From contig CP146203.1 in assembly GCA_039995105.1 (NCBI GenBank), positions 806,001-870,000 of the forward strand: a stretch of DNA of 64,000 nucleotides, in the 5' to 3' direction. Origin of the DNA: Jonesiaceae bacterium BS-20 (GTDB lineage: Bacteria > Actinomycetota > Actinomycetes > Actinomycetales > Cellulomonadaceae). The notes under the pieces were generated by a model. It did not search any database and had not been told where the DNA came from. It was given only the letters and a program-made list of their open reading frames with translations. Below are positions 1-64,000 of this stretch, piece after piece (within the stretch, counting starts at the first letter, position 1; the number at the start of each line of letters is the position of its first letter). A program made the position numbers and the translations under genes.

Positions 1-1815
1 TACTACGGGCTTGGACCCGAGGACAACCTTGTACGTATCGAATTCTGATACGTGCGCAAATGCAGTGTCCAGGTTGATCTCGTCTTCGACGGACTCGTGG
101 TTACCCTCCGAGCCTTCGAGTGGGCGACGGTAGATCATGGTGTGCTGCATGTAGTTTGCGTCATCACGGTCTGGGTAGTCCTCGCGGAAGTGGCCACCGC
201 GTGACTCCTTGCGGTTGAGCGCTGCAATAACCGTGACCTCAGCGAGGTCCAGCAAGAAGCCGAGCTCGAGAGCCTCAAGCAGGTCCGTGTTAAACATTTT
301 GCCCTTGTCCTGGACTGAAACGTTCTTATACCGGCCCTGAAGCACCCGAATATCAGCCAGTGCCTGGCGTAGGGACTCGTCGGTGCGGAAGACCTGGGCG
401 TTAGCGTCCATGGTCTCCTGTAGCGCGCTACGTACCTCGGCTACGCGCTCACCGTCTGGGCGCGTGCGTAGTTCTTCAAGCTGGCGTACCACGGGTAGGT
501 GGGCCTCAGCTGGCAGGTCAATGAAGCTCGCGGTCTTGGCGTAGGCGGCGGCGCTGCGTCCGGCGCGCTTACCAAAGACGTTGATATCGAGCAGGGAGTT
601 GGTACCCAAGCGGTTGGCGCCGTGGACCGAAACGCAGGCCACCTCACCGGCCGCATAGAGGCCACGAACAACATCGGTTGAGTTCCGTAGAACTTCGGTT
701 TCAATGTTGGTTGGGATGCCGCCCATTGCGTAGTGCGCGGTTGGGTATACCGGAACCGGTTCCGTGTATGGCTCAATACCTAGGTAGGTACGTGCAAACT
801 CGGTGATATCTGGAAGCTTGGCGTCGATGTGAGCCGGTTCCAGGTGGGTCAGGTCAAGCAGAACGTAGTCCTTGTTTGGCCCGGCACCACGGCCTTCACG
901 GACCTCATTTGCCATTGAGCGCGCAACAATATCGCGCGGGGCAAGGTCCTTAATGGTCGGTGCGTAACGCTCCATGAAGCGTTCACCATCACCGTTACGT
1001 AGAATTCCACCCTCACCACGGGCAGCCTCAGACAGCAGGATGCCCAAGCCCGCAAGGCCGGTTGGGTGGAACTGGAAGAATTCCATGTCCTCAAGTGGCA
1101 GTCCGCGGCGTAGAGCCAGGGCCATGCCGTCACCGGTCAGGGTGTGAGCGTTTGAGGTGGTCTTGAAGATCTTGCCCGCGCCGCCGGTTGCAAAGACGAT
1201 CGACTTGGCCTGGAAGACGTGAATCTCACCGGTCGCAAGGTCGTAGGCAACCACGCCGGTTGCGTTGACCTCTTCGCCATCGGGGACATGCCCAGCAGAT
1301 AGATCGTGATCAACGATGAGGTCGAGCACGTAGAACTCGTTAAAAAATTCAACGTCTTGCTTGACGCAGTTTTGGTACAGGGTCTGCAAGATCATGTGCC
1401 CGGTGCGGTCAGCTGCGTAGCAGGCGCGGCGTACGGCAGCTTCACCGTGGTTACGGGTGTGTCCACCGAAGCGGCGCTGGTCGATCTTGCCTTCTGGGGT
1501 GCGGTTAAACGGCAGGCCCATGCGCTCAAGGTCGAGAACAGCGTCAATGGCTTCTTTGGCCATGACCTCTGCTGCGTCCTGGTCTACCAGGTAGTCGCCA
1601 CCCTTGACGGTGTCAAAGGTGTGCCACTCCCAGTTGTCTTCTTCCACGTTGGCCAGTGCGGCGCACATGCCGCCCTGAGCAGCACCCGTGTGGGAACGGG
1701 TTGGGTAAAGCTTTGAAATAACGGCTGTGCGGGCTTCCCCGGATGCCTCCAGTGCTGCGCGCATTCCCGCGCCACCGGCTCCGACGATCACTACGTCGTA
1801 CTGATGGATCTGCAT
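1..1815 (-). CDS. sdhA: Succinate dehydrogenase flavoprotein subunit, 3' end cut by window edge
   Basis: Catalytic subunit that oxidises succinate to fumarate on the cytoplasmic face of the membrane and passes electrons through covalently bound FAD to SdhB. The complement reads open from an ATG at 1815 to base 1. The N-terminal dinucleotide-binding motif is VGAGGAG (about residues 11-17), followed by a HTGAAQGG stretch of the FAD site, [15 protein letters not shown] further in, and a C-terminal region ending [10 protein letters not shown]. Family members usually end about ten residues later, so only the last few codons should be missing. It lies 41 bp downstream of sdhD, and sdhB probably follows outside the window. 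The start is preceded by an AGGAGG-type ribosome site. Confidence 0.95.
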
Positions 1816-1856
1816 CTTGTTCGATGCCTCCTGTTTAGAAGTTTGAAGGGGAACGA

Positions 1857-2303
1857 TCAGGCGGTGCAGATCGAGGGGAGCAGGTCTGCCGGGGCGCCGG
1901 GTGGGCACGGTTCAAACGTGAAGATCACAAGGGTACCGAGCACCACGGTGATGGTGAAGGCCAAGTACAACAGTACTTTCAGCGTTGCCCGGGTGCGGTA
2001 CTTCTCTGCGTAGTCGTTGATCACCGTGCGGACACCATTGGTGCCGTGAATCATAGCGAGCCAGAGCATGAGCAGGTCCCAGATTTGCCAAAACGGACTG
2101 GACCACTTGCCACCAACAAAGGCGAAGTCGATTGCGTTGACGCCCTCGCCCACCATGAGGTTGACAAAGAGGTGACCGAAGATCAGGACAACAAGTAGGA
2201 CACCGGACCCGCGCATAAAGAGCCAAGACCACAGTTCGTAGTTGGACCTGGTGATCTTCTTACGCTTATATGGCGCGCGTGGGTTTGGAATAGCAGTAGT
2301 CAT
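1857..2303 (-). CDS. sdhD: Succinate dehydrogenase membrane anchor subunit SdhD
   Basis: Hydrophobic anchor that, with SdhC, holds the SdhAB dimer at the membrane and supplies the quinone and haem sites. The 148-residue product has three predicted membrane spans (roughly 29-47, 70-90 and 107-128) and a short basic N-terminus ([15 protein letters not shown]). The segment [18 protein letters not shown] resembles the conserved haem-histidine region of the family. Its ATG overlaps the sdhC stop (TGATG), which points to translational coupling, and sdhA follows in the same direction. The assignment rests on position between sdhC and sdhA plus the three-helix pattern, because these anchors are poorly conserved. 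Confidence 0.9.
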
Positions 2304-2683
2304 CAGTGACCCCCAAAGACATTCATGAGGTGACGTGGCAGGAAGCCGGCCATGGTGGCAACGACGAGTCCCACAACAATCCAGAGCATCAGACGTTGGT
2401 ACTTAGGACCCTTGGCCCAGAAGTCCACCAGGATGATGCGGATACCGTTGAAGGCGTGGAACACAATCGCTACAACGAGCCCGGCTTCACCAAGACCCAT
2501 GATGGGGGTTTGGTAAGTACCGATCACAGCGTTGTACGCCTCAGGTGACACGCGCACCAGGGCGGTGTCGAGGACGTGAACAAGTAGGAATAGGAAAATA
2601 AGTACGCCGGTTACGCGGTGCGCAACCCAAGACCACATGCCTTCACGGCCGCGATAGAGCGTACCTGCAGGTGCGCTTGGCAC
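2303..2683 (-). CDS. sdhC: Succinate dehydrogenase cytochrome b556 subunit SdhC
   Basis: Second membrane anchor of complex II and first gene of the operon. The 126-residue protein contains GMWSWVAHRVTGVLIFLF, the conserved opening of SdhC, then LVHVLDTALV and HAFNGIRIIL, where the family places quinone-site and haem-ligand residues, and three membrane spans. It starts with GTG at 2683 behind a clear AGGAGG site. The gene is divergent from the guanylyltransferase gene, with about 250 bp between them that must hold both promoters. No terminator separates it from sdhD. Confidence 0.92.
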   Translation of the reverse strand: MPSAPAGTLYRGREGMWSWVAHRVTGVLIFLFLLVHVLDTALVRVSPEAYNAVIGTYQTPIMGLGEAGLVVAIVFHAFNGIRIILVDFWAKGPKYQRLMLWIVVGLVVATMAGFLPRHLMNVFGGH

Positions 2684-2935
2684 TTTGGCGCCTCCTGTGG
2701 GAGCGAGTAGGGGTTGAGGCTTGTCCGCGTGGTGGCGGCGCAGTATTTACTGTCAACTTTGACCACGCGTAAAAGTCCCTGATTTCTCTCCACTGTAGTG
2801 AATAAAAAGTGCCGTTGTTGCAAAGTCCATGATTTTCGAACGCGTTTACCAAAGTTTGTGAGACATCCCACAGGGTGGGACGGCTTGATTCCGAAAGGCG
2901 TTATTAATTTGTCCACTATTGAGTATGCTCTGGAT

Positions 2936-4051
2936 ATGAATCACGCTGAAAATGATTTCTTTGCCGTTGTTCCGGCTGGTGGAGCAGGGACGAGGCTGTG
3001 GCCGCTATCGAGGTCCGGCTTCCCTAAGTTCTTGCATGACCTCACCGGAAGTGGCCGCACGCTCATTCAGGCCACCGTGGATCGGGTAGTCCCACTATGC
3101 GGCTCAAGCAATGTGATGGTTGTGACCGGCCAAGCGCATGAGGCCGCAATTCGGAGCCAGATCCCCGAGTTAGCTGACGGCGCGGTCTTGGCCGAGCCTT
3201 CTCCGCGTGATTCGATGGCGGCGATTGGGCTGGCAGCGGCGGTTCTGCAGGTAAGACACGGTGATGTCATCATCGGTTCGTTTGCCGCGGACCACGTGAT
3301 TACTGACGATGCCGGATTTCAGCAGGCGGTACGTGACGGTATTGTTGCCGCACGCGCCGGCTATGTAGCCACCATTGGGATTTCTGCGACACGTCCGTCA
3401 ATCGCCTTTGGATACATCCATACGGGAGGCTCTCTGGATCTGCCCGGAGCGCGCTCGGTACGCAAGGTTTCAAGCTTTACCGAGAAGCCAGACGCTCTCA
3501 CGGCCCAGCGCTACTTGGCAACCGGGCAATACCGCTGGAATGCGGGAATGTTCATTACCAAAGTGTCGGTCCTGTTGGACCACCTGGCTCGGCTGCACCC
3601 GGCGCTTCACGCGGGACTGGTTGAGATCGCACAGGCTTGGGACACCGCGGACCGGCAAGCGACGCTCGACCGAGTTTGGCCCGGGTTGGACAAGATTGCT
3701 ATTGACCATGCGGTAGCGGAGCCGGTTGCAGCTGCCGGAGGTGTTGCTGTGGTCCCGGCCAGTTTTGGCTGGGATGACGTAGGTGACTTTAATTCACTGG
3801 CCGCGCTGTTACCGGCCGAGGATGATTCTGGTTCTAAGGTTCTCGGCGACCCAGGTCAGGTAATTCGAATCCAAAGTGCCGGATCCGTAGTGGTTCCCGG
3901 GGGAGGCCGGGTGGTGACAGTCTTGGGACTCGATGACGTAATCGTTGTTGACACCCCGGACGCACTCCTGGTGACCACCCGCGCGCGGGCGCAACAGGTC
4001 AAGGACATCATAGGAGAGTTGCGTTCTAGGGATTTAGACGAGCTCATTTAA
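2936..4051 (+). CDS. manC: Mannose-1-phosphate guanylyltransferase (GDP-mannose pyrophosphorylase)
   Basis: Makes GDP-mannose from mannose 1-phosphate and GTP for cell-envelope glycoconjugates. The nucleotidyltransferase signature PAGGAGTRLWPLSR is at residues 13-26, a family EKPD motif follows, and GWDDVGDF lies in the C-terminal part. At 371 residues it is the short form without a fused phosphomannose isomerase domain. The open frame extends upstream to 2798, but I start at ATG 2936: the motif then sits at the usual distance from the N-terminus, and TATGCT at 2924-2929 is exactly 6 nt ahead, as expected of a leaderless transcript. No Shine-Dalgarno sequence is visible there. Confidence 0.9.
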   Translation: MNHAENDFFAVVPAGGAGTRLWPLSRSGFPKFLHDLTGSGRTLIQATVDRVVPLCGSSNVMVVTGQAHEAAIRSQIPELADGAVLAEPSPRDSMAAIGLAAAVLQVRHGDVIIGSFAADHVITDDAGFQQAVRDGIVAARAGYVATIGISATRPSIAFGYIHTGGSLDLPGARSVRKVSSFTEKPDALTAQRYLATGQYRWNAGMFITKVSVLLDHLARLHPALHAGLVEIAQAWDTADRQATLDRVWPGLDKIAIDHAVAEPVAAAGGVAVVPASFGWDDVGDFNSLAALLPAEDDSGSKVLGDPGQVIRIQSAGSVVVPGGGRVVTVLGLDDVIVVDTPDALLVTTRARAQQVKDIIGELRSRDLDELI

Positions 4052-4160
4052 TCCTCGGCACGTCGCGGCCAGGAGGTTTTGGGCTGGTCTGGCGGTTCGC
4101 GGATTGTTTCAAGCCGTGAACCCAACTTAGCAATTGCCTAGAACCAGATAGTCTGGATTG

Positions 4161-5345
4161 GTGACCTCCAAAAACTCCGCGCGGATTACCGAACTTACTC
4201 AGGCCCTCCAAGATGAACTGATCGCCATCAGGCGAGATATTCATGCGCACCCGGAGTTGGCGCGTGCGGAAAAACGCACCACCGCGCTGCTAGCTGAGCG
4301 GCTCCGTCAGGCGGGGCTCTATCCGCGACTGCTCAAGGGGACGGGGCTCACCTGCGATATTGGGCCCTCAGTTGAAGAAACCGGACTTGAACTCATTGGC
4401 TTGCGCGCGGATATTGATGCCTTGCCGCTCCAGGAGAGCAGCGGGTTGCCATTTGCGTCGACCAACCCCGGGGTGAGTCACTCATGCGGTCACGACGTCC
4501 ACGCAACGGTTGTCCTGGGTGCAGGGCTAGTCCTTGCCCAACTGGCTCAGGAAGGTAAACTCGCCCGCGGCGTGCGGCTCTTGTTCCAACCGGCAGAAGA
4601 AGTCCAGCCCGGGGGAGCGCTCGATCTCGTTGCCCAAAATGTTATGGATGACATCAGCGAGATTTACGCGGTGCACTGCGAACCCAAGATCGACGCCGGC
4701 ATCATCGGTACCCGGATCGGCCCGATAACGTCCGCGTGCGACACCATCACCGTGACCGTCAGTTCCTCGGGAGGGCACACCTCTCGACCGCACCTAACCG
4801 GGGACGTTGTGTACGCACTCGGTGAGATCATCACCGAAGTCCCAGCCGTGCTGGGCCGCCGGCTCGACCCGCGCTCGGGTGTCAATCTAACGTGGGGATC
4901 TGTTCAAGCGGGCTCTGCACCCAACGCAATTCCGGCATCGGGAATTATTACCGGAACTTTACGCTGCCTCGACGTTAGCGCGTGGGAACAAGCTGCGGAG
5001 TTGCTGACCAACACCACCAAACTAGTCGCAGCCGCATACGGGGTAGACGTAGCCGTCCACCACCAGCGCGGGGTGCCACCGGTAGTCAACCACGAGGACT
5101 GCACCCTCAACTTGGAAGAGGCGGCGCGGGACACACTGGGTCCCCAGGCTGTGGTTCTGACGGAGCAATCGCTTGGCGGCGAAGACTTTGCCTGGTACTT
5201 GACCAAGGCCAACGGTGCCCTTGCACGGTTGGGGACCCGTACCCCGGGCGGAAAATCTTACGATATTCACCGCTCTGACCTCATCATTGACGAATCTGCG
5301 ATCGCAGCAGGGGTAGGCATGCTGGCGCGGGTGGCCGGCCGCTAA
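4161..5345 (+). CDS. M20-family amidohydrolase (N-acyl amino acid / hippurate hydrolase type)
   Basis: Zinc peptidase-like enzyme, probably a cytoplasmic hydrolase of N-acylated amino acids or a related amide. Family motifs are GLRADIDALPLQ, SCGHDVHATVVLGAG with metal-binding Cys and His, FQPAEEVQPGGA with the catalytic Glu pair, and GGEDFAWYL near the C-terminus. About 394 residues is normal length. The frame can begin with TTG at 4158 or GTG at 4161. I prefer GTG because TAGTCT at 4149-4154 lies 6 nt before it, the leaderless spacing. Substrate cannot be told from sequence. A strong hairpin follows at 5412. Confidence 0.85.
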   Translation: MTSKNSARITELTQALQDELIAIRRDIHAHPELARAEKRTTALLAERLRQAGLYPRLLKGTGLTCDIGPSVEETGLELIGLRADIDALPLQESSGLPFASTNPGVSHSCGHDVHATVVLGAGLVLAQLAQEGKLARGVRLLFQPAEEVQPGGALDLVAQNVMDDISEIYAVHCEPKIDAGIIGTRIGPITSACDTITVTVSSSGGHTSRPHLTGDVVYALGEIITEVPAVLGRRLDPRSGVNLTWGSVQAGSAPNAIPASGIITGTLRCLDVSAWEQAAELLTNTTKLVAAAYGVDVAVHHQRGVPPVVNHEDCTLNLEEAARDTLGPQAVVLTEQSLGGEDFAWYLTKANGALARLGTRTPGGKSYDIHRSDLIIDESAIAAGVGMLARVAGR

Positions 5346-5411
5346 CTCCAATTGTCCACGTGTTTGACATATAAATCTCAGAAACTGGACTCGATGCGAG
5401 AAAACTCCAAA

Positions 5412-5450
5412 AATTCGGTGTCCGCGCAATCCGACACCGAATTGTTATCG
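5412..5450 (+). terminator. Hairpin terminator after the amidohydrolase gene
   Basis: An 11-bp perfect inverted repeat, AATTCGGTGTC (5412-5422) and GACACCGAATT (5433-5443), with a 10-nt loop is followed by a T-rich stretch. It stands 67 bp after the amidohydrolase stop and well before the lipoprotein start, so it most likely ends the upstream transcript. Confidence 0.6.
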
Positions 5451-5461
5451 TTTAGTTACTG

Positions 5462-5481
5462 GACGTTAACGGCTTAACGTC
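5462..5481. promoter_or_regulatory. Perfect 8-4-8 palindrome upstream of the nucleoside transporter operon
   Basis: GACGTTAA (5462-5469), CGGC, TTAACGTC (5474-5481) form a perfect dyad. It stands about 160 bp before the lipoprotein start and just after a terminator, in the only plausible promoter region for the operon. Its sequence differs from the LacI-type sites at 11087 and 19391, so a separate regulator is implied. The protein that binds it is unknown. Confidence 0.5.
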
Positions 5482-5642
5482 TAGAGTTACTTACATAATC
5501 CCCGTCGTACTCTGAAGGGGTGGAAGTACCGCTGAACTGCCAATAGGCATCTCGCCTCGGCAACGCAAGATGAAGCTGCACCCGATGCATCTTTTAATCT
5601 GCATAGTTGTCTTTTCCCAACTCGCATACAGGAGAACTTAAA

Positions 5643-6755
5643 GTGAAGAAGTTCGCAAAGATTGCTGCTATCGGTGCAGCCGCCGCATTGACGCTGGCCG
5701 GTTGTGGCACCGCACCAGATGAGACCCCATCCAAATCCCCTGAGGCAACCTCAACAGACTCCGCCGAGCCAACACCTACCGACAAGGTCGACTTCCTCGG
5801 TTGCATGGTTTCCGACTTCGGTGGATTCGATGACAAGTCCTTCAATGAGACGTCATACAACGGACTCAAGCGTGCTGAGACAGAACTTGGCATCACCATG
5901 AAAGTTGCCGAGTCAACCGACGCGAGCGACTACCCGGTCAACATCAACGCAATGGTCCAAGAGGGCTGTGACATCATCGTCAACGTCGGGTTTGGACTTG
6001 CGGACGACACACTGGATGCCGCAATCAAGAACCCAGACACGAACTTTGCACTGGTGGACTCGGGCGTCAGTGAACCACAAGATAACGTCAAGGCCTTGCT
6101 CTTTAACACCCAAGAGGCTGCTTTCCTTGCCGGCTACGTAGCCGCAGGCGTGACCAAGACTGGCACCGTAGCGACGTTCGGTGGAATGGCATTCCCATCT
6201 GTGACGATCTTTATGGATGGATTTGTTGACGGCGTCGCCGCTTACAACGAAGCCAATGGAACGGACGTGAAGGCCATTGGATGGGACAAGGAAACCCAGA
6301 AGGGCTCCATGACCGAGACCTTTGATGAGATCGGTGCGGGCAAGACCATGAGCGAAGACCTTATTAACCAAGGTGCCGACATCATCATGCCGGTCGCTGG
6401 CCCGGTTGGTGCAGGCGCTCTGGCAGCGGCAAGTGAAAAGGAAGGCATCTACGTCATTGGCGTAGACTCCGACTTCTTTGTTGAGCACCCTCAGTACCAG
6501 GACTACGTGCTCACCTCCGTCATGAAGGCTATGGACCTTGCGGTATTCGAAACCGTTCAGTCCGCCATGAAGGGCGAATTTAGCGCAGAGACCTACGTTG
6601 GAACACTGGCTAATGGAGGTGTGGCACTTGCTGAATTCCACAACCTTGACAGCCTAGTATCCGACGATGTCAAGAAGGACGTCGAAGACCTCAAGGCGAA
6701 GATCATTTCCGGCGAACTAGTGATTGAGTCACCAAGTGCCACGGAAGTCAACTAG
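5643..6755 (+). CDS. BMP-family nucleoside-binding lipoprotein of an ABC transporter
   Basis: Substrate-binding component of a nucleoside importer, anchored to the outer face of the membrane. The lipobox is LTLAGC, with Cys about 20 residues after GTG 5643. AGGAG at 5631 fits this start, whereas the longer frame from 5607 would spoil the signal peptide. The mature protein carries family features such as LGCMVSDFGGFDDKSFNE and, later, IYVIGVDSDFF. Full length is 370 residues. It heads an operon with a double ATPase and two permeases, followed by nucleoside-degrading enzymes, which suggests purine or pyrimidine nucleosides as ligands. A hairpin right after the gene probably raises its level relative to the membrane parts. 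Confidence 0.9.
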   Translation: MKKFAKIAAIGAAAALTLAGCGTAPDETPSKSPEATSTDSAEPTPTDKVDFLGCMVSDFGGFDDKSFNETSYNGLKRAETELGITMKVAESTDASDYPVNINAMVQEGCDIIVNVGFGLADDTLDAAIKNPDTNFALVDSGVSEPQDNVKALLFNTQEAAFLAGYVAAGVTKTGTVATFGGMAFPSVTIFMDGFVDGVAAYNEANGTDVKAIGWDKETQKGSMTETFDEIGAGKTMSEDLINQGADIIMPVAGPVGAGALAAASEKEGIYVIGVDSDFFVEHPQYQDYVLTSVMKAMDLAVFETVQSAMKGEFSAETYVGTLANGGVALAEFHNLDSLVSDDVKKDVEDLKAKIISGELVIESPSATEVN

Positions 6756-6785
6756 CAACTGACGCAGAAGTACAATCTTGATGTG

Positions 6786-6815
6786 TGTGGCCCCGGGTAT
6801 TAAGCCGGGGCCACA
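6786..6815 (+). terminator. Attenuating hairpin between binding protein and ABC ATPase genes
   Basis: TGTGGCCCCGG (6786-6796) pairs perfectly with CCGGGGCCACA (6805-6815) across an 8-nt loop, with no T-run after it. In ABC operons such a hairpin after the binding-protein gene usually protects its mRNA or causes partial termination, giving excess binding protein. Confidence 0.6.
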
Positions 6816-6898
6816 TCCGTCAGGTTGGATATTGAGTCCCGTGCGCACCGAAGCGCACACGTACTGCACACTTGCACAGGCGCGGAAGGCGTAAGGGC

Positions 6899-8485
6899 AT
6901 GAAGCTGGAACTACGCGGCATCACTAAGAAATTTGGTTCCTTCACTGCCAATGACCAAATTGACTTGGTTATTGAAGAGGGCGAAATCCACGCTCTGCTG
7001 GGGGAGAACGGTGCGGGTAAGAGCACCTTGATGAACGTGATTTATGGTCTGTATGACGCAGATGAGGGTCAACTCCTAATTGATGATCAGGAGGAAAGTT
7101 TCTCGGGCCCGGGCGATGCGATGGCTGCCGGAATTGGAATGGTTCACCAGCACTTTATGCTGGTACCGGTTTTCACCGTGGCCGAGAACGTTATCCTAGG
7201 GTTTGAGCCCACCGGCAAGACAGGCATCATTAGTCTAAAAGAAGCTCGCCGCCGGGTTAAGGAGATCTCAGACAAATTTGGATTCAACGTTGATCCAGAT
7301 GCACGGGTAGAGGATCTGCCGGTTGGAGTTCAGCAGCGTGTCGAGATTATCAAGGCGCTCTCGCGTGATGCCCAAGTCCTGATTTTGGATGAGCCCACGG
7401 CCGTTTTGACACCTCAGGAAACTGACGAGCTCATTGAGATCATGCGGCAATTGAAAGCGAATGGGACTTCGATCGTCTTCATCACCCACAAATTGCGTGA
7501 GGTCAAAGCCGTCGCTGATCGAATTACCGTTATTCGGCGCGGCAAGGTTGTTGGGACCCAGAGTCCGGATGCCTCGGAGACTGAGCTGGCATCTGCGATG
7601 GTTGGCCGCAGCGTCAACCTAGGGGTAGACAAGGAGACCGCAAAGGTGGGCGATGTCCGGCTCAAGATCCGTGATTTGTCGCTGCTAGCTGACAACGGTG
7701 TTCCGGTTCTACAAAATATTGATCTAGATGTTGCTGCCGGGGAAATCTTGGCAATTGCGGGTGTCCAAGGAAATGGCCAAACCGAGATTACCGAGACCAT
7801 CTTGGGGATGCACCCAAAGGCTTTCGGGTCAATTGAACTTAACGGCGCACAGATTTTGGGTAACTCCATTAAGGAGGTGCTGAACCAAGGAATAGGCTTT
7901 GTTCCCGAAGACCGCTCCAAGGATGGCATGATTGCCGAGTTCACAATCGAGGAGAACTTGATCCTTGACGTCTTTGATCAGCCCCCCTTTGCTAAAGGAT
8001 GGGGCATTCAACAAGATGTGGTCGCCAAAAATGCGGCAAAGTACATAGACCTTTTCGATGTACGGACTCAGTCTGCAAAATCGCTGGGCTCTCAACTCTC
8101 CGGCGGAAACCAGCAAAAAGTAGTATTGGCGCGGGAAATGTCACGCCCACTGCAACTCTTTATCGCATCCCAGCCCACTCGAGGGCTTGACGTCGGATCG
8201 ATCGAATTTGTGCACAAGCGCATTGTGTCCGAACGCGACGTAGGAACCGCTGTCATCATTGTCTCGACCGAGCTAGATGAGGTTTTGGCTTTAGCAGACC
8301 GGATCGCGATCATGTACGAGGGAAAGATAGTAGGCATAGTTGGCCCAGAGACCAGCCGAGACGTGCTTGGTTTGATGATGGCTGGACTTTCTCTAGAGGA
8401 AGCGCAGGAGCAGGCAGCGAAGCATACAACTGCTCTCGGGCAAGCCGACAAAGCAAGTGATAACCCAATTGGAGGCGCACTGTGA
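6899..8485 (+). CDS. Nucleoside ABC transporter, tandem ATP-binding protein
   Basis: Energises import through the two permeases that follow. It contains two ATPase halves. The first has Walker A GENGAGKST (about residues 38-46), signature LPVGVQQRVEIIKAL and Walker B VLILDEPT. The second has a degenerate Walker A (GVQGNGQTE) and signature LSGGNQQKVVLAREM, as in RbsA- and NupA-type proteins where only one site is canonical. I start at ATG 6899 behind a purine-rich site rather than at the upstream 6872 codon, because MKLELRGITKKFG is the usual beginning. Its stop overlaps the next start (GTGA), so the operon is tightly coupled. Confidence 0.92.
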   Translation: MKLELRGITKKFGSFTANDQIDLVIEEGEIHALLGENGAGKSTLMNVIYGLYDADEGQLLIDDQEESFSGPGDAMAAGIGMVHQHFMLVPVFTVAENVILGFEPTGKTGIISLKEARRRVKEISDKFGFNVDPDARVEDLPVGVQQRVEIIKALSRDAQVLILDEPTAVLTPQETDELIEIMRQLKANGTSIVFITHKLREVKAVADRITVIRRGKVVGTQSPDASETELASAMVGRSVNLGVDKETAKVGDVRLKIRDLSLLADNGVPVLQNIDLDVAAGEILAIAGVQGNGQTEITETILGMHPKAFGSIELNGAQILGNSIKEVLNQGIGFVPEDRSKDGMIAEFTIEENLILDVFDQPPFAKGWGIQQDVVAKNAAKYIDLFDVRTQSAKSLGSQLSGGNQQKVVLAREMSRPLQLFIASQPTRGLDVGSIEFVHKRIVSERDVGTAVIIVSTELDEVLALADRIAIMYEGKIVGIVGPETSRDVLGLMMAGLSLEEAQEQAAKHTTALGQADKASDNPIGGAL

Positions 8486-9708
8486 GTATTTCAGCACCGA
8501 GCACGGCGGCTCCCAAAGATGAGTCCCCGCAGAAGCCGAAGGAAACGCGCTTTAGTGGTGTCCTGCGGGAAATTACCCAAAGTAACGCAACCGTAGTTTT
8601 CCTTGCAATCGTAGCCGCACTGCTATTGGCCGCAGTGCTGGTAGCAGCAGCAAGTTCTGAGGTTCAGCGCACGGCCGGCTACCTTTTTGCCCGCCCAACC
8701 GACTTCTTTGGCGCAGTTTGGGACGCAGTAGGTGGGGCGTACTACTCACTGTTCCGTGGTGCAATCTTTGATCCGCAGGCAAAAGACTTTACCCGGATGA
8801 TTAAGCCAATTACCGAAACATTGACTTCGTCAACACCGCTGATCTTTGCGGGGCTGGGATTGGGTATTGGATTTAGGTCCGGAATCTTCAACATTGGTGC
8901 CCAGGGGCAGGTTATCTTGGGGGCGGTCTTCTCCGGTTTCATCGGGTTTACCTTCCAGCTGCCATTCGGCGTGCACATGCTAGTTGCCATGATCGGTGGG
9001 TTGCTGGCTGGAGCCTTTTGGGGTGGTATCGCCGGTTTCCTCAAAGCAAGATTTGGTGCCAACGAGGTTATCGTCACGATCATGTTGAACTCGATCGCAG
9101 GGTTCCTCATGTCCTATCTCCTGACAACATCGGCGTTTATCCGACCGGGCAGCAATAATCCAATCTCTCAGCGTGTCCATGACACCGCAATGTTCCCAAA
9201 CCTGTTGGGCGATCCGTTCCGCCTCCACTTAGGGTTTGTGTTTGCGCTGCTAGCGGCGTGGGCGGTTTGGTGGCTCATGGAGCGCTCAACCCTGGGATTC
9301 AAGTTCCGTGCGGTGGGCTTCAACGCCGATGCCGCTAGAACCGCCGGTATCAAGGTCAGTGCTACCTACCTGTACGTCATGCTCGTCTCTGGTGCACTAG
9401 CTGGCCTCGGTGGAGTAGCCCAGTCGCTAGGAACCGAGGGAGCACTTCAAGAAGGCGTTGCCGGGTCGATTGGTTTTGATGCGATTACGGTTGCCTTGTT
9501 GGGCAGGTCGCGGCCGCTAGGCATTGTTGGTGCAGCACTACTTTTTGGTGCGCTGCGGGCAGGTTCACCGCTCATGCAGGCCGCAAGTAACACGCCGATT
9601 GATATTGTTCAGGTTGTTCAGGCCCTGGTAGTTCTCCTCATTGCCGCGCCACCGCTGGTGCGAGCCATGTTCCGTCTACCCGTTCCTGCTAAGGAGGTTC
9701 AAGCATGA
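8482..9708 (+). CDS. Nucleoside ABC transporter permease 1
   Basis: Integral membrane subunit of the importer, 408 residues with about nine to ten hydrophobic segments. The stretch FRSGIFNIGAQGQ is the hallmark of branched-chain and nucleoside type permeases; GANEVIVTIMLNSIAGFL and GFNADAARTAGI are typical of the YufP-like group. Start GTG 8482 overlaps the ATPase stop. A 40-residue hydrophilic N-terminal tail precedes the first span. It pairs with the next permease, which it overlaps by 4 bp. Confidence 0.9.
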   Translation: MSISAPSTAAPKDESPQKPKETRFSGVLREITQSNATVVFLAIVAALLLAAVLVAAASSEVQRTAGYLFARPTDFFGAVWDAVGGAYYSLFRGAIFDPQAKDFTRMIKPITETLTSSTPLIFAGLGLGIGFRSGIFNIGAQGQVILGAVFSGFIGFTFQLPFGVHMLVAMIGGLLAGAFWGGIAGFLKARFGANEVIVTIMLNSIAGFLMSYLLTTSAFIRPGSNNPISQRVHDTAMFPNLLGDPFRLHLGFVFALLAAWAVWWLMERSTLGFKFRAVGFNADAARTAGIKVSATYLYVMLVSGALAGLGGVAQSLGTEGALQEGVAGSIGFDAITVALLGRSRPLGIVGAALLFGALRAGSPLMQAASNTPIDIVQVVQALVVLLIAAPPLVRAMFRLPVPAKEVQA

Positions 9709-10997
9709 GTTCGACGACTCTTTCCCCCGTGCAGCCAAGAGAGCTAGTGCACAATGTGCAACCTGCGATTTCTTGGAAGGCTCCTATTGCCTACGCGGTG
9801 ATTGGTGTGTTGTGTTTGGTTGCTTTTGCCTTCGGTTCAGGAGCGCAAGACACCACCACATTCCAACTATCCACGGGACGCGACACATTCAAAATCGCTC
9901 CAATTGAGATGGGCTCGCGTTCGGTAGCAATGACCCTGAGCGTGATGGTGCTCGTATTGGCTGGTCTAGCAGCGTACGGTGCGGTCAAACGCATCCGGTT
10001 TGGGGCTTGGTTACCAACTTTGGTTGGGTTGCTATCGATTCTTGCTTTCCTTGTGTGGGCTGCAGCAGGTAAAGATGGTTCGATGCCGCTGCCACAGTTG
10101 CTAGGTACGGGAATCATTTTGGCAGTCCCGCTTGGCTTCGGAGCCATGTCCGGACTAATCTGTGAACGAGTTGGCATCATCAACATCGCGATTGAAGGCC
10201 AACTCCTTGCAGGAGCCTTTGCAGCCGCTGTATCTGCGACTCTATTGGGTAACCCGTATGTTGCTCTGGTTGCCGCACCAATTGCCGGAGCGCTGGTAGC
10301 GGTATTACTAGCATTCTTCACAATCAAGTATCACGTTGATCAGATTGTGGTCGGTGTGGTCTTGAACGTGTTGGTAGTTGGTGTCACTAGTTATCTATTT
10401 TCTACGGTTCTCAAAGAGAACAAGGCAACTTGGAATACCCCACCCACCTTGCCAACAATCGAGATACCACTATTGAGTGATATCCCGGTGATTGGCTCGG
10501 TCTTGTTCAACCAAAACATCCTCGTGTACTTGATGTTCATCTTTGTCATTGTGTTGCAGTTTCTGTTGTTCCGCAGCCGGTGGGGCCTACGCCTTCGTTC
10601 GGTTGGGGAACACCCTAAGGCCGCGGACACCGTGGGCATCAACGTCATCAGGACCCGTTGGATTAACACCATGGTTGGTGGCGCCGTTGCCGGGCTGGGA
10701 GGGGCCTCCTTCACCGTGGCCCTCGGGTTGGGCTTTGGTAAGGAAATGACCGGTGGCAAGGGATATATTGCTTTGGCGGCAATGATTCTAGGCCGATGGA
10801 ACCCTAACGGAGCGCTGGCTGCAGCATTGTTCTTTGGCTTTGCAGAAGGTTTACGCGGCACCCTGTCCGTGGTGGGAACCCCCGTGCCCACTCAGTTCCT
10901 TGCGATGCTGCCGTACCTAGCTACAATCTTTGCGGTTGCGGGTCTGGTTGGAAAAGTTAAGGCTCCTGCAGCTGAAGGCGTTCCTTACATTAAGTAG
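9705..10997 (+). CDS. Nucleoside ABC transporter permease 2
   Basis: Second permease of the importer, 430 residues, with many membrane spans and the motif CERVGIINIAIEGQLL matching the coupling region of its partner. GEHPKAADTVGINV and GGKGYIALAAMILGRWNP are usual for YufQ-like proteins. It starts at ATG 9705 inside the previous stop and has a full AAGGAGG site at 9691-9697. The operon appears to end here: a 12-bp hairpin follows, and cdd has its own upstream operator. Co-location with salvage enzymes supports nucleoside uptake. Confidence 0.9.
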   Translation: MSSTTLSPVQPRELVHNVQPAISWKAPIAYAVIGVLCLVAFAFGSGAQDTTTFQLSTGRDTFKIAPIEMGSRSVAMTLSVMVLVLAGLAAYGAVKRIRFGAWLPTLVGLLSILAFLVWAAAGKDGSMPLPQLLGTGIILAVPLGFGAMSGLICERVGIINIAIEGQLLAGAFAAAVSATLLGNPYVALVAAPIAGALVAVLLAFFTIKYHVDQIVVGVVLNVLVVGVTSYLFSTVLKENKATWNTPPTLPTIEIPLLSDIPVIGSVLFNQNILVYLMFIFVIVLQFLLFRSRWGLRLRSVGEHPKAADTVGINVIRTRWINTMVGGAVAGLGGASFTVALGLGFGKEMTGGKGYIALAAMILGRWNPNGALAAALFFGFAEGLRGTLSVVGTPVPTQFLAMLPYLATIFAVAGLVGKVKAPAAEGVPYIK

Positions 10998-11017
10998 GGT
11001 TACGCAAGCTGCTTTTG

Positions 11018-11046
11018 GGTGGCCCACGCGACAGGCGTGGGCCACC
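11018..11046 (+). terminator. Hairpin after the transporter operon
   Basis: GGTGGCCCACGC (11018-11029) pairs perfectly with GCGTGGGCCACC (11035-11046) across a 5-nt loop. There is no T-run, so it may be an inefficient or factor-assisted terminator that lets some transcript continue into cdd. Confidence 0.6.
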
Positions 11047-11086
11047 ACCCCATATGGTTTTTCCGCGCGGTTCCAGCACATAAGAG

Positions 11087-11098
11087 TTAAGCGCTTGA
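11087..11098. promoter_or_regulatory. LacI-family type operator before cdd
   Basis: TTAAGCGCTTGA is an almost perfect dyad around AAGCGCTT, the core used by many LacI/GalR-family regulators. It lies 57 nt before the cdd start. The same core recurs at 19391 before the purine nucleoside phosphorylase, which suggests joint control of nucleoside breakdown. Confidence 0.55.
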
Positions 11099-11155
11099 TG
11101 GACCGTATTCGAATCATTAGCCGCGTTGCAACACATTGAGTTTGGGAGGAAATGA

Positions 11156-11581
11156 ATGTCACGAGCACAAGCATTAGCCCAAGACATTGACTGGAGCGCA
11201 CTGCGATTAGCCGCGCTGGAAGTTATGAAAAAGGCCTACGTGCCATATTCCAACTTTCCCGTTGGAGCGGCGGGCCTAGCCCATGACGGGCGGATTGTGG
11301 CCGGGTGCAACGTAGAGAACGCCGGCTACGGGGTCACCCTGTGCGCTGAGTGTGGACTTATCTCAGATCTTGTGGCCACGGGAGGCGGACCCCTCGTCGC
11401 CTTCGTATGTGTCGATGGCAACGGAGATGTGCTCATGCCATGTGGGCGCTGCCGCCAACTGTTATGGGAACACGGTGGACCAGACCTTGTTTTGGACACT
11501 GTCAGCGGTTTCAAAACGATGGATCAGGTCCTTCCGGACGCATTTGGACCCTCAGACTTGAAAGAAAGAGCTAAAAAATGA
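11156..11581 (+). CDS. cdd: Cytidine deaminase
   Basis: Deaminates cytidine and deoxycytidine to the uridine forms, feeding the phosphorylase encoded next. The 141-residue protein shows the zinc site in full: NVENAG with the substrate-binding and following residues, CAEC with the first Cys and catalytic Glu, and PCGRCRQ with the other two Cys ligands. It starts at ATG 11156, five bases after GGGAGGA; an ATG four bases earlier is in another frame. Its stop overlaps deoA (ATGA). Confidence 0.95.
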   Translation: MSRAQALAQDIDWSALRLAALEVMKKAYVPYSNFPVGAAGLAHDGRIVAGCNVENAGYGVTLCAECGLISDLVATGGGPLVAFVCVDGNGDVLMPCGRCRQLLWEHGGPDLVLDTVSGFKTMDQVLPDAFGPSDLKERAKK

Positions 11582-12888
11582 CTGCAAAACCAGCTGCAAA
11601 TGCGTTTGACGCCGTAGACATCATCCGGGCCAAGCGAGACGGACAAGAGCTGAGCCGCGACCAGATTAACTGGGTTATTGACGCTTACACGCATGACTTG
11701 GTGCCCGACTACCAGATGGCAGCGCTGAACATGGCAATTCTCCTCAACGGAATGGACCGCACGGAGATTGCCACCTGGACATCAGCGATGATCGCCTCGG
11801 GTGAGACCATGGATTTCTCTGCACTGCGTTGGCCAACCTCTGACAAACACTCAACCGGCGGTGTGGGAGACAAGATCACCTTGCCGCTCGCGCCCTTGGT
11901 CGCCGTGTTTGATGTAGCGGTCCCACAACTTTCCGGGCGGGGCCTTGGCCACACGGGAGGTACCCTAGACAAACTTGAGGCGATCTCGGGCTGGCAAGCG
12001 GCCATGAGCAACGAACAGATGATGGCCCAGCTGGACTCCGTTGGCGCCGTCATCTGTCAGGCGGGATCGGGCTTGGCCCCGGCAGACCGCAAGCTGTATG
12101 CACTACGGGACGTGACCGGCACGGTTGAGGCTATTCCGCTCATTGCATCCTCAATCATGAGCAAGAAGATCGCTGAAGGCACCGGTGCGCTCGTGCTTGA
12201 TGTTAAAGCCGGCTCAGGAGCCTTCATGAAAAACCAGGATCTGGCACGCGAGTTGGCCCGGACCATGGTAGATCTTGGAAAGGATGCTGGTGTGCACACC
12301 GTGGCGCTCATGACCAACATGGATGTTCCCCTCGGGCTCACGGTGGGTAATGCACTTGAAGTGCGAGAGTCGATCGAGGTGCTTGCCGGTGGTGGGCCAA
12401 AGGACGTTGTTGACCTGACCGTTGCCCTTGCCGTTGAGATGCTCTTGGGTGCAAAGAAAGACGTTTCCGAGCAAGAAGTCCGGGCGGCACTCAACGATGG
12501 CCGAGCCATGGATAAGTGGCGTGCCATGATCGCTGCCCAAGGCGGCGACAATGATGCTCCGTTGCCGGTTGGCAAGGAATCACACCAGATTGTTGCCGAA
12601 CGTGACGGTCTGCTTACCTCTCTCGATGCCATGGACGTGGGCGTTGCGTCCTGGCGCTTAGGAGCTGGGCGAGCACAGAAAAATGCGCCAGTTCAGGCCG
12701 GTGCCGGAATTGAAATTCACGCGAAGCCGGGTCAACAGGTAACCAAGGGACAACCCTTGATGACTCTGTACACCGATACCCCGGATCGTTTTGAACGAGC
12801 AATCGAATCGGCTACCAACGCGGTTGGCATTGGAAACGTTGGCGACACGATTACCGGTGAACGGTTGATTTTGGATCGCATTGAGTGA
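11578..12888 (+). CDS. deoA: Thymidine / pyrimidine-nucleoside phosphorylase
   Basis: Splits thymidine, and probably uridine or deoxyuridine, with phosphate to the base and (deoxy)ribose 1-phosphate. The signature SGRGLGHTGGTLDKLEAI is intact, preceded by the phosphate-binding KHSTGGVGDK and followed by MSKKIAEGTGALVLDVK. At 436 residues it is full length, with the three-part fold implied by the C-terminal barrel-sandwich region (ARAQ-like GRAQKNAPVQAGAGI). ATG 11578 overlaps the cdd stop. The family name could be deoA or pdp; substrate breadth cannot be read from sequence. Confidence 0.92.
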   Translation: MTAKPAANAFDAVDIIRAKRDGQELSRDQINWVIDAYTHDLVPDYQMAALNMAILLNGMDRTEIATWTSAMIASGETMDFSALRWPTSDKHSTGGVGDKITLPLAPLVAVFDVAVPQLSGRGLGHTGGTLDKLEAISGWQAAMSNEQMMAQLDSVGAVICQAGSGLAPADRKLYALRDVTGTVEAIPLIASSIMSKKIAEGTGALVLDVKAGSGAFMKNQDLARELARTMVDLGKDAGVHTVALMTNMDVPLGLTVGNALEVRESIEVLAGGGPKDVVDLTVALAVEMLLGAKKDVSEQEVRAALNDGRAMDKWRAMIAAQGGDNDAPLPVGKESHQIVAERDGLLTSLDAMDVGVASWRLGAGRAQKNAPVQAGAGIEIHAKPGQQVTKGQPLMTLYTDTPDRFERAIESATNAVGIGNVGDTITGERLILDRIE

Positions 12889-12941
12889 TCTGCCGCTCTA
12901 TGGTTAGAGAACACTACCAATTTTAACTGTGAGGGCATGTC

Positions 12942-13829
12942 TTGGCGGGTTCAAGTTTTCAATTGACCACTTTTCTGTATGGACTCGGTGGTGGGCGCAG
13001 GCGAATTCCGGCTGCGCCCACCCTCAAGCAAACCAGAACCGGGTTGCTGCCAGTAGCTGAAGGACGGGTTGAACTTGTTGGTCAAGATTCCACTTGCCAC
13101 GCTGTCCAATATGATTTCACCTCATGCGGCAGCGCTGCCGGAGCTATCGCTTTAGCCGACGTAAATGAGTCTCTAGCTCAGTGGCTGCAAGGACATGAAC
13201 CGGATCTGCCGGAGGGCCTAGCCAAGTTGGAGATGCCATCCGTCCCACTCGATACTGGTGGTCGGTTCGAGTGGTTGCAAAAGAACTTGAAACAGATTAG
13301 TAACCACCGGGCGCTTGGGCCGTTTACCTGGCCCAGTGGTGCTGGAACCCCACCGTGGGGTGCAAAAAGGGTCATGAGTCTTGGGTCGGGAGTTCGATAC
13401 ATCGACCGTATGGTGGTAAACACCTCCATGCGCCAGCGTGAGCGGACCCTTACCGCTGCGGCGGTTGCGGCAGACCTCGGATACCCGGTCCTGCTGTATG
13501 TCGGTGGGGACAGTTCAAAGGGCTGGAAGACCGCCGTTCCGCGCCACGTTGTGGTGCTGCACGGCGGACCAGCACCCATCGAGGAGACCGAGGGTTTTCT
13601 TGATGACCTGGACACGGAGGCTCGGCTGACCAAGATGGCCCGGGAAATCAAAGACAGACTACAGGCGGCACGGGGTGAGGTTTTTGACCCGAGTCTGCTC
13701 ATCTATGACCCGGCGACAGGCACCAACACTGCAGTAACTATGAAGCAACTCATGAGCAACTCCGTACCTGCAACCGCATTGGGTGGTTGGCCGCACATTG
13801 TGTGGATGGTACTTCCGGTACAACGCTAG
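12942..13829 (+). CDS. Unknown protein with papain/C39-like catalytic residue spacing
   Basis: I do not recognise this 295-residue protein as a named family. Visible in it are Q56 and C62 in AVQYDFTSCGSAAG, H202 in PRHVVVLHG and D256 in IYDPATGTN, the order and Gln-Cys spacing expected of a papain-fold cysteine peptidase of the C39-like group. There is no signal peptide or membrane span, so it should be cytoplasmic. TTG 12942 is the likely start, with GAGGG six bases upstream. It sits between deoA and add, with only 12 bp to add, so it is probably co-transcribed with nucleoside salvage. A role as protease, amidase or transglutaminase-like enzyme is inference. Confidence 0.6.
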   Translation: MAGSSFQLTTFLYGLGGGRRRIPAAPTLKQTRTGLLPVAEGRVELVGQDSTCHAVQYDFTSCGSAAGAIALADVNESLAQWLQGHEPDLPEGLAKLEMPSVPLDTGGRFEWLQKNLKQISNHRALGPFTWPSGAGTPPWGAKRVMSLGSGVRYIDRMVVNTSMRQRERTLTAAAVAADLGYPVLLYVGGDSSKGWKTAVPRHVVVLHGGPAPIEETEGFLDDLDTEARLTKMAREIKDRLQAARGEVFDPSLLIYDPATGTNTAVTMKQLMSNSVPATALGGWPHIVWMVLPVQR

Positions 13830-13841
13830 AGGGAGAAAAAC

Positions 13842-14930
13842 GTGACTACCAACTTGGCAGTGACCCGAGAACAGCTCTTAGCCCTGCCCAAAGTTGTTCT
13901 GCACGATCACCTAGATGGGGGACTACGACCCCAAACAATTATTGACCTAGCCGCTGAGATTGGGCACGTCCTTCCTCATGACACCGCCACCGAGTTGGGT
14001 GCTTGGTTTGTCGCTGCGGCAGACTCGGGGTCACTTGAACGCTACCTCGAAACGTTTGAGCACACCGTTGCGGTCATGCAGACGCGTCATGGGTTGATTC
14101 GAGTAGCCCAAGAGATGGTAGCTGACATGGTTGCCGACGGCGTGATCTACGCTGAGTCTAGGTGGGCGCCCGAGCAACATGTGGCCGGGGGACTCACAAT
14201 GCAGCAGGCCGTAGACGCCGTCCAGGAAGGTATTGCAGCGGGGGTTGCGCAAGCAGCAGCAGATGGACAATTTATTGAGGTCCATCAGATCCTAGCCGCG
14301 ATGCGCCACCTTGATCGCTGGGACGAGGTTTCCGACTTAGCTTTGGCCAATAGGGAACGAGGCGTGTGTGGGTTTGATATTGCCGGCCCTGAAGTTGGCT
14401 TCTTGCCGGATAGGTTTGCCCAAGTATGGCAAAAATTAGCGCTTGCGAATTTTCCGGTGACCATCCACGCTGGTGAAGAACCCGGGATTGACTCCATAAG
14501 CCGGGCGGTGCACGTGGGCCAGGCCAGTCGCCTTGGCCACGGCGCGTATTTGAGTGCGGATATCACGGGTTTGGGAACAGAAAACGCACGGTTAGGGCCG
14601 CTGGCAAATTGGGTACGGGACGCTCAGATACCACTTGAGGTTTGTCCGTGTTCCAATCTTCAAACGGGCGTGGCCGCAACGATTGCGGAACACCCCATTA
14701 CTGCGCTGCGCGACCTCGACTTTGCGGTGACGATCAACACCGACAACCGCCTCATGTCCGGCACTTCGATGACCAATGAGATGTTCCGGTTGGTTAGTGA
14801 GGCCGGATGGACCGTTGCAGATCTTTGTGACGTCACATTGGCGGCGGCGTGGGGTGCTTTTATCCACCATGACCAACGCCATGCACTGGGCCAGCGGATC
14901 TTGGCTGGCTTTGAACAAGACTCGAACTAA
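13842..14930 (+). CDS. add: Adenosine deaminase
   Basis: Converts adenosine and deoxyadenosine to inosine forms for the phosphorylase at 18533. Zinc and catalytic motifs are present in order: LHDHLDGGLRP near residue 20, HAGEEPG at about 210, SRLGHG at about 230, and NTDNRLMSGTSMTNE with the paired Asp residues near 300. The 362-residue length is normal. The first motif has HDH rather than the commoner HxH spacing variants, still consistent with two His ligands. GTG 13842 follows a GGGAG site and a short gap from the unknown gene. Confidence 0.93.
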   Translation: MTTNLAVTREQLLALPKVVLHDHLDGGLRPQTIIDLAAEIGHVLPHDTATELGAWFVAAADSGSLERYLETFEHTVAVMQTRHGLIRVAQEMVADMVADGVIYAESRWAPEQHVAGGLTMQQAVDAVQEGIAAGVAQAAADGQFIEVHQILAAMRHLDRWDEVSDLALANRERGVCGFDIAGPEVGFLPDRFAQVWQKLALANFPVTIHAGEEPGIDSISRAVHVGQASRLGHGAYLSADITGLGTENARLGPLANWVRDAQIPLEVCPCSNLQTGVAATIAEHPITALRDLDFAVTINTDNRLMSGTSMTNEMFRLVSEAGWTVADLCDVTLAAAWGAFIHHDQRHALGQRILAGFEQDSN

Positions 14931-14957
14931 CAATTTCTAACGGACCTAGGAGCTTTC

Positions 14958-15662
14958 ATGTCACAAGATTTACGGGCGCAGGTAGCCAAGATGGTTGACC
15001 ACACCCTACTCAAGCCAGAATCCACCCCGGCAGATGTTGCTGCGTTGATCGCAGAGGCAGCAGACTTAGGTGTCTACTCGGTCTGTGTTTCACCATCCCA
15101 ACTCCCCGTCCAGATCCCACAAGGCTCGGGCGTGCTTGTGGCAACGGTCGTCGGGTTCCCATCCGGTGCTGTCAAGAGCTCGGTCAAAGCCGTCGAGGCC
15201 GCCCAAGCCGTTGCCGATGGGGCCGACGAGGTGGACATGGTCATCAATCTTGGCGCGGTCAAAGCCGGCGATTGGGACCTGGTGCAAAGTGACATCAAGG
15301 CGGTTCGTGATGGCGCACCAAAACCGACCGTGCTCAAAGTCATTATTGAATCGGCAGCCCTGACAGATGACGAGATAGTGCGTGCCTGTGAGGCCAGCGA
15401 GGCTGCAGGTGCCGACTTTGTCAAGACCTCAACCGGATTCCACAGCGCCGGTGGGGCCTCTGAACACGCAATTAAACTCATGGCCCAGACAGTTGGTACC
15501 CGTCTTGGTATCAAGGCGTCCGGAGGAGTGCGCGATGGCGCCACCGCCCGCAAGATGATTGCGGCCGGAGCTACCCGCCTGGGTCTTTCCGGAACCGCAG
15601 GGGTCTTGGACTCCCTCGATGACCAGGCTCAGGATCAGTCCGCTGGGTCAACCGGATACTAG
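14958..15662 (+). CDS. deoC: Deoxyribose-phosphate aldolase
   Basis: Cleaves deoxyribose 5-phosphate to glyceraldehyde 3-phosphate and acetaldehyde, the last step of deoxynucleoside breakdown. The barrel enzyme shows VDHTLLKPE at the N-terminus, [18 protein letters not shown], and the Schiff-base lysine in DFVKTSTGF, with a second conserved lysine in IKASGGVRD. The length of 234 residues is typical; the last dozen residues ([14 protein letters not shown]) are a species-specific tail. It ends the salvage operon. TAGGAG precedes the ATG. Confidence 0.95.
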
Positions 15663-15740
15663 GGGACCGGAGCTTCACATGAGCCGAACCCGTTAGTGCA
15701 GGTCATGAGTTTGCCCACAACTTCAGTTAACCCCTCTTAG

Positions 15741-15759
15741 TTAAGTTAGGCTAGCCTAA
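15741..15759. promoter_or_regulatory. IdeR/DtxR iron box
   Basis: TTAAGTTAGGCTAGCCTAA matches 17 of 19 positions of the consensus TTAGGTTAGGCTAACCTAA. It lies 20 bp before the siderophore-interacting protein start, where bound iron-loaded repressor would block transcription. Confidence 0.85.
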
Positions 15760-15778
15760 GTAACTAGGAGGGGTTCTT

Positions 15779-16606
15779 GTGAGTAATGAATCTGTACAGC
15801 ACGCCGCATCCGACTTCAGGATTGCGCCGGTACGTAACAAGGATGGTTTTACTGCCCGGGTAACGGGTTCGCGCAGGCTTAGCGACCAATTGATCCGCGT
15901 CACGTTTGCGAGCCCAGAAATTGGTTCCGCAGACTTCTCTGTGTGCACGGACCGCTACGTAAAGCTCAGGTTTCTGCTCGATGGCAAACCCGTCCGGCGC
16001 TCGTATACGGTTCGTAACTTTGACAAGCAAGCGTGCACACTAGACATCGATTTTGTGGTGCACGGGGATCACGGTGTTGCAGGGCCTTGGGCTCAGAATG
16101 CCCAACCCGGCGACGAACTCGAATTTAGCGGTGTTGGCGGCGGGTACCACCCGGCACCGCATGCACCGTGGCACCTGCTCATAGGTGACGAGTCCGCTCT
16201 ACCCGCGATTGCCGCAGCGCTCGAGCAAATCCCGGCTGGGGCCAAGGTCCACACGTTCCTTGAGATCGCAGACTCGTCCCAGCGTATTGAGCTGGCTCAC
16301 CCAGACTCGGTCACTTGGTTGTCGCGCACGAGCGAAGACAACGAAGTACAACCCTTTGGCAAGGTGTTGGCCCAGGCCGTCATGGACTACGAGTTGCCGG
16401 ATGAGCCCGGCCACGTGTTCTTACACGGTGAGGCAAACATGGTCCGCGCGCTGCGCAGACACCTTCGCGCCAAGGGATACCCCATGAGTGCCATGAGTAT
16501 TTCTGGCTACTGGCGCGACGGGGCTTCGGATGAAATGTGGCGGGCCCAAAAGCAGCAGTGGAAACAGGCAGTTGATCAGGACGAGGCTCAACTTCAGCAA
16601 TCCTGA
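15779..16606 (+). CDS. Siderophore-interacting protein (FAD-binding ferric-siderophore reductase)
   Basis: Cytoplasmic flavoprotein that reduces ferric siderophores to release iron. The N-terminal FAD domain has FLLDGKPVRRSYTVRNF with the RxYTxR flavin motif, then VHGDHGVAGPWA; the C-terminal NADPH domain has LLIGDESALPAIAAALE and HGEANMVRALRRHL. At 275 residues it is full length (ViuB/SIP family). GTG 15779 has AGGAGGGG upstream. The iron box overlapping its promoter explains regulation, and it appears unrelated to the nucleoside genes on either side. Confidence 0.92.
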   Translation: MSNESVQHAASDFRIAPVRNKDGFTARVTGSRRLSDQLIRVTFASPEIGSADFSVCTDRYVKLRFLLDGKPVRRSYTVRNFDKQACTLDIDFVVHGDHGVAGPWAQNAQPGDELEFSGVGGGYHPAPHAPWHLLIGDESALPAIAAALEQIPAGAKVHTFLEIADSSQRIELAHPDSVTWLSRTSEDNEVQPFGKVLAQAVMDYELPDEPGHVFLHGEANMVRALRRHLRAKGYPMSAMSISGYWRDGASDEMWRAQKQQWKQAVDQDEAQLQQS

Positions 16607-16692
16607 TCAGACAGGGTTTTGATCCGCGCGCAAAGGCCCGGATTCTAGGCCCACTTGTGGCGGCCTTTCAGGCATGACAGGTGTGATCTGAC

Positions 16693-16742
16693 AAAATAGC
16701 GGTGGGTAACGGGACTCGAACCCGGTTACCCACCGCTATTTT
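16693..16742. terminator. Bidirectional terminator hairpin with a tRNA T-arm-like tip
   Basis: Eighteen bases at 16693-16710 (AAAATAGCGGTGGGTAAC) pair perfectly with 16725-16742. A-run and T-run flanks allow it to work on both strands between the convergent SIP and mutase genes. On the minus strand the apex reads CGGGTTCGAGTCCC and the stem begins GGTGGGT/ACCCACC, resembling stacked acceptor and T arms of a tRNA. Confidence 0.85.
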
Positions 16743-16782
16743 CGTTCGCAATTCCTAACCACTGTGTGGCACGGGCCGCGAC

Positions 16783-18531
16783 CTAGATCCCGAGAGCAGC
16801 CCCAATGTCAGTACGGACCTGATCGAGAGCTGCTCGGGCGTGAGATCGTACCTCGGTCAGCTCATCAAAGTCGGCCCCCGGGCGCACCTGAGTAATGACC
16901 TCGAGGTAGCACTTGACCTTGGGTTCAGTCCCTGAGGGCCGCACAATGACCCGGGTGCCATTGTGTGCCAGCAGGACAATGCCATCGGTTGGAGGCAATT
17001 GATCCGACCCGGTGGATAGGTCAATGACCTTGGAGACTGGCGAACCGGCCAAAGTAGCCGGTGGATTCGCACGTAACCGAGTCATCGTGGCGGGAATCAA
17101 CGAAAGGTCCGTAAACCGTGCCGAAAGTTGGTCCGTTAGATAAAGCCCATGCCGGCGGGCGAGGTCATCAAGGTATTCAATGATGGAACTTCCCTGTGCT
17201 TTGAGCCGAGCGGCAAGCTGCGCCACGACCAGGGCAGCGCTAATACCGTCCTTGTCCCGAACGAGGTCCGGAGCCACGCAGTAGCCGAGAGCTTCTTCGT
17301 AGCCATACACCAGGTTTGGTGCCCGACTGATCCACTTGAACCCGGTCAGCGTGGCCCGGAAATTTAAACCGTAGTGTTGGGCGATCTGCCCAAGTAGCCG
17401 TGAGGAAACAATTGAATTGGCGAGCGTTGCCGGTTCCTCGCTGTCGTGGTCGGTGTGCACGTGGGTGCGGGCCATGTGGTCGCCGAGGATCGCGCCTACC
17501 TCATCGCCGTGGAGCATGCGCCATCCGGCCGCCTGAGGTGTGCCGGGGGATCCAGTGACGCGTGGGTCCTTGATAGCCACCGCGCAGCGGTCGGTATCAG
17601 GGTCGTTAGCGATGACTATATCTGCGTTGCGAGCAACTGCGTGGGCAAGTGCCAAGTCGATTGCCCCGGGCTCCTCTGGGTTAGGGAAGGAGACGGTTGG
17701 GAAATCTGGGTCAGGCTTGACCTGTTCGGGGACCGAACTGAAGTTCGTAAACCCGGCACCTTCAAACATCTCCTCTACGACCTGTCCACCAACCCCGTGC
17801 AGGGGAGTTAGGACAATACTGAGGTCGCGTGGGGCGTCATCGATGAGGGTGTGCACCGCATCGATGTAACTGGTGACGGCCTCGTCACCCAAGACTGTCC
17901 AACCGGACTCAGCACGTGGCGTGGCTCTGACCGACTCGACCGCGGCGATCTGTGCCGCAATCATCTGGTCATGCGGCGGCACAATCTGGGCGTCCTTACC
18001 CTCGTCCTGAACAACGCGGCCGCCAAGGTAGACCTTGTAACCGTTATCTGCTGGAGGGTTATGGGATGCCGTGACAACAACTCCGGCATCGACCCCTAGC
18101 CGTCGCATGGTGTACGCCAAAACCGGTGTTGGTAAGGCGCGGTTCAAGATCGAAACCCGACAACCTGCTGCGACCCACACCCCCGCGGAATCAAATGCGA
18201 ACTCCTGCGAGAAGTGCCGGGCGTCATACCCAATCACAATGTGCGGGGTTTGTCCGGGGAGCTCTTGTTTTAAGAACGCCGCAAGTCCTGCCGCGGCACG
18301 AATCACCACGGACCGGTTCATCCGGTTGGGACCGGCGCCGATGGCGCCACGTAATCCGGCCGTGCCAAACTGCAGCGTGCCATTAAATCTGTCGGTCAAG
18401 GATGCAAGCGACTCTGCGTCCCCTGCCGCAACCGACTCGAGTAGCACGCGCAACTCGTGCTGGGTTGTTGACTCGGGGTCATCGTCTAACCAGGCGGCGG
18501 CCCGCTGCAAAAGTTCTTCCTGAGCAGCCAT
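16783..18531 (-). CDS. Phospho-sugar mutase (phosphopentomutase / phosphomannomutase-like)
   Basis: Alpha-D-phosphohexomutase family enzyme of 582 residues. The phosphoserine is S156 in TASHNPPADNGYK; the metal loop is DPDTDRCAV near residue 305; the sugar-specificity loop is EEALGYC; and the phosphate loop is RPSGTEPKVKCYLE near the C-terminus. It begins one base after the purine nucleoside phosphorylase stop, the same pairing as in mycobacteria. Ribose 1-phosphate to ribose 5-phosphate conversion is therefore its likely main job here, although the family also handles hexose phosphates. Confidence 0.88.
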   Translation of the reverse strand: MAAQEELLQRAAAWLDDDPESTTQHELRVLLESVAAGDAESLASLTDRFNGTLQFGTAGLRGAIGAGPNRMNRSVVIRAAAGLAAFLKQELPGQTPHIVIGYDARHFSQEFAFDSAGVWVAAGCRVSILNRALPTPVLAYTMRRLGVDAGVVVTASHNPPADNGYKVYLGGRVVQDEGKDAQIVPPHDQMIAAQIAAVESVRATPRAESGWTVLGDEAVTSYIDAVHTLIDDAPRDLSIVLTPLHGVGGQVVEEMFEGAGFTNFSSVPEQVKPDPDFPTVSFPNPEEPGAIDLALAHAVARNADIVIANDPDTDRCAVAIKDPRVTGSPGTPQAAGWRMLHGDEVGAILGDHMARTHVHTDHDSEEPATLANSIVSSRLLGQIAQHYGLNFRATLTGFKWISRAPNLVYGYEEALGYCVAPDLVRDKDGISAALVVAQLAARLKAQGSSIIEYLDDLARRHGLYLTDQLSARFTDLSLIPATMTRLRANPPATLAGSPVSKVIDLSTGSDQLPPTDGIVLLAHNGTRVIVRPSGTEPKVKCYLEVITQVRPGADFDELTEVRSHARAALDQVRTDIGAALGI

Positions 18532-18532
18532 G

Positions 18533-19372
18533 TCAGATCAACCTAATAATCTGCGCGAGCAGGGCGCTGATTCTTGGACCAGCGGCAACACCTGCCTCAA
18601 TGACTTCCTCATGGGAGAGGGGGACCGGACTAATTCCAGCGGCAAGATTGGTTACCAACGAGATCCCAAGGATTTCCAGGCCCGCTTGCCTAGCTGCGAT
18701 CGCCTCAATCGTGGTTGACATACCAACCAAGTCAGCGCCTAGAATTCCGGCCATCTTAACCTCGGCCGGAGTCTCATAGTGGGGTCCGCGGAACTGTGCG
18801 TAGACACCCTGATCAAGTGAGGGATCAACCGAGCGGGCAAGGTCGCGCAAGCGCGAGGAATACAGATCCGTCAGGTCAACAAAGTTTGCGCCCTCAATGG
18901 GGGAGGTAGCCGTCAAGTTGATGTGGTCGGAGATCAGCACCGGGGTCCCGGGGTTCCAAGCCGGGTTCAGGCCGCCGCAGCCGTTGGTCAAGATCACTGT
19001 TTTTGCCCCTGCTGCTGCGGCCGTGCGCATGCCGTGGACAACCGCCCGGACTCCCTTGCCTTCGTACAGGTGGGTGCGGGAACCGAGCACAAGAGCGTGT
19101 TTGCCAGAATCAGCGATGCGGATCGAACGGATGGTGGCACCATGGCCGTGGACTGATGGGGCGCTAAAACCGGGGATATCTTGGGCGGGAATCTCGGCTA
19201 CGGTCTCACCTAGCAGTTCTGCCGCCCCGCCCCAGCCGGAACCAAGAACAAGGGCAATGTCATGGTGGCTAACTCCAGAAAGCTGTGCGATTTGGCCTGC
19301 AGCGCTGCGAGCCAAATCAAAGGGATCATCTTGTGACAAAGTTTCATTGGGGGATTGCGGAGTAGTAGTCAT
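18533..19372 (-). CDS. Purine nucleoside phosphorylase
   Basis: Phosphorolyses inosine and guanosine to base and ribose 1-phosphate. The trimeric-type signature is visible: LGSGWGG near residue 43, SRTHLYEGKG, TNGCGGLNP, GPHYETPAEV, GMSTTIEA and TNLAAGIS. The 279-residue length fits. ATG 19372 has TACGCT (minus strand, 19379-19384) 6 nt upstream, the leaderless arrangement, and a perfect palindrome at 19391-19402 would cover the -10/-35 spacer. It shares its transcript with the mutase. The gene would be called punA or deoD in relatives. Confidence 0.92.
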   Translation of the reverse strand: MTTTPQSPNETLSQDDPFDLARSAAGQIAQLSGVSHHDIALVLGSGWGGAAELLGETVAEIPAQDIPGFSAPSVHGHGATIRSIRIADSGKHALVLGSRTHLYEGKGVRAVVHGMRTAAAAGAKTVILTNGCGGLNPAWNPGTPVLISDHINLTATSPIEGANFVDLTDLYSSRLRDLARSVDPSLDQGVYAQFRGPHYETPAEVKMAGILGADLVGMSTTIEAIAARQAGLEILGISLVTNLAAGISPVPLSHEEVIEAGVAAGPRISALLAQIIRLI

Positions 19373-19390
19373 AATCAGAGCGTAACCTGA

Positions 19391-19402
19391 TCAAGCGCTT
19401 GA
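19391..19402. promoter_or_regulatory. LacI-family type operator before purine nucleoside phosphorylase
   Basis: TCAAGCGCTTGA is a perfect 12-bp palindrome sharing AAGCGCTT with the site before cdd. If transcription starts at the ATG, it spans -19 to -30, between the -10 and -35 elements, a position suited to repression. Confidence 0.6.
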
Positions 19403-19495
19403 CGCGAGTGTATAGGCCAGATTCTGTAACCAATTTGAAACCAATATCCGACGCGTAGGTACAAACTACTCTGCCCCTGCTGTCATAATGAAACG

Positions 19496-20962
19496 GTGAC
19501 TACAATAGACGCTCTCGCAGATCAGCACCCAGCCCCGCACATCGCCATTATTGGTGGTGGACCCGGCGGCTATGAAGCGGCACTTGTGGCCTCACGACTG
19601 GGCGCAAAGGTAACCATCATTGAACGGCGTGGTATGGGCGGTGCAGCGGTGTTGACGGATGTGGTTCCGTCAAAGACCCTCATTGCCACGGCTGAGTGGA
19701 TGACCCTGGGCGGCGCCGCGGCGGAGCTTGGGATTCGTATCAACGAAGATAACGACTACACAAGCCAGACCATTAGCGTTGACCTCAAAGCTGTCAACCA
19801 ACGAGTCAAGGCGCTTGCAATTGCCCAATCCGAGGATATCCGGGCCCGTCTTGATGCAAGTGGGGTCACCGTTATCAATGGTGAAGGACGATTCTTGAGT
19901 CCTACCAAGTTGGCGGTGAGTAACGTGGTTGACGCTCGAGGACACCGGCTCGATGACCTCGAGGTTGAGGCAGACTTTGTTTTGGTTGCGGTTGGAGCAA
20001 CGCCGCGTGTGGTCCCCGAAGCGCAGCCTGACGGCAAACGAATTTTGACCTGGACGCAAGTGTACGACCTTGATGAGCTCCCAAAGAAACTTATTGTCGT
20101 GGGATCGGGTGTTACCGGAGCCGAATTTGCCGGTGCCTATCACGCACTCGGGGCCGAGGTTGTCCTAGTGTCCTCGCGAGATCGAGTCCTACCGGGAGAA
20201 GACGCCGATGCCGCAAACCTGATCGAAAAAGTCTTTACGGCCCGCGGGATGACCGTGATGGGTAAATCTCGTGCCGAGTCCGCCGTGGTCAAGACCATTG
20301 ATGGAGAAGAATGCGTTGAGGTGACGTTGAGCGATGGCCGGACCGTGACGGGTAGTCACGTGCTCATGGCCGTTGGTTCCATCCCCAACACGGCAGGGTT
20401 GGGTCTAGAAGAGATTGGCGTACACCTCACGCCCTCAGGCCACATCGAAACGGATAAGGTTTCCCGCACGACCGTGGGCACCGTCTACGCCGCGGGGGAC
20501 TGCACAGGTGTGCTGCCGTTGGCCTCGGTTGCCGCCATGCAGGGACGGGTGGCCATGTCGCACGCGCTAGGTGATACGGTCCGTCCCATCAAGTTGCGAT
20601 CGGTCGCCGCCAACGTGTTCACGGCCCCTGAAATTGCGACGGTTGGCTACTCCCAAAAAGTACTCGACGAACAAAAAATCAAGTATGACGTCATCATGTT
20701 GCCGCTGCGCCGCAACCCGCGAGCAAAGATGATGGGGATCCGAGAAGGATTCATCAAACTGTTCTCCACCTTGGAAACCGGTGAGGTGCTTGGCGGCGTC
20801 GTTGTTGCCCCGCGCGCGAGTGAGCTCATCTACCCCATCACCATGGCGGTCACGCACCGGCTGACGGTTGACAACGTTGCCGATGCCTTCACTATTTACC
20901 CATCCTTGACCGGAACTATCGCTGAGGTAGCGCGGATGGGACACCAGAGAATCGACGACTAG
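19496..20962 (+). CDS. LpdA-like NAD(P)H:quinone oxidoreductase, no redox disulfide
   Basis: Flavoprotein of the dihydrolipoamide dehydrogenase fold, 488 residues. FAD and NAD motifs are IGGGPGGYEAAL (about 19-30), VVGSGVTGAEFAGA (about 200) and VYAAGDCTG (about 335). At the usual CxxxxC site it has MGGAAVLTDVVPSKT with no cysteine, and the C-terminal catalytic His-Glu region is YPSLTGTIAE without His. It therefore cannot be a true lipoamide dehydrogenase and matches the mycobacterial LpdA (Rv3303c) type. GTG 19496 has CATAAT at 19484-19489, six bases ahead (leaderless). The neighbour order with the phosphorylase and mutase is also as in mycobacteria. Confidence 0.85.
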   Translation: MTTIDALADQHPAPHIAIIGGGPGGYEAALVASRLGAKVTIIERRGMGGAAVLTDVVPSKTLIATAEWMTLGGAAAELGIRINEDNDYTSQTISVDLKAVNQRVKALAIAQSEDIRARLDASGVTVINGEGRFLSPTKLAVSNVVDARGHRLDDLEVEADFVLVAVGATPRVVPEAQPDGKRILTWTQVYDLDELPKKLIVVGSGVTGAEFAGAYHALGAEVVLVSSRDRVLPGEDADAANLIEKVFTARGMTVMGKSRAESAVVKTIDGEECVEVTLSDGRTVTGSHVLMAVGSIPNTAGLGLEEIGVHLTPSGHIETDKVSRTTVGTVYAAGDCTGVLPLASVAAMQGRVAMSHALGDTVRPIKLRSVAANVFTAPEIATVGYSQKVLDEQKIKYDVIMLPLRRNPRAKMMGIREGFIKLFSTLETGEVLGGVVVAPRASELIYPITMAVTHRLTVDNVADAFTIYPSLTGTIAEVARMGHQRIDD

Positions 20963-20984
20963 ACGCCTCTACCGCAAACCGGGG

Positions 20985-21012
20985 GTGCGACCACTTATCG
21001 CCGTGGCCGCAC
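20985..21012. terminator. Imperfect hairpin between convergent genes
   Basis: GTGCG-A-CCAC (20985-20994) faces GTGG-C-CGCAC (21003-21012), nine pairs with one mismatch and an 8-nt loop. It lies between the ends of the quinone reductase gene and the membrane phosphatase gene and probably serves both. Confidence 0.45.
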
Positions 21013-21046
21013 GCCCGCAATTAATACCGGGTTCATTGTGTGCGAG

Positions 21047-22954
21047 TTAGTTCAGCGAAACGGTTGCAACCTGCGGGGTGTGGTCCGAGATCTGCGAAGG
21101 CAGCACTTCGAATTCACTGAACTTGAGGTCCTTTGCAGACATCCAGTCAATGCGAATGTTTGGGTCGCTAGCCGGCCAAGTTAGCTGGGAGGGGTCACCC
21201 GCGGTGTCCTGCCCGGAGATAAAGCCGTGCTCGGTCAGGTACGCAATCTCCGGCCAACCTGGTTCCGCATTGAAGTCCCCGGTGATCAGCGCAGGGCCGC
21301 CGCTGGGCATATCAGCAAACATGTCATCCAACTGCAGAATCCGGGTCGGAGTATTTTCAGCCCGGTGTTGCAGGTGTGCGGTGCTCACCCAGAACTCGCC
21401 TTGAGCGAGGTTCAGTGTGCCGCCGATTGCTGAACGCCGTTGGGGCCCGTCACCGTACGTCAGTGCTATGCGTTCAATGTCGGTTATTGGGGTGTCCGGG
21501 TGCCACAGCAGGGCATTGCCAAACTGTTGGTCGGCCGCACCAACAAAGGCGAACTCCATGCCCAGTTCGTTGGCAAGGTACGTTGCCATGTCTACGCCGC
21601 CACCCAGGATCCACCCGCGGGAGACCTCCTGCAACGTGACCACGGTGGCCTGCTCCTGGCGGATCAATTCAGCGATTGCTTGCAACTCGACTGCCGGGGA
21701 AGTACTGGTGCCATAGTGCAGATTCCAGTTCAGTACCCGGGCGGAGTCACCCGCAACGTGGCCTGCTGGGGCCTGGGCGGTAAGCCCCGAAGTCTGGATG
21801 GCACCGATCACCCCGAGCGCGCTAATCGTAGCAATGACCAATGGGACGGTCTTTGGGGCGACGGCGTTGGGGCCGGATTCATAAGGGGAGTGAGCGCCGA
21901 CTCTGAGTGCCGCACCCCCGAGGAAGGCAGCGGTGGCGACAAATAGCAGCGCGTTGGGGAACCCGAGCGGAATATCGTAATCCAATTGGAACAGCAGGAT
22001 AGGCAAGATTACCGAAGCGCCTGCGCCGGTTGCCGCTAGAGCAAGCGGCCCCGATGAATTGCGGTCCGGGGTGCGCGAAACCATGACGGTCAAAAGTGCA
22101 AGCGAGCTCAGCCCAAGCAAGGCAACAAAGACTGAGATCGCGATGGAGACCAACGGGCCCGGAGTCGCAGGCCATGATGGCACAAAGAAAATGGTAGCGA
22201 CCGCTAACACCACAACGATGGCGTGCACCAGTTTGTGCTCGTATGCTCGGTTCAGCACGTGTGGCAGCGCAAGCGAAACACCAAGCAACACCCCGGCGCT
22301 GACCCACAGTGGTAGATGCGATTGCGAGGCGATGAACGCCGGGTTTGCGAAGATAACCACACCCAAGCTCAAGACCGGGCCAATTGCCCAAAGCCCGCGC
22401 ACGTGCGGCTGCGGCTCGCTCTCCCTAACCGCGGAGCCAAGAATAATGGTCGCGACAACAAGCACGGCCGAACTCACGCTGGCTACTGTGCTCGATTGCC
22501 AGATGGGATCCAGAGTTTTCAAGGAAAGATTGAGCGCGCCCGAGAGCATTAGGCCAAGTCCAATGCCCGTTCCAACGGTACGCGGACCCTCTTGACTGAC
22601 CGCCCCAGCAACGATGGTAAGGGTGGCTATGGCCAATGCCACCGTTGCTAGCCCAACGCCAAACAGGACAGTTCCGTCGAGCAAGACGAGCAACAACCGG
22701 GCAACCCCCAGCGCTACGACCGCGATCATGACCATGGAGCCGGAGACCTGGCGGCGCGCACTCAAGGTAAGGGCGAACAATCCCGGTGCCAAGTAGGTCC
22801 CGAGCGCTATGGTTCCCGCAACGATCACACCATTGCGCTCGATTGCGGAATCAAGTAGGGGGCCGGAGAACCGAATGAGCTCTGCGGCCAGGGCGGTTAC
22901 AAGGACAAGGAGTGCCAAGTACTTAGAAGTGAACTTGCTGGCGGGGGCGGTCAT
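21047..22954 (-). CDS. Membrane-anchored endonuclease/exonuclease/phosphatase-family protein
   Basis: A 635-residue protein with about a dozen hydrophobic segments over the first ~390 residues, then an extracytoplasmic-type catalytic domain. That domain has family motifs LNWNLHYG, VTLQEVSRG, STAHLQHR, ITGDFNAEPG and, at the end, ISDHTPQVA, with the metal and catalytic residues in place. Members act as phosphodiesterases on nucleic acids, lipids or sugar phosphates; the substrate here is unknown. ATG 22954 is preceded 6 nt upstream by TAGATT on the minus strand (leaderless). The NUDIX gene upstream runs in the same direction, only 9 bp away. Confidence 0.85.
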   Translation of the reverse strand: MTAPASKFTSKYLALLVLVTALAAELIRFSGPLLDSAIERNGVIVAGTIALGTYLAPGLFALTLSARRQVSGSMVMIAVVALGVARLLLVLLDGTVLFGVGLATVALAIATLTIVAGAVSQEGPRTVGTGIGLGLMLSGALNLSLKTLDPIWQSSTVASVSSAVLVVATIILGSAVRESEPQPHVRGLWAIGPVLSLGVVIFANPAFIASQSHLPLWVSAGVLLGVSLALPHVLNRAYEHKLVHAIVVVLAVATIFFVPSWPATPGPLVSIAISVFVALLGLSSLALLTVMVSRTPDRNSSGPLALAATGAGASVILPILLFQLDYDIPLGFPNALLFVATAAFLGGAALRVGAHSPYESGPNAVAPKTVPLVIATISALGVIGAIQTSGLTAQAPAGHVAGDSARVLNWNLHYGTSTSPAVELQAIAELIRQEQATVVTLQEVSRGWILGGGVDMATYLANELGMEFAFVGAADQQFGNALLWHPDTPITDIERIALTYGDGPQRRSAIGGTLNLAQGEFWVSTAHLQHRAENTPTRILQLDDMFADMPSGGPALITGDFNAEPGWPEIAYLTEHGFISGQDTAGDPSQLTWPASDPNIRIDWMSAKDLKFSEFEVLPSQISDHTPQVATVSLN

Positions 22955-22963
22955 AGGGCTAAT

Positions 22964-23455
22964 CTACCGTGCGGTCGTCAAGAGGTCTAAGATCTGATCC
23001 AGGCTGTTCTCGAAGGCCGGCAGAAGAAGCCGCTCACGTATCTGTGACAGGGGGACCCAGAGGATTTCGATGCTCTCGGCATCGGTAGCCCCGATCGGAG
23101 CTTGTGGGTCTTGGGTTTGGGCAATGACGGTGGTGTACGACCAATCCCCATGGTCGAGCACCACCTGAGCAAGCTCCGTCACGTGGTGCCCAGCGATACC
23201 GGCTTCCTCTTGGGCTTCCCTCACAGCGCCCTCAAATGCCGTCTCACCATGGTCCAATGCGCCACCTGGGACCGCCCAGGTGCCCCCTTGATGGGACCAC
23301 AGTGAACGATGCTGCAGGACCACCTCGGTGAACTCCCCGGTGTGGTCCGTGCGCACCAAGAAAAGTCCGGCAGCCCCGTAGAGCCCCCAGTGCTTTTGTC
23401 CGCACCGACAATTGACCCAGCCATTGCCGGATTCGATTTGCGCGTTAGTAGTCAC
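22964..23455 (-). CDS. NUDIX hydrolase
   Basis: Hydrolyses a nucleoside-diphosphate-linked compound; specific substrate unknown. The NUDIX box runs from GGALDHGE to REAQEEAGI with all the conserved Gly, Arg and Glu residues. An unusual N-terminal piece NCRCGQKHWG carries two Cys and a His, often seen in actinobacterial NUDIX proteins. Length is 163 residues. GTG 23455 has TAATCT on the minus strand exactly 6 nt upstream (leaderless). A function in 8-oxo-dGTP or NADH cleaning is a guess. Confidence 0.88.
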   Translation of the reverse strand: MTTNAQIESGNGWVNCRCGQKHWGLYGAAGLFLVRTDHTGEFTEVVLQHRSLWSHQGGTWAVPGGALDHGETAFEGAVREAQEEAGIAGHHVTELAQVVLDHGDWSYTTVIAQTQDPQAPIGATDAESIEILWVPLSQIRERLLLPAFENSLDQILDLLTTAR

Positions 23456-23501
23456 AGAGACAGATTAACGCGCCACGGTGCTTTGGGTGTCACCAGACTT
23501 G

Positions 23502-25286
23502 CTACTCCGCGTCAACGATTTCGCAGATAACCGTTCCAGAAGTTACCCCTTGGCCAACGGTCGCTGTGAACGCGGTGATCTTACCCGCGCGGTGCGCAAC
23601 CAATGGCTGTTCCATCTTCATAGCTTCAAGGACTACGATCAGATCGCCTTCGGCTACGATCGCACCCTCGGCAGCGGCTACCTTGACGATTGTGCCCTGC
23701 ATTGGCGAGGTCAGCGAGTTGCCTGTTGCGGCGGCAGTCTTGGTGGCGCCCCGGCGAGCCGGGCGTCGCGTTGCTGGGCCCCCGGAGCGACCGCGGCCAA
23801 AGCCAAGGCCGGCGGGGATCACTACTTCAAGTCGTTTGCCACCAACCTCGACGACCACGCGCTCGGTTACAGGGGCTTCCTGCTCGGCTGGTGCGCCGGT
23901 TGCAGCCTGACCCAGAGCGTTACAAATGTCTTGGAACTCGGACTCGATCCAGCTGGTGTAGATACTGAACGGTTCGCTCGGGTGCTTAGGAGCGAAGGCA
24001 CCGGAGTCTAGGACTGCGCGGTGGAACGGTAGGACCGTTGGGATGCCTTCGACCTGCATCTCCGCAAGTGCTCGACGTGCTCGGGCCAATGCCTGGGTAC
24101 GGTTTGCGCCGGTGACAATGACCTTGGCGATCATTGAGTCAAACGCACCGGAAACGGTGTCGCCTTCAACCACGCCGGTGTCAACGCGGACACCGGGGCC
24201 GGTAGGCAAGACCAACTTGGTGATCTTACCCGGGCCTGGCAGGAAGTTTGCCGCTGGATCCTCACCGTTGATACGGAATTCAAACGAGTGACCGCGGGTT
24301 ATCGGGTCCTGGTTTGAGATTTCCTTACCTTCGGCGATCATGAACTGCGCCAATACGAGGTCGGTTCCGGTGATCTCTTCGGTGATTGTGTGTTCCACCT
24401 GCAAGCGGGTGTTGACCTCGAGGAATGAGATAGTGCCGTCAAGGCCCACCAAGAACTCACAGGTGCCGGCGCCGTAGTAACCGGCCTCGGCAATGATTGC
24501 CTTGGAAGATTCAACCAGGCGCTTGTTTTGATCATCCGTCAAAAATGGTGCTGGCGCTTCCTCAACGAGCTTCTGGTGGCGGCGCTGCAAGGAGCAGTCG
24601 CGGGTGGAAACCACCTGAACGTTACCGTGTTGGTCCGCTAGGCACTGGGTTTCAACGTGGCGAGGGCGGTCAAGGTAACGCTCAACAAAGCACTCACCGC
24701 GACCGAATGCTGCTACGGCCTCGCGCACGGCGGAGTCGTACAGTTCTTCAATTTCTTCAAAGGTACGAGCTACCTTCAAGCCGCGCCCGCCGCCACCAAA
24801 GGCAGCCTTGATCGCAACCGGCAAACCAAATTCCTGTGCAAACGCGGTTACCTCAGCGGCTGAGCTAACCGGGTCAGCGGTTCCGGGGACCAATGGAGCT
24901 CCGGCACGCTTTGCAATGTGGCGAGCGCTTACCTTGTCTCCAAGGTCGTCAATAGCCTGGGGTGGTGGACCAATCCAGATGAGTCCGGCATCGATAACTG
25001 CGCGTGCAAATGCGGAGTTCTCCGCCAAGAAACCGTACCCGGGGTGCACGGCGTTAGCCCCTGAGCGCTGCGCGATAGCGAGCAGCTTCTCAATATCCAA
25101 GTAGGTGTCTTGGGCGCGGGAACCCTCGAGGGAGTAGGCCTCATCAGCCAGGTGGACGTGAAGGGAATCGCGATCGGATTCTGCGTAGACCGCTACGGAA
25201 CCTACTCCGTAGTCGGAGCAGGCGCGAATGATACGGACAGCGATTTCGCCACGATTGGCGATCAAGACCTTTGAGATAGCTAGCAC
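23502..25286 (-). CDS. accA3: Acyl-CoA carboxylase alpha subunit (biotin carboxylase + biotin carrier)
   Basis: Carboxylates its own biotin using ATP and bicarbonate, for acetyl- and propionyl-CoA carboxylation with AccD and AccE. The N-terminal biotin carboxylase reads [17 protein letters not shown]; the ATP-grasp domain has [10 protein letters not shown] and [12 protein letters not shown]; the C-terminal carrier has [10 protein letters not shown] with the biotinylated Lys. A Pro/Ala/Arg-rich linker ([18 protein letters not shown]) joins them. The frame is open to 25376, but GTG 25286, with [12 protein letters not shown] following, gives the standard N-terminus and about 594 residues. The rest of the enzyme is encoded 3-5 kb further right. 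Confidence 0.92.
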
Positions 25287-25401
25287 TGGCTTACCGTAAT
25301 CCTTTTTTGCTGAGGAGAGCGACTCATTGGCCGTGCCGCACAAAAGATTGGACTGAACCCTAAGCGCTGCCCACAAGCTTTGTAGGTATCCTCTATAACT
25401 A

Positions 25402-26025
25402 TTATTTGTTCCACAGGCTGGGCCATGCGATTCCCAGATCTAAAAGGAGATTACGCAGGAGTGGCAGACTCAGCCCAAGCACCCCGTGGTGATCGCCGGT
25501 AATCCGGGAAATGAATGGTCCACCTAGCCCATCGATTGTGAATCCTCCAGCGACCTGGAGTGGTTCCGTCGACCGGACATACGCGTCAATTTCATGATCG
25601 GAGAGGTTGGCAAAGTGGACGATGGTCGAGCTGGTGGCGCCCAATTCTTTGCCATCGGAGGTGATCACCCAGTGGCCCGAGTGCAGCGCCGCCCGGCGAC
25701 CAGACATGGCCCGCCACCGTTGCCTGGCAACCTCGGAATCTAACGGCTTCCCCACAACTTGCCCATCAAATTCCAGCATGGAGTCCGCACCGACAATGAG
25801 GTCCGGTGCCAGACCAGCACCAAGGTTTGCGCACACGTCGCGCGCCTTGCCCTGCGCCAAGATGAGCACCTGATCGGCGGGGCTCAGATCCGGATCCGCA
25901 AGCAGGGCCTGATCTAAGAGTGCGTCCTCATCAACGTTAGACACCTGAACCAAGGGCTCAATTCCCGCCCGACGCAATGTGGTCAGGCGGGAAGGTGAGG
26001 CCGAGGCCAAAAGCAGCGAGGTCAC
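25402..26025 (-). CDS. maf: Maf family nucleotide pyrophosphatase
   Basis: House-cleaning pyrophosphatase for non-canonical dNTP or UTP/TTP; in bacteria linked to septum formation. The opening [19 protein letters not shown] is the family signature with its nucleotide-binding Ser and Arg, and [11 protein letters not shown] holds the catalytic Asp. Length is 207 residues. GTG 26025 overlaps the preceding stop by 4 bp (GTGA), so it is translated from the DUF885 message. Maf next to the acyl-CoA carboxylase genes is a known actinobacterial arrangement. Confidence 0.9.
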
Positions 26026-27722
26026 GCGAGCGCTTCCTTAAGAACATCCAAACCAACCGACCCCAAGCTCAACGCGCGGGCGTGGAATGCTTTGAGGTCA
26101 AATTCCTGACCGGCGGCAGCGGCTGCGTGCTCGGCTTCATCACGAATCTGCTCCCAAAGGCGCTGACCAACCTTGTAGGACGGGGCCTGACCGGGCCAGC
26201 CAAGGTAACGGTCGAGCTCAAAACGCACAAACGCCTCTGGCATGTTGACGTTGGCCTTGAGGAACTCCCAAGCCTTGTCCGCGTCCCAAGTTCCGCCGCC
26301 CCACTCCTGCGGGCACGGCAGTTCGAGGTGAACACCGATGTCGAGTACAACTCGGGCCGCGCGTAGGCGTTGGCCGTCAAGCATGCCCAACCGGTCGCCC
26401 AGGTCGTCGAGGAAACCCAAATCGGCCATGAGGCGCTCGGCGTACAGTGCCCAGCCCTCACCGTGTCCGGAGACCCAGCACCCGAGCCGGCGCCAAGTGT
26501 TGAGTGACTCGCGTAGGTAGACTGCCTGTCCGCACTGCAGGTGGTGCCCCGGAACGCCCTCGTGGTAGACGGTGGTCTTCTCGCGCCAGGTATTGAACGT
26601 GGTGACCTCGGCGGGCACGGACCACCACATCCGGCCGGGCCGGGAGAAGTCATCGCTCGGTGGGGTGTAGTAGATGCCGCCGGTCTGGGTTGGTGCGATC
26701 ATGCACTCCAGGTCTAGGACCGGCTGCGGAATATCAAAGTGCACGCCGTTCAACGCCGCGATGGCTGAGTCGGAGGTCTGTTGCATCCACGCCCGCAACT
26801 CGTCCGTCGAATGTAGCGTCCGTTCGGGATCCTGGTCCAAGAACGCGACCGCCTGCTCAACCGTGGCTCCGGGGCCAACCAACTCCTCGGCAATGGCCAC
26901 CTGCTCGGCGATAATCCGATTAAGCTCGGCGAGCCCCCACGCGTAGGTCTCATCAAGGTCGATTGTTGCGCCCAAGAATGCTCGGGACGCAAGCTCGTAG
27001 CGCTCCCGTCCGCAGGCATCGGCAAGTGGTGCCTGCGGCTCTAGTTCATCGGAGAGGAACTGAGCTAGCCGGCCATAGGCATCCGCGGCGCCCTGAGCGC
27101 CTGATTCCAACGACTCCCGCAACTGCGGGCCCGCAGGGCTCGCCGCAATCGCGGCTTCGGCGGCGGGGCCGGCCACAAACTCAAAGAAGAAGGAACCGGG
27201 AACACTGAGTTCCTCGGCCTGCTCAATACCCGCGGTCACCTGGCGTACGGCCGAAACCCGGTCAATGCTCGCGCCATAACGCAGTGAGAGCGTGTAGCTC
27301 TCAAGCGCACTGGGCAAAAGCTCCAATCGAGCTGCGATGTTTTCCCAGTCACCAACGGTTGCGGTCGGGGCAATGTCAAAGACATCACGGATCGCTTGGA
27401 GGGGAGACTCAATCACGTTCAGTTCGCCGTACTGCCACCCGGACTCGTGCAACTCCACATCGAGCCCCAGACGTTCGCGCATGGCCGCAAGCGTCACGCG
27501 GTCGATTTCATCAACGGGCGTAGCGGCTTCAAGGGCCTCGAGGGTGGACTTAGTCAACTGCGCCCGGGCATCGATCCCGGCGGGCGAAAAGTCCGTCGCC
27601 AGGTGATCAAAGCCCTTAAACCCCATGAAGGTGGCCCCAAACGGGTCTAAGCCCGCCATGGAATTTAGGTAGTGTTCAGCAATTTCGTCGATTGCTGAGG
27701 CTGTACGTGTATCAATACTCAT
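26022..27722 (-). CDS. DUF885-family putative zinc carboxypeptidase
   Basis: A 566-residue protein with VYHEGVPGHHLQCGQ near residue 385, the HExxxGHH-like zinc site of DUF885 proteins related to M32 peptidases, followed by GHGEGWALYAERLM with the third ligand Glu. There is no signal peptide, so it is cytoplasmic. Substrate is unknown, most likely peptides. Its ATG at 27722 is divergent from the VKOR gene. TAGCGT on the minus strand lies 8 nt before the ATG, slightly further than the other leaderless genes of this window, so the start mode is less certain. Confidence 0.85.
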   Translation of the reverse strand: MSIDTRTASAIDEIAEHYLNSMAGLDPFGATFMGFKGFDHLATDFSPAGIDARAQLTKSTLEALEAATPVDEIDRVTLAAMRERLGLDVELHESGWQYGELNVIESPLQAIRDVFDIAPTATVGDWENIAARLELLPSALESYTLSLRYGASIDRVSAVRQVTAGIEQAEELSVPGSFFFEFVAGPAAEAAIAASPAGPQLRESLESGAQGAADAYGRLAQFLSDELEPQAPLADACGRERYELASRAFLGATIDLDETYAWGLAELNRIIAEQVAIAEELVGPGATVEQAVAFLDQDPERTLHSTDELRAWMQQTSDSAIAALNGVHFDIPQPVLDLECMIAPTQTGGIYYTPPSDDFSRPGRMWWSVPAEVTTFNTWREKTTVYHEGVPGHHLQCGQAVYLRESLNTWRRLGCWVSGHGEGWALYAERLMADLGFLDDLGDRLGMLDGQRLRAARVVLDIGVHLELPCPQEWGGGTWDADKAWEFLKANVNMPEAFVRFELDRYLGWPGQAPSYKVGQRLWEQIRDEAEHAAAAAGQEFDLKAFHARALSLGSVGLDVLKEALA

Positions 27723-27856
27723 GGGTCACAACGCTACCGTATTTTTGCCGGTCACCGCCCGAGCTCGGGACCATTGTCCCGCCTCGCGGCGCGCTTGATA
27801 AGCCAACCTTAGAAGAGTCAAGGACGCGGGTTGGAACAAGTAGATGGAATTCTGAC

Positions 27857-28537
27857 GTGAACAAGGCAGAGCGCAGTACCGAGCAAGATGAGTTAGCACG
27901 CCACGAGGCACTGATTAAGGAACTCGAAGACGGCCTTCCGGGAAAACGCCACTCGAACACACGGATCTTCGGCACCATGCTCGTGGCCGCCACGATCTCC
28001 TTGATTGCGGCGTTTGTGCTGTCAATCGATGCCGTGGCGCTCGCGGCTAATCCAACCGCGGATCTTGCCTGTGATGTGAACGCAATCTTGAGCTGTGGAA
28101 CGGTGGGGACCTCATGGCAGGCGACCGCGTTTGGATTCCACAATGCGTTCTTGGGACTCATCTTTGAGTCGATGGTCATCACCATGGCGTTGATTGGAAT
28201 CTCCGGTGTGAAGATTCCCCGCTGGTTGGCGGTGGCCGAGCAGATCATCTACATTTTTGCCCTCGTCTTCGCGATCTGGCTGTTCTACCAATCCATGTTC
28301 AGTATTGGTGCGCTGTGTCCGTGGTGCCTGGCCATTACGTACTTCACCATGATCGTGTTCCTGAGCCTGTTGCATTACAACATTCGTGAAGACAACATTT
28401 GGCGCACCGGCAAGGGGCGTGCGCGGGCCCGGGCATTCATTCGCAATGACGGCGACCTGTACGTGGGGATCGGCTGGTTTGTTTTGGTGACCGCCGCGAT
28501 TTTGATGAAGTATGGTCCGGCCGTGGTTGGTCTCTGA
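27857..28537 (+). CDS. Vitamin K epoxide reductase (VKOR) family protein
   Basis: Integral membrane thiol oxidase that regenerates disulfide-forming enzymes using quinone, the actinobacterial substitute for DsbB. Four or five spans are predicted. The shuttle cysteines are in ACDVNAILSCGT and the active-site pair is CPWC in GALCPWCLAITYF. I place the start at GTG 27857 (VNKAERSTEQDE), which leaves a 40-residue cytoplasmic tail and 226 residues in total. The reading frame is open to 27692, but that overlaps the divergent gene and looks uncoding. A strong terminator follows at 28591. Confidence 0.88.
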   Translation: MNKAERSTEQDELARHEALIKELEDGLPGKRHSNTRIFGTMLVAATISLIAAFVLSIDAVALAANPTADLACDVNAILSCGTVGTSWQATAFGFHNAFLGLIFESMVITMALIGISGVKIPRWLAVAEQIIYIFALVFAIWLFYQSMFSIGALCPWCLAITYFTMIVFLSLLHYNIREDNIWRTGKGRARARAFIRNDGDLYVGIGWFVLVTAAILMKYGPAVVGL

Positions 28538-28590
28538 GCCATGAGTTACCGGCCTGGCCGGCTTACGGACGAGTGGGCTCACCGGGTAAA

Positions 28591-28630
28591 CGCGAGGGCC
28601 CAACCGGCAGTTACCGGTTGGGCCCTCGCG
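28591..28630. terminator. Strong bidirectional terminator between VKOR and accE
   Basis: CGCGAGGGCCCAACCGG (28591-28607) pairs perfectly over 17 bp with 28614-28630, with a 6-nt loop. It is followed by an AT-rich tail on the plus side and lies between convergent genes, so it can end both. Confidence 0.85.
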
Positions 28631-28651
28631 TACTGATTTATTTGCCTTAAC

Positions 28652-28894
28652 TTAGAAGTGGGCAGACCAACGCCATTGGTCGGCGCCACGAGCCAGCGGT
28701 TGGGCGTTTAAGCGCCGGGCACGGTTTTGCCATTGGCTTGGGGCCAAAGGCTCCTCGAGTACTTCTTCGGTTCCCGATGCCACAGCGGCTAATCCGGCAA
28801 CAAGCGCGGCTACTTCAATATCGTTGGGCAAACCGCCAACGACTTGAACAGCAGCGCTCGTAGTTGGGTCGAGCGGGGCGTCTTGTGTATTCAC
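28652..28894 (-). CDS. accE: Acyl-CoA carboxylase epsilon subunit
   Basis: Small actinobacterial subunit that strengthens the AccA3-AccD complex. The 80-residue product has the family pattern VVGGLPNDIEVAALVAGLAAVAS, then a short acidic linker and SQWQNRARRLNAQPL with a Trp near the end. It follows accD directly (24 bp) on the same strand and is read from the same transcript. The sequence is too short for motif-level certainty, but gene order and the V-x-G-x-P-xx-E-x-A-A-L pattern agree. Confidence 0.85.
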   Translation of the reverse strand: MNTQDAPLDPTTSAAVQVVGGLPNDIEVAALVAGLAAVASGTEEVLEEPLAPSQWQNRARRLNAQPLARGADQWRWSAHF

Positions 28895-28918
28895 AAAAGT
28901 GTCCTTGTCTACCCGGAT

Positions 28919-30499
28919 CTACAGCGGGATGTTGCCGTGTTTTTTGGCCGGCAAGGAGGCCCGCTTGGTCCGCAGAGCCCGTAGCGCCCGGGTGATCTGG
29001 GCGCGGGTCTCATGCGGCGCAATCACCGCGTCGACGTAGCCGCGCTGGGCAGCGTCCCACGGGTTCACAATGGCTTCCTCGTACTCGGCCGTGAGCTTGG
29101 CGCGCTCGGCCTCGACGTCTCCACCGGCATCGGCAACCGTCTTCAAAGCGTTGCGTTGCAAAATGTTCACGGCGCCGCCGGCGCCCATGACCGCGATCTG
29201 CGCGGTTGGCCACGCAAGGTTAATGTCAGCGCCAAGTTGCTTGGAACCCATGACAATGTACGCGCCGCCGTAGGCCTTGCGAGTAATCAGGGTGACCAGC
29301 GGAACCGTGGCCTCCGCGTACGCAAAGATGAGCTTGGCGCCGCGGCGAATAATGCCGTTCCACTCCTGGTCGGTTCCCGGGAGGAAGCCAGGGACATCAA
29401 CCAGAGTCACGATCGGAATGTTGAACGCGTCGCAGGTGCGCACAAAACGGGCGGCCTTTTCAGCCGCGTTAATGTCGAGGGTGCCCGCCATTGACATGGG
29501 CTGGTTGGCCACAATGCCCACGGACTGGCCCTCAATGTGCCCAAACCCAATGAGTACATTCTTGGCGTACAGAGGAGATACCTCGAGGAACACTCCGTCA
29601 TCGACAACGGATTCAATGACCGTCGCCATGTCATACGGCTGGTTATCTGAATCCGGGATCAGGGTGTCTAGAGCCTGGTCAATCTCGGTGATCTCTAAGT
29701 CCGTCTCGGGGGCAAACGAGGGTGGGTCCGAGAGGTTATTTTGGGGCAGGTAGGAGATCAAAGAGCGCACGTAGTCGATTGCGTCATCCTCGTCGGTGCC
29801 CATGTAGTGCGCCACACCGGAACGTTCGTTGTGAGTGCGTGCTCCACCGAGTTCTTCGAAGCCAACGTCCTCGCCCGTAACGGAGCGAATCACGTCCGGT
29901 CCGGTAATGAACATATTGGAGGTGCCGTCGGCCATGACAATGAAGTCGGTCAGTGCGGGGGAGTACACCGCGCCACCCGCAGACGGGCCAAGAATGAGTG
30001 AGATCTGCGGGATGACCCCCGAGGCGGCAACGTTGCGCCTGAAGATCTCCGCAAACTGGGTCAGGCCGGCCACACCCTCTTGGATACGAGCACCGCCACC
30101 ATCGGAAATACCAATGAGGGGCACGCCCGTGCTGAGGGCCATGTCCATGACCTTGGTGATTTTCTCTCCGTGCACTTCGCCGAGAGACCCACCAAAGGAG
30201 GTGAAGTCCTGGGAGTAGATGCACACCTGGCGGCCGTCGACCGTGCCGTACCCGGTGATGACTCCGTCGCCGGCAATGCGCTTCTTGTCCAGTCCAAAAT
30301 TGGTGGACCGGTGCATGGCAAATGCGTCCAACTCTACAAAGGAGTCCGGGTCCAGCAAGGCTTCAATGCGCTCCCGCGCGGTCTTCTTGTTCCGGGCATG
30401 CTGTTTTTCTCTGGCAGCAGCCTCGTGGTCGTCAACGGCTAGTTGGTAGCGGCCCGCAAGGTCGGCAAGTTTTCCGGCGGTAGTCGATAGATCAGTCAC
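28919..30499 (-). CDS. accD: Acyl-CoA carboxylase beta subunit (carboxyltransferase; propionyl-CoA type)
   Basis: Transfers CO2 from biotin to acetyl- or propionyl-CoA. The crotonase-like core shows [11 protein letters not shown] and [14 protein letters not shown] in the first half and [14 protein letters not shown] and [14 protein letters not shown] in the second. The two oxyanion-hole Gly-Gly/Gly-Ala regions are present. With 526 residues it resembles AccD5-type subunits. GTG 30499 has TACGCT on the minus strand 7 nt upstream (leaderless). Residue-level acyl preference cannot be assigned with confidence here. Confidence 0.92.
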
Positions 30500-30594
30500 A
30501 AGTCTGAGCGTAGTTGGGAATAGCCAACAAATCAGGTAGCGCCATGCACCCTGAAACGACTGTTAGATTGTAAGTTTCCTACAAAACCGCAATT

Positions 30595-31482
30595 ATGAGG
30601 GAAACTAAGGACATGACAAACCAATCCGAACGGCCCACGATGGTTGCAATCGACTTGGATAACGAGTTACTTCAGGCACTCCTGGTCGCGCCGCACGGTC
30701 CGCTCGCCCAGTTGACCGTCCTGGATAGTGTCGAGTCAACCAATACATTTTTGGCGCAGATGTTTGCGGCGACCGATGGGCAGCTTTCGTTGCCCGCCGT
30801 AGTTGTTGCGCGGGATCAGACCGGCGGCAAGGGGCGCTCCGGGCGACAGTGGGTGGCCCCGGCGGGCAGCGCGCTGACAACGTCCTTAATGAGTGCTGCG
30901 GGGCCGCCACTGGCCGTGCGCTCATGGCTCCCGCTGGTTGCTGGGTTGGCGGTTGTGACCGCACTTCGCTCGACGCTGGGCGTAACTGCGGTCACCAAGT
31001 GGCCCAACGACATTTTGGTGCCAACCCAGGAGCCCGACCTGCCGGGCTGGTTACACCTGCGCAAGCTTGGAGGGATCCTAGTCGAGGCGGTGGATCAAGA
31101 GACGGTAATTATTGGACTGGGCCTAAACGTCTCAATGAACCGGGAGCAGCTGCCGGTTGTGACGGCCACTTCGCTTGAGATCATTGGCTGCCAGAATCAG
31201 GACCGGAACATGTTGCTTGCTTCGTTTGCGGCCGCATACATGCAGATCCTGGCTACCTGGCGAGAACATGACTGGGACATCACCGATAGCGGTTTGTTAG
31301 CCGAACTCACCGTGGTCAGTGCCACCATCGGAGCCCATGTGCGAGCAGAGTTGACCGGTGGGCAAAATATTGTCGGAACAGCAGTTGGGTTCGCCGGTGA
31401 TGGTGGCCTTGAGGTACTTGACGAGGATGGCGAGACACATATAATTCGTAGCGGTGATGTCTATCACCTTCGACTACACTAG
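30595..31482 (+). CDS. birA: Biotin-[acetyl-CoA carboxylase] ligase
   Basis: Attaches biotin to the carrier domain of AccA3. The class I type enzyme has DSVESTNTFLAQM, the biotinyl-AMP loop GGKGRSGRQWVAP, TKWPNDIL with the catalytic Lys, and GGILVEAV, then a C-terminal SH3-like domain. There is no N-terminal DNA-binding domain, so it should not act as a repressor. ATG 30595 is the first start; ATG 30613 is an alternative, and neither has a convincing ribosome site. A TTGTA-N7-TACAA dyad lies about 10 bp upstream. The end overlaps the cyclase gene by 29 bp. Confidence 0.9.
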   Translation: MRETKDMTNQSERPTMVAIDLDNELLQALLVAPHGPLAQLTVLDSVESTNTFLAQMFAATDGQLSLPAVVVARDQTGGKGRSGRQWVAPAGSALTTSLMSAAGPPLAVRSWLPLVAGLAVVTALRSTLGVTAVTKWPNDILVPTQEPDLPGWLHLRKLGGILVEAVDQETVIIGLGLNVSMNREQLPVVTATSLEIIGCQNQDRNMLLASFAAAYMQILATWREHDWDITDSGLLAELTVVSATIGAHVRAELTGGQNIVGTAVGFAGDGGLEVLDEDGETHIIRSGDVYHLRLH

Positions 31483-32623
31483 TGAAGTCCCTCAAACTCC
31501 AGCAGAAAATAGTGACGCCTTTATGTCCGAAAATAACCTTGTGCCCACCGGCTCCCAGGATGAATCAGGAAGCGGGTTTAACGCCCACGGTGATGCCCAA
31601 GACCCCCAGCGACTTGATCTAGCTCGTCGCCTAGATGAGTCGTTGCTAGGTGGTCCAGCGATCTATGACGTGGACCAACTTGAAGCGGTAACCGGGGTGA
31701 CGCAGGAACGGATCAGGCAGTTTTGGCAGGTTCTGGGGCTTCCGCTCTCGGACACGGACACCGCTATTTTTACCGAGCAAGACGCGGACATGGTGCGCAA
31801 CTTTTACGCGTTTGCCGATGCCGAGGGCCTCGATGATCGGACGGTCAAGTCGCTTGTCCGCTCGGTTGGCCATACTACCGAGCGGTTGGCACTGTGGCAG
31901 GCGGAGGCGCTTGTTGAGCACATGCTGTTCTCGCACAGACTTGACGATGCCAGTGCACGGTTGCAGGTCTTGGCCCGGATTTCGGATCTGGCGCCATTGT
32001 TTGAGCAGCAGTTGTTGCACTCTTGGCGGCGGCAGACGGCAGCACTTGCTGGCCGCTGGTCGGTTGAGTTCTCCGGGGTACGCACCGCGGATGAAACAGG
32101 CCAAGGCTTGTTGCCACTTCCGCGTGCGGTTGGGTTTGCGGATATTGTTTCATTCACTTCACAGACTGCAAAGATGCGGTCTTCGGAGTTATCGGATTTC
32201 GTTTCTGAGTTTGAAACGGCCGCCCGCGACGTCATTACCGAGGCCGGAGGGCGCGTGGTGAAGACCATCGGAGACGCCGTGTTATACATTGCCGATGACG
32301 TATATACGGGGGCAAAGGTAGCTCTTGGCCTCTCCCAAGCCGGGCGTGATGACCAAGAAAACCTGCCGCAGGTCCGCGTATCGCTGGTCTGGGGGCGAGT
32401 ACTGTCGCGATTTGGTGATGTATTTGGTAGCTCGGTCAACCTAGCGGCGCGGCTCTCGGATGAGGCTGAGCCAGGCTCGGTCCTATTGGACCCGGCTACC
32501 GCAGCCTTGCTCGCAGGCGACCATCGGTTTGCCCTGACGGCACAAACCGAGCGCGAGATCCAAGGATTAGGGACCATCGCCCCGGTTCGTCTGCAGCGCG
32601 CCTACACGCCGGGCACAATCTAA
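31454..32623 (+). CDS. Class III adenylate cyclase with Rv1264-like N-terminal regulatory domain
   Basis: Soluble enzyme making cAMP. Residues ~55-200 form a helical regulatory domain like the autoinhibitory, pH-sensing half of mycobacterial Rv1264. The catalytic half has GFADIVSFTS (metal D230), GGRVVKTIGDAVLYIA (K270, second metal D274) and FGDVFGSSVNLAARL with the specificity Asp and transition-state Asn and Arg. All residues needed for ATP cyclisation are present. The start is uncertain: GTG 31454, ATG 31457 or ATG 31523; the first two lie inside birA and imply coupled translation. No signal peptide or membrane span. Confidence 0.85.
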   Translation: MMSITFDYTSEVPQTPAENSDAFMSENNLVPTGSQDESGSGFNAHGDAQDPQRLDLARRLDESLLGGPAIYDVDQLEAVTGVTQERIRQFWQVLGLPLSDTDTAIFTEQDADMVRNFYAFADAEGLDDRTVKSLVRSVGHTTERLALWQAEALVEHMLFSHRLDDASARLQVLARISDLAPLFEQQLLHSWRRQTAALAGRWSVEFSGVRTADETGQGLLPLPRAVGFADIVSFTSQTAKMRSSELSDFVSEFETAARDVITEAGGRVVKTIGDAVLYIADDVYTGAKVALGLSQAGRDDQENLPQVRVSLVWGRVLSRFGDVFGSSVNLAARLSDEAEPGSVLLDPATAALLAGDHRFALTAQTEREIQGLGTIAPVRLQRAYTPGTI

Positions 32624-32635
32624 GCAGTTGTGCTG

Positions 32636-32656
32636 AACGCAAACCAGATTTGCGTT
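32636..32656. terminator. Short hairpin between convergent cyclase and SRAP genes
   Basis: AACGCAAA (32636-32643) pairs perfectly with TTTGCGTT (32649-32656) across a 5-nt loop. It fits in the 31-bp gap between the two convergent stops and slightly enters the SRAP stop region. Confidence 0.5.
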
Positions 32657-33473
32657 ACAGAAGCGCACCTTGGGTGGGGTACGTGGTCTGATCTGGAATG
32701 ATCAGGGACGGATCATTATTGGCAACCGAATTTACCGCCGTGGAAACCGCTACCTGGGTCGTGGCGACCGGTTCGACAAGTAACAAGTCCTGTACTTGGG
32801 CTCCCGTCAACTGCGGGTCTAACCACCGATCAAAGTGATCGGGCGTCAAGAATACCGGCCGCCGGTCATGGACCTCGCCTAAAGCGCCGCTGGCAGCCGC
32901 GGTAATGATGGTTGCGGTGACCAGCCACGGCCGGTCCCCGGACTGTTCGGGATCCGGGGCGGGCCGCCAAAACTCATACAACCCGGCAAAGGCAAAGAGG
33001 CCGCCGTCAGCTGGCGAAATGAAAAATGGGGTCTTGCGGCCACCGGGACTGGTTGGTGCCTGCCACTCGTAGTATCCATCGGCAACAACGATGCAACGGC
33101 GCTGGTTAAAAGCAGCCTTAAAGGACGGTTTCTGTGCCAGAGTTTCTTGGCGCGCGTTGATCATGCGCACCCCAACGCTTGGGTCTTTGGCCCAACTGGG
33201 AACCAAACCCCAGCGCGCTACCTGGACCTGACGCACAATTTGGGGCTCCGCAAGGTGCGGGATTTCCCCGGCTACGGTCACCAGTGACTCGGCCTGCTGA
33301 GCGGTTGTGGGGCGGTCCACCACAATCGAAATGTTGGTGGTTGGCGCAATATTGTAAGAAGCAGGAAGCGCCAGTGCCTCAGCCTGAAACAAGACGTCTT
33401 GGAAGTACCCTGCCCGCGCAAAGGCATCGGCAAGGTCTTGCGCCTGCCGGAAAGAAGCGTATCTGCCACACAT
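32655..33473 (-). CDS. SOS response-associated peptidase (SRAP/HMCES, YedK-like)
   Basis: Protects abasic sites in single-stranded DNA by forming a thiazolidine link through the N-terminal Cys after Met removal. The start must therefore be ATG 33473, giving MCGRYAS, not the longer open frame from 33509. TATATT on the minus strand is exactly 6 nt ahead (leaderless), with TTGGCT 18 bp further upstream as a plausible -35. Conserved motifs ARWGLVPSWAKD, INARQET, CIVVADGYYEWQ and DRRPVFLTPD with the catalytic His region are present. Length is 272 residues. No LexA-type box was seen. Confidence 0.92.
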   Translation of the reverse strand: MCGRYASFRQAQDLADAFARAGYFQDVLFQAEALALPASYNIAPTTNISIVVDRPTTAQQAESLVTVAGEIPHLAEPQIVRQVQVARWGLVPSWAKDPSVGVRMINARQETLAQKPSFKAAFNQRRCIVVADGYYEWQAPTSPGGRKTPFFISPADGGLFAFAGLYEFWRPAPDPEQSGDRPWLVTATIITAAASGALGEVHDRRPVFLTPDHFDRWLDPQLTGAQVQDLLLVEPVATTQVAVSTAVNSVANNDPSLIIPDQTTYPTQGALL

Positions 33474-33556
33474 AAGTTCAATATAGAACCCCGGGTCTAA
33501 CCAAGCCAAGTCGGGTTTTTAAGTCCACTGAAAGATTCCTGATTAGGATTCTGGAT

Positions 33557-34126
33557 ATGACGGCAACTACACCCCAAAGCGCCACCGGATGGGCCCGCTT
33601 CCTTGGGATAACGCTGCGGCCCTGGTCCGGACACTCCCCGTTTTCCTTGCTCCTGCGCGGCGGCATACAAACAGCCATTGCGGTTGGGCTGATCTATCTT
33701 GCTATGACCATGGACCGCGACGAGGCTGCCCTGGACCCGGCCGTGCGCTCAATTTTGGTTCCCGTGATTCTGATCGCGATCATTACGGTTGGCTACCTGT
33801 TGCTTACGGGTGTCAGCAGCTTGGTCGTGGGTGTATTGGACTTTGGGCCGCGTAGGACTTTTACGGGTCAGGTGGTTAGTGATCGGGAACGCAAGCTTGG
33901 TGATTTTTTACCCTTGTTTGTCCAACGCATGATCTGGAACCGAGGCAGCGGCATTGATAAACGCAAGACGCGCTGGGAGGTGGTCCTGCGGACCGATACG
34001 GGGGAGCGCGCATTTACGGTCCGCAAGTTTGCGACTCGTAGACTTCTGCAATCGGGAGCCTACGTAACGGTCCAAGCGACCCCGGTCGCACATTACATTG
34101 ACAAGGTCCAGACCCACCAACAGTAG
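33557..34126 (+). CDS. Small membrane protein of unknown function
   Basis: I do not recognise a family. The 189-residue protein has two clear membrane spans (about 38-52 and 68-90) after a 30-residue cytoplasmic head. A basic/polar C-terminal domain of ~90 residues then follows with strand-like segments (RKLGDFLPLFVQ, KTRWEVVLRTDTGERAFTVRKF). The shape suggests a membrane-tethered beta domain facing the cytoplasm. ATG 33557 has TAGGAT 7 nt upstream (leaderless). It is divergent from the SRAP gene and convergent with the large regulator, ending 4 bp before that gene's stop. Confidence 0.7.
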   Translation: MTATTPQSATGWARFLGITLRPWSGHSPFSLLLRGGIQTAIAVGLIYLAMTMDRDEAALDPAVRSILVPVILIAIITVGYLLLTGVSSLVVGVLDFGPRRTFTGQVVSDRERKLGDFLPLFVQRMIWNRGSGIDKRKTRWEVVLRTDTGERAFTVRKFATRRLLQSGAYVTVQATPVAHYIDKVQTHQQ

Positions 34127-34129
34127 GAG

Positions 34130-37100
34130 TTAGTCCTCGAGCTCGCGGAGCACTTCTTGGGCGCGGCTGTGAGCGACCTCGGCTTGGCGCGGCGAGCCCA
34201 AGGCGTACAGTGCCTGAGTCAAACCATCATGGGCGGCAAGATCGAACTCGTCGAGGGCCAAGATGGAACGGAACAGGTCGCATGCGCGCGAGGGCTCGCT
34301 CATTGCGGCGAGGTTTTGGGCGACATCGAGGTACACCATTTGGGCTTCTTCACGTACCGGCTCCGCCCACAGGGCAGCAAATTCGTCGCTGAAGGCCTCG
34401 CCGGCGTAGAGCCGTACCGCGGCGGCCAACTCATCGTGACTCAATTGGCTTAACCCACGGTGGGCAAGGTCCAAAAAGGCAATCACATCGATGTCGAGTC
34501 GGTGCTGGTTGAGGCCAACATACTCGCCGTCAAACGTTACAAAGTACTGCAGGTCGAGCAGTTTGTCGGGGTCCAACGCACGCCGCACAGTTGTTAAAGC
34601 GACCGCAAATCGATTGGCGAGCAAATCATGGGAGACCCCCGGCCACAGGTGGTCCAGGAGCTGGGAACGGCTAATTGGAACACCGCGCCCAGAGACCAGT
34701 ATTTTCAGTAGGGTTCGGGCCCGTTTTGATGTCCACCTGACCGTGCCTTGCGGATTGACCACCTCAAATCTGCCCAAAACGCGGATGACCGGTTGGGTGA
34801 TCTGCGGGGTATTTGTTGTGGTCGTGCGAGGAGTCACCATGGGCACGCCCAGCGCGTCCAAAATGAGCTTGCTTTGGCGGGCAATCTTGGGCCAACCCAT
34901 TTGGGAACTGGCCACGAGCGCCTCGGAAGCTAGCCCAACGGCCAATTGGACCTCTTGGTGGCTACCACCCGCGTATTCCGCAGCCAGTTCGGTTTGAATC
35001 TGAGCCAACCACACTTGGGCACCAATTCGGGCACATGACTCTTGGGCGTCGTGGAGGTGTTTCATGCCCTGTTCACGGTCTCCGAGGGTAAGTGCGATGA
35101 GGCCGAGGGGACGGTCAACGGTGCCCCAACAGACCACGCCGTTACCAATGGGGACCAGGCGTCCGCTGTACGGCAAAAGGTGCTCGACCAGGCTAAGCAT
35201 GAGTGGCTCGTCGCCAATTGCCACTGCCACCTCGGCCAAGATTGCCAGGGTCGCTAGCCAATTGCGATCGCGGCGGATCTGATCGATGGGGCCAATATTT
35301 GCGACCAACCCTGCGGCCGCGGCGATCCTGCCGGTCTTGGTCCAGTGCCAGGCCAAGGCGGCGGTCCAGACCGCGTCGTCTGGAAAAGCCTGGAACGATT
35401 GGCGCAGCACCGGTTCGATCGGGTCAAGCTCGCCTTTGATCCAACTCAACACACTAAACTGTGCGCCCCAAACGATCATCGCATCGGGATCATTCTCGGC
35501 TTGGGCCCGAACAAGTGCATGCTCAAGGTTTTGCGAAGCGGCTTCGACGTCACCGTCAAGAATTGCTCGCAGGCACCGAAACCAGGAACTGTGCCGGTTA
35601 TCTTGCAGCTCGGTGAACCGCGCGGCCAAGGGTGAGTTAGCGGTCAGTTCACGGTCGATGCTCGGGATATCGCCCTGCTCAACCAACGCACCAAGTAGTA
35701 GGAACCAGGCGGCCCCCGCTAGTTCGTGGTCGCTGGTGTCCTGGGCGATTGCCAAGGCTCGCTGGGATGAGGTGAGCCGGTGAAACAAGGTATCGGGAGA
35801 AAGGTCAGCGGAGCACTGGGCTACTAACGCGTATCCCAGTGCGGATCCGGTTTCATCTTGCCGGGCCCAGATCAACGCCTGCCGTGCGGTTTGACTGGCA
35901 AGGTGGGGCGCCACCGAAACTTGCGCCAGTGTCAAAGAAGAAAGCACCCGTGATCTGTCCTGAGCCGTCAGTGCGACTTCCTCGTCCAAGATCTGCATGC
36001 AACGATCCGCAATGATGCGTGGCAGCTCGCCCGAGTAGTCAACACCAAATCTGGGCCCTAACGCGGCCTTGACCCGTACCGCCGGAGTCTTGCTAAGGGA
36101 GGATAGTTCCCAGGCTAGTTGGGATGCGGCAAGTGCACCTTCTCTGTCGCCCAGGTTCCACCTTGCAGAAGTTAACAGGTTATAGAGCGAGGCTTGTTCG
36201 ACCAAGAGATCGCTATGGTCATCGGGAATGACGGCCAATGCAAGCGTGCATAGTTGGGCAGCGTCTTCAAAGGCAAATTGAACCAGCGTTTGCTCGGCGG
36301 CGACTAGGCAAGCCCGAACAGCCTCGGTGGTGAACTGTGGCCCAGCCTGAATGAGATGGCGTGCAAATGGAACGCCGTGCTGGTGGTGGGATGCAAAAAA
36401 CTTTGCCGCATTGGCGTGCAGGCGACGTATCTGCTCAACATCGGTGCTAGCAAGAATTGCATCTTGAATAATTTGGTGTGTGAACCGGGTAGGGGAGTGG
36501 CTCGATCGCGGGACCTCGACAAGCCGCATGGACCCGGCCTCTTGGAGTGCATGCAACACAACCTGGGTGTCTATTTGTAGCAGTGCGGCGACGGTCGTCG
36601 GTGGGCTCTGCTCCAAAACCGCCGCCGCTGCGAGGACCTCTAAAACGCACGGTGACAACCGTGCGAGCCGGGAATGCAACAAATTGATTAAGGGCTCGCT
36701 TGCGGAGATTGGATCAAGCTCATTGGTCAGGGCGGGCCCGTGCGCGATGTGTTCAAGATGCAGGGGCAGGCCCCCACTTGCGGCAAAGACCTGTTCGAGA
36801 TGGGGACCGGCCCAATCACCGAGATATTGCGCGGTCTCGGCAACAGTAAATCCGGTAAGCGGAACTTCGGCCTCGAACGACTTAGCCAATTTTTCGGAAC
36901 TCTTGCGGGCGGTGCCAATAATGGTGACCTTGGCGTCGCACAGCGCATAACTGACGTAACTCAGCAGAGTCTGGGAAGACGGATCTAACGCATGCAGATC
37001 TTCCAAAACCAAAACCAGTCCCTGCTGCTCACTGGCTTGACGCAGGATCGTGACTACGGCATCGAAAAGCTCAAAACTGGAATCCGGTAACGGATCATCG

Positions 37101-37414
37101 AGGACCAACTCAGTCAGGTCAACCGCGCGTGGTTGACCTACCAAATCCCGAATAATTTGGGTCCATGGCCAGTATGTGGGGCTGTGCGCGGTGGTCCAAC
37201 ACCTCGCGGTCAGAACCTGCAAGCCTTGATCACGCGCATACTGAGCCAGTTCGAAGGCCAACCGCGATTTCCCGACCCCGGCAGGTCCGGTAATAAGACG
37301 GGTGGCGGCCGCATTGCGGGGCAAAAAACGCAGGGTGCTTTGCAAATCTTGGAACTGAGAAGCGCGGCCAATAAACATATTTGGGGCAGGGATAGGCCGT
37401 TGTCGGTTCGACAT
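34130..37414 (-). CDS. Giant AAA-TPR-SARP transcriptional regulator
   Basis: A 1094-residue regulator. It begins with an AAA ATPase module (GRASQFQDLQ, Walker A GPAGVGKS near residue 46, Walker B LVLVLEDLHALD), continues with about 500 residues of TPR-like helical repeats, and ends with an OmpR-type winged helix (starting about 875, RVLGRFEVVNPQGTVRW) plus a bacterial transcriptional activator domain. In AfsR-like proteins the DNA-binding part comes first; here it is last. I start at ATG 37414 with AAAAGGGG just ahead; GTG 37429 is an alternative. Targets and the signal sensed are unknown. Confidence 0.8.
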   Translation of the reverse strand: MSNRQRPIPAPNMFIGRASQFQDLQSTLRFLPRNAAATRLITGPAGVGKSRLAFELAQYARDQGLQVLTARCWTTAHSPTYWPWTQIIRDLVGQPRAVDLTELVLDDPLPDSSFELFDAVVTILRQASEQQGLVLVLEDLHALDPSSQTLLSYVSYALCDAKVTIIGTARKSSEKLAKSFEAEVPLTGFTVAETAQYLGDWAGPHLEQVFAASGGLPLHLEHIAHGPALTNELDPISASEPLINLLHSRLARLSPCVLEVLAAAAVLEQSPPTTVAALLQIDTQVVLHALQEAGSMRLVEVPRSSHSPTRFTHQIIQDAILASTDVEQIRRLHANAAKFFASHHQHGVPFARHLIQAGPQFTTEAVRACLVAAEQTLVQFAFEDAAQLCTLALAVIPDDHSDLLVEQASLYNLLTSARWNLGDREGALAASQLAWELSSLSKTPAVRVKAALGPRFGVDYSGELPRIIADRCMQILDEEVALTAQDRSRVLSSLTLAQVSVAPHLASQTARQALIWARQDETGSALGYALVAQCSADLSPDTLFHRLTSSQRALAIAQDTSDHELAGAAWFLLLGALVEQGDIPSIDRELTANSPLAARFTELQDNRHSSWFRCLRAILDGDVEAASQNLEHALVRAQAENDPDAMIVWGAQFSVLSWIKGELDPIEPVLRQSFQAFPDDAVWTAALAWHWTKTGRIAAAAGLVANIGPIDQIRRDRNWLATLAILAEVAVAIGDEPLMLSLVEHLLPYSGRLVPIGNGVVCWGTVDRPLGLIALTLGDREQGMKHLHDAQESCARIGAQVWLAQIQTELAAEYAGGSHQEVQLAVGLASEALVASSQMGWPKIARQSKLILDALGVPMVTPRTTTTNTPQITQPVIRVLGRFEVVNPQGTVRWTSKRARTLLKILVSGRGVPISRSQLLDHLWPGVSHDLLANRFAVALTTVRRALDPDKLLDLQYFVTFDGEYVGLNQHRLDIDVIAFLDLAHRGLSQLSHDELAAAVRLYAGEAFSDEFAALWAEPVREEAQMVYLDVAQNLAAMSEPSRACDLFRSILALDEFDLAAHDGLTQALYALGSPRQAEVAHSRAQEVLRELED

Positions 37415-37548
37415 AATCCCCCTTTTCACCCAGATCGATCGTGTAGCGTAATACCCGGTTAGTTTGGACTATAACCTCTATCACACTCGCGATGTGAGTG
37501 GGGCGCGCAGTATCCGAACTATGGGAAGCAATCGCCCATTGTTCGCAC

Positions 37549-38187
37549 CTAGTCTTCGTCTTCCCAATCGGAATCGTCGTCGGATTCTTGATTGTGCGCA
37601 AACGGGTCAGGGTCCACGCCCGGCATCCAACTTAATCCGGGAACTCCCCAACCATTTTCCTTGGAAATCGCCTTGGCCTCGCTCGCGCTGCGGCCTTTGA
37701 GTCGGTCCACATACAAGTAACCGTCTAAGTGGTCATACTCGTGCTGAAGCATGCGAGCAAACCAGCCCTCACCGGCAACTTCAACCGGTTGGCCGTGCTC
37801 GTCAAAGCCTTGAATCAGGACGGCATAAAAGCGCTTCAATTCGAAGTCCGGTCCCGGAAAGGACAAGCAACCCTCGTTGTCGGTCAAGAACTTAGGTGCC
37901 TTCTTGCGGGGACCAAATTCTTGCGCAAAGCGGGGTGGGCGCTGGACTATCTGGAGCGTTGGGTTGATGAGGACTCCGCTACGTTGCTCATCTTCATCAG
38001 GTGCATCAAAGACAAAAATGCGTTTGCTGACCCCTATTTGAGGGGCCGCTAAACCCACTCCGTTTGAGGCCGCCAATGTCTCAACCATGTCTGCGACAAG
38101 TGTGCGTAGAGCGTCATCGAAGACCTCAACTCGCTGTGCTGGGCGGCGCAGGGCAGGATCTCCATCGATAACGATTGGATGAATCAA
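37549..38187 (-). CDS. def: Peptide deformylase
   Basis: Removes the N-formyl group from new proteins. All three metalloenzyme motifs are intact: GVGLAAPQIG (about residue 43), EGCLSFPG (about 108) and QHEYDHLDG (about 150). The 212-residue protein carries a long C-terminal extension ending in a very acidic run (QESDDDSDWEDED), not needed for catalysis. The start is TTG 38187, eight bases after GGAG; no ATG or GTG is available at a sensible place. A small hairpin downstream (CACTC/GAGTG near 37485) is too weak to call. Confidence 0.92.
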   Translation of the reverse strand: MIHPIVIDGDPALRRPAQRVEVFDDALRTLVADMVETLAASNGVGLAAPQIGVSKRIFVFDAPDEDEQRSGVLINPTLQIVQRPPRFAQEFGPRKKAPKFLTDNEGCLSFPGPDFELKRFYAVLIQGFDEHGQPVEVAGEGWFARMLQHEYDHLDGYLYVDRLKGRSASEAKAISKENGWGVPGLSWMPGVDPDPFAHNQESDDDSDWEDED

Positions 38188-38393
38188 CGGTACTTCTCCA
38201 TAACGGCTGGCGGGGCAGGAATTGCAAGCCTTATCCTATCGCACCGGGGTGCGCCAATGGTCGAGGATGGTAGATCGTAGCTGGCCACGCACTTGGCCAA
38301 AATGAAACTTCAGACAGATGCCGGGGACCAAAGTTGAGCGGTCAAGCACTCCGTCTGGGGAGGCGCAAGAGACGGGCCGGATAGACTGAACCG

Positions 38394-39644
38394 GTGACCA
38401 CCACAAATCAGCCATCTCGGTTCCGGGCTAGCTACAAATATGTCCTCATGCTCGGGGCGATTGCCGCGATCCCAGCAATCGCAACCGACATCTACCTGCC
38501 GTCCCTACCCACGGTCGTAGATGATTTGGAAACCACCGCGGTTGCGGTCCAATGGACCATCACCGGAACCCTCATGGGCGGTGCCGTAGGACAACTGATT
38601 TGGGGGCCACTGACCGACCGATTTGGGCGCAAGCGCCCGCTCCTGGTGGGGTTGGCGTTGCACATTGCGACTTCGTTGCTGTGTGTATTTGCCGCCAACA
38701 TTGAACTACTGATTGGGCTACGGATCCTACAAGGATTCTTTAACGCCGCCGCGTCAATCGTGGCGATCGCAGTTATTAGGGACAGGTTCACCGGGGCAGC
38801 GGCCGCACGCCTCTTGTCACAGCTCATGCTCGTGGTTGGGGTAGCGCCACTGTTTGCGCCAACCGTGGGTGGCTTCATCGCTTCTCATTGGACTTGGCGA
38901 GCGGTCTTCCTATTTCTAGCGTTAGTCGGAGTGGCGCTCGCAATCATTGTGTTGCTCAAGTTGCCCGAGACGCTGCCCCCGGAACAACGGGTGAGTGGGG
39001 GAGCAAAAACCTTTGCGCGCGGGTATTGGTCAATCCTCAAGGACCGCAAGTTTGTGGCCCTTGCGCTCATGCCCGCCCTGGCAATGACCACGATCTTTGC
39101 TTATGTGGTGGGGTCGCCGTTCGTGTTCCAAGGGTATTTTGGGCTGAGCCACGGCGAATTTTCGCTTCTCTTTGCGGTCAATGGAATTGCACTCGTGGTT
39201 TCTGCCCAGCTCAACGCGTCACTCGTGCACAAATTTTCGCCCGAGTACCTCCTGCGAGCCGGGCTAACCGCGCAATGGATACTGTCGGTGTTACTCCTTA
39301 TTGTGGCCCTGACCGGATTTGGCGGGTTTTGGGCATTTGCCTCGGTGCTGTGGTTCTTGCTTGGATGCCAAGGTTTCATTGGCGCTAATGCGCAGGTGCT
39401 GGCGCTGGCCGCATACGGACACATGATCGGAACCGCAGCGGCCGTCCTAGGCGCGGTGCAATCCGGGGTGGCCGGGTCACTGAGCCCATTGGTCGGAGTC
39501 TTTGGTGGCGGGACCGTGGGCATGGCGGTAGTTATTTGTGGTGGCCTCCTAGCCGGGCTGATCATCTTGCGATTTGCGACCCCGGTCTTTGGGGCACCGC
39601 GCCGCACGCCAGGGCGAGACATCAAGAAGATATTGGATTCGTAG
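38394..39644 (+). CDS. MFS multidrug exporter, Bcr/CflA type
   Basis: Twelve-span proton-driven exporter of 416 residues. ATDIYLPSLPTVVDDLETT in helix 1 and GQLIWGPLTDRFGRKRPLL in the first loop are the characteristic Bcr/CflA (drug:H+ antiporter-1) signatures. GTG 38394 has TAGACT at 38382-38387, exactly 6 nt upstream (leaderless). The gene stands alone between def and the pilus operon, occupying the place where a tadZ-like gene is often found in actinobacterial Tad loci. Substrate unknown. Confidence 0.88.
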   Translation: MTTTNQPSRFRASYKYVLMLGAIAAIPAIATDIYLPSLPTVVDDLETTAVAVQWTITGTLMGGAVGQLIWGPLTDRFGRKRPLLVGLALHIATSLLCVFAANIELLIGLRILQGFFNAAASIVAIAVIRDRFTGAAAARLLSQLMLVVGVAPLFAPTVGGFIASHWTWRAVFLFLALVGVALAIIVLLKLPETLPPEQRVSGGAKTFARGYWSILKDRKFVALALMPALAMTTIFAYVVGSPFVFQGYFGLSHGEFSLLFAVNGIALVVSAQLNASLVHKFSPEYLLRAGLTAQWILSVLLLIVALTGFGGFWAFASVLWFLLGCQGFIGANAQVLALAAYGHMIGTAAAVLGAVQSGVAGSLSPLVGVFGGGTVGMAVVICGGLLAGLIILRFATPVFGAPRRTPGRDIKKILDS

Positions 39645-39769
39645 CCTCTCTTCACTGTTATCCACAGGACAGCGGTTCCCATGTTGCCGGGAAGTGAACT
39701 GTCTTAGTCTTGCAGATCTATGTTGTTTGTCTCTTTTGGTGAACAGGATGAGGTTTGTAAGAGGTAGTC

Positions 39770-41008
39770 ATGGACGCAACGGCGCAGTTGGAACAGGATA
39801 TTCGTGAGCGGGTGCTTACCCACGGGCTGGACCCCGTGCGAGAACCTGAACGAGTCTTCGCCCTGATTACCGAGGTCGTTTCGCAGTACGAGCAAGACGC
39901 TCGTGACGGACGCGTGCCAACCCTTGCCAACGCAGAACAGCTTGCCCAACAGTTTCGCGATTCAATTACGGGTCTGGGGCCGCTCCAGCAATACATGGAT
40001 GATCCCAGTGTTGAGGAAATTTGGATCAACCAGCCAAACCAGGTGTTCGTGGCCCGCAACGGTGTTGCCGAGCTAACCCCCACCATCTTGACCTCCGCCA
40101 TGGTGGCCCGCCTCGTTGAACACATGCTGAAGTTAACCGGACGGCGCCTCGACCTCTCCACGCCGTTTGTTGATGCCATGCTGCCCGGTGGGGAACGGTT
40201 ACACGTGGTGATCCCGGACATTACCCGGCAGGAAACATCGGTCAACATACGTAAGTTTGTCACCCGTGCTAATTCACTGGTGGACCTGGTAGGGCGCAAC
40301 ATGATGCCGCTTCAGGCAGCAAAATTTCTCGATGCCTGCGTCAAAGCGGGGTTGAACATCCTCGTTGCGGGGGCTACGGGTGCGGGAAAAACCACGTTTC
40401 TGCGAGCGCTAGCAGCCGCGATTCCGGCGGGCGAGCGGATCATCACGGTTGAGGAAGTATTTGAACTCAACCTGACCAACCGTGATGTGGTCGCTATGCA
40501 GTGCCGGTTACCTAACCTTGAAGGCAAAGGAGAAATTACCCTACGGAGGCTGGTCAAAGAGACATTGCGAATGCGCCCGGATCGCATCATTGTCGGGGAG
40601 GTGCGCGAGGCTGAGTCGCTAGATTTGCTCATCGCCTTGAACTCAGGTCTTCCCGGGATGGCAACCCTGCACGCCAACAGTGCTCGGGACGCGATTACCA
40701 AAGTGTCGACCTTGCCTTTGCTGGCCGGTGAGAATGTCACCGCGCAGTTTGTTACCCCAACGGTAGCGGGGTCGATCGATATCGCTGTGCATCTGGTTAG
40801 AGACGCCCAAGGTAACCGGCGGATTAGTGAGATCGCTGCGGTAACGGGCCGAGTAGAAGAACACGTCATCGAAATGGCGGAGATCTTTGGTACCCATCAC
40901 GGACAACTGATCCGAGGCCAAGGTTATCCGCCAAAGCAAGAACTCTTTGCTCAAGCGGGAATCAACCTGACCCAGGTCCTACAAGGGGAGACCCCATGGG
41001 GCTCCTAA
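39770..41008 (+). CDS. tadA: Tad/Flp pilus assembly ATPase TadA (CpaF)
   Basis: Hexameric secretion ATPase that powers pilus assembly. Walker A is GATGAGKTT at residues 201-209; the Asp-box-like region is ITVEEVFELN; Walker B and the His-box region read RPDRIIVGEVREAESLDLL and GMATLHANSARDA. The 412-residue length is normal for the family. It opens the operon after GAGGTAG. The stop lies 13 bp inside the tadB frame, so expression is coupled. Confidence 0.93.
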   Translation: MDATAQLEQDIRERVLTHGLDPVREPERVFALITEVVSQYEQDARDGRVPTLANAEQLAQQFRDSITGLGPLQQYMDDPSVEEIWINQPNQVFVARNGVAELTPTILTSAMVARLVEHMLKLTGRRLDLSTPFVDAMLPGGERLHVVIPDITRQETSVNIRKFVTRANSLVDLVGRNMMPLQAAKFLDACVKAGLNILVAGATGAGKTTFLRALAAAIPAGERIITVEEVFELNLTNRDVVAMQCRLPNLEGKGEITLRRLVKETLRMRPDRIIVGEVREAESLDLLIALNSGLPGMATLHANSARDAITKVSTLPLLAGENVTAQFVTPTVAGSIDIAVHLVRDAQGNRRISEIAAVTGRVEEHVIEMAEIFGTHHGQLIRGQGYPPKQELFAQAGINLTQVLQGETPWGS

Positions 41009-41847
41009 TTGGTTTGAGCGCGGGACTGGGATTGTTGCTGATCTTGCTGTCGGCGCTGCCTAAGCCCGCCAAACGCCCCAAATATTTGAGCCCATACCTC
41101 GCGGACTTGTTACTGAATGCCAAGCTAACCGGAGTGTCCGTGCCCGCTTTTGTGACCGCCTCATTCATGTTGGGTTTTATCGTCGGCGTAGCCGTCTTGG
41201 GACTGACCGGATTGCGATCCGTGGCGGCCTTAGCCGCGCTCGCGGTTACGTTCGCTCCGCTGCTCATTATTCAGGGCAGGGCCGCCCGCAATCGGTTAGC
41301 CCGCCGGGCAGTGTGGCCCGAGGTCGTCGAACATTTGATCTCTGCGATCGGTGCTGGGTTGTCCCTACCGGAGGCGGTGAGCCAACTGCAACGTCGCGGC
41401 CCCGACCTTGTGCGCGATGAGTTTGCCCTCTTCGCGCGAGATTATCGGGCGTCGGGAAGGTTTGATGAGAGTCTGGTGACGCTCAAAGCCCGCCTTGCCG
41501 ACCCGGTCGCGGACCGTGTCGTTGAAGCACTCCGTATCACGGGTGCGGTCGGGGGCAATGAACTTGGCACGCTATTGCGGACTCTGGGCGGATTCTTGCG
41601 TGAGGACTTACGGATCCGAGGCGAACTCGAAGCCCGGCAGAGTTGGACAGCTGGGAGCGCCAAGGTAGCGGCGGCTGCGCCCTGGGTGGTGCTAGCGCTG
41701 TTGGCAACCCGCAATGATGCGGCGGCTGCCTTTGATACCCCATTGGGAACCGCAGTTCTGGTGATCTCGGCCGGAATTACCGTGGTTGCTTACTGGCTCA
41801 TGCTCAAGATAGCTCAACTTCCGGCTGACATTCGGGTCCTGCGATGA
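40996..41847 (+). CDS. tadB: Tad pilus inner-membrane protein TadB
   Basis: Type II secretion F domain protein forming the membrane platform with TadC. The 283-residue product has two N-terminal spans, a cytoplasmic helical domain (EVVEHLISAIGAGLSLPEAVSQLQRRGP) and two C-terminal spans. The start overlaps tadA by 13 bp and the end overlaps tadC by 4 bp. The assignment as TadB rather than TadC follows from position. Confidence 0.87.
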   Translation: MGLLIGLSAGLGLLLILLSALPKPAKRPKYLSPYLADLLLNAKLTGVSVPAFVTASFMLGFIVGVAVLGLTGLRSVAALAALAVTFAPLLIIQGRAARNRLARRAVWPEVVEHLISAIGAGLSLPEAVSQLQRRGPDLVRDEFALFARDYRASGRFDESLVTLKARLADPVADRVVEALRITGAVGGNELGTLLRTLGGFLREDLRIRGELEARQSWTAGSAKVAAAAPWVVLALLATRNDAAAAFDTPLGTAVLVISAGITVVAYWLMLKIAQLPADIRVLR

Positions 41848-42776
41848 TGAGCCCTTTGCTAGGAATCTTACTGGGACTGGCTTTTGCCACCGGGACGCTT
41901 CTGATTGTGCGCCAACTGCGAGCGCGGACCATCACCCTCGAACAGCGGCTGACTCCGTACCTAGTGGTGGCTGATCAGCGGGCTCGGGTGCTTGGAGAGA
42001 ATCGGGCTCAGACACCGCTCGACGTACTTGGCAGAATTATTGCCCCGTGGTTCACCTCGCTCAGCTCAGTGCTGGCCAAGCTGGGTTCGACTCAGGCTCA
42101 AGTGCAACGCAAACTTGCGCTTGCAGGCAGAGACACCGAAGTCGATCGATTCCGGCTTGAGCAAATTGGTTGGGCGTGCTCGGGTCTCCTTGTCGGCTTG
42201 ATGATCGCTGTGACACTGGCGATGACCAGACAAAGCAATGGCCTGCTGTTAGGGGTAGTAGTTGGCATCTGCGCCCTGCTCGGGGTATTTGGCAGCGAGT
42301 ACCGATTGACCGTCCAGATCAAAACTCGCACCGCGCGGCTCATGATGGAGTTCCCAACGATTGCCGAGTTGCTTGCGCTCGCGGTTTCTGCCGGGCAGAG
42401 CCCCCTTGCTGCACTTGACCGTGTGGCACGTACCGCCCACGGCCAATTGGCTGGCGAACTTGCCATCACCCTGGGGCAGGTCCGTGCGGGAACCCCAATG
42501 CAAACGGCCCTTTTGGACCTGGGGCAACGCACGGAAGTGCCCACGATCATCAGGTTTGCGGATGCGATAGCCACCGCGATCGAGCGGGGCACGCCGCTTG
42601 CCGCGGTCTTACAGGCCCAGGCCCAAGACGCGCGGGATGCCGGACACCGAGAACTCATGCAAATTGGGGGCACCAAGGAACTGCAAATGCTGTTTCCGGT
42701 GGTGTTCCTCATCTTGCCCATCACCGTGGTCTTTGCAGCGTTTCCAAGCGTTATTGCCTTCAACATCGGATTTTAA
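41844..42776 (+). CDS. tadC: Tad pilus inner-membrane protein TadC
   Basis: Second platform protein, 310 residues. It has a single N-terminal span, then a cytoplasmic segment, a central span pair and a final hydrophobic tail (FPVVFLILPITVVFAAFP). The F-domain pattern EFPTIAELLALAVSAGQSPLAALDRVA is clear. ATG 41844 overlaps the tadB stop. A 41-bp gap with a GGAG site leads to the pilin gene. Confidence 0.87.
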   Translation: MMSPLLGILLGLAFATGTLLIVRQLRARTITLEQRLTPYLVVADQRARVLGENRAQTPLDVLGRIIAPWFTSLSSVLAKLGSTQAQVQRKLALAGRDTEVDRFRLEQIGWACSGLLVGLMIAVTLAMTRQSNGLLLGVVVGICALLGVFGSEYRLTVQIKTRTARLMMEFPTIAELLALAVSAGQSPLAALDRVARTAHGQLAGELAITLGQVRAGTPMQTALLDLGQRTEVPTIIRFADAIATAIERGTPLAAVLQAQAQDARDAGHRELMQIGGTKELQMLFPVVFLILPITVVFAAFPSVIAFNIGF

Positions 42777-42817
42777 GCGAGCATAACCAAGAAAACTAAC
42801 AACCGCTAAGGAGCACC

Positions 42818-43063
42818 ATGTACCGCAAACTTGACTGGCTCGGCGCTAGATTACTGAGCATTTGGGAAGCAATCTTGAACTTCGTTGGCAGGGGGCTGAG
42901 CCGCGGGCTTGCTCGGGTGCAGGGGCAGCCCGAGCGCGGCGACGTACCGGGTTGGGTCCTCATAACGCTCATGACCGCCGGTATTGTGGTGCTGCTGATG
43001 GCCGTTGCCGGTCCGACACTGCGACAAATTTTTGTTGACGCCATGAACTCGGTCACCGGTTAG
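42818..43063 (+). CDS. Small Flp-like pilin
   Basis: An 81-residue protein with one strongly hydrophobic segment (VPGWVLITLMTAGIVVLLMAVAG) preceded by a basic/polar leader ending ERG, where a TadV-type peptidase would cut. The normal Glu at position +5 is replaced. The leader is longer than in standard Flp pilins (about 42 residues), and this variant form is common in Micrococcales Tad operons. Its place between tadC and the pseudopilins supports the major-pilin role. AAGGAG precedes ATG. Confidence 0.75.
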   Translation: MYRKLDWLGARLLSIWEAILNFVGRGLSRGLARVQGQPERGDVPGWVLITLMTAGIVVLLMAVAGPTLRQIFVDAMNSVTG

Positions 43064-43080
43064 AGCGGCCCTGCACAGCA

Positions 43081-43551
43081 ATGAATAGCGTAGCTCTCGG
43101 TGGCAAAGCGAACGCGGTCGAGGCAGAAAGTAGTGAAGTGGGCAGGCCTTGGTTCATGACACAGGACGAACGGGCGGCCAACGAACGCGGTGAGGCCGTT
43201 GCAGGTTTTGCGCTGACAGCCGGACTCGCCACGTTGGTGTTCCTCATAGTCATGCAATTTGGTTACCTGCTGTATACCAAAGCGGTCATCATTGATGCTG
43301 CCGGTCAGGGCGCCAGGGTTGCCGCGCGGCACCAAGGCACGATGGCTCAAGGAATTGCGCGCACCAACGAGCTCTTGGAGTCGGTTGCCGGAACTCCCCG
43401 GGTCGTTGCGACCCGGCATGGGGATGGGGCAGCCCAAATCATCCAGATATCGGTTTCTGCCCAGTTACCACTCTTAGGCCCCTACGGGATACCCGGTCTC
43501 CTGAATGCCACAGGTAACGCCCTGGTCGAAGCATATGAGCCCATGCCATGA
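43081..43551 (+). CDS. TadE-like pseudopilin
   Basis: A 156-residue protein with a long polar leader ending NERGEAVAGFAL, one membrane span (about 43-63) and an extracytoplasmic C-terminal part (AVIIDAAGQGARVAARH and beyond) typical of TadE-like proteins. The +5 residue after the putative cleavage Gly is Gly, not Glu. The start could also be ATG 43156 (MTQDERAANERG), which would shorten the leader. It overlaps the next gene by 4 bp. Confidence 0.75.
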   Translation: MNSVALGGKANAVEAESSEVGRPWFMTQDERAANERGEAVAGFALTAGLATLVFLIVMQFGYLLYTKAVIIDAAGQGARVAARHQGTMAQGIARTNELLESVAGTPRVVATRHGDGAAQIIQISVSAQLPLLGPYGIPGLLNATGNALVEAYEPMP

Positions 43552-44009
43552 ACGGGCTGGACCGGACATGGGGTAGGGCCCGAGCACACCTGCAAGCCGG
43601 CCGGGAACGGGGAAACTCCACCGTCGAGTTCATTGGCGCTGCCGCCGGACTGCTCATCCCTGCGCTGTTGCTGATTGTCGCTGTCGTACGCGTCCAAAGT
43701 GCATCATTTGCGGCTCAATCGGCGGCGGCAGAGGTGGCCCGTGCCTACTCGCTCGCCCGCACAGTGAATCACGCCCAATCAAGCGCAACCGCAATCGCCA
43801 ACCTGGCCTTCACGGATCAAGGTCTGTCAGCGCCCAGCGTGACCGCAGTGTGCCAAAACGGTGACTGCCAAGCCGCGGGGACCTCAGTCGTGATCAAGGT
43901 ATCCGCGTCCGTTCCTTTAGTTGACCTTGGCAACATCCGACTCGGCACCTATCTTGTAGAGGCCACAGCGACGTCATACGTAGGTGAATTTGTTGAACGT
44001 TCCCACTGA
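43548..44009 (+). CDS. TadE/TadF-like pseudopilin
   Basis: A 153-residue protein whose leader ends RERGNSTVEFIG: cleavage after Gly would leave N-S-T-V-E, the only pilin-like protein here with the standard Glu5. A hydrophobic helix follows (AAAGLLIPALLLIVAVVRV), then an exported domain with two Cys (VCQNGDCQAAG) that could form a disulfide. The overlap with both neighbours shows tight coupling in the pilus operon. Confidence 0.75.
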   Translation: MNGLDRTWGRARAHLQAGRERGNSTVEFIGAAAGLLIPALLLIVAVVRVQSASFAAQSAAAEVARAYSLARTVNHAQSSATAIANLAFTDQGLSAPSVTAVCQNGDCQAAGTSVVIKVSASVPLVDLGNIRLGTYLVEATATSYVGEFVERSH

Positions 44010-44496
44010 CGCGCACTACCGCGCCACAGGTGCCAGAAGACGATTTCCGGCCTTCTCAGAGACGAGCGAAGACGGAAACATCCTGCTCCTTTGCATTGGT
44101 TACGTGCTGGTGATTGTCCTGATGGTGCTCTTGACCGCGACGCTCAGCTCTTTGCATCTGGAACGCAAACGGTTGCTTTCCCTCGCGGACAGTGCAGCAC
44201 TCGTAGCTAGCGACTCGTTGGCCAGACAAACCTATGAAGCCGAACTTGCGCACACCAATCCAAAACCCGCCGATTCCACAGCGACTCAAGACGTGAAAGT
44301 GTTCCTTGCTCAAGCATCGGAAAATTCGGGGCTTGATCATGTGCACCTAATTGCCGTGCGAACCGTTGCAACGGGAGAAGTAGCGGTGGAATTAGGCACC
44401 ACGACCTCGGTATTGACAGCCTTTGACCTCACCGGGCCAAAGGCTTTTCAAGTCACCATGCACGCAACCGGTCACGCAACAGCGTTGCCGCGTTAG
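43984..44496 (+). CDS. TadG/helicase-secretion-neighbourhood-like pilus protein
   Basis: A 170-residue protein with a short cytoplasmic head, SEDGNILLLCIGYVLVIVLMVLL as the single span, and an exported domain (LERKRLLSLADSAALVASDSLARQ) that matches the Rv3660c-neighbourhood TadE-like class, where a Lys/Arg-rich turn is followed by D-A-A-L. GTG 43984 lies inside the previous gene. It ends the operon; no strong terminator is visible before prfB. Confidence 0.7.
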   Translation: MNLLNVPTDAHYRATGARRRFPAFSETSEDGNILLLCIGYVLVIVLMVLLTATLSSLHLERKRLLSLADSAALVASDSLARQTYEAELAHTNPKPADSTATQDVKVFLAQASENSGLDHVHLIAVRTVATGEVAVELGTTTSVLTAFDLTGPKAFQVTMHATGHATALPR

Positions 44497-44586
44497 CCGA
44501 ATTCTTGAGCCGGTGTGATGTTAAAAGTAGGGTCAGTTCCGCAAAGGCGGGGCCACCGCGCAAAGCCTGCCGTAGAATAGGTGATT

Positions 44587-45690
44587 GTGTCCACTGAATT
44601 CGCAATTGAAATCCCGCACCTTCGGGCCACCCTTAAGACGATTACTACGGTAACCGACCCTGAGCGGTTGAGTAAGAAGATCGAGGAACTGTCCACAGCG
44701 GCGACTGCGCCAGATCTTTGGGATGACCCAGCAGAGGCCCAAAAGGTCACCAGTGCACTATCCGCTGCCCAAAATGAACTCAAACGAGTCACGTCCATGG
44801 GCAGCCGCATTGACGACCTCGAGGTTCTCGTTGAAATGGCTCAAGAGGACAATGACGCGGACACACTGGCTGAGGCCGAACGCGAGTACGAGACAATCAA
44901 GAGGGACCTCGATGCACTCGAGGTTCGCACCCTGCTTTCAGGTGAATACGACGAGCGTGAAGCGGTAGTCACCATCCGGGCAGGTGCCGGGGGAGTGGAC
45001 GCCGCAGACTTCGCCGAGATGCTGATGCGGATGTACCTGCGCTGGGCCGAGCGTAACGACTACGCAACCAACGTCCTGGACACTTCATACGCGGAAGAAG
45101 CCGGGCTCAAGTCCGCCACGTTTGAAGTTAAAGCGCCCTACGCATTCGGTCACCTCTCAGTCGAGGCCGGAACACACCGCCTTGTGCGGATCTCGCCGTT
45201 TGACAACCAGGGCCGCCGGCAGACCTCGTTTGCTGCAGTCGAAGTCGTTCCCCTGATTACCCAGACCGACCACGTTGAGATTCCGGAAAACGAGATCAAG
45301 GTGGACGTCTTCCGTTCCTCGGGACCGGGTGGACAGTCAGTTAACACGACCGACTCCGCGGTGCGTATGACACACATTCCTACGGGGATTGTGGTCTCAA
45401 TGCAAAACGAAAAGTCGCAGATTCAAAACCGGGCCGCCGCGCTACGCGTGTTGCAGTCCCGCCTCCTTCTTGAGCGTCAAGCCGAGGAAAAGGCGAAGAA
45501 GAAAGAACTTGCCGGAGACATCAAGGCATCATGGGGTGACCAGATGCGCTCGTACGTGCTGCAGCCTTACCAGATGGTCAAGGACTTGCGCACGGAGTAC
45601 GAGGTAGGTAACACCGGAGCGGTGTTTGACGGCGCGATTGATGAATTCATCGAGGCCGGCATTCGTTGGCGTCGGTCCCAGGATAATTAA
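44587..45690 (+). CDS. prfB: Peptide chain release factor 2
   Basis: Ends translation at UGA and UAA. The catalytic loop [17 protein letters not shown] is intact with GGQ, and downstream [18 protein letters not shown] is standard. The frame is continuous, so the programmed +1 frameshift used by many bacteria is absent, as is usual in actinobacteria. The frame opens at GTG 44581; I choose GTG 44587 because TAGAAT (44573-44578) then sits 8 nt ahead and [16 protein letters not shown] matches the family. The N-terminus is uncertain by two codons. Confidence 0.93.
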
Positions 45691-45730
45691 TCACCTCCGG
45701 ACTGCCGTAGATCACCGGCGCCGCAGTTCA

Positions 45731-46165
45731 TCATTTTTCAGCTAAACAGAACTCATTGCCCTCTGGATCTGCCATGGTGATCCAGTGATGAGGGCCCTGG
45801 CTGCCTGAGTGCAGGTAAGTGGCGCCTCTGGCGATGAGATCTAACTGCGTTTGAGCGAGCTCGCCAACACCGACATGCACATCAAGATGCATGCGGTTCT
45901 TGGTGATCTTGGGTTCGGGCACCAACTGGAACAAAACTCTGGGCATGCCATATCCGGCTGGATCAAAGATTGCCGCCCCGCTTTTCCAGACGAGCTTGGT
46001 GTTAAACACCATGGCGTCAGTGGGAGTCGCTAGCCCCTGCTGGATCATCGATGTAATGAACTGCGGGTTATCTACCTCTACTTCCCAGCCGAGTGTTTGC
46101 GCCCACCAAGCGGCAAGCTCATGAGGCGATAAACGGTCGACTGTAATTTGGAATGTGTAGCCCAT
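45731..46165 (-). CDS. VOC (glyoxalase-fold) domain protein
   Basis: A 144-residue single-domain protein with GYTFQITVDRLSPHELAAWWAQTLGWEVE at the start (split here by its motifs) and MHLDVHVGVGELAQTQLDLIARGATYL in the middle, ending MADPEGNEFCLAEK, the usual metal-Glu end of glyoxalase/dioxygenase-superfamily proteins. The reaction is unknown. The frame is open to 46201, but ATG 46165 has TACGGT on the minus strand exactly 6 nt upstream (leaderless). It is an isolated gene, convergent with prfB. Confidence 0.8.
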   Translation of the reverse strand: MGYTFQITVDRLSPHELAAWWAQTLGWEVEVDNPQFITSMIQQGLATPTDAMVFNTKLVWKSGAAIFDPAGYGMPRVLFQLVPEPKITKNRMHLDVHVGVGELAQTQLDLIARGATYLHSGSQGPHHWITMADPEGNEFCLAEK

Positions 46166-46332
46166 GTCTCCACCGTACGGGGCACCGAAATGCCAAGGCA
46201 AGGGACAAACCGTACGCCAGATGCAACCGCATAGCGGTGCGGCGGCGTGTCAGTAGCAATCAGACTTCATCTTCTGCTTAACCTCGAACAGGTCAAGTGC
46301 TTTTTCGCGCATGAAAAACAGGAATTAGATAC

Positions 46333-47022
46333 GTGATTCGTTTAGACAATGTCACCAAGGTGTACGCCCGTGGGGCTAAGCCTGCCCTCGACGACGTTAC
46401 CTTTGAAATAGAACGCGGCGAGTTTGTGTTTGTGGTGGGCGCTTCCGGATCCGGAAAGTCCACCGCGCTGCGGCTGATCCTGCGTGAGGAAAAGGCAACC
46501 TCTGGGAAGGTTCACGTTGCCGGTCAAGACCTCCTGACACTGGCTAACCGGAAAGTTCCGTCGCTGCGCCGCCAGATCGGCGCGGTCTTCCAGGACTTCC
46601 GCCTCCTGCCTAACAAGACGGTTTTTGAGAATGTAGCGTTTGCCCTCCAAGTCATTGGCAAACCTAAACACCACATCATGACAACCGTCCCAGAGACCCT
46701 TGAAATGGTGGGCTTGGCCGGCAAGGAAAAGCGCCGCCCCCATGAACTCTCCGGTGGTGAGCAACAACGCGTAGCAATTGCCCGGGCCTTTGTGAACAGG
46801 CCGGCAATCCTGCTATGTGATGAGCCCACCGGAAACCTAGACCCGACCACATCATTAGGAATTATGCGCTTGCTCGACCGCATCAACCGCACGGGAACCA
46901 CCGTGGTCATGGCTACCCATGATGATGAAATTGTTGACCAGATGCGCAAACGCGTTTTGGAATTGTCGTCCGGAGAGCTTATCCGTGACCAATCCCGTGG
47001 CGTCTACGGCTCATCACGCTAA
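46333..47022 (+). CDS. ftsE: Cell division ATP-binding protein FtsE
   Basis: ATPase that, with FtsX, switches on periplasmic or cell-wall hydrolases at the division site. Walker A is GASGSGKST at residues 36-44, signature [14 protein letters not shown], Walker [13 protein letters not shown] and H-loop ATHDDE. At 229 residues it is full length. GTG 46333 follows AGGAATTAGATAC. ftsX begins 10 bp after its stop, and an M23 hydrolase gene follows, the usual actinobacterial order ending with smpB. Confidence 0.95.
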
Positions 47023-47031
47023 GGGGATAAC

Positions 47032-47946
47032 GTGCGTTTCCAATTTATTCTGTCGGAACTTGGTCAGGGTCTGCGCCGCAACCTGTCCATGACAATTTCC
47101 GTTATTCTTGTGACCTTTATTTCCCTGACCTTTGTTGGGGCCGCAATCTTGACCCAGACTCAGATTCAAAAGTTCAAGGGCGAGTGGTACGACAAGGTCG
47201 AAATCACCGTATACCTGTGTCCACAGGACTCCAGTTCGCCTACCTGTGCTGATGGTGAGGCAACGGAGGAACAGATCAAGGACATTGAAGCGGTCCTGGC
47301 ATCGCCAGAGGTTGCTCCAGAGATCCGTGAGGTCATGTTTGAGTCCAAGGCCGATGCCTGGGAGCCCTTCGCGCAAAACTTTGGGGACCGTTGGTGGTTC
47401 TCAGAGATGTCAGTCGATGACATGAACGCGTCTTTCCGTATCAAGTTGACCGACCCGCAGCAGTACGAGGTCATCAACGAGGTGCTCACCGGCCGCACCG
47501 GTGTTGAAGAGGTACGCGACCAACGTGAAGTGTATGAGCCTCTCTTTGACCTGCTGCGTAAGGGGACGCTGATCGCTTCCGGTTTGGCAGGGGTTATGCT
47601 CCTGGCCGCGGTCTTGCTGATCACCACCACAATTCGTTTGTCCGCTTTGTCACGCCGCCGGGAAACCGGAATCATGCGGTTGGTCGGGGCCTCGAACTTC
47701 TTCATTCAGTTGCCGTTCATGCTGGAAGGTGCCTTGGCCGCAACTCTTGGCGCGTTGATGTCAGTTGGCGGCTTGTGGCTGGGTGTCCGGTACTTCATTG
47801 AGGGGTGGCTGGGTTCCAACATGGAATGGGTTCCGTACGTGACAACGTCCGATGTCTTGCTGATCGCACCACTGCTTATCGTTGTCGCATTCGCGCTGGC
47901 TGCGGTATCGTCGGTAGTTACGCTTAGCCGCTACACAAAGGTTTGA
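47032..47946 (+). CDS. ftsX: Cell division membrane protein FtsX
   Basis: Four-span protein of 304 residues. It has a large extracytoplasmic loop between helices 1 and 2 (about 45-165), which in actinobacteria contacts a coiled-coil hydrolase activator, and here carries two Cys (LCPQDSSSPTCADG) that may form a disulfide. LSRRRETGIMRLVGASNFFIQLPFMLEG is the conserved cytoplasmic coupling helix. GTG 47032 follows GGGGAT. The next gene starts 3 bp after the stop. Confidence 0.93.
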   Translation: MRFQFILSELGQGLRRNLSMTISVILVTFISLTFVGAAILTQTQIQKFKGEWYDKVEITVYLCPQDSSSPTCADGEATEEQIKDIEAVLASPEVAPEIREVMFESKADAWEPFAQNFGDRWWFSEMSVDDMNASFRIKLTDPQQYEVINEVLTGRTGVEEVRDQREVYEPLFDLLRKGTLIASGLAGVMLLAAVLLITTTIRLSALSRRRETGIMRLVGASNFFIQLPFMLEGALAATLGALMSVGGLWLGVRYFIEGWLGSNMEWVPYVTTSDVLLIAPLLIVVAFALAAVSSVVTLSRYTKV

Positions 47947-47949
47947 TAC

Positions 47950-49392
47950 ATGAGCTTTCCGATTTCGAGTTTTCATAAGAAAATTGCGGCCCTGGTCGGG
48001 TTGTTATTGACCAGTGCCCTCATGTTTGGGACCTTTGTGTTCCCAGCATCAGCCGACAGCCTAGACGACCGTCTTGCTGCTGCAGAAAACAAAAGATCAA
48101 ACTCCGAAGCTCAGATTGATAACCTCAAGAATGAGTTGGCCGAGACAGACGAGCAGCTTGCCAGTGCGTACATAGCCCTGCAGCAGGCACAAGAACAGCT
48201 ACCCGTTGCGGAAGCTGCCCTTGCAGTAGCTCAGAAGGAATTTGACACGGCTCAGCGCGAAGCACAATTGCTCGCCGCTAAACTGCAGGACGCTCAGGAC
48301 GAGCGCATCGCATTGCAGGCCCAAATCGAAGACAACGACACGGCGATGGTTGCCGCCCGCAGTGGCGTGGTCGAGATGGGCCGTCAGGCGGCACGTGGCG
48401 ACATGGAGATGTCCAGCATCGGCCTTGTTGTCGGTGCCGAGGACAGTGACGACTTTATTGAGCGTTACAACATGAACAACACGGCCATGCGGACCCAAGG
48501 AACCTCGCTTAACCGGTTGCGGCAAACCCAAGCAGTTTCTCGCAATGCAGAAGTTCGCCTGGAAGCGGTTAATGATGCGATCGCAACCCTGAAGAAGGAC
48601 GCGGACGCCAAGCTCGAAGAAGCCGATGAGAAGAAGCAAGTTGCTGCGGACGCTAAGGCCGAGGTTGAGTCGCTGATTGTTGCCCAGCAACAGGCTGCCG
48701 CAATTGTCGAACAGCGTAGAAGTGTTGAAGAGCAAGCTTTGCGTGATGAAGAGACAAACGCTTCAAGTCTCTCCAATGAAATTCGCACCATCCTTGGCCT
48801 CCAAGAGGCCGAACGCGCAGAAGCCGAACGCCAAGACAAGATTAGGCGTGAACAGGAACGCAAGGAAGCTGAAGAGGCTGCTAAGAACAAGCCATCAACC
48901 GGCGGAGGCAAGCCCTCCAAGCCTGCTCCTCCCGTAACTCCTCCGAGCAAACCTAACCCACCTGCCACAGGTGGTGGTGGCGGTTCGAGTTCTGCTTGGT
49001 TCACGGCCTGGCCCACCAACTACCGCGTAGTGACCAGTAGCTACGGTTGGCGTAAGCACCCCGTACTGGGATATGCGCGCTTGCACGCCGGAACGGACAT
49101 GCGCACGTATTGCAACACCCCAATCTACGCGGCGCGATCAGGCACGGTTCAATGGGCCAAAATGCGGGGCGGGTTTGGTAACCAGGTCATGATCAACCAC
49201 GGCTCAATCGGTGGCAAGAATGTCATGACTTCATATAACCACCTGACCTCTTTTGCAACCCGTTCAGGTCAATCCGTCAAAGCCGGCCAGATTATTGGGT
49301 ACTCTGGAACGACCGGTACCTCGACAGCCTGCCACCTGCACTTTGAGACGTATGTCAATGGTTCAACGATTGACCCAATGACCAAGTTCTAG
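47950..49392 (+). CDS. Secreted coiled-coil M23 peptidase (EnvC/RipC-like partner of FtsEX)
   Basis: A 480-residue exported cell-wall hydrolase. It has a signal peptide of ~36 residues ending PASADS, then about 250 residues of Ala/Glu/Gln-rich coiled coil, a Pro/Gly-rich linker (SKPNPPATGGGGGS), and a C-terminal LytM domain with RLHAGTDM (first His and Asp ligands) and CHLHFETY (the HxH pair), so zinc binding is complete. Unlike EnvC-type activators it should therefore be an active endopeptidase. Position right after ftsX suggests that FtsEX controls it during division. Confidence 0.88.
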   Translation: MSFPISSFHKKIAALVGLLLTSALMFGTFVFPASADSLDDRLAAAENKRSNSEAQIDNLKNELAETDEQLASAYIALQQAQEQLPVAEAALAVAQKEFDTAQREAQLLAAKLQDAQDERIALQAQIEDNDTAMVAARSGVVEMGRQAARGDMEMSSIGLVVGAEDSDDFIERYNMNNTAMRTQGTSLNRLRQTQAVSRNAEVRLEAVNDAIATLKKDADAKLEEADEKKQVAADAKAEVESLIVAQQQAAAIVEQRRSVEEQALRDEETNASSLSNEIRTILGLQEAERAEAERQDKIRREQERKEAEEAAKNKPSTGGGKPSKPAPPVTPPSKPNPPATGGGGGSSSAWFTAWPTNYRVVTSSYGWRKHPVLGYARLHAGTDMRTYCNTPIYAARSGTVQWAKMRGGFGNQVMINHGSIGGKNVMTSYNHLTSFATRSGQSVKAGQIIGYSGTTGTSTACHLHFETYVNGSTIDPMTKF

Positions 49393-49503
49393 TTTTCCAG
49401 GTCATAGCGACAACCAAGAATAAATGATTAGCGTCAGGCGTTGAACTGGCATAGGCTAGTGGACGCTGCCCGCCGGGTGGTAAGAACAAACTTAGGAGGC
49501 GTG

Positions 49504-50031
49504 ATGGCCAAGGCAAGAATGTACCAAGTGCCGGACGGCTCAAAGACTAAGCCCAAGAAGGTTGATTCCGGACCGGTTCGCAAACTCGTTGCTAGCAATA
49601 AACGAGCTCGCCACGATTACATGATCGAGGACGTTTTTGAAGCGGGCATGGTCCTGACCGGAACCGAAGTCAAGGCGTTGCGCGCGGGACGGGCATCGCT
49701 GGTAGACGGCTGGGTGTACGTAGAAAACGGTGAAGCGTGGCTTGAAGGCGCGCACATCTCGGAGTACACCAACGGGACGTGGACCAACCACGCACCGCGA
49801 CGCAAGCGCAAGCTCCTGTTGCACAAGGCTGAGATCAACCGGCTTGATATCAAGACCGATGCCAAGGGGCAGACCATTATTCCCCTGCAGATCTATTTCC
49901 TCGACGGTCGGGCAAAGGTAGAAATTGCCCTTGCCCGCGGTAAAAAGGAATACGACAAGCGGCACACGCTGCGCGAGCAGCAAGATAACCGCGAGGCCCT
50001 ACGGGCAATGCGGTTGCGGGAGAAAATGTAG
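49504..50031 (+). CDS. smpB: SsrA-binding protein SmpB
   Basis: Binds tmRNA and carries it to stalled ribosomes. Conserved stretches are [29 protein letters not shown] (given as a position, residues 32-60), [12 protein letters not shown] and the C-terminal basic tail [15 protein letters not shown], which reads the empty mRNA channel. Length is 175 residues, slightly long because of a 25-residue N-terminal extension. ATG 49504 lies 4 nt after AGGAGG; GTG 49501 is only 1 nt after it and less likely. Upstream, TTAGCG and TAGGCT 18 bp apart form a possible promoter. ssrA follows 120 bp downstream. Confidence 0.94.
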
Positions 50032-50153
50032 CCGTTTGGCTCACAGCCCAATAAATAGGGCGACATTAACTACACCGGTGAACTAAACTGGTGTTTGTTC
50101 AAGATTCGATTGGGAAACCAAAAGGGTCGGGAACGCAGATTGAAAATTTCATA

Positions 50154-50519
50154 GGGGGCGATCGGTTTCGACGGTGATCGTGTTTCGAGGGGAAGCGGGC
50201 CGAGGATGTGGGTTTATCTCGTTAACGCTGTCCACAAAACAATAGGTGCAGATACTAAGCGCACCGACTTCGCACTAGCCGCATAAGGTTATTAGCGAGT
50301 CCGTTAGTCCAAGGATGCTACTGCCTTGGGTCCTAACGTCATCTAAGTAGCCACTGCTCATGGCATTTGTCGTTGGTGTCATGGGGACTTTTAGACGACT
50401 GAGCCTGTCAGCAACTTGTCTGTGAGAGTGCTGGGGCCGAGAAACTCTATTAGCAGACTGCGCCCGGAGAAGTCCTGGATTTGCGTCATCGGACCGGGGT
50501 TCGATTCCCCGCGCCTCCA
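50154..50519 (+). ncRNA. ssrA: Transfer-messenger RNA
   Basis: Rescues stalled ribosomes. The 5' acceptor strand GGGGGCG (50154-50160) pairs with CGCCTCC (50512-50518), with one G-U pair. GATCGGTTTCGACGGTGAT follows the 5' end as in other tmRNAs, and the T-arm TTCGATT lies between CGGGG and CCCCG. The tag frame at 50248-50286 reads GCA GAT ACT through GCA TAA, giving ADTKRTDFALAA. The discriminator is A50519 and the next bases are CTT, so the CCA end is not encoded. A terminator hairpin follows at 50615. Confidence 0.96.
50248..50286 (+). CDS. tmRNA proteolysis tag reading frame
   Basis: Twelve codons and a TAA inside ssrA encode ADTKRTDFALAA, the degradation tag added to stalled proteins. 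The LAA end is the signal for ClpXP. It is translated only by template switching on the ribosome and has no start codon. Confidence 0.93.
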   Translation, partial: ADTKRTDFALAA

Positions 50520-50614
50520 CTTGTGTTTATGCAGGTCAGTAGGTAATTGTTAAACAGAAGCTCTGCTTCATACACAAATACGTACACATCCTAAGTGAAC
50601 ACTTTTCAATCTGC

Positions 50615-50657
50615 AAAGCGCTACCCCATATCTAACGGCATGGGGTAGCGCTTTTTT
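50615..50657 (+). terminator. Rho-independent terminator downstream of ssrA
   Basis: Fifteen bases from 50615 (AAAGCGCTACCCCAT) pair with 50640-50654, with a 10-nt loop, and a six-T run follows. It ends the ssrA transcript about 95 nt after the mature 3' end. Confidence 0.93.
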
Positions 50658-50740
50658 GTGCTCTAAAGTCGGTCATATTTTCTTTTCTCCCGGCGCCTCT
50701 GCCTGCTCACGCTCCGCTCAACCGGCAGGATTGAGTTCTT

Positions 50741-50781
50741 AGATACCGCGCGGTGGTATCTCCACACCGAATCCTGTGTGG
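50741..50781. repeat. Two adjacent short hairpins between ssrA and the abi locus
   Basis: AGATACC/GGTATCT (50741-50747 with 50755-50761) is followed directly by CCACAC/GTGTGG (50762-50767 with 50776-50781). There is no open frame here. They may be remnants or part of a transcript leader; no function can be assigned. Confidence 0.35.
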
Positions 50782-50829
50782 GGTGGGAGGATGGGGTGAG
50801 ATGAACGGTCCTTCACCGGCTGACTATCC

Positions 50830-50859
50830 TTGCTTCCACGCAGTGAGTTGAGATAAGGT
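50830..50859 (+). promoter_or_regulatory. Promoter for the abi-associated small RNA
   Basis: TTGCTT (50830-50835) and TAAGGT (50854-50859) are 18 bp apart. A start 7 bases on, at 50866-50867, coincides with the first base of the hairpin RNA. Other mapped-by-eye -10 boxes in this window have the same TANNNT form. Confidence 0.5.
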
Positions 50860-50865
50860 AAAAAA

Positions 50866-50928
50866 TGTTAGCCCCGGTTGTACCGCTGGTCCTTTAGGGA
50901 TTATGTCGCCGGGGCATTGACTTTTTTT
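50866..50928 (+). ncRNA. Compact structured RNA upstream of the Abi/HEPN gene (abiF-RNA-like)
   Basis: A ~63-nt RNA is predicted. GTTA plus GCCCCGG (50867-50877) pair with CCGGGGC and TGAC (50909-50921), with a two-base bulge at 50916-50917, and a seven-T run follows. Inside lie small stems ACC/GGT (50882-50890) and TCCT/GGGA (50890-50900), which compete for T890. The hairpin is thus antitoxin-like RNA and terminator in one, between promoter and toxin gene. From memory, an Rfam family called abiF is defined in just this position; I could not run the model. Confidence 0.7.
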
Positions 50929-50943
50929 AGATAGGTAATCAGA

Positions 50944-51651
50944 GTGGATTCCTGGATTGAAGGTTGGCTAGGCCAACCACGTTTTGCAAAGTATGTTTCA
51001 GCCTGCAACGGTGACAGGCGTCTGGCATTAGAACTGTATGAGTGGAACATCGCTCTGGGACAAGGAATGATGCGCGATATCGCACACTTTGAGGTTGCGT
51101 TGAGGAACGCTTACGACTTAGCGATTACCGAACGGTGGAATGGCAAAACTCATTGGATCCTAGACGCTAACTCCCCTGCGATTGTCCCGATTTGGCGCGT
51201 TAGGAGTCACAACGGCTACAAACGAGGAACTGACGTTAATTACCTGAATCGAAATAGCGTTGATAGGGCGATAAAGAAATGTGGCGGGCCAAATGCTTCC
51301 CCTGGGAAAGTAGTAGCAGAACTCAGCTTCGGATTCTGGAAATCTCTGACCTCAACTTCACACGAGAAAACCCTGTGGGTGCCATTCCTTAACCATGCTT
51401 ACCAGCGCGGAGCACGCAGATCGGAGATTGAGAAAGTAATCTCAACCGTTAATACTGTTCGCAATCGAATCGCTCACCATGAGCCTATGTTCGATAGGGA
51501 CTCATACCCTGCACAAGCCCCCGAACGTGTTCTAGAAGATCTCATGAAGATCTTTTATCAGCTGGCACCTGAAGCGGCGAAACATACAAGTGACACCTCC
51601 ACTTCATTGGAAATACTCGTAACAGACCCGAGGTGTGGTGCGTTGAGCTAA
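50944..51651 (+). CDS. Abi_2/AbiF-like HEPN RNase, putative toxin
   Basis: A 235-residue protein of the abortive-infection Abi_2 type. Near the N-terminus it has YEWNIALGQGMMRDIAHFE and VALRNAY; in the middle GKVVAELSFGFWKSL; and at residues 173-178 RNRIAH, the RxxxxH HEPN ribonuclease motif, followed by HEP. These are the hallmarks of AbiF-like toxins that cut RNA. GTG 50944 is the only sensible start, 15 nt after the RNA's T-run, so toxin mRNA would come from read-through. No integrase or transposase is nearby. Phage defence through an RNA antitoxin is the best inference. Confidence 0.82.
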   Translation: MDSWIEGWLGQPRFAKYVSACNGDRRLALELYEWNIALGQGMMRDIAHFEVALRNAYDLAITERWNGKTHWILDANSPAIVPIWRVRSHNGYKRGTDVNYLNRNSVDRAIKKCGGPNASPGKVVAELSFGFWKSLTSTSHEKTLWVPFLNHAYQRGARRSEIEKVISTVNTVRNRIAHHEPMFDRDSYPAQAPERVLEDLMKIFYQLAPEAAKHTSDTSTSLEILVTDPRCGALS

Positions 51652-51661
51652 ACGTCACAAG

Positions 51662-52024
51662 TCAGATTTCAAACAGGGAACACTTCCGTACTAACTTTGG
51701 TTTCGAAGCACCAGTTTGGGGCATAATCCAGCACGAGGTGTCCAACGTGCCACTGGAAGTTGAGGGTTCGGGTGCGTGGCGAACCTTGAAATGAGTACAT
51801 GCAAAGTCCCTATTGTGGGCGAGCTCTATTAGGTCAAGCTGAAGATTACGCGGCAGCAATGGTTCACCCGCCCCTAATGTCACCGGGGCATACTGAACCC
51901 AAACGTTTTCCAAGAGTTGTGCATCGGCAAACTGCCCGGCTAAGTCTGCGCCGCCCATAATCCAGATATCTTTCCCTTGGCCTGCAGCCAGCGCCTGTTT
52001 GTGTACTTCCGCAACCGGGCCCAT
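51662..52024 (-). pseudogene. 5'-truncated DHFR/RibD-C family reductase
   Basis: The complement keeps only the C-terminal part of a YyaP/RibD-C type dihydrofolate reductase: KDIWIMGGADLAGQFADAQLLENVWVQY is typical (residues ~19-46 of the frame), then PVTLGAGEPLLP and DFACTHFKVR, the usual end. About half of the ~180-residue family length is missing, and an in-frame TAG stands just before the first ATG. The frame then runs ~35 residues past the natural end. I read it as a decayed gene whose 5' part was lost by deletion. Confidence 0.7.
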
Positions 52025-52072
52025 GATCCACTAGCCTGATCAAAGGGCTAGTGACCGGCAAGGAGAGGGGGA

Positions 52073-52144
52073 CCCCAGGTGTGAAGAAACCCGGTGTTTC
52101 CAATAAAAGCGACCAAGGCCATTAGTCGCCTTGGAAACCTGGGG
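52073..52144. repeat. Nested inverted repeats
   Basis: CCCCAGG (52073-52079) faces CCTGGGG (52138-52144); inside, GTTT (52096-52099) faces AAAC (52135-52138); innermost, CCAAGGC (52113-52119) faces GCCTTGG (52128-52134) over 8 nt. The stack could be an RNA fold or the scar of a lost element. No coding sequence lies around it. Confidence 0.4.
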
Positions 52145-52190
52145 CAATACGCAACTGCCTTGCAGATCCAGAAGTACGGTTGAAACCTGA

Positions 52191-52454
52191 GCGCGCAGAC
52201 CAGCCACTGAGCGGCGCAGATTCTTAGGAATCGCAGCACCGAGTGCGTGTGCACCTCAAAACTCTGACGGAAACGTAGGGTCTACTCAGCGGGCAACAGT
52301 CAACCAGGTGGGTCAGGCCGCCGTGGATGAGACCGGAACGTGTGTGGCATTTGGGTTTGGCTCATCTGACTGGAATACCGCGCTCGATGTCCTAGGGTCT
52401 GCTTGCGGCAAACTTGGCCATCCACTGGCTATGTCAATGTTCCCGGGTGGCTGA
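52191..52454 (+). pseudogene. Open fragment without a start codon
   Basis: From 52191 to TGA at 52452-52454 one frame is open and reads protein-like: RRRFLGIAAPSACAPQNSD, later DETGTCVAFGFGSSDW and CGKLGHPLAMSMFPGG. No ATG, GTG or TTG lies in the first third. The beginning looks like a lipoprotein signal that has lost its start, so it may be the remains of a small exported protein. I do not recognise the family. Confidence 0.3.
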
Positions 52455-52465
52455 CCCAATCAGTC

Positions 52466-53488
52466 TTACCTCCAGCCAAGTCCGGGGGCGACGTGCTTGA
52501 GGAACGATTCCATCAAGTGCGCGTTGTAGTCCACCCCAAGCTGGTTTGGAACCGTCAAAAGCACCGTGTCAGCTTCCTTAAGGGCCTCATCTTCAAGGAG
52601 TTGGGCAACCAGTTGGTCTGGCTCGTCCGTGTAACTGCGGCCAAAGATTGCCCGAGTCTTGTCATCCAGGTTGCCAATCTGGTCCGAGCGCTGCCCCGCA
52701 ACGCCAAAGTAGGCACGGTCAAGGTCCGTGGTCAGCGGAATTATCGACCGGGAAACCGAAACTCGAGGGGTGAATCCGTGGTCGTGTTTGGCCCATTCCT
52801 CGCGGTAGGCCCGAATCTGCTCGGCCTGTTGGATGTGGAATGGCTTGCCGCTCTCATCCAGTTTGAGGGTCGAACTCATGAGGTTCATGCCTTGCTCCGC
52901 GGTCCAAACGGCGGTTGCGTCCGATGCCGCACCCCACCAGATCCGCTGCCGTAAGGAATCCGAGTGTGGTTCAATACGCAGCAGTCCGGGTGGGTTGGAG
53001 AACATCGGCCTAGGGTTGGGCTCGGCAAAGCCTTCGCCTCGTAAAATCTCAAGGAATGTTGCGGTGTGGTCCCGTGCCATCTCGGCATCGGTCTGACCGG
53101 GCTTGGGGTGGTGTCCAAAGTACTTGTACCCCTCGATGACCTGCTCGGGTGAGCCGCGTGAAATACCGAGTTGCAGTCTTTGGCCCGAGATCAGGTCAGC
53201 TGCGCCGGCGTCTTCGGCCATGTAGTGAGGGTTCTCGTACCTCATATCAATGACGCCCGTACCAATTTCTATTCTGCTGGTGCGTGCGCCGACTGCAGCC
53301 AGCAGTGGAAAGGGAGATGCGAGCTGCTGGGCGAAGTGGTGTACCCGGAAGTATGCGCCATCCGCCCCCAAGTCCTCGACTGCCTGAGCTAAGTCGATTG
53401 ACTGAAGTAAGACATCGGAAGCATTGCGGGTCTTACTGGAAGGGTGGTCGGTCCAGTGACCGAAGGAGAGGAACCCAATTTTCTTCAT
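52466..53488 (-). CDS. LLM-class flavin-dependent oxidoreductase
   Basis: Luciferase-like monooxygenase or F420/FMN reductase of 340 residues, intact. The sequence opens KKIGFLSFGHWTDHPSS and continues with FRVHHFAQQLASPFPLLAAVGARTS, GTGVIDMRY and LQLGISRGSPEQVIEGY, all normal for the barrel of this group. The substrate is unknown. GAGGCAG precedes ATG 53488. It is the one clearly intact gene inside the decayed stretch after the abi locus, with pseudogene remains on both sides, so it may be the reason that part has been kept. Confidence 0.87.
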   Translation of the reverse strand: MKKIGFLSFGHWTDHPSSKTRNASDVLLQSIDLAQAVEDLGADGAYFRVHHFAQQLASPFPLLAAVGARTSRIEIGTGVIDMRYENPHYMAEDAGAADLISGQRLQLGISRGSPEQVIEGYKYFGHHPKPGQTDAEMARDHTATFLEILRGEGFAEPNPRPMFSNPPGLLRIEPHSDSLRQRIWWGAASDATAVWTAEQGMNLMSSTLKLDESGKPFHIQQAEQIRAYREEWAKHDHGFTPRVSVSRSIIPLTTDLDRAYFGVAGQRSDQIGNLDDKTRAIFGRSYTDEPDQLVAQLLEDEALKEADTVLLTVPNQLGVDYNAHLMESFLKHVAPGLGWR

Positions 53489-53616
53489 ATCTGCCTCAAC
53501 TTGCTTGAGCGCTCAAGTATTCCCCTAGGTCGCAAAGCGAACGGGCACGTATGAAAGCGTCATGAGCGCGTCGTTCGCTAAACGCTAACGCTAGTTGGGG
53601 ATTTGGCCCACGAGGT

Positions 53617-53829
53617 TTAATCCGAAGCCAAAGAGTAGGCGTCTTCGGAGGCATCAACCGCCGTAACTGCACGTTCAAATGCATCAAGATTTGACTCATT
53701 TGAAATGCGTGAGGTTCTGCCAAAGTATGACCGATTCTCCCGGGTGCCAGCGGCAAGTAGATCGCCTGGGCTATGTCTGGTGATGCGGTGATGGCACGGA
53801 ACAGGAGCTCGCGGACACCCTTCCCGGCC
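53617..53829 (-). pseudogene. Unidentified frameshifted gene remnant
   Basis: Two overlapping minus-strand frames look coding in turn: first GVRELLFRAITASPDIAQAI, then, after a shift near 53760, AAGTRENRSYFGRTSRISNE and LDAFERAVTAVDASEDAY to a stop. Neither has a fitting start. It follows the GH3 remnant on the same strand and could be the far end of the same or a neighbouring lost gene. I do not recognise it. Confidence 0.3.
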
Positions 53830-53831
53830 CT

Positions 53832-54275
53832 TCACCAACCCAGTGCTTGATGATCGCATTGATAGACTTTGGCCCCCAGCCAGTGCGGGCCGGTAGCGAA
53901 GTTCACCGGGTTATCATCCATACTTGCCAGCGATTTCGCAAAAGACTACATCTGGTTTGACCAGGTGACGTTGGCTTCCACATTATTGGGGCCCGCATAA
54001 TTGACGTTGCGCACCTGAGACTGAGAAAGGTACTTCTTTTGAGCGGGCGTGATGCCGTCAGCCGGTGAGTACTCTTGGGCGCCAAAGAGCATGAGGCCGG
54101 CGCGTTGCTCGATGGATAGAGCCGCGGCGAGGGACACAGCACGGTCCCGGTGGGACTTGCGCCAGTCCTGCTAAGCATCAAGCTTGCCATTGGCGTTCAA
54201 CGACATGAACGCGAAAGTCTTGCCCGCACCGTCCTCGGTCAAGGCCGTCAACGCGGCTGCGCCCTTGGAAGTCAT
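53832..54275 (-). pseudogene. Glycoside hydrolase family 3 remnant with two in-frame TAG codons
   Basis: One frame reads MTSKGAAALTALTEDGAGKT, then FAFMSLNANGKLDA-stop-QDWRKSHRDR, SLAAALSIEQRAGLMLFGAQ, ITPAQKKYLSQSQVRNVNYA, GPNNVEANVTWSNQM-stop-SFAKSLASMDDNPVNFATGP and ends shortly after. This is the N-terminal part of a GH3 beta-glucosidase-like protein. The amber codons are at 54171-54173 and 53946-53948, 75 codons apart in the same frame. Most of the catalytic barrel and everything after it is missing. Upstream (54276-54460) further short coding-like pieces in other frames suggest added frameshifts. Confidence 0.75.
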
Positions 54276-54508
54276 TGCTCGTGGGAAGTGACGGACCACC
54301 GTCGTTGGAGTCTGCATAAGCAACATCCGAACACATATGTGTCCATTGATGGGGTCAGCTTGGACGATCCGTCGTTTTCATTGCCCAGACTGTCTGGCAA
54401 GCCTTGAGCAAGGCGGGCTGTCCGGGGAATCGAGGGAGTAGGCAGCCCGGAACAAGCCAAGAAGCGCCATGGCTGAAACTAAGGCAACTCTTCCTCGCGG
54501 AAAACTGC

Positions 54509-54685
54509 CTACTTTTTGCCGAATAGCCGCGCGAAGAATCCAGGCGCCTGGGCGCCAACGTTGATCTCGGGTGAGCAGTTGCATTGCTGACTCTTGGGGA
54601 CGTTTGCCATGACCTGGTCAACGTGTTGGCCGCATCCACGCCAAGTAGTTTTTGAACAAGACTTACAAGTAGCCGGTTGGCACAT
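54509..54685 (-). CDS. Small Cys-rich zinc-ribbon-like protein
   Basis: A 58-residue protein with MCQPATCKSCSKTTWRGCG at the start: C7-x2-C10, C18 and H21, then C35-x-C37, likely a small metal-binding knuckle. Similar MCQP-beginning proteins are common, uncharacterised actinobacterial genes. The start is ATG 54685 behind GGAGGA, not the longer frame from 54748, which would run through the operator. It is divergent from the CstR-like gene with the shared operator at 54707 between them, so it is probably part of a sulfide, persulfide or copper response. Confidence 0.75.
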   Translation of the reverse strand: MCQPATCKSCSKTTWRGCGQHVDQVMANVPKSQQCNCSPEINVGAQAPGFFARLFGKK

Positions 54686-54706
54686 GGGGTTCCTCCAATA
54701 ATTCTT

Positions 54707-54722
54707 ATACCCCGGGGGGTAT
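54707..54722. promoter_or_regulatory. CsoR/CstR-type operator
   Basis: ATACCCC-GG-GGGGTAT is a perfect palindrome with the A/T-C4-N2-G4-A/T form bound by CsoR-family repressors. It lies 21 bp before the Cys-rich gene and 60 bp before the repressor gene, able to control both. Confidence 0.85.
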
Positions 54723-54758
54723 GCTGTTCTGTAGACAATACAGATCAAGCAGGACTAA

Positions 54759-56273
<1,515 letters not shown>

Positions 56274-56369
56274 GGATCAACCTTAGATCAACGGGCTACG
56301 GTGTTCTGCGGAAATAGCCGGAACTAGACCAACGACACGTTGCGCGAGTGAGGCATCGGAAAACTGGTG

Positions 56370-58028
56370 TTACTTTCGACGCCGAAAAAGCGAGCCACCA
56401 TTGCGCAGCAAGAACCCCGTATCCCGGAACAAACCGGAGCCAACCAGGGTGCCCAAAGCAATTGAAAACAACGTCATAACCGTGGTGACCACGAAGGTCA
56501 TGGACTGGTTGCCGCCCGTTGCGGCCTCGGTAATCCCAATGAACCCAAGCGATCCAGGAACCAATATCCAAAATGACACGAGCTGGGTTACGAGCGCTGG
56601 AGGCGCGGTTTTGAACCGCGACAAGAACCGACTGAGCGGCACAATCAGTAAGGCGCCAAAGAAACCGGAGAACTCCGCCGGCACCAACAACATGCCTAAC
56701 CGCTGGGCCACATACGTGATGGTCAGAGCCAGCACCAGCCACAAGAACGAACTTTCCGGACCGGACTTAGCCAGCACATAACCAAGGGCCAGTAGCGTTA
56801 CCGCCAGCAACGGGGTCCAGGGACCAATCGAATTCAACACCACCTCGTTGGTCGGGGTCACGTCTGAAACGAGGGCCAACCCGATCACCACCCCAAACGC
56901 CAGCAAGATCAACTGCGAAGAGCCGTAGATGAGTCGAGTTGCCCCCGCCATGACCTCATTGCGGGTCAACTCAAGCGCGGCAATGGTAAGCGTGAGCCCG
57001 GGCAAGAATGTTACGAGCGCGGGAGCAATAATTCGCAGCGGAATCTCGCCCGTGACCTCGGCCAAAACGGTAGCGCCCAAGACCGTGACCACAATCGCGG
57101 TAATGACTGGCATTGCCGCAGCGAGCGTGGGCAACCGGTCGCTCACGCTCAACAGCAGCCCTACGACCAGGCCTAAGGCAAGGTAAGCGGGGATTGCCGG
57201 CCATGCCGGGTTGACCAGCAGGCCGATAGCCAGGGTCATGAGTATTTGACCAACAAGCTGGAGCCAAAAGCCAAACCTAGCGGGTGAGGTTGCAATCTGG
57301 TTCATGCGGGCGAGCATGTCATCGGGCTCAATGATGCCCAGCTTTGCCCGCTGTACCAGGTCATCAATTGCTGCGACCTGATCGAGACGCAAGCTCTGGT
57401 TGGCAACCCCGCCAATCTCCATGCGGCGGTCGTGGCCCGCAATTTGAACCGCAAAAATAGTTGGAAGCGCAATGATCCGCACCGGAGGCATAGCGTAGGC
57501 GGCCGCCACCTCAGCCATGGTTTCTTGGACGTCCGGGGTGGACTGCCCGGAAGCCAACATGGCCGACCCCAATACTCGCAGCATCTCCAAGACCTGATCA
57601 ATTTTGTCTTCAGGCTTGGTAATGGGCACGGACAATGTGGGGTCTTTGAACATCCTCATGAACAAACTGCCCATCTTGCTCGGTTGTTTGAGGCGGGCCC
57701 CCGATTGCCCAGAAATCGTAATTGGCTTGGAACCAGCCAACTCACCGGTGCGCTGTGCAGAGGCCCGCCGCAACGGGTTTGTTGCGCCGGAGGTAGGAAT
57801 CGCTGGCGGAATGGTGGGGGCTTGGTTTTGGGCCTGCTCTGGGTCGTGGTCCGCGAAGCCAGCACGAATGTGTGCACCCGGTGTGGGCGCAACCGGAGAT
57901 TCAGCGTGAGCTTCTGGTTGAGCTACTTGTTCTGGCTCAGATCCGGGAGCTTCAAGATCTTTGCCTGCACGATCGAGCCGACGGGGTCCGTGGTCCTTGT
58001 CAGGCATGTGGTCAGTAGGGGAAGCCAT
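56370..58028 (-). CDS. ThrE-type threonine/serine exporter
   Basis: A 552-residue membrane protein. Residues 1-130 are Pro/Gln/Ala-rich and cytoplasmic. A DUF1212-like domain follows (LRVLGSAMLASGQSTPDVQE, YAMPPVRIIALPT), then about ten membrane spans, among them GLVVGLLLSVSDRLPTLAAAMP and FLPGLTLTIAALELTRNEVMAGATRLIYG (pattern at about residues 335-365), which are typical of ThrE. It presumably exports threonine and serine using the proton gradient. GAGGAG precedes ATG 58028. It is a single gene. Confidence 0.88.
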   Translation of the reverse strand: MASPTDHMPDKDHGPRRLDRAGKDLEAPGSEPEQVAQPEAHAESPVAPTPGAHIRAGFADHDPEQAQNQAPTIPPAIPTSGATNPLRRASAQRTGELAGSKPITISGQSGARLKQPSKMGSLFMRMFKDPTLSVPITKPEDKIDQVLEMLRVLGSAMLASGQSTPDVQETMAEVAAAYAMPPVRIIALPTIFAVQIAGHDRRMEIGGVANQSLRLDQVAAIDDLVQRAKLGIIEPDDMLARMNQIATSPARFGFWLQLVGQILMTLAIGLLVNPAWPAIPAYLALGLVVGLLLSVSDRLPTLAAAMPVITAIVVTVLGATVLAEVTGEIPLRIIAPALVTFLPGLTLTIAALELTRNEVMAGATRLIYGSSQLILLAFGVVIGLALVSDVTPTNEVVLNSIGPWTPLLAVTLLALGYVLAKSGPESSFLWLVLALTITYVAQRLGMLLVPAEFSGFFGALLIVPLSRFLSRFKTAPPALVTQLVSFWILVPGSLGFIGITEAATGGNQSMTFVVTTVMTLFSIALGTLVGSGLFRDTGFLLRNGGSLFRRRK

Positions 58029-58153
58029 CTTGAACTCCTCGTGGGTGCAGTCAATCTAAAACTAATGCTGAGGTGGGTCCCAACCAAAGCGTTGGGTGGG
58101 TTCGCAACAGGCGGACCGCCTTGTCAACGGTGCGTCTATTGGAAGCTGGCCCG

Positions 58154-58549
58154 TTAGAAGGAGGACCTGCCTCTGAGTTTGTCGAGGTCTCGGCGTTCTC
58201 GTTTGGTGGGACGGCCGGTGCCTCGGTCGCGCTGGGCCACCACGACCTTCTCAACTGCCTCGGGTGGCGGCGGCGTGTGGTCCACAAAGCAAGTGACCGC
58301 GACGGGAGCCCCAACCCGTTTGGTGATGAGGGTTTTGACCTCAACAATGCGTTCAAGTTCGTTGAGGTAAACCCGGACCTCGTCACCAAGTTTGACCGGG
58401 CTCGAAGGTTTTGCGCGGTCACCGTTAATCTTGATGTGGCCGGCCCGACACGCTGCGGCCGCTACGGATCTTGTTTTAGCTAGCCGCACGGCCCAAACCC
58501 AAACGTCGGCACGTACCTTGCCCACAGCAGAAGTTGAAAGAACGGTCAT
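58154..58549 (-). CDS. Hsp15-like S4-domain RNA-binding protein
   Basis: A 131-residue protein with an S4 fold at the start (RADVWVWAVRLAKTRSVAAAA, then GHIKINGDRAKPSSPVKLGD) and a basic tail (RPTKRERRDLDKLRGR). The E. coli homologue Hsp15 recycles 50S subunits that carry a nascent chain. ATG 58549 has TAACCT on the minus strand exactly 6 nt upstream (leaderless). Confidence 0.88.
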   Translation of the reverse strand: MTVLSTSAVGKVRADVWVWAVRLAKTRSVAAAACRAGHIKINGDRAKPSSPVKLGDEVRVYLNELERIVEVKTLITKRVGAPVAVTCFVDHTPPPPEAVEKVVVAQRDRGTGRPTKRERRDLDKLRGRSSF

Positions 58550-58696
58550 ACCCCGAGGTTACGCTGTTTAGTGTTGGTGAGGGCGTGCGTGTGTTGAAGT
58601 TTGCTCGAAGGATTTGGGGAAATTTATCTAACCTTGGCGAATAATTCACACCCTTGTAGGAAGCGTATGTCAGGCATGCGAAGTAGACTCTTGTCC

Positions 58697-59077
58697 ATGA
58701 CTTACCGTGTTTCAATTTCGCCCGCAGCCGCAGCTGGTGCTGCCAGCAGCGCGTTCCAAGATAGCTCCATGCCACCGGACCCGTTCTTAGACGACCCAGA
58801 TTTTGGAGGCGGTACCTCAACCAGTCTGCTCGAACGTGTCGAGCAAGAACAAGAGGTCGAGCCGGGGGACCACGAGCGCTTTGCGCACTATGTTCGTAAA
58901 GAGCGGATCATGCAGTCCGCCCTGAGCGGTAAGCCCGTTATTGCCTTATGCGGCAAGGTTTGGGTTCCGGGCCGCGACCCAAACAAGTTCCCTGTATGCC
59001 CCGTCTGCAAGGAAATTTATGATGGTCTGCGTGATCCTCAAGATGATGAGCCCGGATCAGGTGGCACCGACAAGTGA
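58697..59077 (+). CDS. DUF3039 family protein
   Basis: A 126-residue actinobacterial protein of unknown function. The conserved core is HYVRKERIMQSALSGKPVIA followed by LCGKVWVPGRDP and PVCPVCKEIYDGL; Cys in LCGK plus the CPVC pair suggest a zinc site. The frame is open to 58601, but ATG 58697 has TAGACT (58684-58689) 7 nt upstream (leaderless) and gives the usual start. It overlaps the helicase gene by 4 bp, a pairing preserved in relatives, so they probably act together in DNA or RNA handling. Confidence 0.87.
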   Translation: MTYRVSISPAAAAGAASSAFQDSSMPPDPFLDDPDFGGGTSTSLLERVEQEQEVEPGDHERFAHYVRKERIMQSALSGKPVIALCGKVWVPGRDPNKFPVCPVCKEIYDGLRDPQDDEPGSGGTDK

Positions 59078-60951
59078 CCTCTGAGCTGGATCTCTTTTCA
59101 GCAACGGACGCCGACCCAACTTCATCAAACAGTCACCGCGGTTTAGCTGCAGGTGACTCGCTGAGTGGTCCCGTGCGCCCGCCACAGGCGGCCTCAGTGG
59201 CGGCCGCTTCGACGCTTTCGCCCACCTTTCCCACCCGCGCACCTTGGGGAACCGCCACGAAGCTGCGTGCTTGGCAGGCGGCTGCCTTGGAGAAGTACCG
59301 GGCGATGTCTCCCCGGGACTTTCTGGCGGTGGCGACCCCAGGAGCCGGTAAGACCACGTTTGCGCTGCGTCTTGCGGCCGAGTTGTTAGAGGCACGGGTT
59401 GTTCGCAGGCTCACCATTGTGGCGCCGACCGAGCACCTCAAGCACCAGTGGGCGGACGCCGCCGCACGAGTTGGCATCAAAATTGACTCCAACTTCAAAA
59501 ATGCGCAGGGCCGCATGGCTGACCACTATGACGGCGTTGCTCTGACGTACGCGCAAGTTGCCGCTAACCCGGCGCTGCACGCAAACCGCACCCAAAATGC
59601 GCGCACGTTGGTGATCCTCGATGAGGTCCACCACGGCGGTGACGCGCTGTCTTGGGGTGACGCTATTTATGAGGCTTTTGAGGGCGCTACGCGGCGCTTG
59701 GGGCTGACCGGAACCCCGTTCCGCTCAGACACCGCCGCGATCCCGTTTGTGAAGTACGAGGCCGGCAAGGATGGAATTCGCCGCTCGGTTGCGGACTACA
59801 CCTACGGTTACGGTGAGGCCCTACGCGACCACGTGGTCCGTCCGGTCATCTTCATGTCCTATTCCGGTTCCATGCGGTGGCGGACCAAGGCGGGAGACGA
59901 GGTTGCGGCGAGCCTAGGCGAGGCCATGACCAAGGACATGACCGCCCAGGCTTGGCGGACGGCGCTGGACCCGGGTGGGGAATGGATTTCGTCGGTTTTG
60001 GCGGCCGCCGATAAGCGGTTGACCGAGGTACGCAGGGCTATTCCAGATGCCGGCGGGTTGGTTATTGCGACTGACCAGGATTCGGCGCGCGCCTATGCCG
60101 GCCACCTTGCGCGGATTACCGGTAAATCACCCACGGTTGTTTTGTCTGATGATGACAATGCTGGCTCGCGCATTGACGAATTCACCGATTCGATGGACCG
60201 GTGGATGGTTGCCGTGCGCATGGTGTCCGAGGGCGTGGACGTGCCGCGCCTAGCCGTTGGCGTGTACGCCACAAGCGCCTCAACGCCGTTGTTTTTTGCC
60301 CAAGCTGTTGGCCGCTACGTGCGTGCCCGCAAGCGCGGGGAGACCGCGTCGATCTTCTTGCCTTCGGTTGGCCCTTTGCTTGAGTTGGCAAACTCGATGG
60401 AGGCCGAGCGCGATCATGCATTAGACCGTCCTAAGTCCGCGGAAGATAACCCATTCTCCGAGGAAGACGCCTTGTTGGCCGCGGCGAACAGGGAAGAAAA
60501 AGCCTCGGATCTGTTGCAGGGCTCGTTTGAGATGCTCGAATCCTCGGCGGCCTTTGACAAGGTTTTGTTTGACGGCGGCGAGTTTGGCACCGCGGCCGAC
60601 GTTGGCTCGGCAGAGGAGCAAGACTTCCTAGGAATTCCCGGGTTGCTCGACGCCGACCAGGTGACCACGTTGCTTCGGTCGCACCAATCGAAACAGATGA
60701 GTTCAAGGTCGGCCTCGGCCTCAGCCCAAGAACGTGAGCGCTCGGAAGCTGAACACCGCAGGGCGGCCACGCTGCGCAAGGAGTTACAGCAACTCGTTAA
60801 CGCGTGGGCACGTCGCTCGGGCTCGCCGCATGGCTCTGTTCACAATGAGTTGCGCCGTCGCTCGGGTGGTCCGGAGGTGCCACTGGCCAGTTTGGCCCAG
60901 CTGGAACAGCGAGTTGAGGTAGTGCGCGGCTGGTTTGTGGGTCGCAAGTAG
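59074..60951 (+). CDS. DEAD/DEAH-box (SF2) helicase
   Basis: A 625-residue SF2 helicase. Motif I is ATPGAGKTTFALRLA near residue 87, motif II LVILDEVHHGGDA near 185, motif III LGLTGTPFRSD, and the second RecA fold has VVRMVSEGVDVPRLAVGVYAT-like text (motifs V-VI, ending QAVGRYVRARKRGE). The C-terminal ~170 residues are Ser/Glu/Arg-rich and poorly conserved. GTG 59074 lies inside the DUF3039 stop. The role could be in DNA repair or RNA metabolism; nothing here decides. Confidence 0.9.
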   Translation: MTSELDLFSATDADPTSSNSHRGLAAGDSLSGPVRPPQAASVAAASTLSPTFPTRAPWGTATKLRAWQAAALEKYRAMSPRDFLAVATPGAGKTTFALRLAAELLEARVVRRLTIVAPTEHLKHQWADAAARVGIKIDSNFKNAQGRMADHYDGVALTYAQVAANPALHANRTQNARTLVILDEVHHGGDALSWGDAIYEAFEGATRRLGLTGTPFRSDTAAIPFVKYEAGKDGIRRSVADYTYGYGEALRDHVVRPVIFMSYSGSMRWRTKAGDEVAASLGEAMTKDMTAQAWRTALDPGGEWISSVLAAADKRLTEVRRAIPDAGGLVIATDQDSARAYAGHLARITGKSPTVVLSDDDNAGSRIDEFTDSMDRWMVAVRMVSEGVDVPRLAVGVYATSASTPLFFAQAVGRYVRARKRGETASIFLPSVGPLLELANSMEAERDHALDRPKSAEDNPFSEEDALLAAANREEKASDLLQGSFEMLESSAAFDKVLFDGGEFGTAADVGSAEEQDFLGIPGLLDADQVTTLLRSHQSKQMSSRSASASAQERERSEAEHRRAATLRKELQQLVNAWARRSGSPHGSVHNELRRRSGGPEVPLASLAQLEQRVEVVRGWFVGRK

Positions 60952-60974
60952 GAACAGAGAAGTTGGCAGTAAAT

Positions 60975-61010
60975 GCTGTGGGCGGATCAATTGCAATTGA
61001 TCCGCCCACA
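60975..61010. terminator. Perfect 18+18 palindrome between convergent helicase and pncB genes
   Basis: CTGTGGGCGGATCAATTG (60975-60992) is followed without spacer by its exact reverse complement (60993-61010). AAATG and CATTT outside extend the pairing past one extra base. It would fold as a long hairpin on either strand and most likely terminates both genes. Confidence 0.75.
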
Positions 61011-61080
61011 GCCATTTCTACCAACGGCCTGAGGCATCGAAATTTCTCGATGCCTGACCCGCACGCCAAGTCGCCTCGCG

Positions 61081-62400
61081 TTACAGCTCTTCGATGTGGG
61101 TGGGGATAGCAGCGTCACCGGTCGAGAGCCGCAGCGCGTACCGCGGTAGCTCGGATCTTGCGGCCGCGTGCCGTTCGGTTGCGAGCTGGACACCTTGGAT
61201 CCCGGTCAGGGACGTGTCAATCTTGCCGTCCGTGACCATGTCAATGTGCAGCGGGCGATAGTTATCATGGTCGGCCAGCCACTGCTCGGTTGCGAGCCGG
61301 TCCCCAATAGCGATCAACTCTGCCTCCGCGTGCCCCGAAGAATCCAACTGGCGGGCAGCAACCTTACGCCCGCCCAAACTAGCCTTAGACTTCGACGCTT
61401 TAGCAACGGGTTCCATCTGTCCCGCAGCATTTTCCCGGGAAACAAGTTTGTAGACCATGGATGAGGTGGGTGCACCGGAACCGGTCACCAGGCTCGTACC
61501 AACACCGTAAGAATCAACGGGCGCAGCGGCAAGCGCTGCGATAGCGTGCTCATCAAGGTCGGACGTCACGGTGATCAGGGTGTTCTTGGCGCCCAGCGCG
61601 TCCAGCTGCTTGCGTACTTCATCGGCTTGGACACCTAGGTCGCCGGAGTCTAGCCGCACCGCTCCAAGGTTGGTGCCTGCTACTCGAATGGCCGTGTTCA
61701 CGCCCTCGGTCACGTCATAAGTGTCTACCAACAACGTCGTATTGACCCCGAGGGCGGCAACCTGGGCGGTGAACGCTTCTTCTTCTGAGTCGTGCAGAAG
61801 AGTGAACGCGTGGGCAGAGGTACCAATGGCCGGAATGCCGTAGACGCGGCCAGCTTCCAAGTTCGAAGTGCCGTGGAACCCGGCGATTGCTGCCGCGCGA
61901 GCAGCGGCGACGGCCCCGTATTCGTGTGCCCGGCGGGAACCCATTTCCAAGCAGGGGCGGTTCCCTGCGGCGGCGGTCATACGCGACGCTGCGGATGCAA
62001 CCGCAGAATCGAAGTTAAGGATTGAGAGGATCAGGGTCTCCAACAACACCGCTTCTGCGAAAGTGGCCTCAACAACTAAGAGTGGGCTCTGCGGGAAGTA
62101 GACTTCCCCCTCACCGTAACCGCGGATGTTTCCGGAGAACCGGTAATTTTCTAAGTAGGATAAGGTTTGCTGGTTGAGGGTGCCTTCGCGCTCCAAGTAG
62201 GACAGGTCTTCATCTTGAAATTTGAAGTCCGCAAGTGCTTCGAGCAACCTGCCAGTTCCGGCAACAACACCGTATCTGCGCCAGGCGGGTAGCCGGCGGG
62301 TAAAGACTTCAAAGACACAGTTTCGGTCAGAAGTCTTGTGCTCAAGTGCGGCTTGCAGCATGGTGAGTTCGTATTTGTCAGTGAGTAGCGCGATTCCCAT
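61081..62400 (-). CDS. pncB: Nicotinate phosphoribosyltransferase
   Basis: Makes nicotinate mononucleotide for NAD from nicotinate and PRPP. The start [18 protein letters not shown] is the family opening, followed by FEVFTRRLP, the HGTSN-like substrate region [20 protein letters not shown] and GVGTSLVTG. At 439 residues it is full length. ATG 62400 has TAACCT on the minus strand 7 nt upstream (leaderless). It is divergent from clpS. Confidence 0.93.
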
Positions 62401-62461
62401 GCTCTACAGGTTAATCTACTTCTTGGGTTCTAGGGCCCAAACGATCGGGGACGGTTTTTTC

Positions 62462-62767
62462 ATGAGTGTGACGGACATGGTGGCTACGCGAACCGACGCC
62501 GCCGCAGACCAGGACGCTTTGGTTGCGGCAGACAACCCGTGGGTGACATTGGTGTGGAACGACCCCGTGAGTCTGATGAGCTATGTGAGCTATGTTTTTG
62601 AAAGCTACTTTGGGTATAGCCAAGCCAAAGCGCACGCTCTGATGATGCAGGTTCACACCGAAGGCAAAGCGGTAGTCTCGACCGGAACCCGAGAAAAGGT
62701 AGAACGCGATGTCCAAGCCATGCATGAGTTTGGGCTTTGGGCGACAATGACAAAGGCAGACATCTAA
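62462..62767 (+). CDS. clpS: ATP-dependent Clp protease adaptor ClpS
   Basis: Delivers N-degron proteins to ClpAP or ClpCP. The 101-residue sequence has [40 protein letters not shown] and a conserved ending [11 protein letters not shown]. The N-degron pocket residues (Asn and Asp of WNDPV, later His) are present. The frame is open to 62222, but that is antisense to pncB. ATG 62462 or 62477 is the start, neither with a clear ribosome site. It overlaps DUF2017 by one base (TAATG). Confidence 0.92.
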
Positions 62768-63432
62768 TGGCAGAACCGTTCGAGATCAACCAGGCCGATC
62801 CCACCGTATTTCAAGCCGCGCTAACCACCGGCGAGCGGTTGTTTTTGTCTCGGTTGGCCGGTGATGTGATTGAACTCTTAGGGATCGATGATTCCGCCGT
62901 CGAGCAGGCACCACAGGATCCGTTTGTGGAGATGATGGCCGGCTTGGGGATGGATGAGACCGCAGAAGTGCCACTAGACCCCGCGGTTCTGCGCCTCCTG
63001 CCTCAGGCAAGCGACGACCCCGAGGTGGCGGCAGAATTTCGCCGGTTCACCGATAATGATCTGCGCCAAACGAAGGTATCACGGCTCCTACTAGTCTCAC
63101 GCCTGCTGCTGTCCGTCCCGCCAAACGCGGAAGACTCGGTCCACATACCCTTGGAAGTAACGTCAGAGCAGGCCCCCCAATTTGCTGCTGCACTGGCTGA
63201 CATTCGCTTGGTTTTGGCTGACCGCCTGGATGTGGTCACGGAGGAAGATTCCGATGCAGTCCAAGATCTGGCATACGAGCAAATGACGCCGGAAGAGCAA
63301 GAAGAGCTAACCGAGCAGGAATATCACCGGTACCTGCTGGCATCGTTATTTAGCGTAACCGGATTTCTTTTGGAGTCCCTGATGGAATGTTTGCTTTCGC
63401 AACTGCGTAAGGGCCCCCGCAGCAGCGACTAA
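62767..63432 (+). CDS. DUF2017 family protein
   Basis: A 221-residue actinobacterial protein of unknown function, always or nearly always found between clpS and murI. It is acidic and helical, with LTTGERLFLSRLAGDVIELL, FRRFTDNDLRQTKVSRL and the end LASLFSVTGFLLESLMECLL. No catalytic motif is visible. ATG 62767 overlaps the clpS stop, so the two are translated together and may act together on protein turnover. Confidence 0.87.
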   Translation: MAEPFEINQADPTVFQAALTTGERLFLSRLAGDVIELLGIDDSAVEQAPQDPFVEMMAGLGMDETAEVPLDPAVLRLLPQASDDPEVAAEFRRFTDNDLRQTKVSRLLLVSRLLLSVPPNAEDSVHIPLEVTSEQAPQFAAALADIRLVLADRLDVVTEEDSDAVQDLAYEQMTPEEQEELTEQEYHRYLLASLFSVTGFLLESLMECLLSQLRKGPRSSD

Positions 63433-63636
63433 TCGCGGATGCTGCGGCGGACTATTCCTGCCTGAAAATCGTGCTTTTTGACCTGTGTAATGTGTCACCT
63501 AAAGTTCTAGCGTTTTCGCATTTCTCCTAGTGAGACAACGAATTTAGCTTGCAGAGTTGGGCTAAATGGGTGCAATGTGTCCGGTTCCACGCGGGATCTA
63601 CCCCCGTTGTTACAACGAGCCGGATAACCTCGTATT

Positions 63637-64000
63637 GTGAACAACTCACCGATTGGAATTTTCGACTCTGGCGTCGGCGGTTTGACCGTGGCCAGATCGA
63701 TCCTTGACCAATTGCCCCATGAATCCATCCTTTACATAGGAGACACAGCGAATTCCCCGTACGGGTCGAAGTCGCTAGCTACCGTGCGGTCTTTAGCACT
63801 GGAAATTATGGATGATCTGGTGGCCCAGGGGGTAAAACTCTTGGTGATTGCCTGTAATACGGCTTCCGCTGCGGTGTTGCGGGACGCCCGTGAGCGCTAC
63901 ACGGTCCAACTTGGTATACCGGTGGTTGAGGTGATCCTGCCGGCAGCCCGTCGCGCACTGCTGGCCTCTCACACAAAGAAAATCGGTGTGATCGGCACCG
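63637..64000 (+). CDS. murI: Glutamate racemase, 3' end cut by window edge
   Basis: Makes D-glutamate for peptidoglycan. The 121 residues in the window contain [17 protein letters not shown] with the first catalytic Asp and Ser, [14 protein letters not shown], and [15 protein letters not shown] with the catalytic Cys74-equivalent; [11 protein letters not shown] follows. GTG 63637 has TAACCT (63625-63630) exactly 6 nt upstream (leaderless). About 150 more residues should follow outside. Confidence 0.95.

What the first reader, a model, noticed from the sequence alone, without database searches (positions are those of the whole stretch)
12942..13829. Putative papain-fold (C39-like) enzyme inside a nucleoside-degradation operon
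Q56, C62, H202 and D256 lie in the order of papain-like catalytic residues, with the same Gln-to-Cys distance of six as papain, and D256 sits in a YDPATG context as in C39-like proteins. There is no signal peptide. A cytosolic cysteine hydrolase co-encoded with deoA, add and deoC has no obvious explanation and could be an amide hydrolase for a modified nucleoside or a regulator.
Basis: partly seen in the sequence, partly recalled or inferred. Interest (0 to 1): 0.6.

Follow-up and report, generated by a model that had tools for sequence, protein, structure and literature searches.

The report
Papain-fold enzyme of nucleoside-salvage operons
An unclassified bacterial enzyme with the shape and active site of papain-type cysteine hydrolases is kept beside nucleoside-breakdown genes in about a hundred sampled actinobacteria and is fused to a uridine-kinase-like protein in four of them, so it probably does an as yet unknown chemical step in nucleoside recycling.

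Summary
The gene at 12942-13829 is real. It encodes an intracellular papain-fold (clan CA, C39-like) protein with an intact active-site pattern. AlphaFold2 models of the window protein and of a distant relative are confident (pLDDT 89 and 93), and every top solved-structure match is papain-like: CDI toxin, Cpe1, the PCAT1 C39 domain, phytochelatin synthase. Q56, C62 and H202 are invariant in 32 aligned members. Position 256 is D or E. No Pfam or NCBIfam family covers it.

The link to nucleoside genes is not peculiar to this genome. The order deoA-X-add (or deoA-X-deoC) holds in 28 of 31 loci from relatives and in 77 of 80 named loci (the other three lie at contig edges). In Nocardioides a divergent branch lies next to add/deoC instead, directly behind a uridine-kinase-like gene, and the two are one ORF in four species.

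Fold and active site are therefore well supported, and the tie to nucleoside metabolism is much stronger than first proposed. The substrate is unknown. I favour a small-molecule hydrolase acting on a modified nucleoside or nucleotide, at modest confidence; regulation by modifying a pathway protein is the main rival. One relative is fused to a T7SS/WXG100 N-terminus, showing that the domain is shared with toxin-like proteins.

The parts
12942..13829 (+). Gene X: 295-aa papain-fold (C39-like) cysteine protein, TTG start, no Pfam/NCBIfam family
12931..12935 (+). GAGGG ribosome-site-like motif 6 nt before the TTG; overlaps the in-frame stop TGA 12930-12932
   Evidence: sequence
13107..13109 (+). 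Q56 codon, predicted oxyanion-hole Gln, invariant
13125..13127 (+). C62 codon, predicted nucleophile, at the N-terminus of the core helix 62-74
13545..13547 (+). H202 codon (PRH motif), on strand 202-208
13707..13709 (+). D256 codon (YDP), end of strand 252-256; D or E in homologues
11578..12888 (+). deoA, thymidine phosphorylase; conserved upstream neighbour
13842..14930 (+). add, adenosine deaminase; conserved downstream neighbour, 12 nt gap
14958..15662 (+). deoC, deoxyribose-phosphate aldolase
11156..11581 (+). cdd, cytidine deaminase; overlaps deoA by 4 nt
5652..10997 (+). BMP-type lipoprotein, ABC ATPase and two permeases: probable nucleoside importer of the same operon region
   Evidence: nearest NCBIfam models are below cut-off, so the substrate is inferred from context

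Best explanation
X is an active cytosolic papain-fold cysteine hydrolase of a previously unclassified actinobacterial family whose physiological role lies in nucleoside catabolism and salvage. Shown here: the gene, its conservation, the predicted fold, the conserved Gln/Cys/His/(Asp or Glu) site, the conserved genomic link and the fusion to a uridine-kinase-like protein. Inferred: Cys62, activated by His202 and Asp/Glu256 with Gln56 in the oxyanion hole, attacks a carbonyl and forms an acyl-enzyme that water resolves. Most likely but not shown: the substrate is a small nucleoside-like metabolite (for example an N-acyl or aminoacyl nucleoside taken up by the operon's importer) whose hydrolysis feeds an ordinary nucleoside to DeoA/Add/DeoC in one lineage and to a uridine-kinase-like enzyme in the other.
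For: Fold: AF2 pLDDT 89.4 with C62 at the start of the core helix, H202 at the start of a core strand and D256 at the end of the next. A compact relative at pLDDT 93.4 gives papain-like PDB matches at the top, including the PCAT1 C39 domain (probability 1.00, TMt 0.59) and Cpe1 (TMt 0.60). Catalysis: invariant Q/C/H. Role: deoA-X-add or deoA-X-deoC in 28 of 31 loci of relatives; deoA upstream of X in 77 of 80 named loci, the other three being at contig edges. X-deoC without deoA in two more genomes. Next to add, deoC or deoA in a divergent Nocardioides branch with a different gene order and orientation. Directly behind a PF00485 uridine-kinase-like gene in 20 loci, of which 4 are one ORF with it. 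A pathway-level substrate explains both partner sets with one activity.
Against: No substrate evidence exists. The closest solved folds with known activity act on peptides or proteins (C39, Cpe1) or on glutathione (phytochelatin synthase). The Cdd of the same operon could already handle N4-acyl-cytidines, as prokaryotic homotetrameric Cdds do (PMC9897663 abstract). Some relatives lie near unrelated genes (clpX/valS, ugd-type), so the tie to nucleosides is not universal for the family.
Confidence: 0.4

Rival explanations
1. X is a regulator: a cysteine protease or protein-modifying enzyme (deamidase, peptide cleavage) that tunes an enzyme or transporter of the nucleoside pathway.
For: Top structural neighbours are protein-cleaving (Cpe1 cleaves GyrB/ParE at double-glycine motifs, PMC12136450; C39 domains). 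Fusion to the Udk-like kinase could place it next to a protein target.
Against: Partners differ between lineages (DeoA/Add/DeoC versus Udk-like), so a single protein target would have to change; no regulator or degradation partner is conserved with it.
Confidence: 0.25
2. X has an activity unrelated to nucleosides; its place in the operon reflects ancestral gene order in a co-transcribed core region.
For: DUF202 genes and a small acidic gene also sit between deoA and add without known relevance. Some X relatives are elsewhere (clpX/valS, ugd-type gene, PPOX-type oxidase).
Against: Linkage occurs in two branches with different order and orientation, and X is fused to a uridine-kinase-like protein in four species.
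Confidence: 0.2
3. X is a domesticated interbacterial toxin domain or an antagonism-related protein.
For: Best fold matches are CDI and T6SS papain-like toxins; one relative carries a WXG100/T7SS N-terminus (L183).
Against: Chromosomal core operon with no trafficking domain or evident immunity partner; absent from the plasmid and phage collections searched; only 1 toxin-like fusion in the genomes searched.
Confidence: 0.08
4. X is a papain-fold pseudoenzyme used for binding only.
For: Two relatives in one genus have lost the Cys.
Against: Q, C and H are invariant in all 52 Cellulomonadaceae-type members.
Confidence: 0.05

Closest known systems
C39 / C39_2 peptidases (PF03412, PF13529), clan CA
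   Same: Papain-like core, Cys at helix start, His then acid in a Y-[DE]-P motif; PCAT1 C39 domain and C39-like 3erv among the fold matches
   Different: Not fused to ABC exporters, no significant sequence match for the window protein, Glu more often than Asp as third residue
Cpe1 / CDI papain-like toxins (PDB 9l5u, 8ssk, 8ssm)
   Same: Best fold matches
   Different: No trafficking domain or evident immunity gene; sits in a metabolic operon
Phytochelatin synthase Alr0975 (C83)
   Same: Papain-fold enzyme acting on a small molecule; among the best matches for the window model
   Different: Glutathione chemistry, no sequence similarity detected
YqfB-type amidohydrolases (E. coli; PMC6972931)
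   Same: Precedent for an amidohydrolase in catabolism of N4-acetylcytidine
   Different: ASCH domain, unrelated fold

Membership tests
Papain-like cysteine proteinases, clan CA (defined as in PMC10318531) | Core helix with the catalytic Cys at its N-terminus | tested here: met
   Helix 62-74 starts at C62; helix 23-35 starts at C23 in the compact relative
Papain-like cysteine proteinases, clan CA (defined as in PMC10318531) | His on one core strand and a third polar residue (N, Q, D or E) on the next | tested here: met
   H202 on strand 202-208, D256 ending strand 252-256; E65/D32/N1/Q1 and one gap in 100 members
Papain-like cysteine proteinases, clan CA (defined as in PMC10318531) | Structural match to solved members | tested here: met
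   Top matches are papain-like; E-values modest (6e-4 and 4e-5)
Papain-like cysteine proteinases, clan CA (defined as in PMC10318531) | Cysteine-dependent hydrolytic activity | not testable with these tools
   Needs purified protein
Peptidase C39 / C39_2 (PF03412 / PF13529) | Sequence profile match above the curated cut-off | tested here: not met
   None for the window protein; weak hits (best E 0.0014 and 0.0043) in 1-2 of 31 members; hhalign with C39_2 at 0.7-6% probability
Peptidase C39 / C39_2 (PF03412 / PF13529) | C39-type fold | tested here: met
   PCAT1 peptidase domain 7n87, probability 1.00, TMt 0.59, matched by the compact relative
Peptidase C39 (PF03412) | Fused to an ABC exporter that secretes double-glycine leader peptides | tested here: not met
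   Stand-alone; the ABC genes upstream are an importer type with a binding lipoprotein
Polymorphic toxin papain-like domains (Tox-PL type, PMC3482391) | C-terminal domain of an exported multidomain protein | tested here: not met
   Window protein has no trafficking domain; only L183 has a WXG100/T7SS N-terminus

The most novel reading that the evidence does not exclude
A new family of papain-fold enzymes dedicated to nucleoside metabolism: a cysteine hydrolase that removes an acyl, aminoacyl or other carbonyl-linked group from modified nucleosides or nucleotides so that they can enter phosphorolysis or kinase salvage, in some species as a single bifunctional uridine-kinase-like/hydrolase protein.
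Probability: 0.35. Interest if true: 0.7.

Novelty: new variant of a known kind. Interest (0 to 1): 0.55.

Why it matters
Papain-fold enzymes are mostly known as proteases, deubiquitinases, cell-wall enzymes, acyltransferases or toxins. A conserved member in a core nucleoside catabolic operon, and fused to a uridine-kinase-like protein in other species, points to an undescribed step, substrate or control point of nucleoside salvage. The family has no Pfam or NCBIfam model, so it is probably annotated as hypothetical. The catalytic-residue prediction and the operon make the question directly testable.

Tried and rejected
Pfam and NCBIfam scans of the protein, of 31 members and of distant members: no family; weak C39 hits only. 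Sequence search of the PDB with the family profile: one chance hit to a DAPG biosynthesis protein, E 0.22. Profile-profile comparison with actinobacterial C39_2 proteins: not significant, although in A1 versus A5 the catalytic His columns fall close to each other. Plasmid and phage collections: no match. The DUF202 pair and small acidic gene in the same interval were considered as partners and rejected as obligatory, since they vary independently of X. One toxin-type fusion (L183) was followed in 61 genomes of its family and found nowhere else. An alignment with some truncated or wrong-frame rows (A3) was not used for conclusions. First attempt at the named-genome scan with the full alignment failed. 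Literature searches for a papain-like protein in this operon, or fused to uridine kinase, found nothing in the open library. Viral fold library: the better matches were papain-like proteins or an endolysin, no further clue.

Full report
Observation. The window's ORF 12942-13829 (+) encodes 295 aa starting at TTG. The TTG is the first possible start after an in-frame stop at 12930-12932, and a GAGGG motif lies 6 nt before it. The closest homologue begins in the same way. Gln56, Cys62, His202 and Asp256 are present as stated. The gene sits 53 nt after deoA and 12 nt before add in a run of same-strand genes: BMP-type lipoprotein, ABC ATPase, two permeases, cdd, deoA, X, add, deoC. Cdd, DeoA, Add and DeoC exceed NCBIfam curated cut-offs. 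That the protein is cytosolic rests on the absence of an evident signal peptide in the translated sequence; no signal-peptide predictor was run.

Conservation. BLAST of 59 relatives found homologues in 33; named hits show that the group is Cellulomonadaceae and neighbours (Oerskovia, Cellulosimicrobium, Cellulomonas, Promicromonospora, Isoptericola, Georgenia, Sanguibacter, Actinotalea). In 32 aligned members Q56, C62, H202, W130, P131, G135, P138, W139, P200, R201, P257, W283 and P292 are invariant, and 256 is E in 27 and D in 5. Distant homologues across Actinomycetia (29 of 297 genomes; 50 of 81 genomes of one genus called Nocardioides here) keep Q 48/48, C 46/48 and H 47/48, with D, E, N or Q as the third residue. 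The named set was fetched with patterns of which one includes the Cys motif, so it is not counted as independent evidence on the Cys. The variation D/E/N/Q at the third position is what is described for papain-like enzymes in general (PMC10318531).

Fold. AlphaFold2 with 31 homologues gave pLDDT 89.4 and pTM 0.86. Foldseek against the PDB gave papain-like proteins at the top: Citrobacter rodentium CDI toxin (E 6e-4), phytochelatin synthase Alr0975, Cpe1 toxin, C39-like 3erv. A compact relative from the second lineage gave pLDDT 93.4, and its matches are again papain-like: CDI toxin (E 4e-5), Cpe1 (TMt 0.60), PCAT1 C39 domain (TMt 0.59), SpeB. Whole-chain TM-scores are moderate (0.3-0.6), so the nearest relative is not fixed, but the fold class is. 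C62 starts the core helix, H202 starts a core strand and D256 ends the next one, which is the canonical layout. No Pfam or NCBIfam family matches the window protein, and comparison with C39_2 profiles is not significant. It is therefore C39-like in fold, not a C39 family member by sequence.

Genomic context. In 31 X loci with long flanks, 27 have deoA-X-add and one has deoA-X-deoC. Two (genus g5) have X-deoC with an Rrf2-type gene upstream and no deoA nearby. One more distant genome (G052) has X elsewhere. In 80 named loci, 77 have deoA upstream of X (the other three are at contig edges), 67 have add downstream, 12 have deoC instead, and one has neither within the stretch held. The DUF202 pair sometimes found in the same interval occurs without X in outgroups, so X is not just part of that insertion. 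Of the family members without a detected X, some have rearranged or shortened deoA-add intervals.

Second lineage. In the genus taken as Nocardioides a divergent branch of X lies next to add, deoC or deoA, usually convergent with add, directly behind a gene with a uridine-kinase-type P-loop and a PF00485 match above the gathering score. This holds in 20 loci: in 16 the two genes abut or overlap, and in four (L184, L257, L269, L271) they are one open reading frame (Pfam places PRK in the N-terminal half of L184 and L257). Uridine-kinase-like genes of this type also lie in the deoA/add region of some X-less outgroups, so the kinase belongs to that region. On a FastTree tree the Cellulomonadaceae type forms a supported clade (0.97); the kinase-linked clade is weakly supported (0.58) and sits beside paralogues of the same genus in other loci. 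The link may thus be ancestral or have arisen twice; either way it survived rearrangement.

Other relatives. X relatives also occur by clpX/valS (family f17), beside a UDP-glucose-dehydrogenase-type gene (a second Nocardioides group), near a PPOX-type oxidase (family f22) and, once, as the C-terminal domain of a WXG100/T7SS-type protein (L183). Two members in one genus have lost the Cys. No match was found in the plasmid or phage collections.

Mechanism. Shown: gene, conservation, predicted fold, active-site layout, genomic linkage, fusion. Inferred from the family: acyl-enzyme hydrolysis (or transfer) by Cys62/His202/Asp-Glu256 with Gln56 in the oxyanion hole. The substrate is not known. The partners differ between lineages (phosphorylase/deaminase/aldolase in one, a kinase in the other) but share the nucleoside level, so one substrate at that level is the simplest link. 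Bacteria do have dedicated amidohydrolases for acylated nucleosides (E. coli YqfB for N4-acetylcytidine, PMC6972931), and prokaryotic Cdds can convert N4-acyl-cytidines themselves (PMC9897663; both from the abstracts), so N4-acetylcytidine in particular is not compelling as the substrate. Regulation by cleavage or modification of a pathway protein is the main rival, suggested by the proteolytic nature of the closest folds (Cpe1, PMC12136450).

Verdict. The functional guess is plausible and made firmer by the conserved linkage and the kinase fusions, but is not established.

Noticed in passing
L184:6578-7828, L257 about 1003-2157, L269 and L271 (Nocardioides-like): Uridine-kinase-like (PF00485) domain and X domain in a single open reading frame; in 16 other loci the two genes abut or overlap.
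   Followed up: yes
L183:7076-8611 (-): WXG100/T7SS-signal N-terminus with the same papain-fold domain at the C-terminus; not found in the other 60 genomes searched from its family.
   Followed up: partly
L177:6797-7927, L191:6486-7580: X relatives in which the catalytic Cys is replaced (A or G), in L191 the His too: likely pseudoenzymes.
   Followed up: partly
L033:9891-10624, L048:8320-9122: Two DUF202 membrane-protein genes between deoA and X in many loci, also present between deoA and add in X-less outgroups.
   Followed up: partly
L033:8576-8803, L048:10253-10492: Small acidic protein of 75-79 aa with a conserved Y-[HS]-P...ARPD motif between X and add in many loci; no Pfam family.
   Followed up: no
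L172, L173, L174 (family f17): X relative placed near clpX and/or valS; in L172 and L180 a mycothiol-dependent-isomerase-type gene is also nearby (Pfam-confirmed in L180 only).
   Followed up: no
L049:8648-10039: This X copy carries long in-frame tandem repeats (VVEPVETT-type and DDARP-type) of unknown meaning.
   Followed up: no

Follow-up and report, generated by a model that had tools for sequence, protein, structure and literature searches.

A hairpin RNA family lying in both orientations beside Abi_2 HEPN toxin candidates argues for a trans-acting antitoxin in a Jonesiaceae bacterium

Results

Organization of the locus

The DNA analysed here (hereinafter designated the window) is a stretch of 64,000 nucleotides, bases 806001-870000 of the 3.53-Mb one-contig genome of Jonesiaceae bacterium BS-20. 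The surrounding genes follow the order ftsE-ftsX-M23 peptidase-smpB-ssrA, and the + strand then carries, in turn, ssrA (50154-50522), its terminator hairpin, a promoter-like site, an RNA hairpin, a T run and a gene for a HEPN toxin candidate (Table 1). The outer stem of the hairpin is extended by GUUA/UGAC around a 2-nt bulge, the gap between stem and toxin start is 28 nt, and the GTG codon lies 15 nt past the T run. The preliminary description had located the promoter, the hairpin, the seven Ts and the 15-nt distance to the toxin start from the letters alone, and all of these coordinates proved correct when checked on the sequence.

Table 1 Features of the toxin candidate locus, in window coordinates
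Feature	Position	Strand	Details
Promoter-like site TTGCTT-N18-TAAGGT	50830-50859	+	TTGCTT 50830-50835, TAAGGT 50854-50859; -10 box ends 11 nt before the stem
Predicted antitoxin RNA, about 60-65 nt, predicted start and end	50866-50930	+	Fold and covariance-model match
Hairpin core, outer stem GCCCCGG/CCGGGGC	50871-50915	+	Model match, covariation
Hairpin interior: short second helix with U bulge, third helix with loop, conserved internal loops CGCU and AU	50871-50915	+	
ATTGAC and seven Ts (Ts at 50922-50928), intrinsic-terminator-like with the antitoxin hairpin, ahead of the toxin gene	50916-50928	+	
AbiF/Abi_2 HEPN toxin candidate, 235 aa, GTG start	50944-51651	+	Catalytic motif RNRIAH (R173, H178)

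The RNA region contains one hairpin only, with no tandem repeat. The preliminary description had reported this single unit correctly but had taken it for an exception, which it is not, as the PbAbiF complex also holds one RNA per monomer (PMC12737573). Directly after the toxin gene lies a truncated RibD_C/dihydrofolate-reductase-like fragment (51662-52024, - strand), a sign of past rearrangement at the site. A repeat of the tmRNA 3' end, sought as an integration scar, was not found, nor was any plasmid DNA matching 50523-52465.

The toxin candidate is an AbiF-type HEPN protein

The protein encoded at 50944-51651 is an Abi_2/AbiF-type HEPN protein. It scores 28.4 bits against the Pfam Abi_2 profile (cut-off 25.6), a check that the preliminary description had proposed, and its best match in PADLOC is AbiD. 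The HEPN RxxxxH motif, recognized at residues 173-178 in that description, is intact as RNRIAH, and an alignment with relatives from Actinomycetota, Bacteroidota and cyanobacteria shows R173, N174, R175, H178, H179 and E180 to be invariant. An AlphaFold model built from a 10-row alignment (pLDDT 82, pTM 0.80) was compared with 350,542 PDB chains using Foldseek; the top match is 8VZ6, 'PbAbiF dimer bound to ncRNA' (probability 1.00, TM 0.52, E 0.14), and all other fold matches have probabilities of 0.08 or lower. A sequence search of the PDB with the protein returned no match, the identity to characterised AbiF being too low. Relatives of the toxin were absent from viral contigs, and those in phage records are distant ones only.

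The hairpin belongs to an RNA family absent from Rfam

The RNA folds at -24.2 kcal/mol, better than shuffled sequences with a z-score of -2.6 that is modest taken alone. The preliminary description had suggested a search with the Rfam abiF model, and this gave no match at the locus (50600-51100) at gathering or relaxed thresholds, even at E 10, and none among the first 18 relatives. Searching the whole genome with RF03085 (abiF) likewise returned nothing, and 14 control genomes were silent too. Since the same RF03085 search scores the known abiF RNA of phiC2, just above threshold, and not the locus, the RNA here is a hairpin family other than the abiF motif of Rfam and absent from that database.

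We gathered relatives of the toxin from whole genomes, public contigs and plasmids, and most of these have a shared hairpin a short distance upstream. A covariance model was built from nine RNAs lying beside the toxins of relatives, with the locus and its clade left out. This model matches 50871-50926 on the + strand with 39.6 bits (E 3e-7 over 412 kb) compared with 16.3 bits for the opposite strand of the hairpin, and it matches no other place in the 3.53-Mb genome. The absence of a covariance-model hit, which had been named beforehand as grounds for abandoning the RNA, thus holds for Rfam but is overturned by the nine-locus comparative model.

Conserved base-pairing in relatives, also named in advance as decisive, is strong. 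In a MAFFT alignment of the nine sequences, which is independent of the structure, 96% of cells pair and there are 13 double-sided changes, against 4.9±1.8 in shuffles (0 of 500 as high) and 0-2 when the pairing partners are slid. The 55 sequences fitted to the model give an alignment that leans towards the structure; in it we count 121 double-sided changes against 33.9±9.2, with a covariation score of 0.394 against 0.143 (about 0.04 when slid). In a locus on a Rhodococcus plasmid, the internal loops (GAUGACCGCUGG...CCAUGUCGC) are retained on an unrelated outer stem, AGCCG/CGGCU. The hairpin family is common to actinobacterial, Bacteroidota and one betaproteobacterial Abi_2 locus.

Scanning 149 genomes with the RNA alone yielded 19 matches, 11 beside an Abi_2 gene and 8 without one nearby; simple CCCCGG...CCGGGG terminators explain some weak matches of the model. 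Three matches (L103:1501-1548, L106:328-377 and L112:1501-1550) possess the conserved loops with no Abi_2 gene within the flanks examined, and could by their sequence be orphan antitoxin RNAs. More than one RNA copy lies near a single toxin locus in L064 (1163-1216 and 1373-1423), L086 and L087. Loci of other Abi_2 clades (L034-L036, L057-L059 and L097) carry a different hairpin, CCCGG-GUC...GAAUA-CCGGG in the toxin sense, seemingly divergent too, which is possibly a further RNA type.

Promoter spacing assigns the RNA strand

A strict consensus promoter scan found no promoter, and the site at the locus is weak by consensus and not significant alone, its score of 8.1 on the RNA side being little apart from the 5.8 of the opposite-strand flank. 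Comparison with the relatives shows that the modest stand-alone signals of both fold and promoter are more than chance. When the best sigma-70-type site was scored on each side of the hairpin in 35 loci, the side firing in the RNA direction scored higher in 26 of 27 divergent loci (p = 1e-7) and 7 of 8 tandem loci (p = 0.02). A distance of 10-11 nt separates the end of the -10 box from the stem in 29/35 loci, compared with 1/35 in the opposite direction, and the site at the locus, with its 18-nt spacer and gap of 11, fits the pattern of its relatives exactly. Promoter, RNA, strand and stem had thus been assigned correctly in the preliminary description, as judged by the model match on the + strand and the -10 spacing shared with relatives. 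We also considered that the hairpin of the locus might be the reverse complement of the family motif, reading divergent loci on the toxin strand. This candidate was rejected, as promoter spacing puts the RNA on the locus strand and it is the relatives that are inverted.

Promoters of Bacteroidota differ from the sigma-70 type and have the consensus TAnnTTTG. Reading the Bacteroidota loci by eye on the RNA-sense strand, we find TAnnTTTG shortly before the stem in 7 of 8 and a U-run right after the stem. T-runs after the hairpin also occur in L028 and L029 and are absent in L002, L030 and L032. In many divergent loci (L066, L067, L074, L082, L015 and L044), the -35 box of the RNA promoter (TTGACA, TTGGACA) overlaps the start codon of the toxin, so that RNA transcription and the start of toxin translation share bases.

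The RNA lies in either orientation to the toxin gene

Among 51 related loci from Actinomycetota and Bacteroidota, the RNA is divergent from the toxin in 41 and tandem with it in 10, the Jonesiaceae locus included. The promoter moves along with the RNA in divergent loci, and annotated plasmid records from Streptomyces, Mycolicibacterium, Gordonia, Hymenobacter and Comamonas are divergent as well. The type III-like tandem layout proposed beforehand therefore stands for the locus and nine relatives but not as the norm of the family.

Nine of the tandem loci cluster together in a phylogeny of 85 toxins (support 100/99; one change in all bootstrap trees), and the supported clade around them includes divergent loci as well; the match at the tenth, L041, was too short for it to be placed in the tree. 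The root of the tree is not fixed, and for the tandem layout to have come first the root would have to fall within the tandem branch or on it. The closest counterparts of the tandem RNAs belong to L055, L054 and L003, the divergent loci whose toxins are nearest, and across the loci RNA similarity is correlated with toxin similarity (rho 0.48, 0 of 1000 permutations). Because the tandem loci are one clade and their RNAs resemble the divergent RNAs with the nearest toxins, the pattern is most simply explained by a divergent ancestor whose promoter-RNA unit was inverted once into the tandem layout. Both layouts retain the internal loops and helices in the 55 fitted sequences.

Each of the toxin genes of the closest relatives, L028 and L029, contains one in-frame TAG while promoter and RNA are intact, leaving an RNA with no functional toxin. 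Toxin loss therefore occurs in the clade of the locus, and the system may be decaying in the genus of these two relatives.

Orientation bears on how the RNA could act

The occurrence of one conserved fold in both orientations to the toxin argues for a trans-acting, protein-binding antitoxin of the AbiF/AbiFr type over a leader switch or an antisense RNA, and suggests that the RNA does its work as a molecule apart, not as a switch built into the toxin mRNA. The best-surviving alternative is a cis-acting leader, in the manner of an attenuator or riboswitch, with control of read-through into the toxin gene as the sole role of the hairpin: the hairpin sits between promoter and toxin and ends in a T-run, and translation of lactococcal abiD1 is controlled by a structured 5' leader, according to a citation within PMC12373285. 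A leader switch cannot explain the family, since in 41/51 loci the RNA faces away from the toxin, its promoter having moved too, and the internal loops and helices are conserved in both layouts; we consider it unlikely.

That the hairpin is nothing more than a GC-rich intrinsic terminator beside an unrelated Abi_2 gene was already disfavoured and is very improbable. The stem followed by a T-run would fit, as would the simple terminators among the weak matches of the RNA model, but these leave unaccounted for the conserved internal loops, which the Rhodococcus plasmid locus keeps on a different outer stem, as well as three covarying helices, the fixed promoter spacing and the single match in the genome. 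There is even less to recommend type I antisense pairing with the toxin mRNA: a divergent-locus toxin transcript starting upstream of the RNA gene would presumably hold the complement of the RNA, but such pairing cannot explain the ten tandem loci, because RNA and mRNA there share a strand, with the sequence and fold of the RNA unchanged. Nor is it at all probable that the pair is an RNA-sensing nuclease whose RNA, instead of being a plain antitoxin, recruits or recognizes foreign RNA in a Cas13-like manner; although AbiD/F proteins fall in one clade with Cas13an HEPN domains (PMC12165695) and the apical loop varies between loci, the variation is confined to a paired helix and its loop with no spacer-like variable segment, and the conserved parts fit structural recognition.

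Discussion

Sequence evidence makes it quite probable that the locus encodes a toxin-antitoxin defence system that is type III-like and of the AbiF/AbiFr kind, with a small RNA hairpin most likely restraining an RNA-cutting toxin. The evidence favours the earlier reading of an AbiF-like HEPN protein accompanied by its own promoter-driven, single-unit structured RNA in type III order. In the mechanism we propose, the RNA would be transcribed from about 50866, fold, and bind the toxin dimer so as to block its ribonuclease site. The hairpin and T-run would stop most transcripts, leaving the RNA in excess, as in ToxIN (PMC4147584); a further promoter would hardly fit into the 28 nt that separate stem and start codon, so the toxin would be made by read-through only. 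Phage infection or stress might then upset the RNA supply, whereupon free toxin would cut RNA and halt growth. Ancestrally, the RNA would have had a promoter of its own and been transcribed away from the toxin gene, and a single inversion would have produced the tandem layout.

Neutralisation by direct RNA binding would agree with the orientation independence described above and with what is known of two relatives. The distantly related C. difficile AbiF is a toxin that depends on its HEPN residues, and its RNA neutralises it by binding to it directly, both in cis and in trans (PMC12373285); each monomer of PbAbiF binds one RNA, which blocks the nuclease (PMC12737573). With PbAbiF (PDB 8VZ6), the top fold match, the locus shares the HEPN dimer family and a single RNA unit per protein (PMC12737573), but the locus protein is too distant for a PDB sequence match and is likened to it by fold, not by RNA sequence or orientation. 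The AbiF-RCd22 system of C. difficile (RF03085) likewise combines an Abi_2 protein bearing RxxxxH with an upstream hairpin RNA under its own promoter, a terminator and the toxin gene on one strand (PMC12373285). RCd22 has two copies of the abiF motif of Rfam, whereas the single hairpin at the locus belongs to a different family and goes unmatched by RF03085. ToxIN and AbiQ, the type III systems, resemble the locus in having an RNA antitoxin and the sequence of promoter, RNA, terminator-like element and toxin, but they combine tandem RNA repeats and a ToxN toxin fold in one bicistronic order (PMC4147584, PMC12373285), unlike the HEPN fold and single unit here, and most relatives of the locus are reversed. 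RNA gene and toxin gene follow each other on one strand, as is usual for type III systems, at the locus and its nine tandem relatives and not at the 41 others, and a terminator-like T-run is seen at the locus, L028 and L029; the tandem RNA repeats of that type are lacking at the locus.

More tentatively, the antitoxin RNA and its promoter might form an orientation-free cassette that was inverted once. In the tandem clade the hairpin would then have become the terminator by which toxin read-through is set, and toxin that binds the hairpin as it is being transcribed could act back on the expression of its own gene; we regard this combined scenario as rather doubtful.

Earlier publications describe AbiF with an RNA antitoxin, liken it to type III systems and link such HEPN proteins to Cas13, a link that the preliminary description had also raised (PMC12373285, PMC12737573, PMC12165695). 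The RNA family of this sequence, its divergent layout and its inversion were not found in the literature searched, which did not extend to the central Cell 2025 AbiF paper; the divergent layout may be known already to the authors of that paper.

Cas13 has been proposed to descend from AbiF and its RNA, and the antitoxin-RNA family represented at the locus is a broad one with no entry in Rfam. Through the natural inversion, one kind of RNA and toxin pair can be compared cleanly in two layouts, a single operon and two genes facing opposite ways, which separates neutralisation in trans from control in cis with no need for engineered constructs. The inversion also suggests that type III systems can do without the operon layout by which they are defined.
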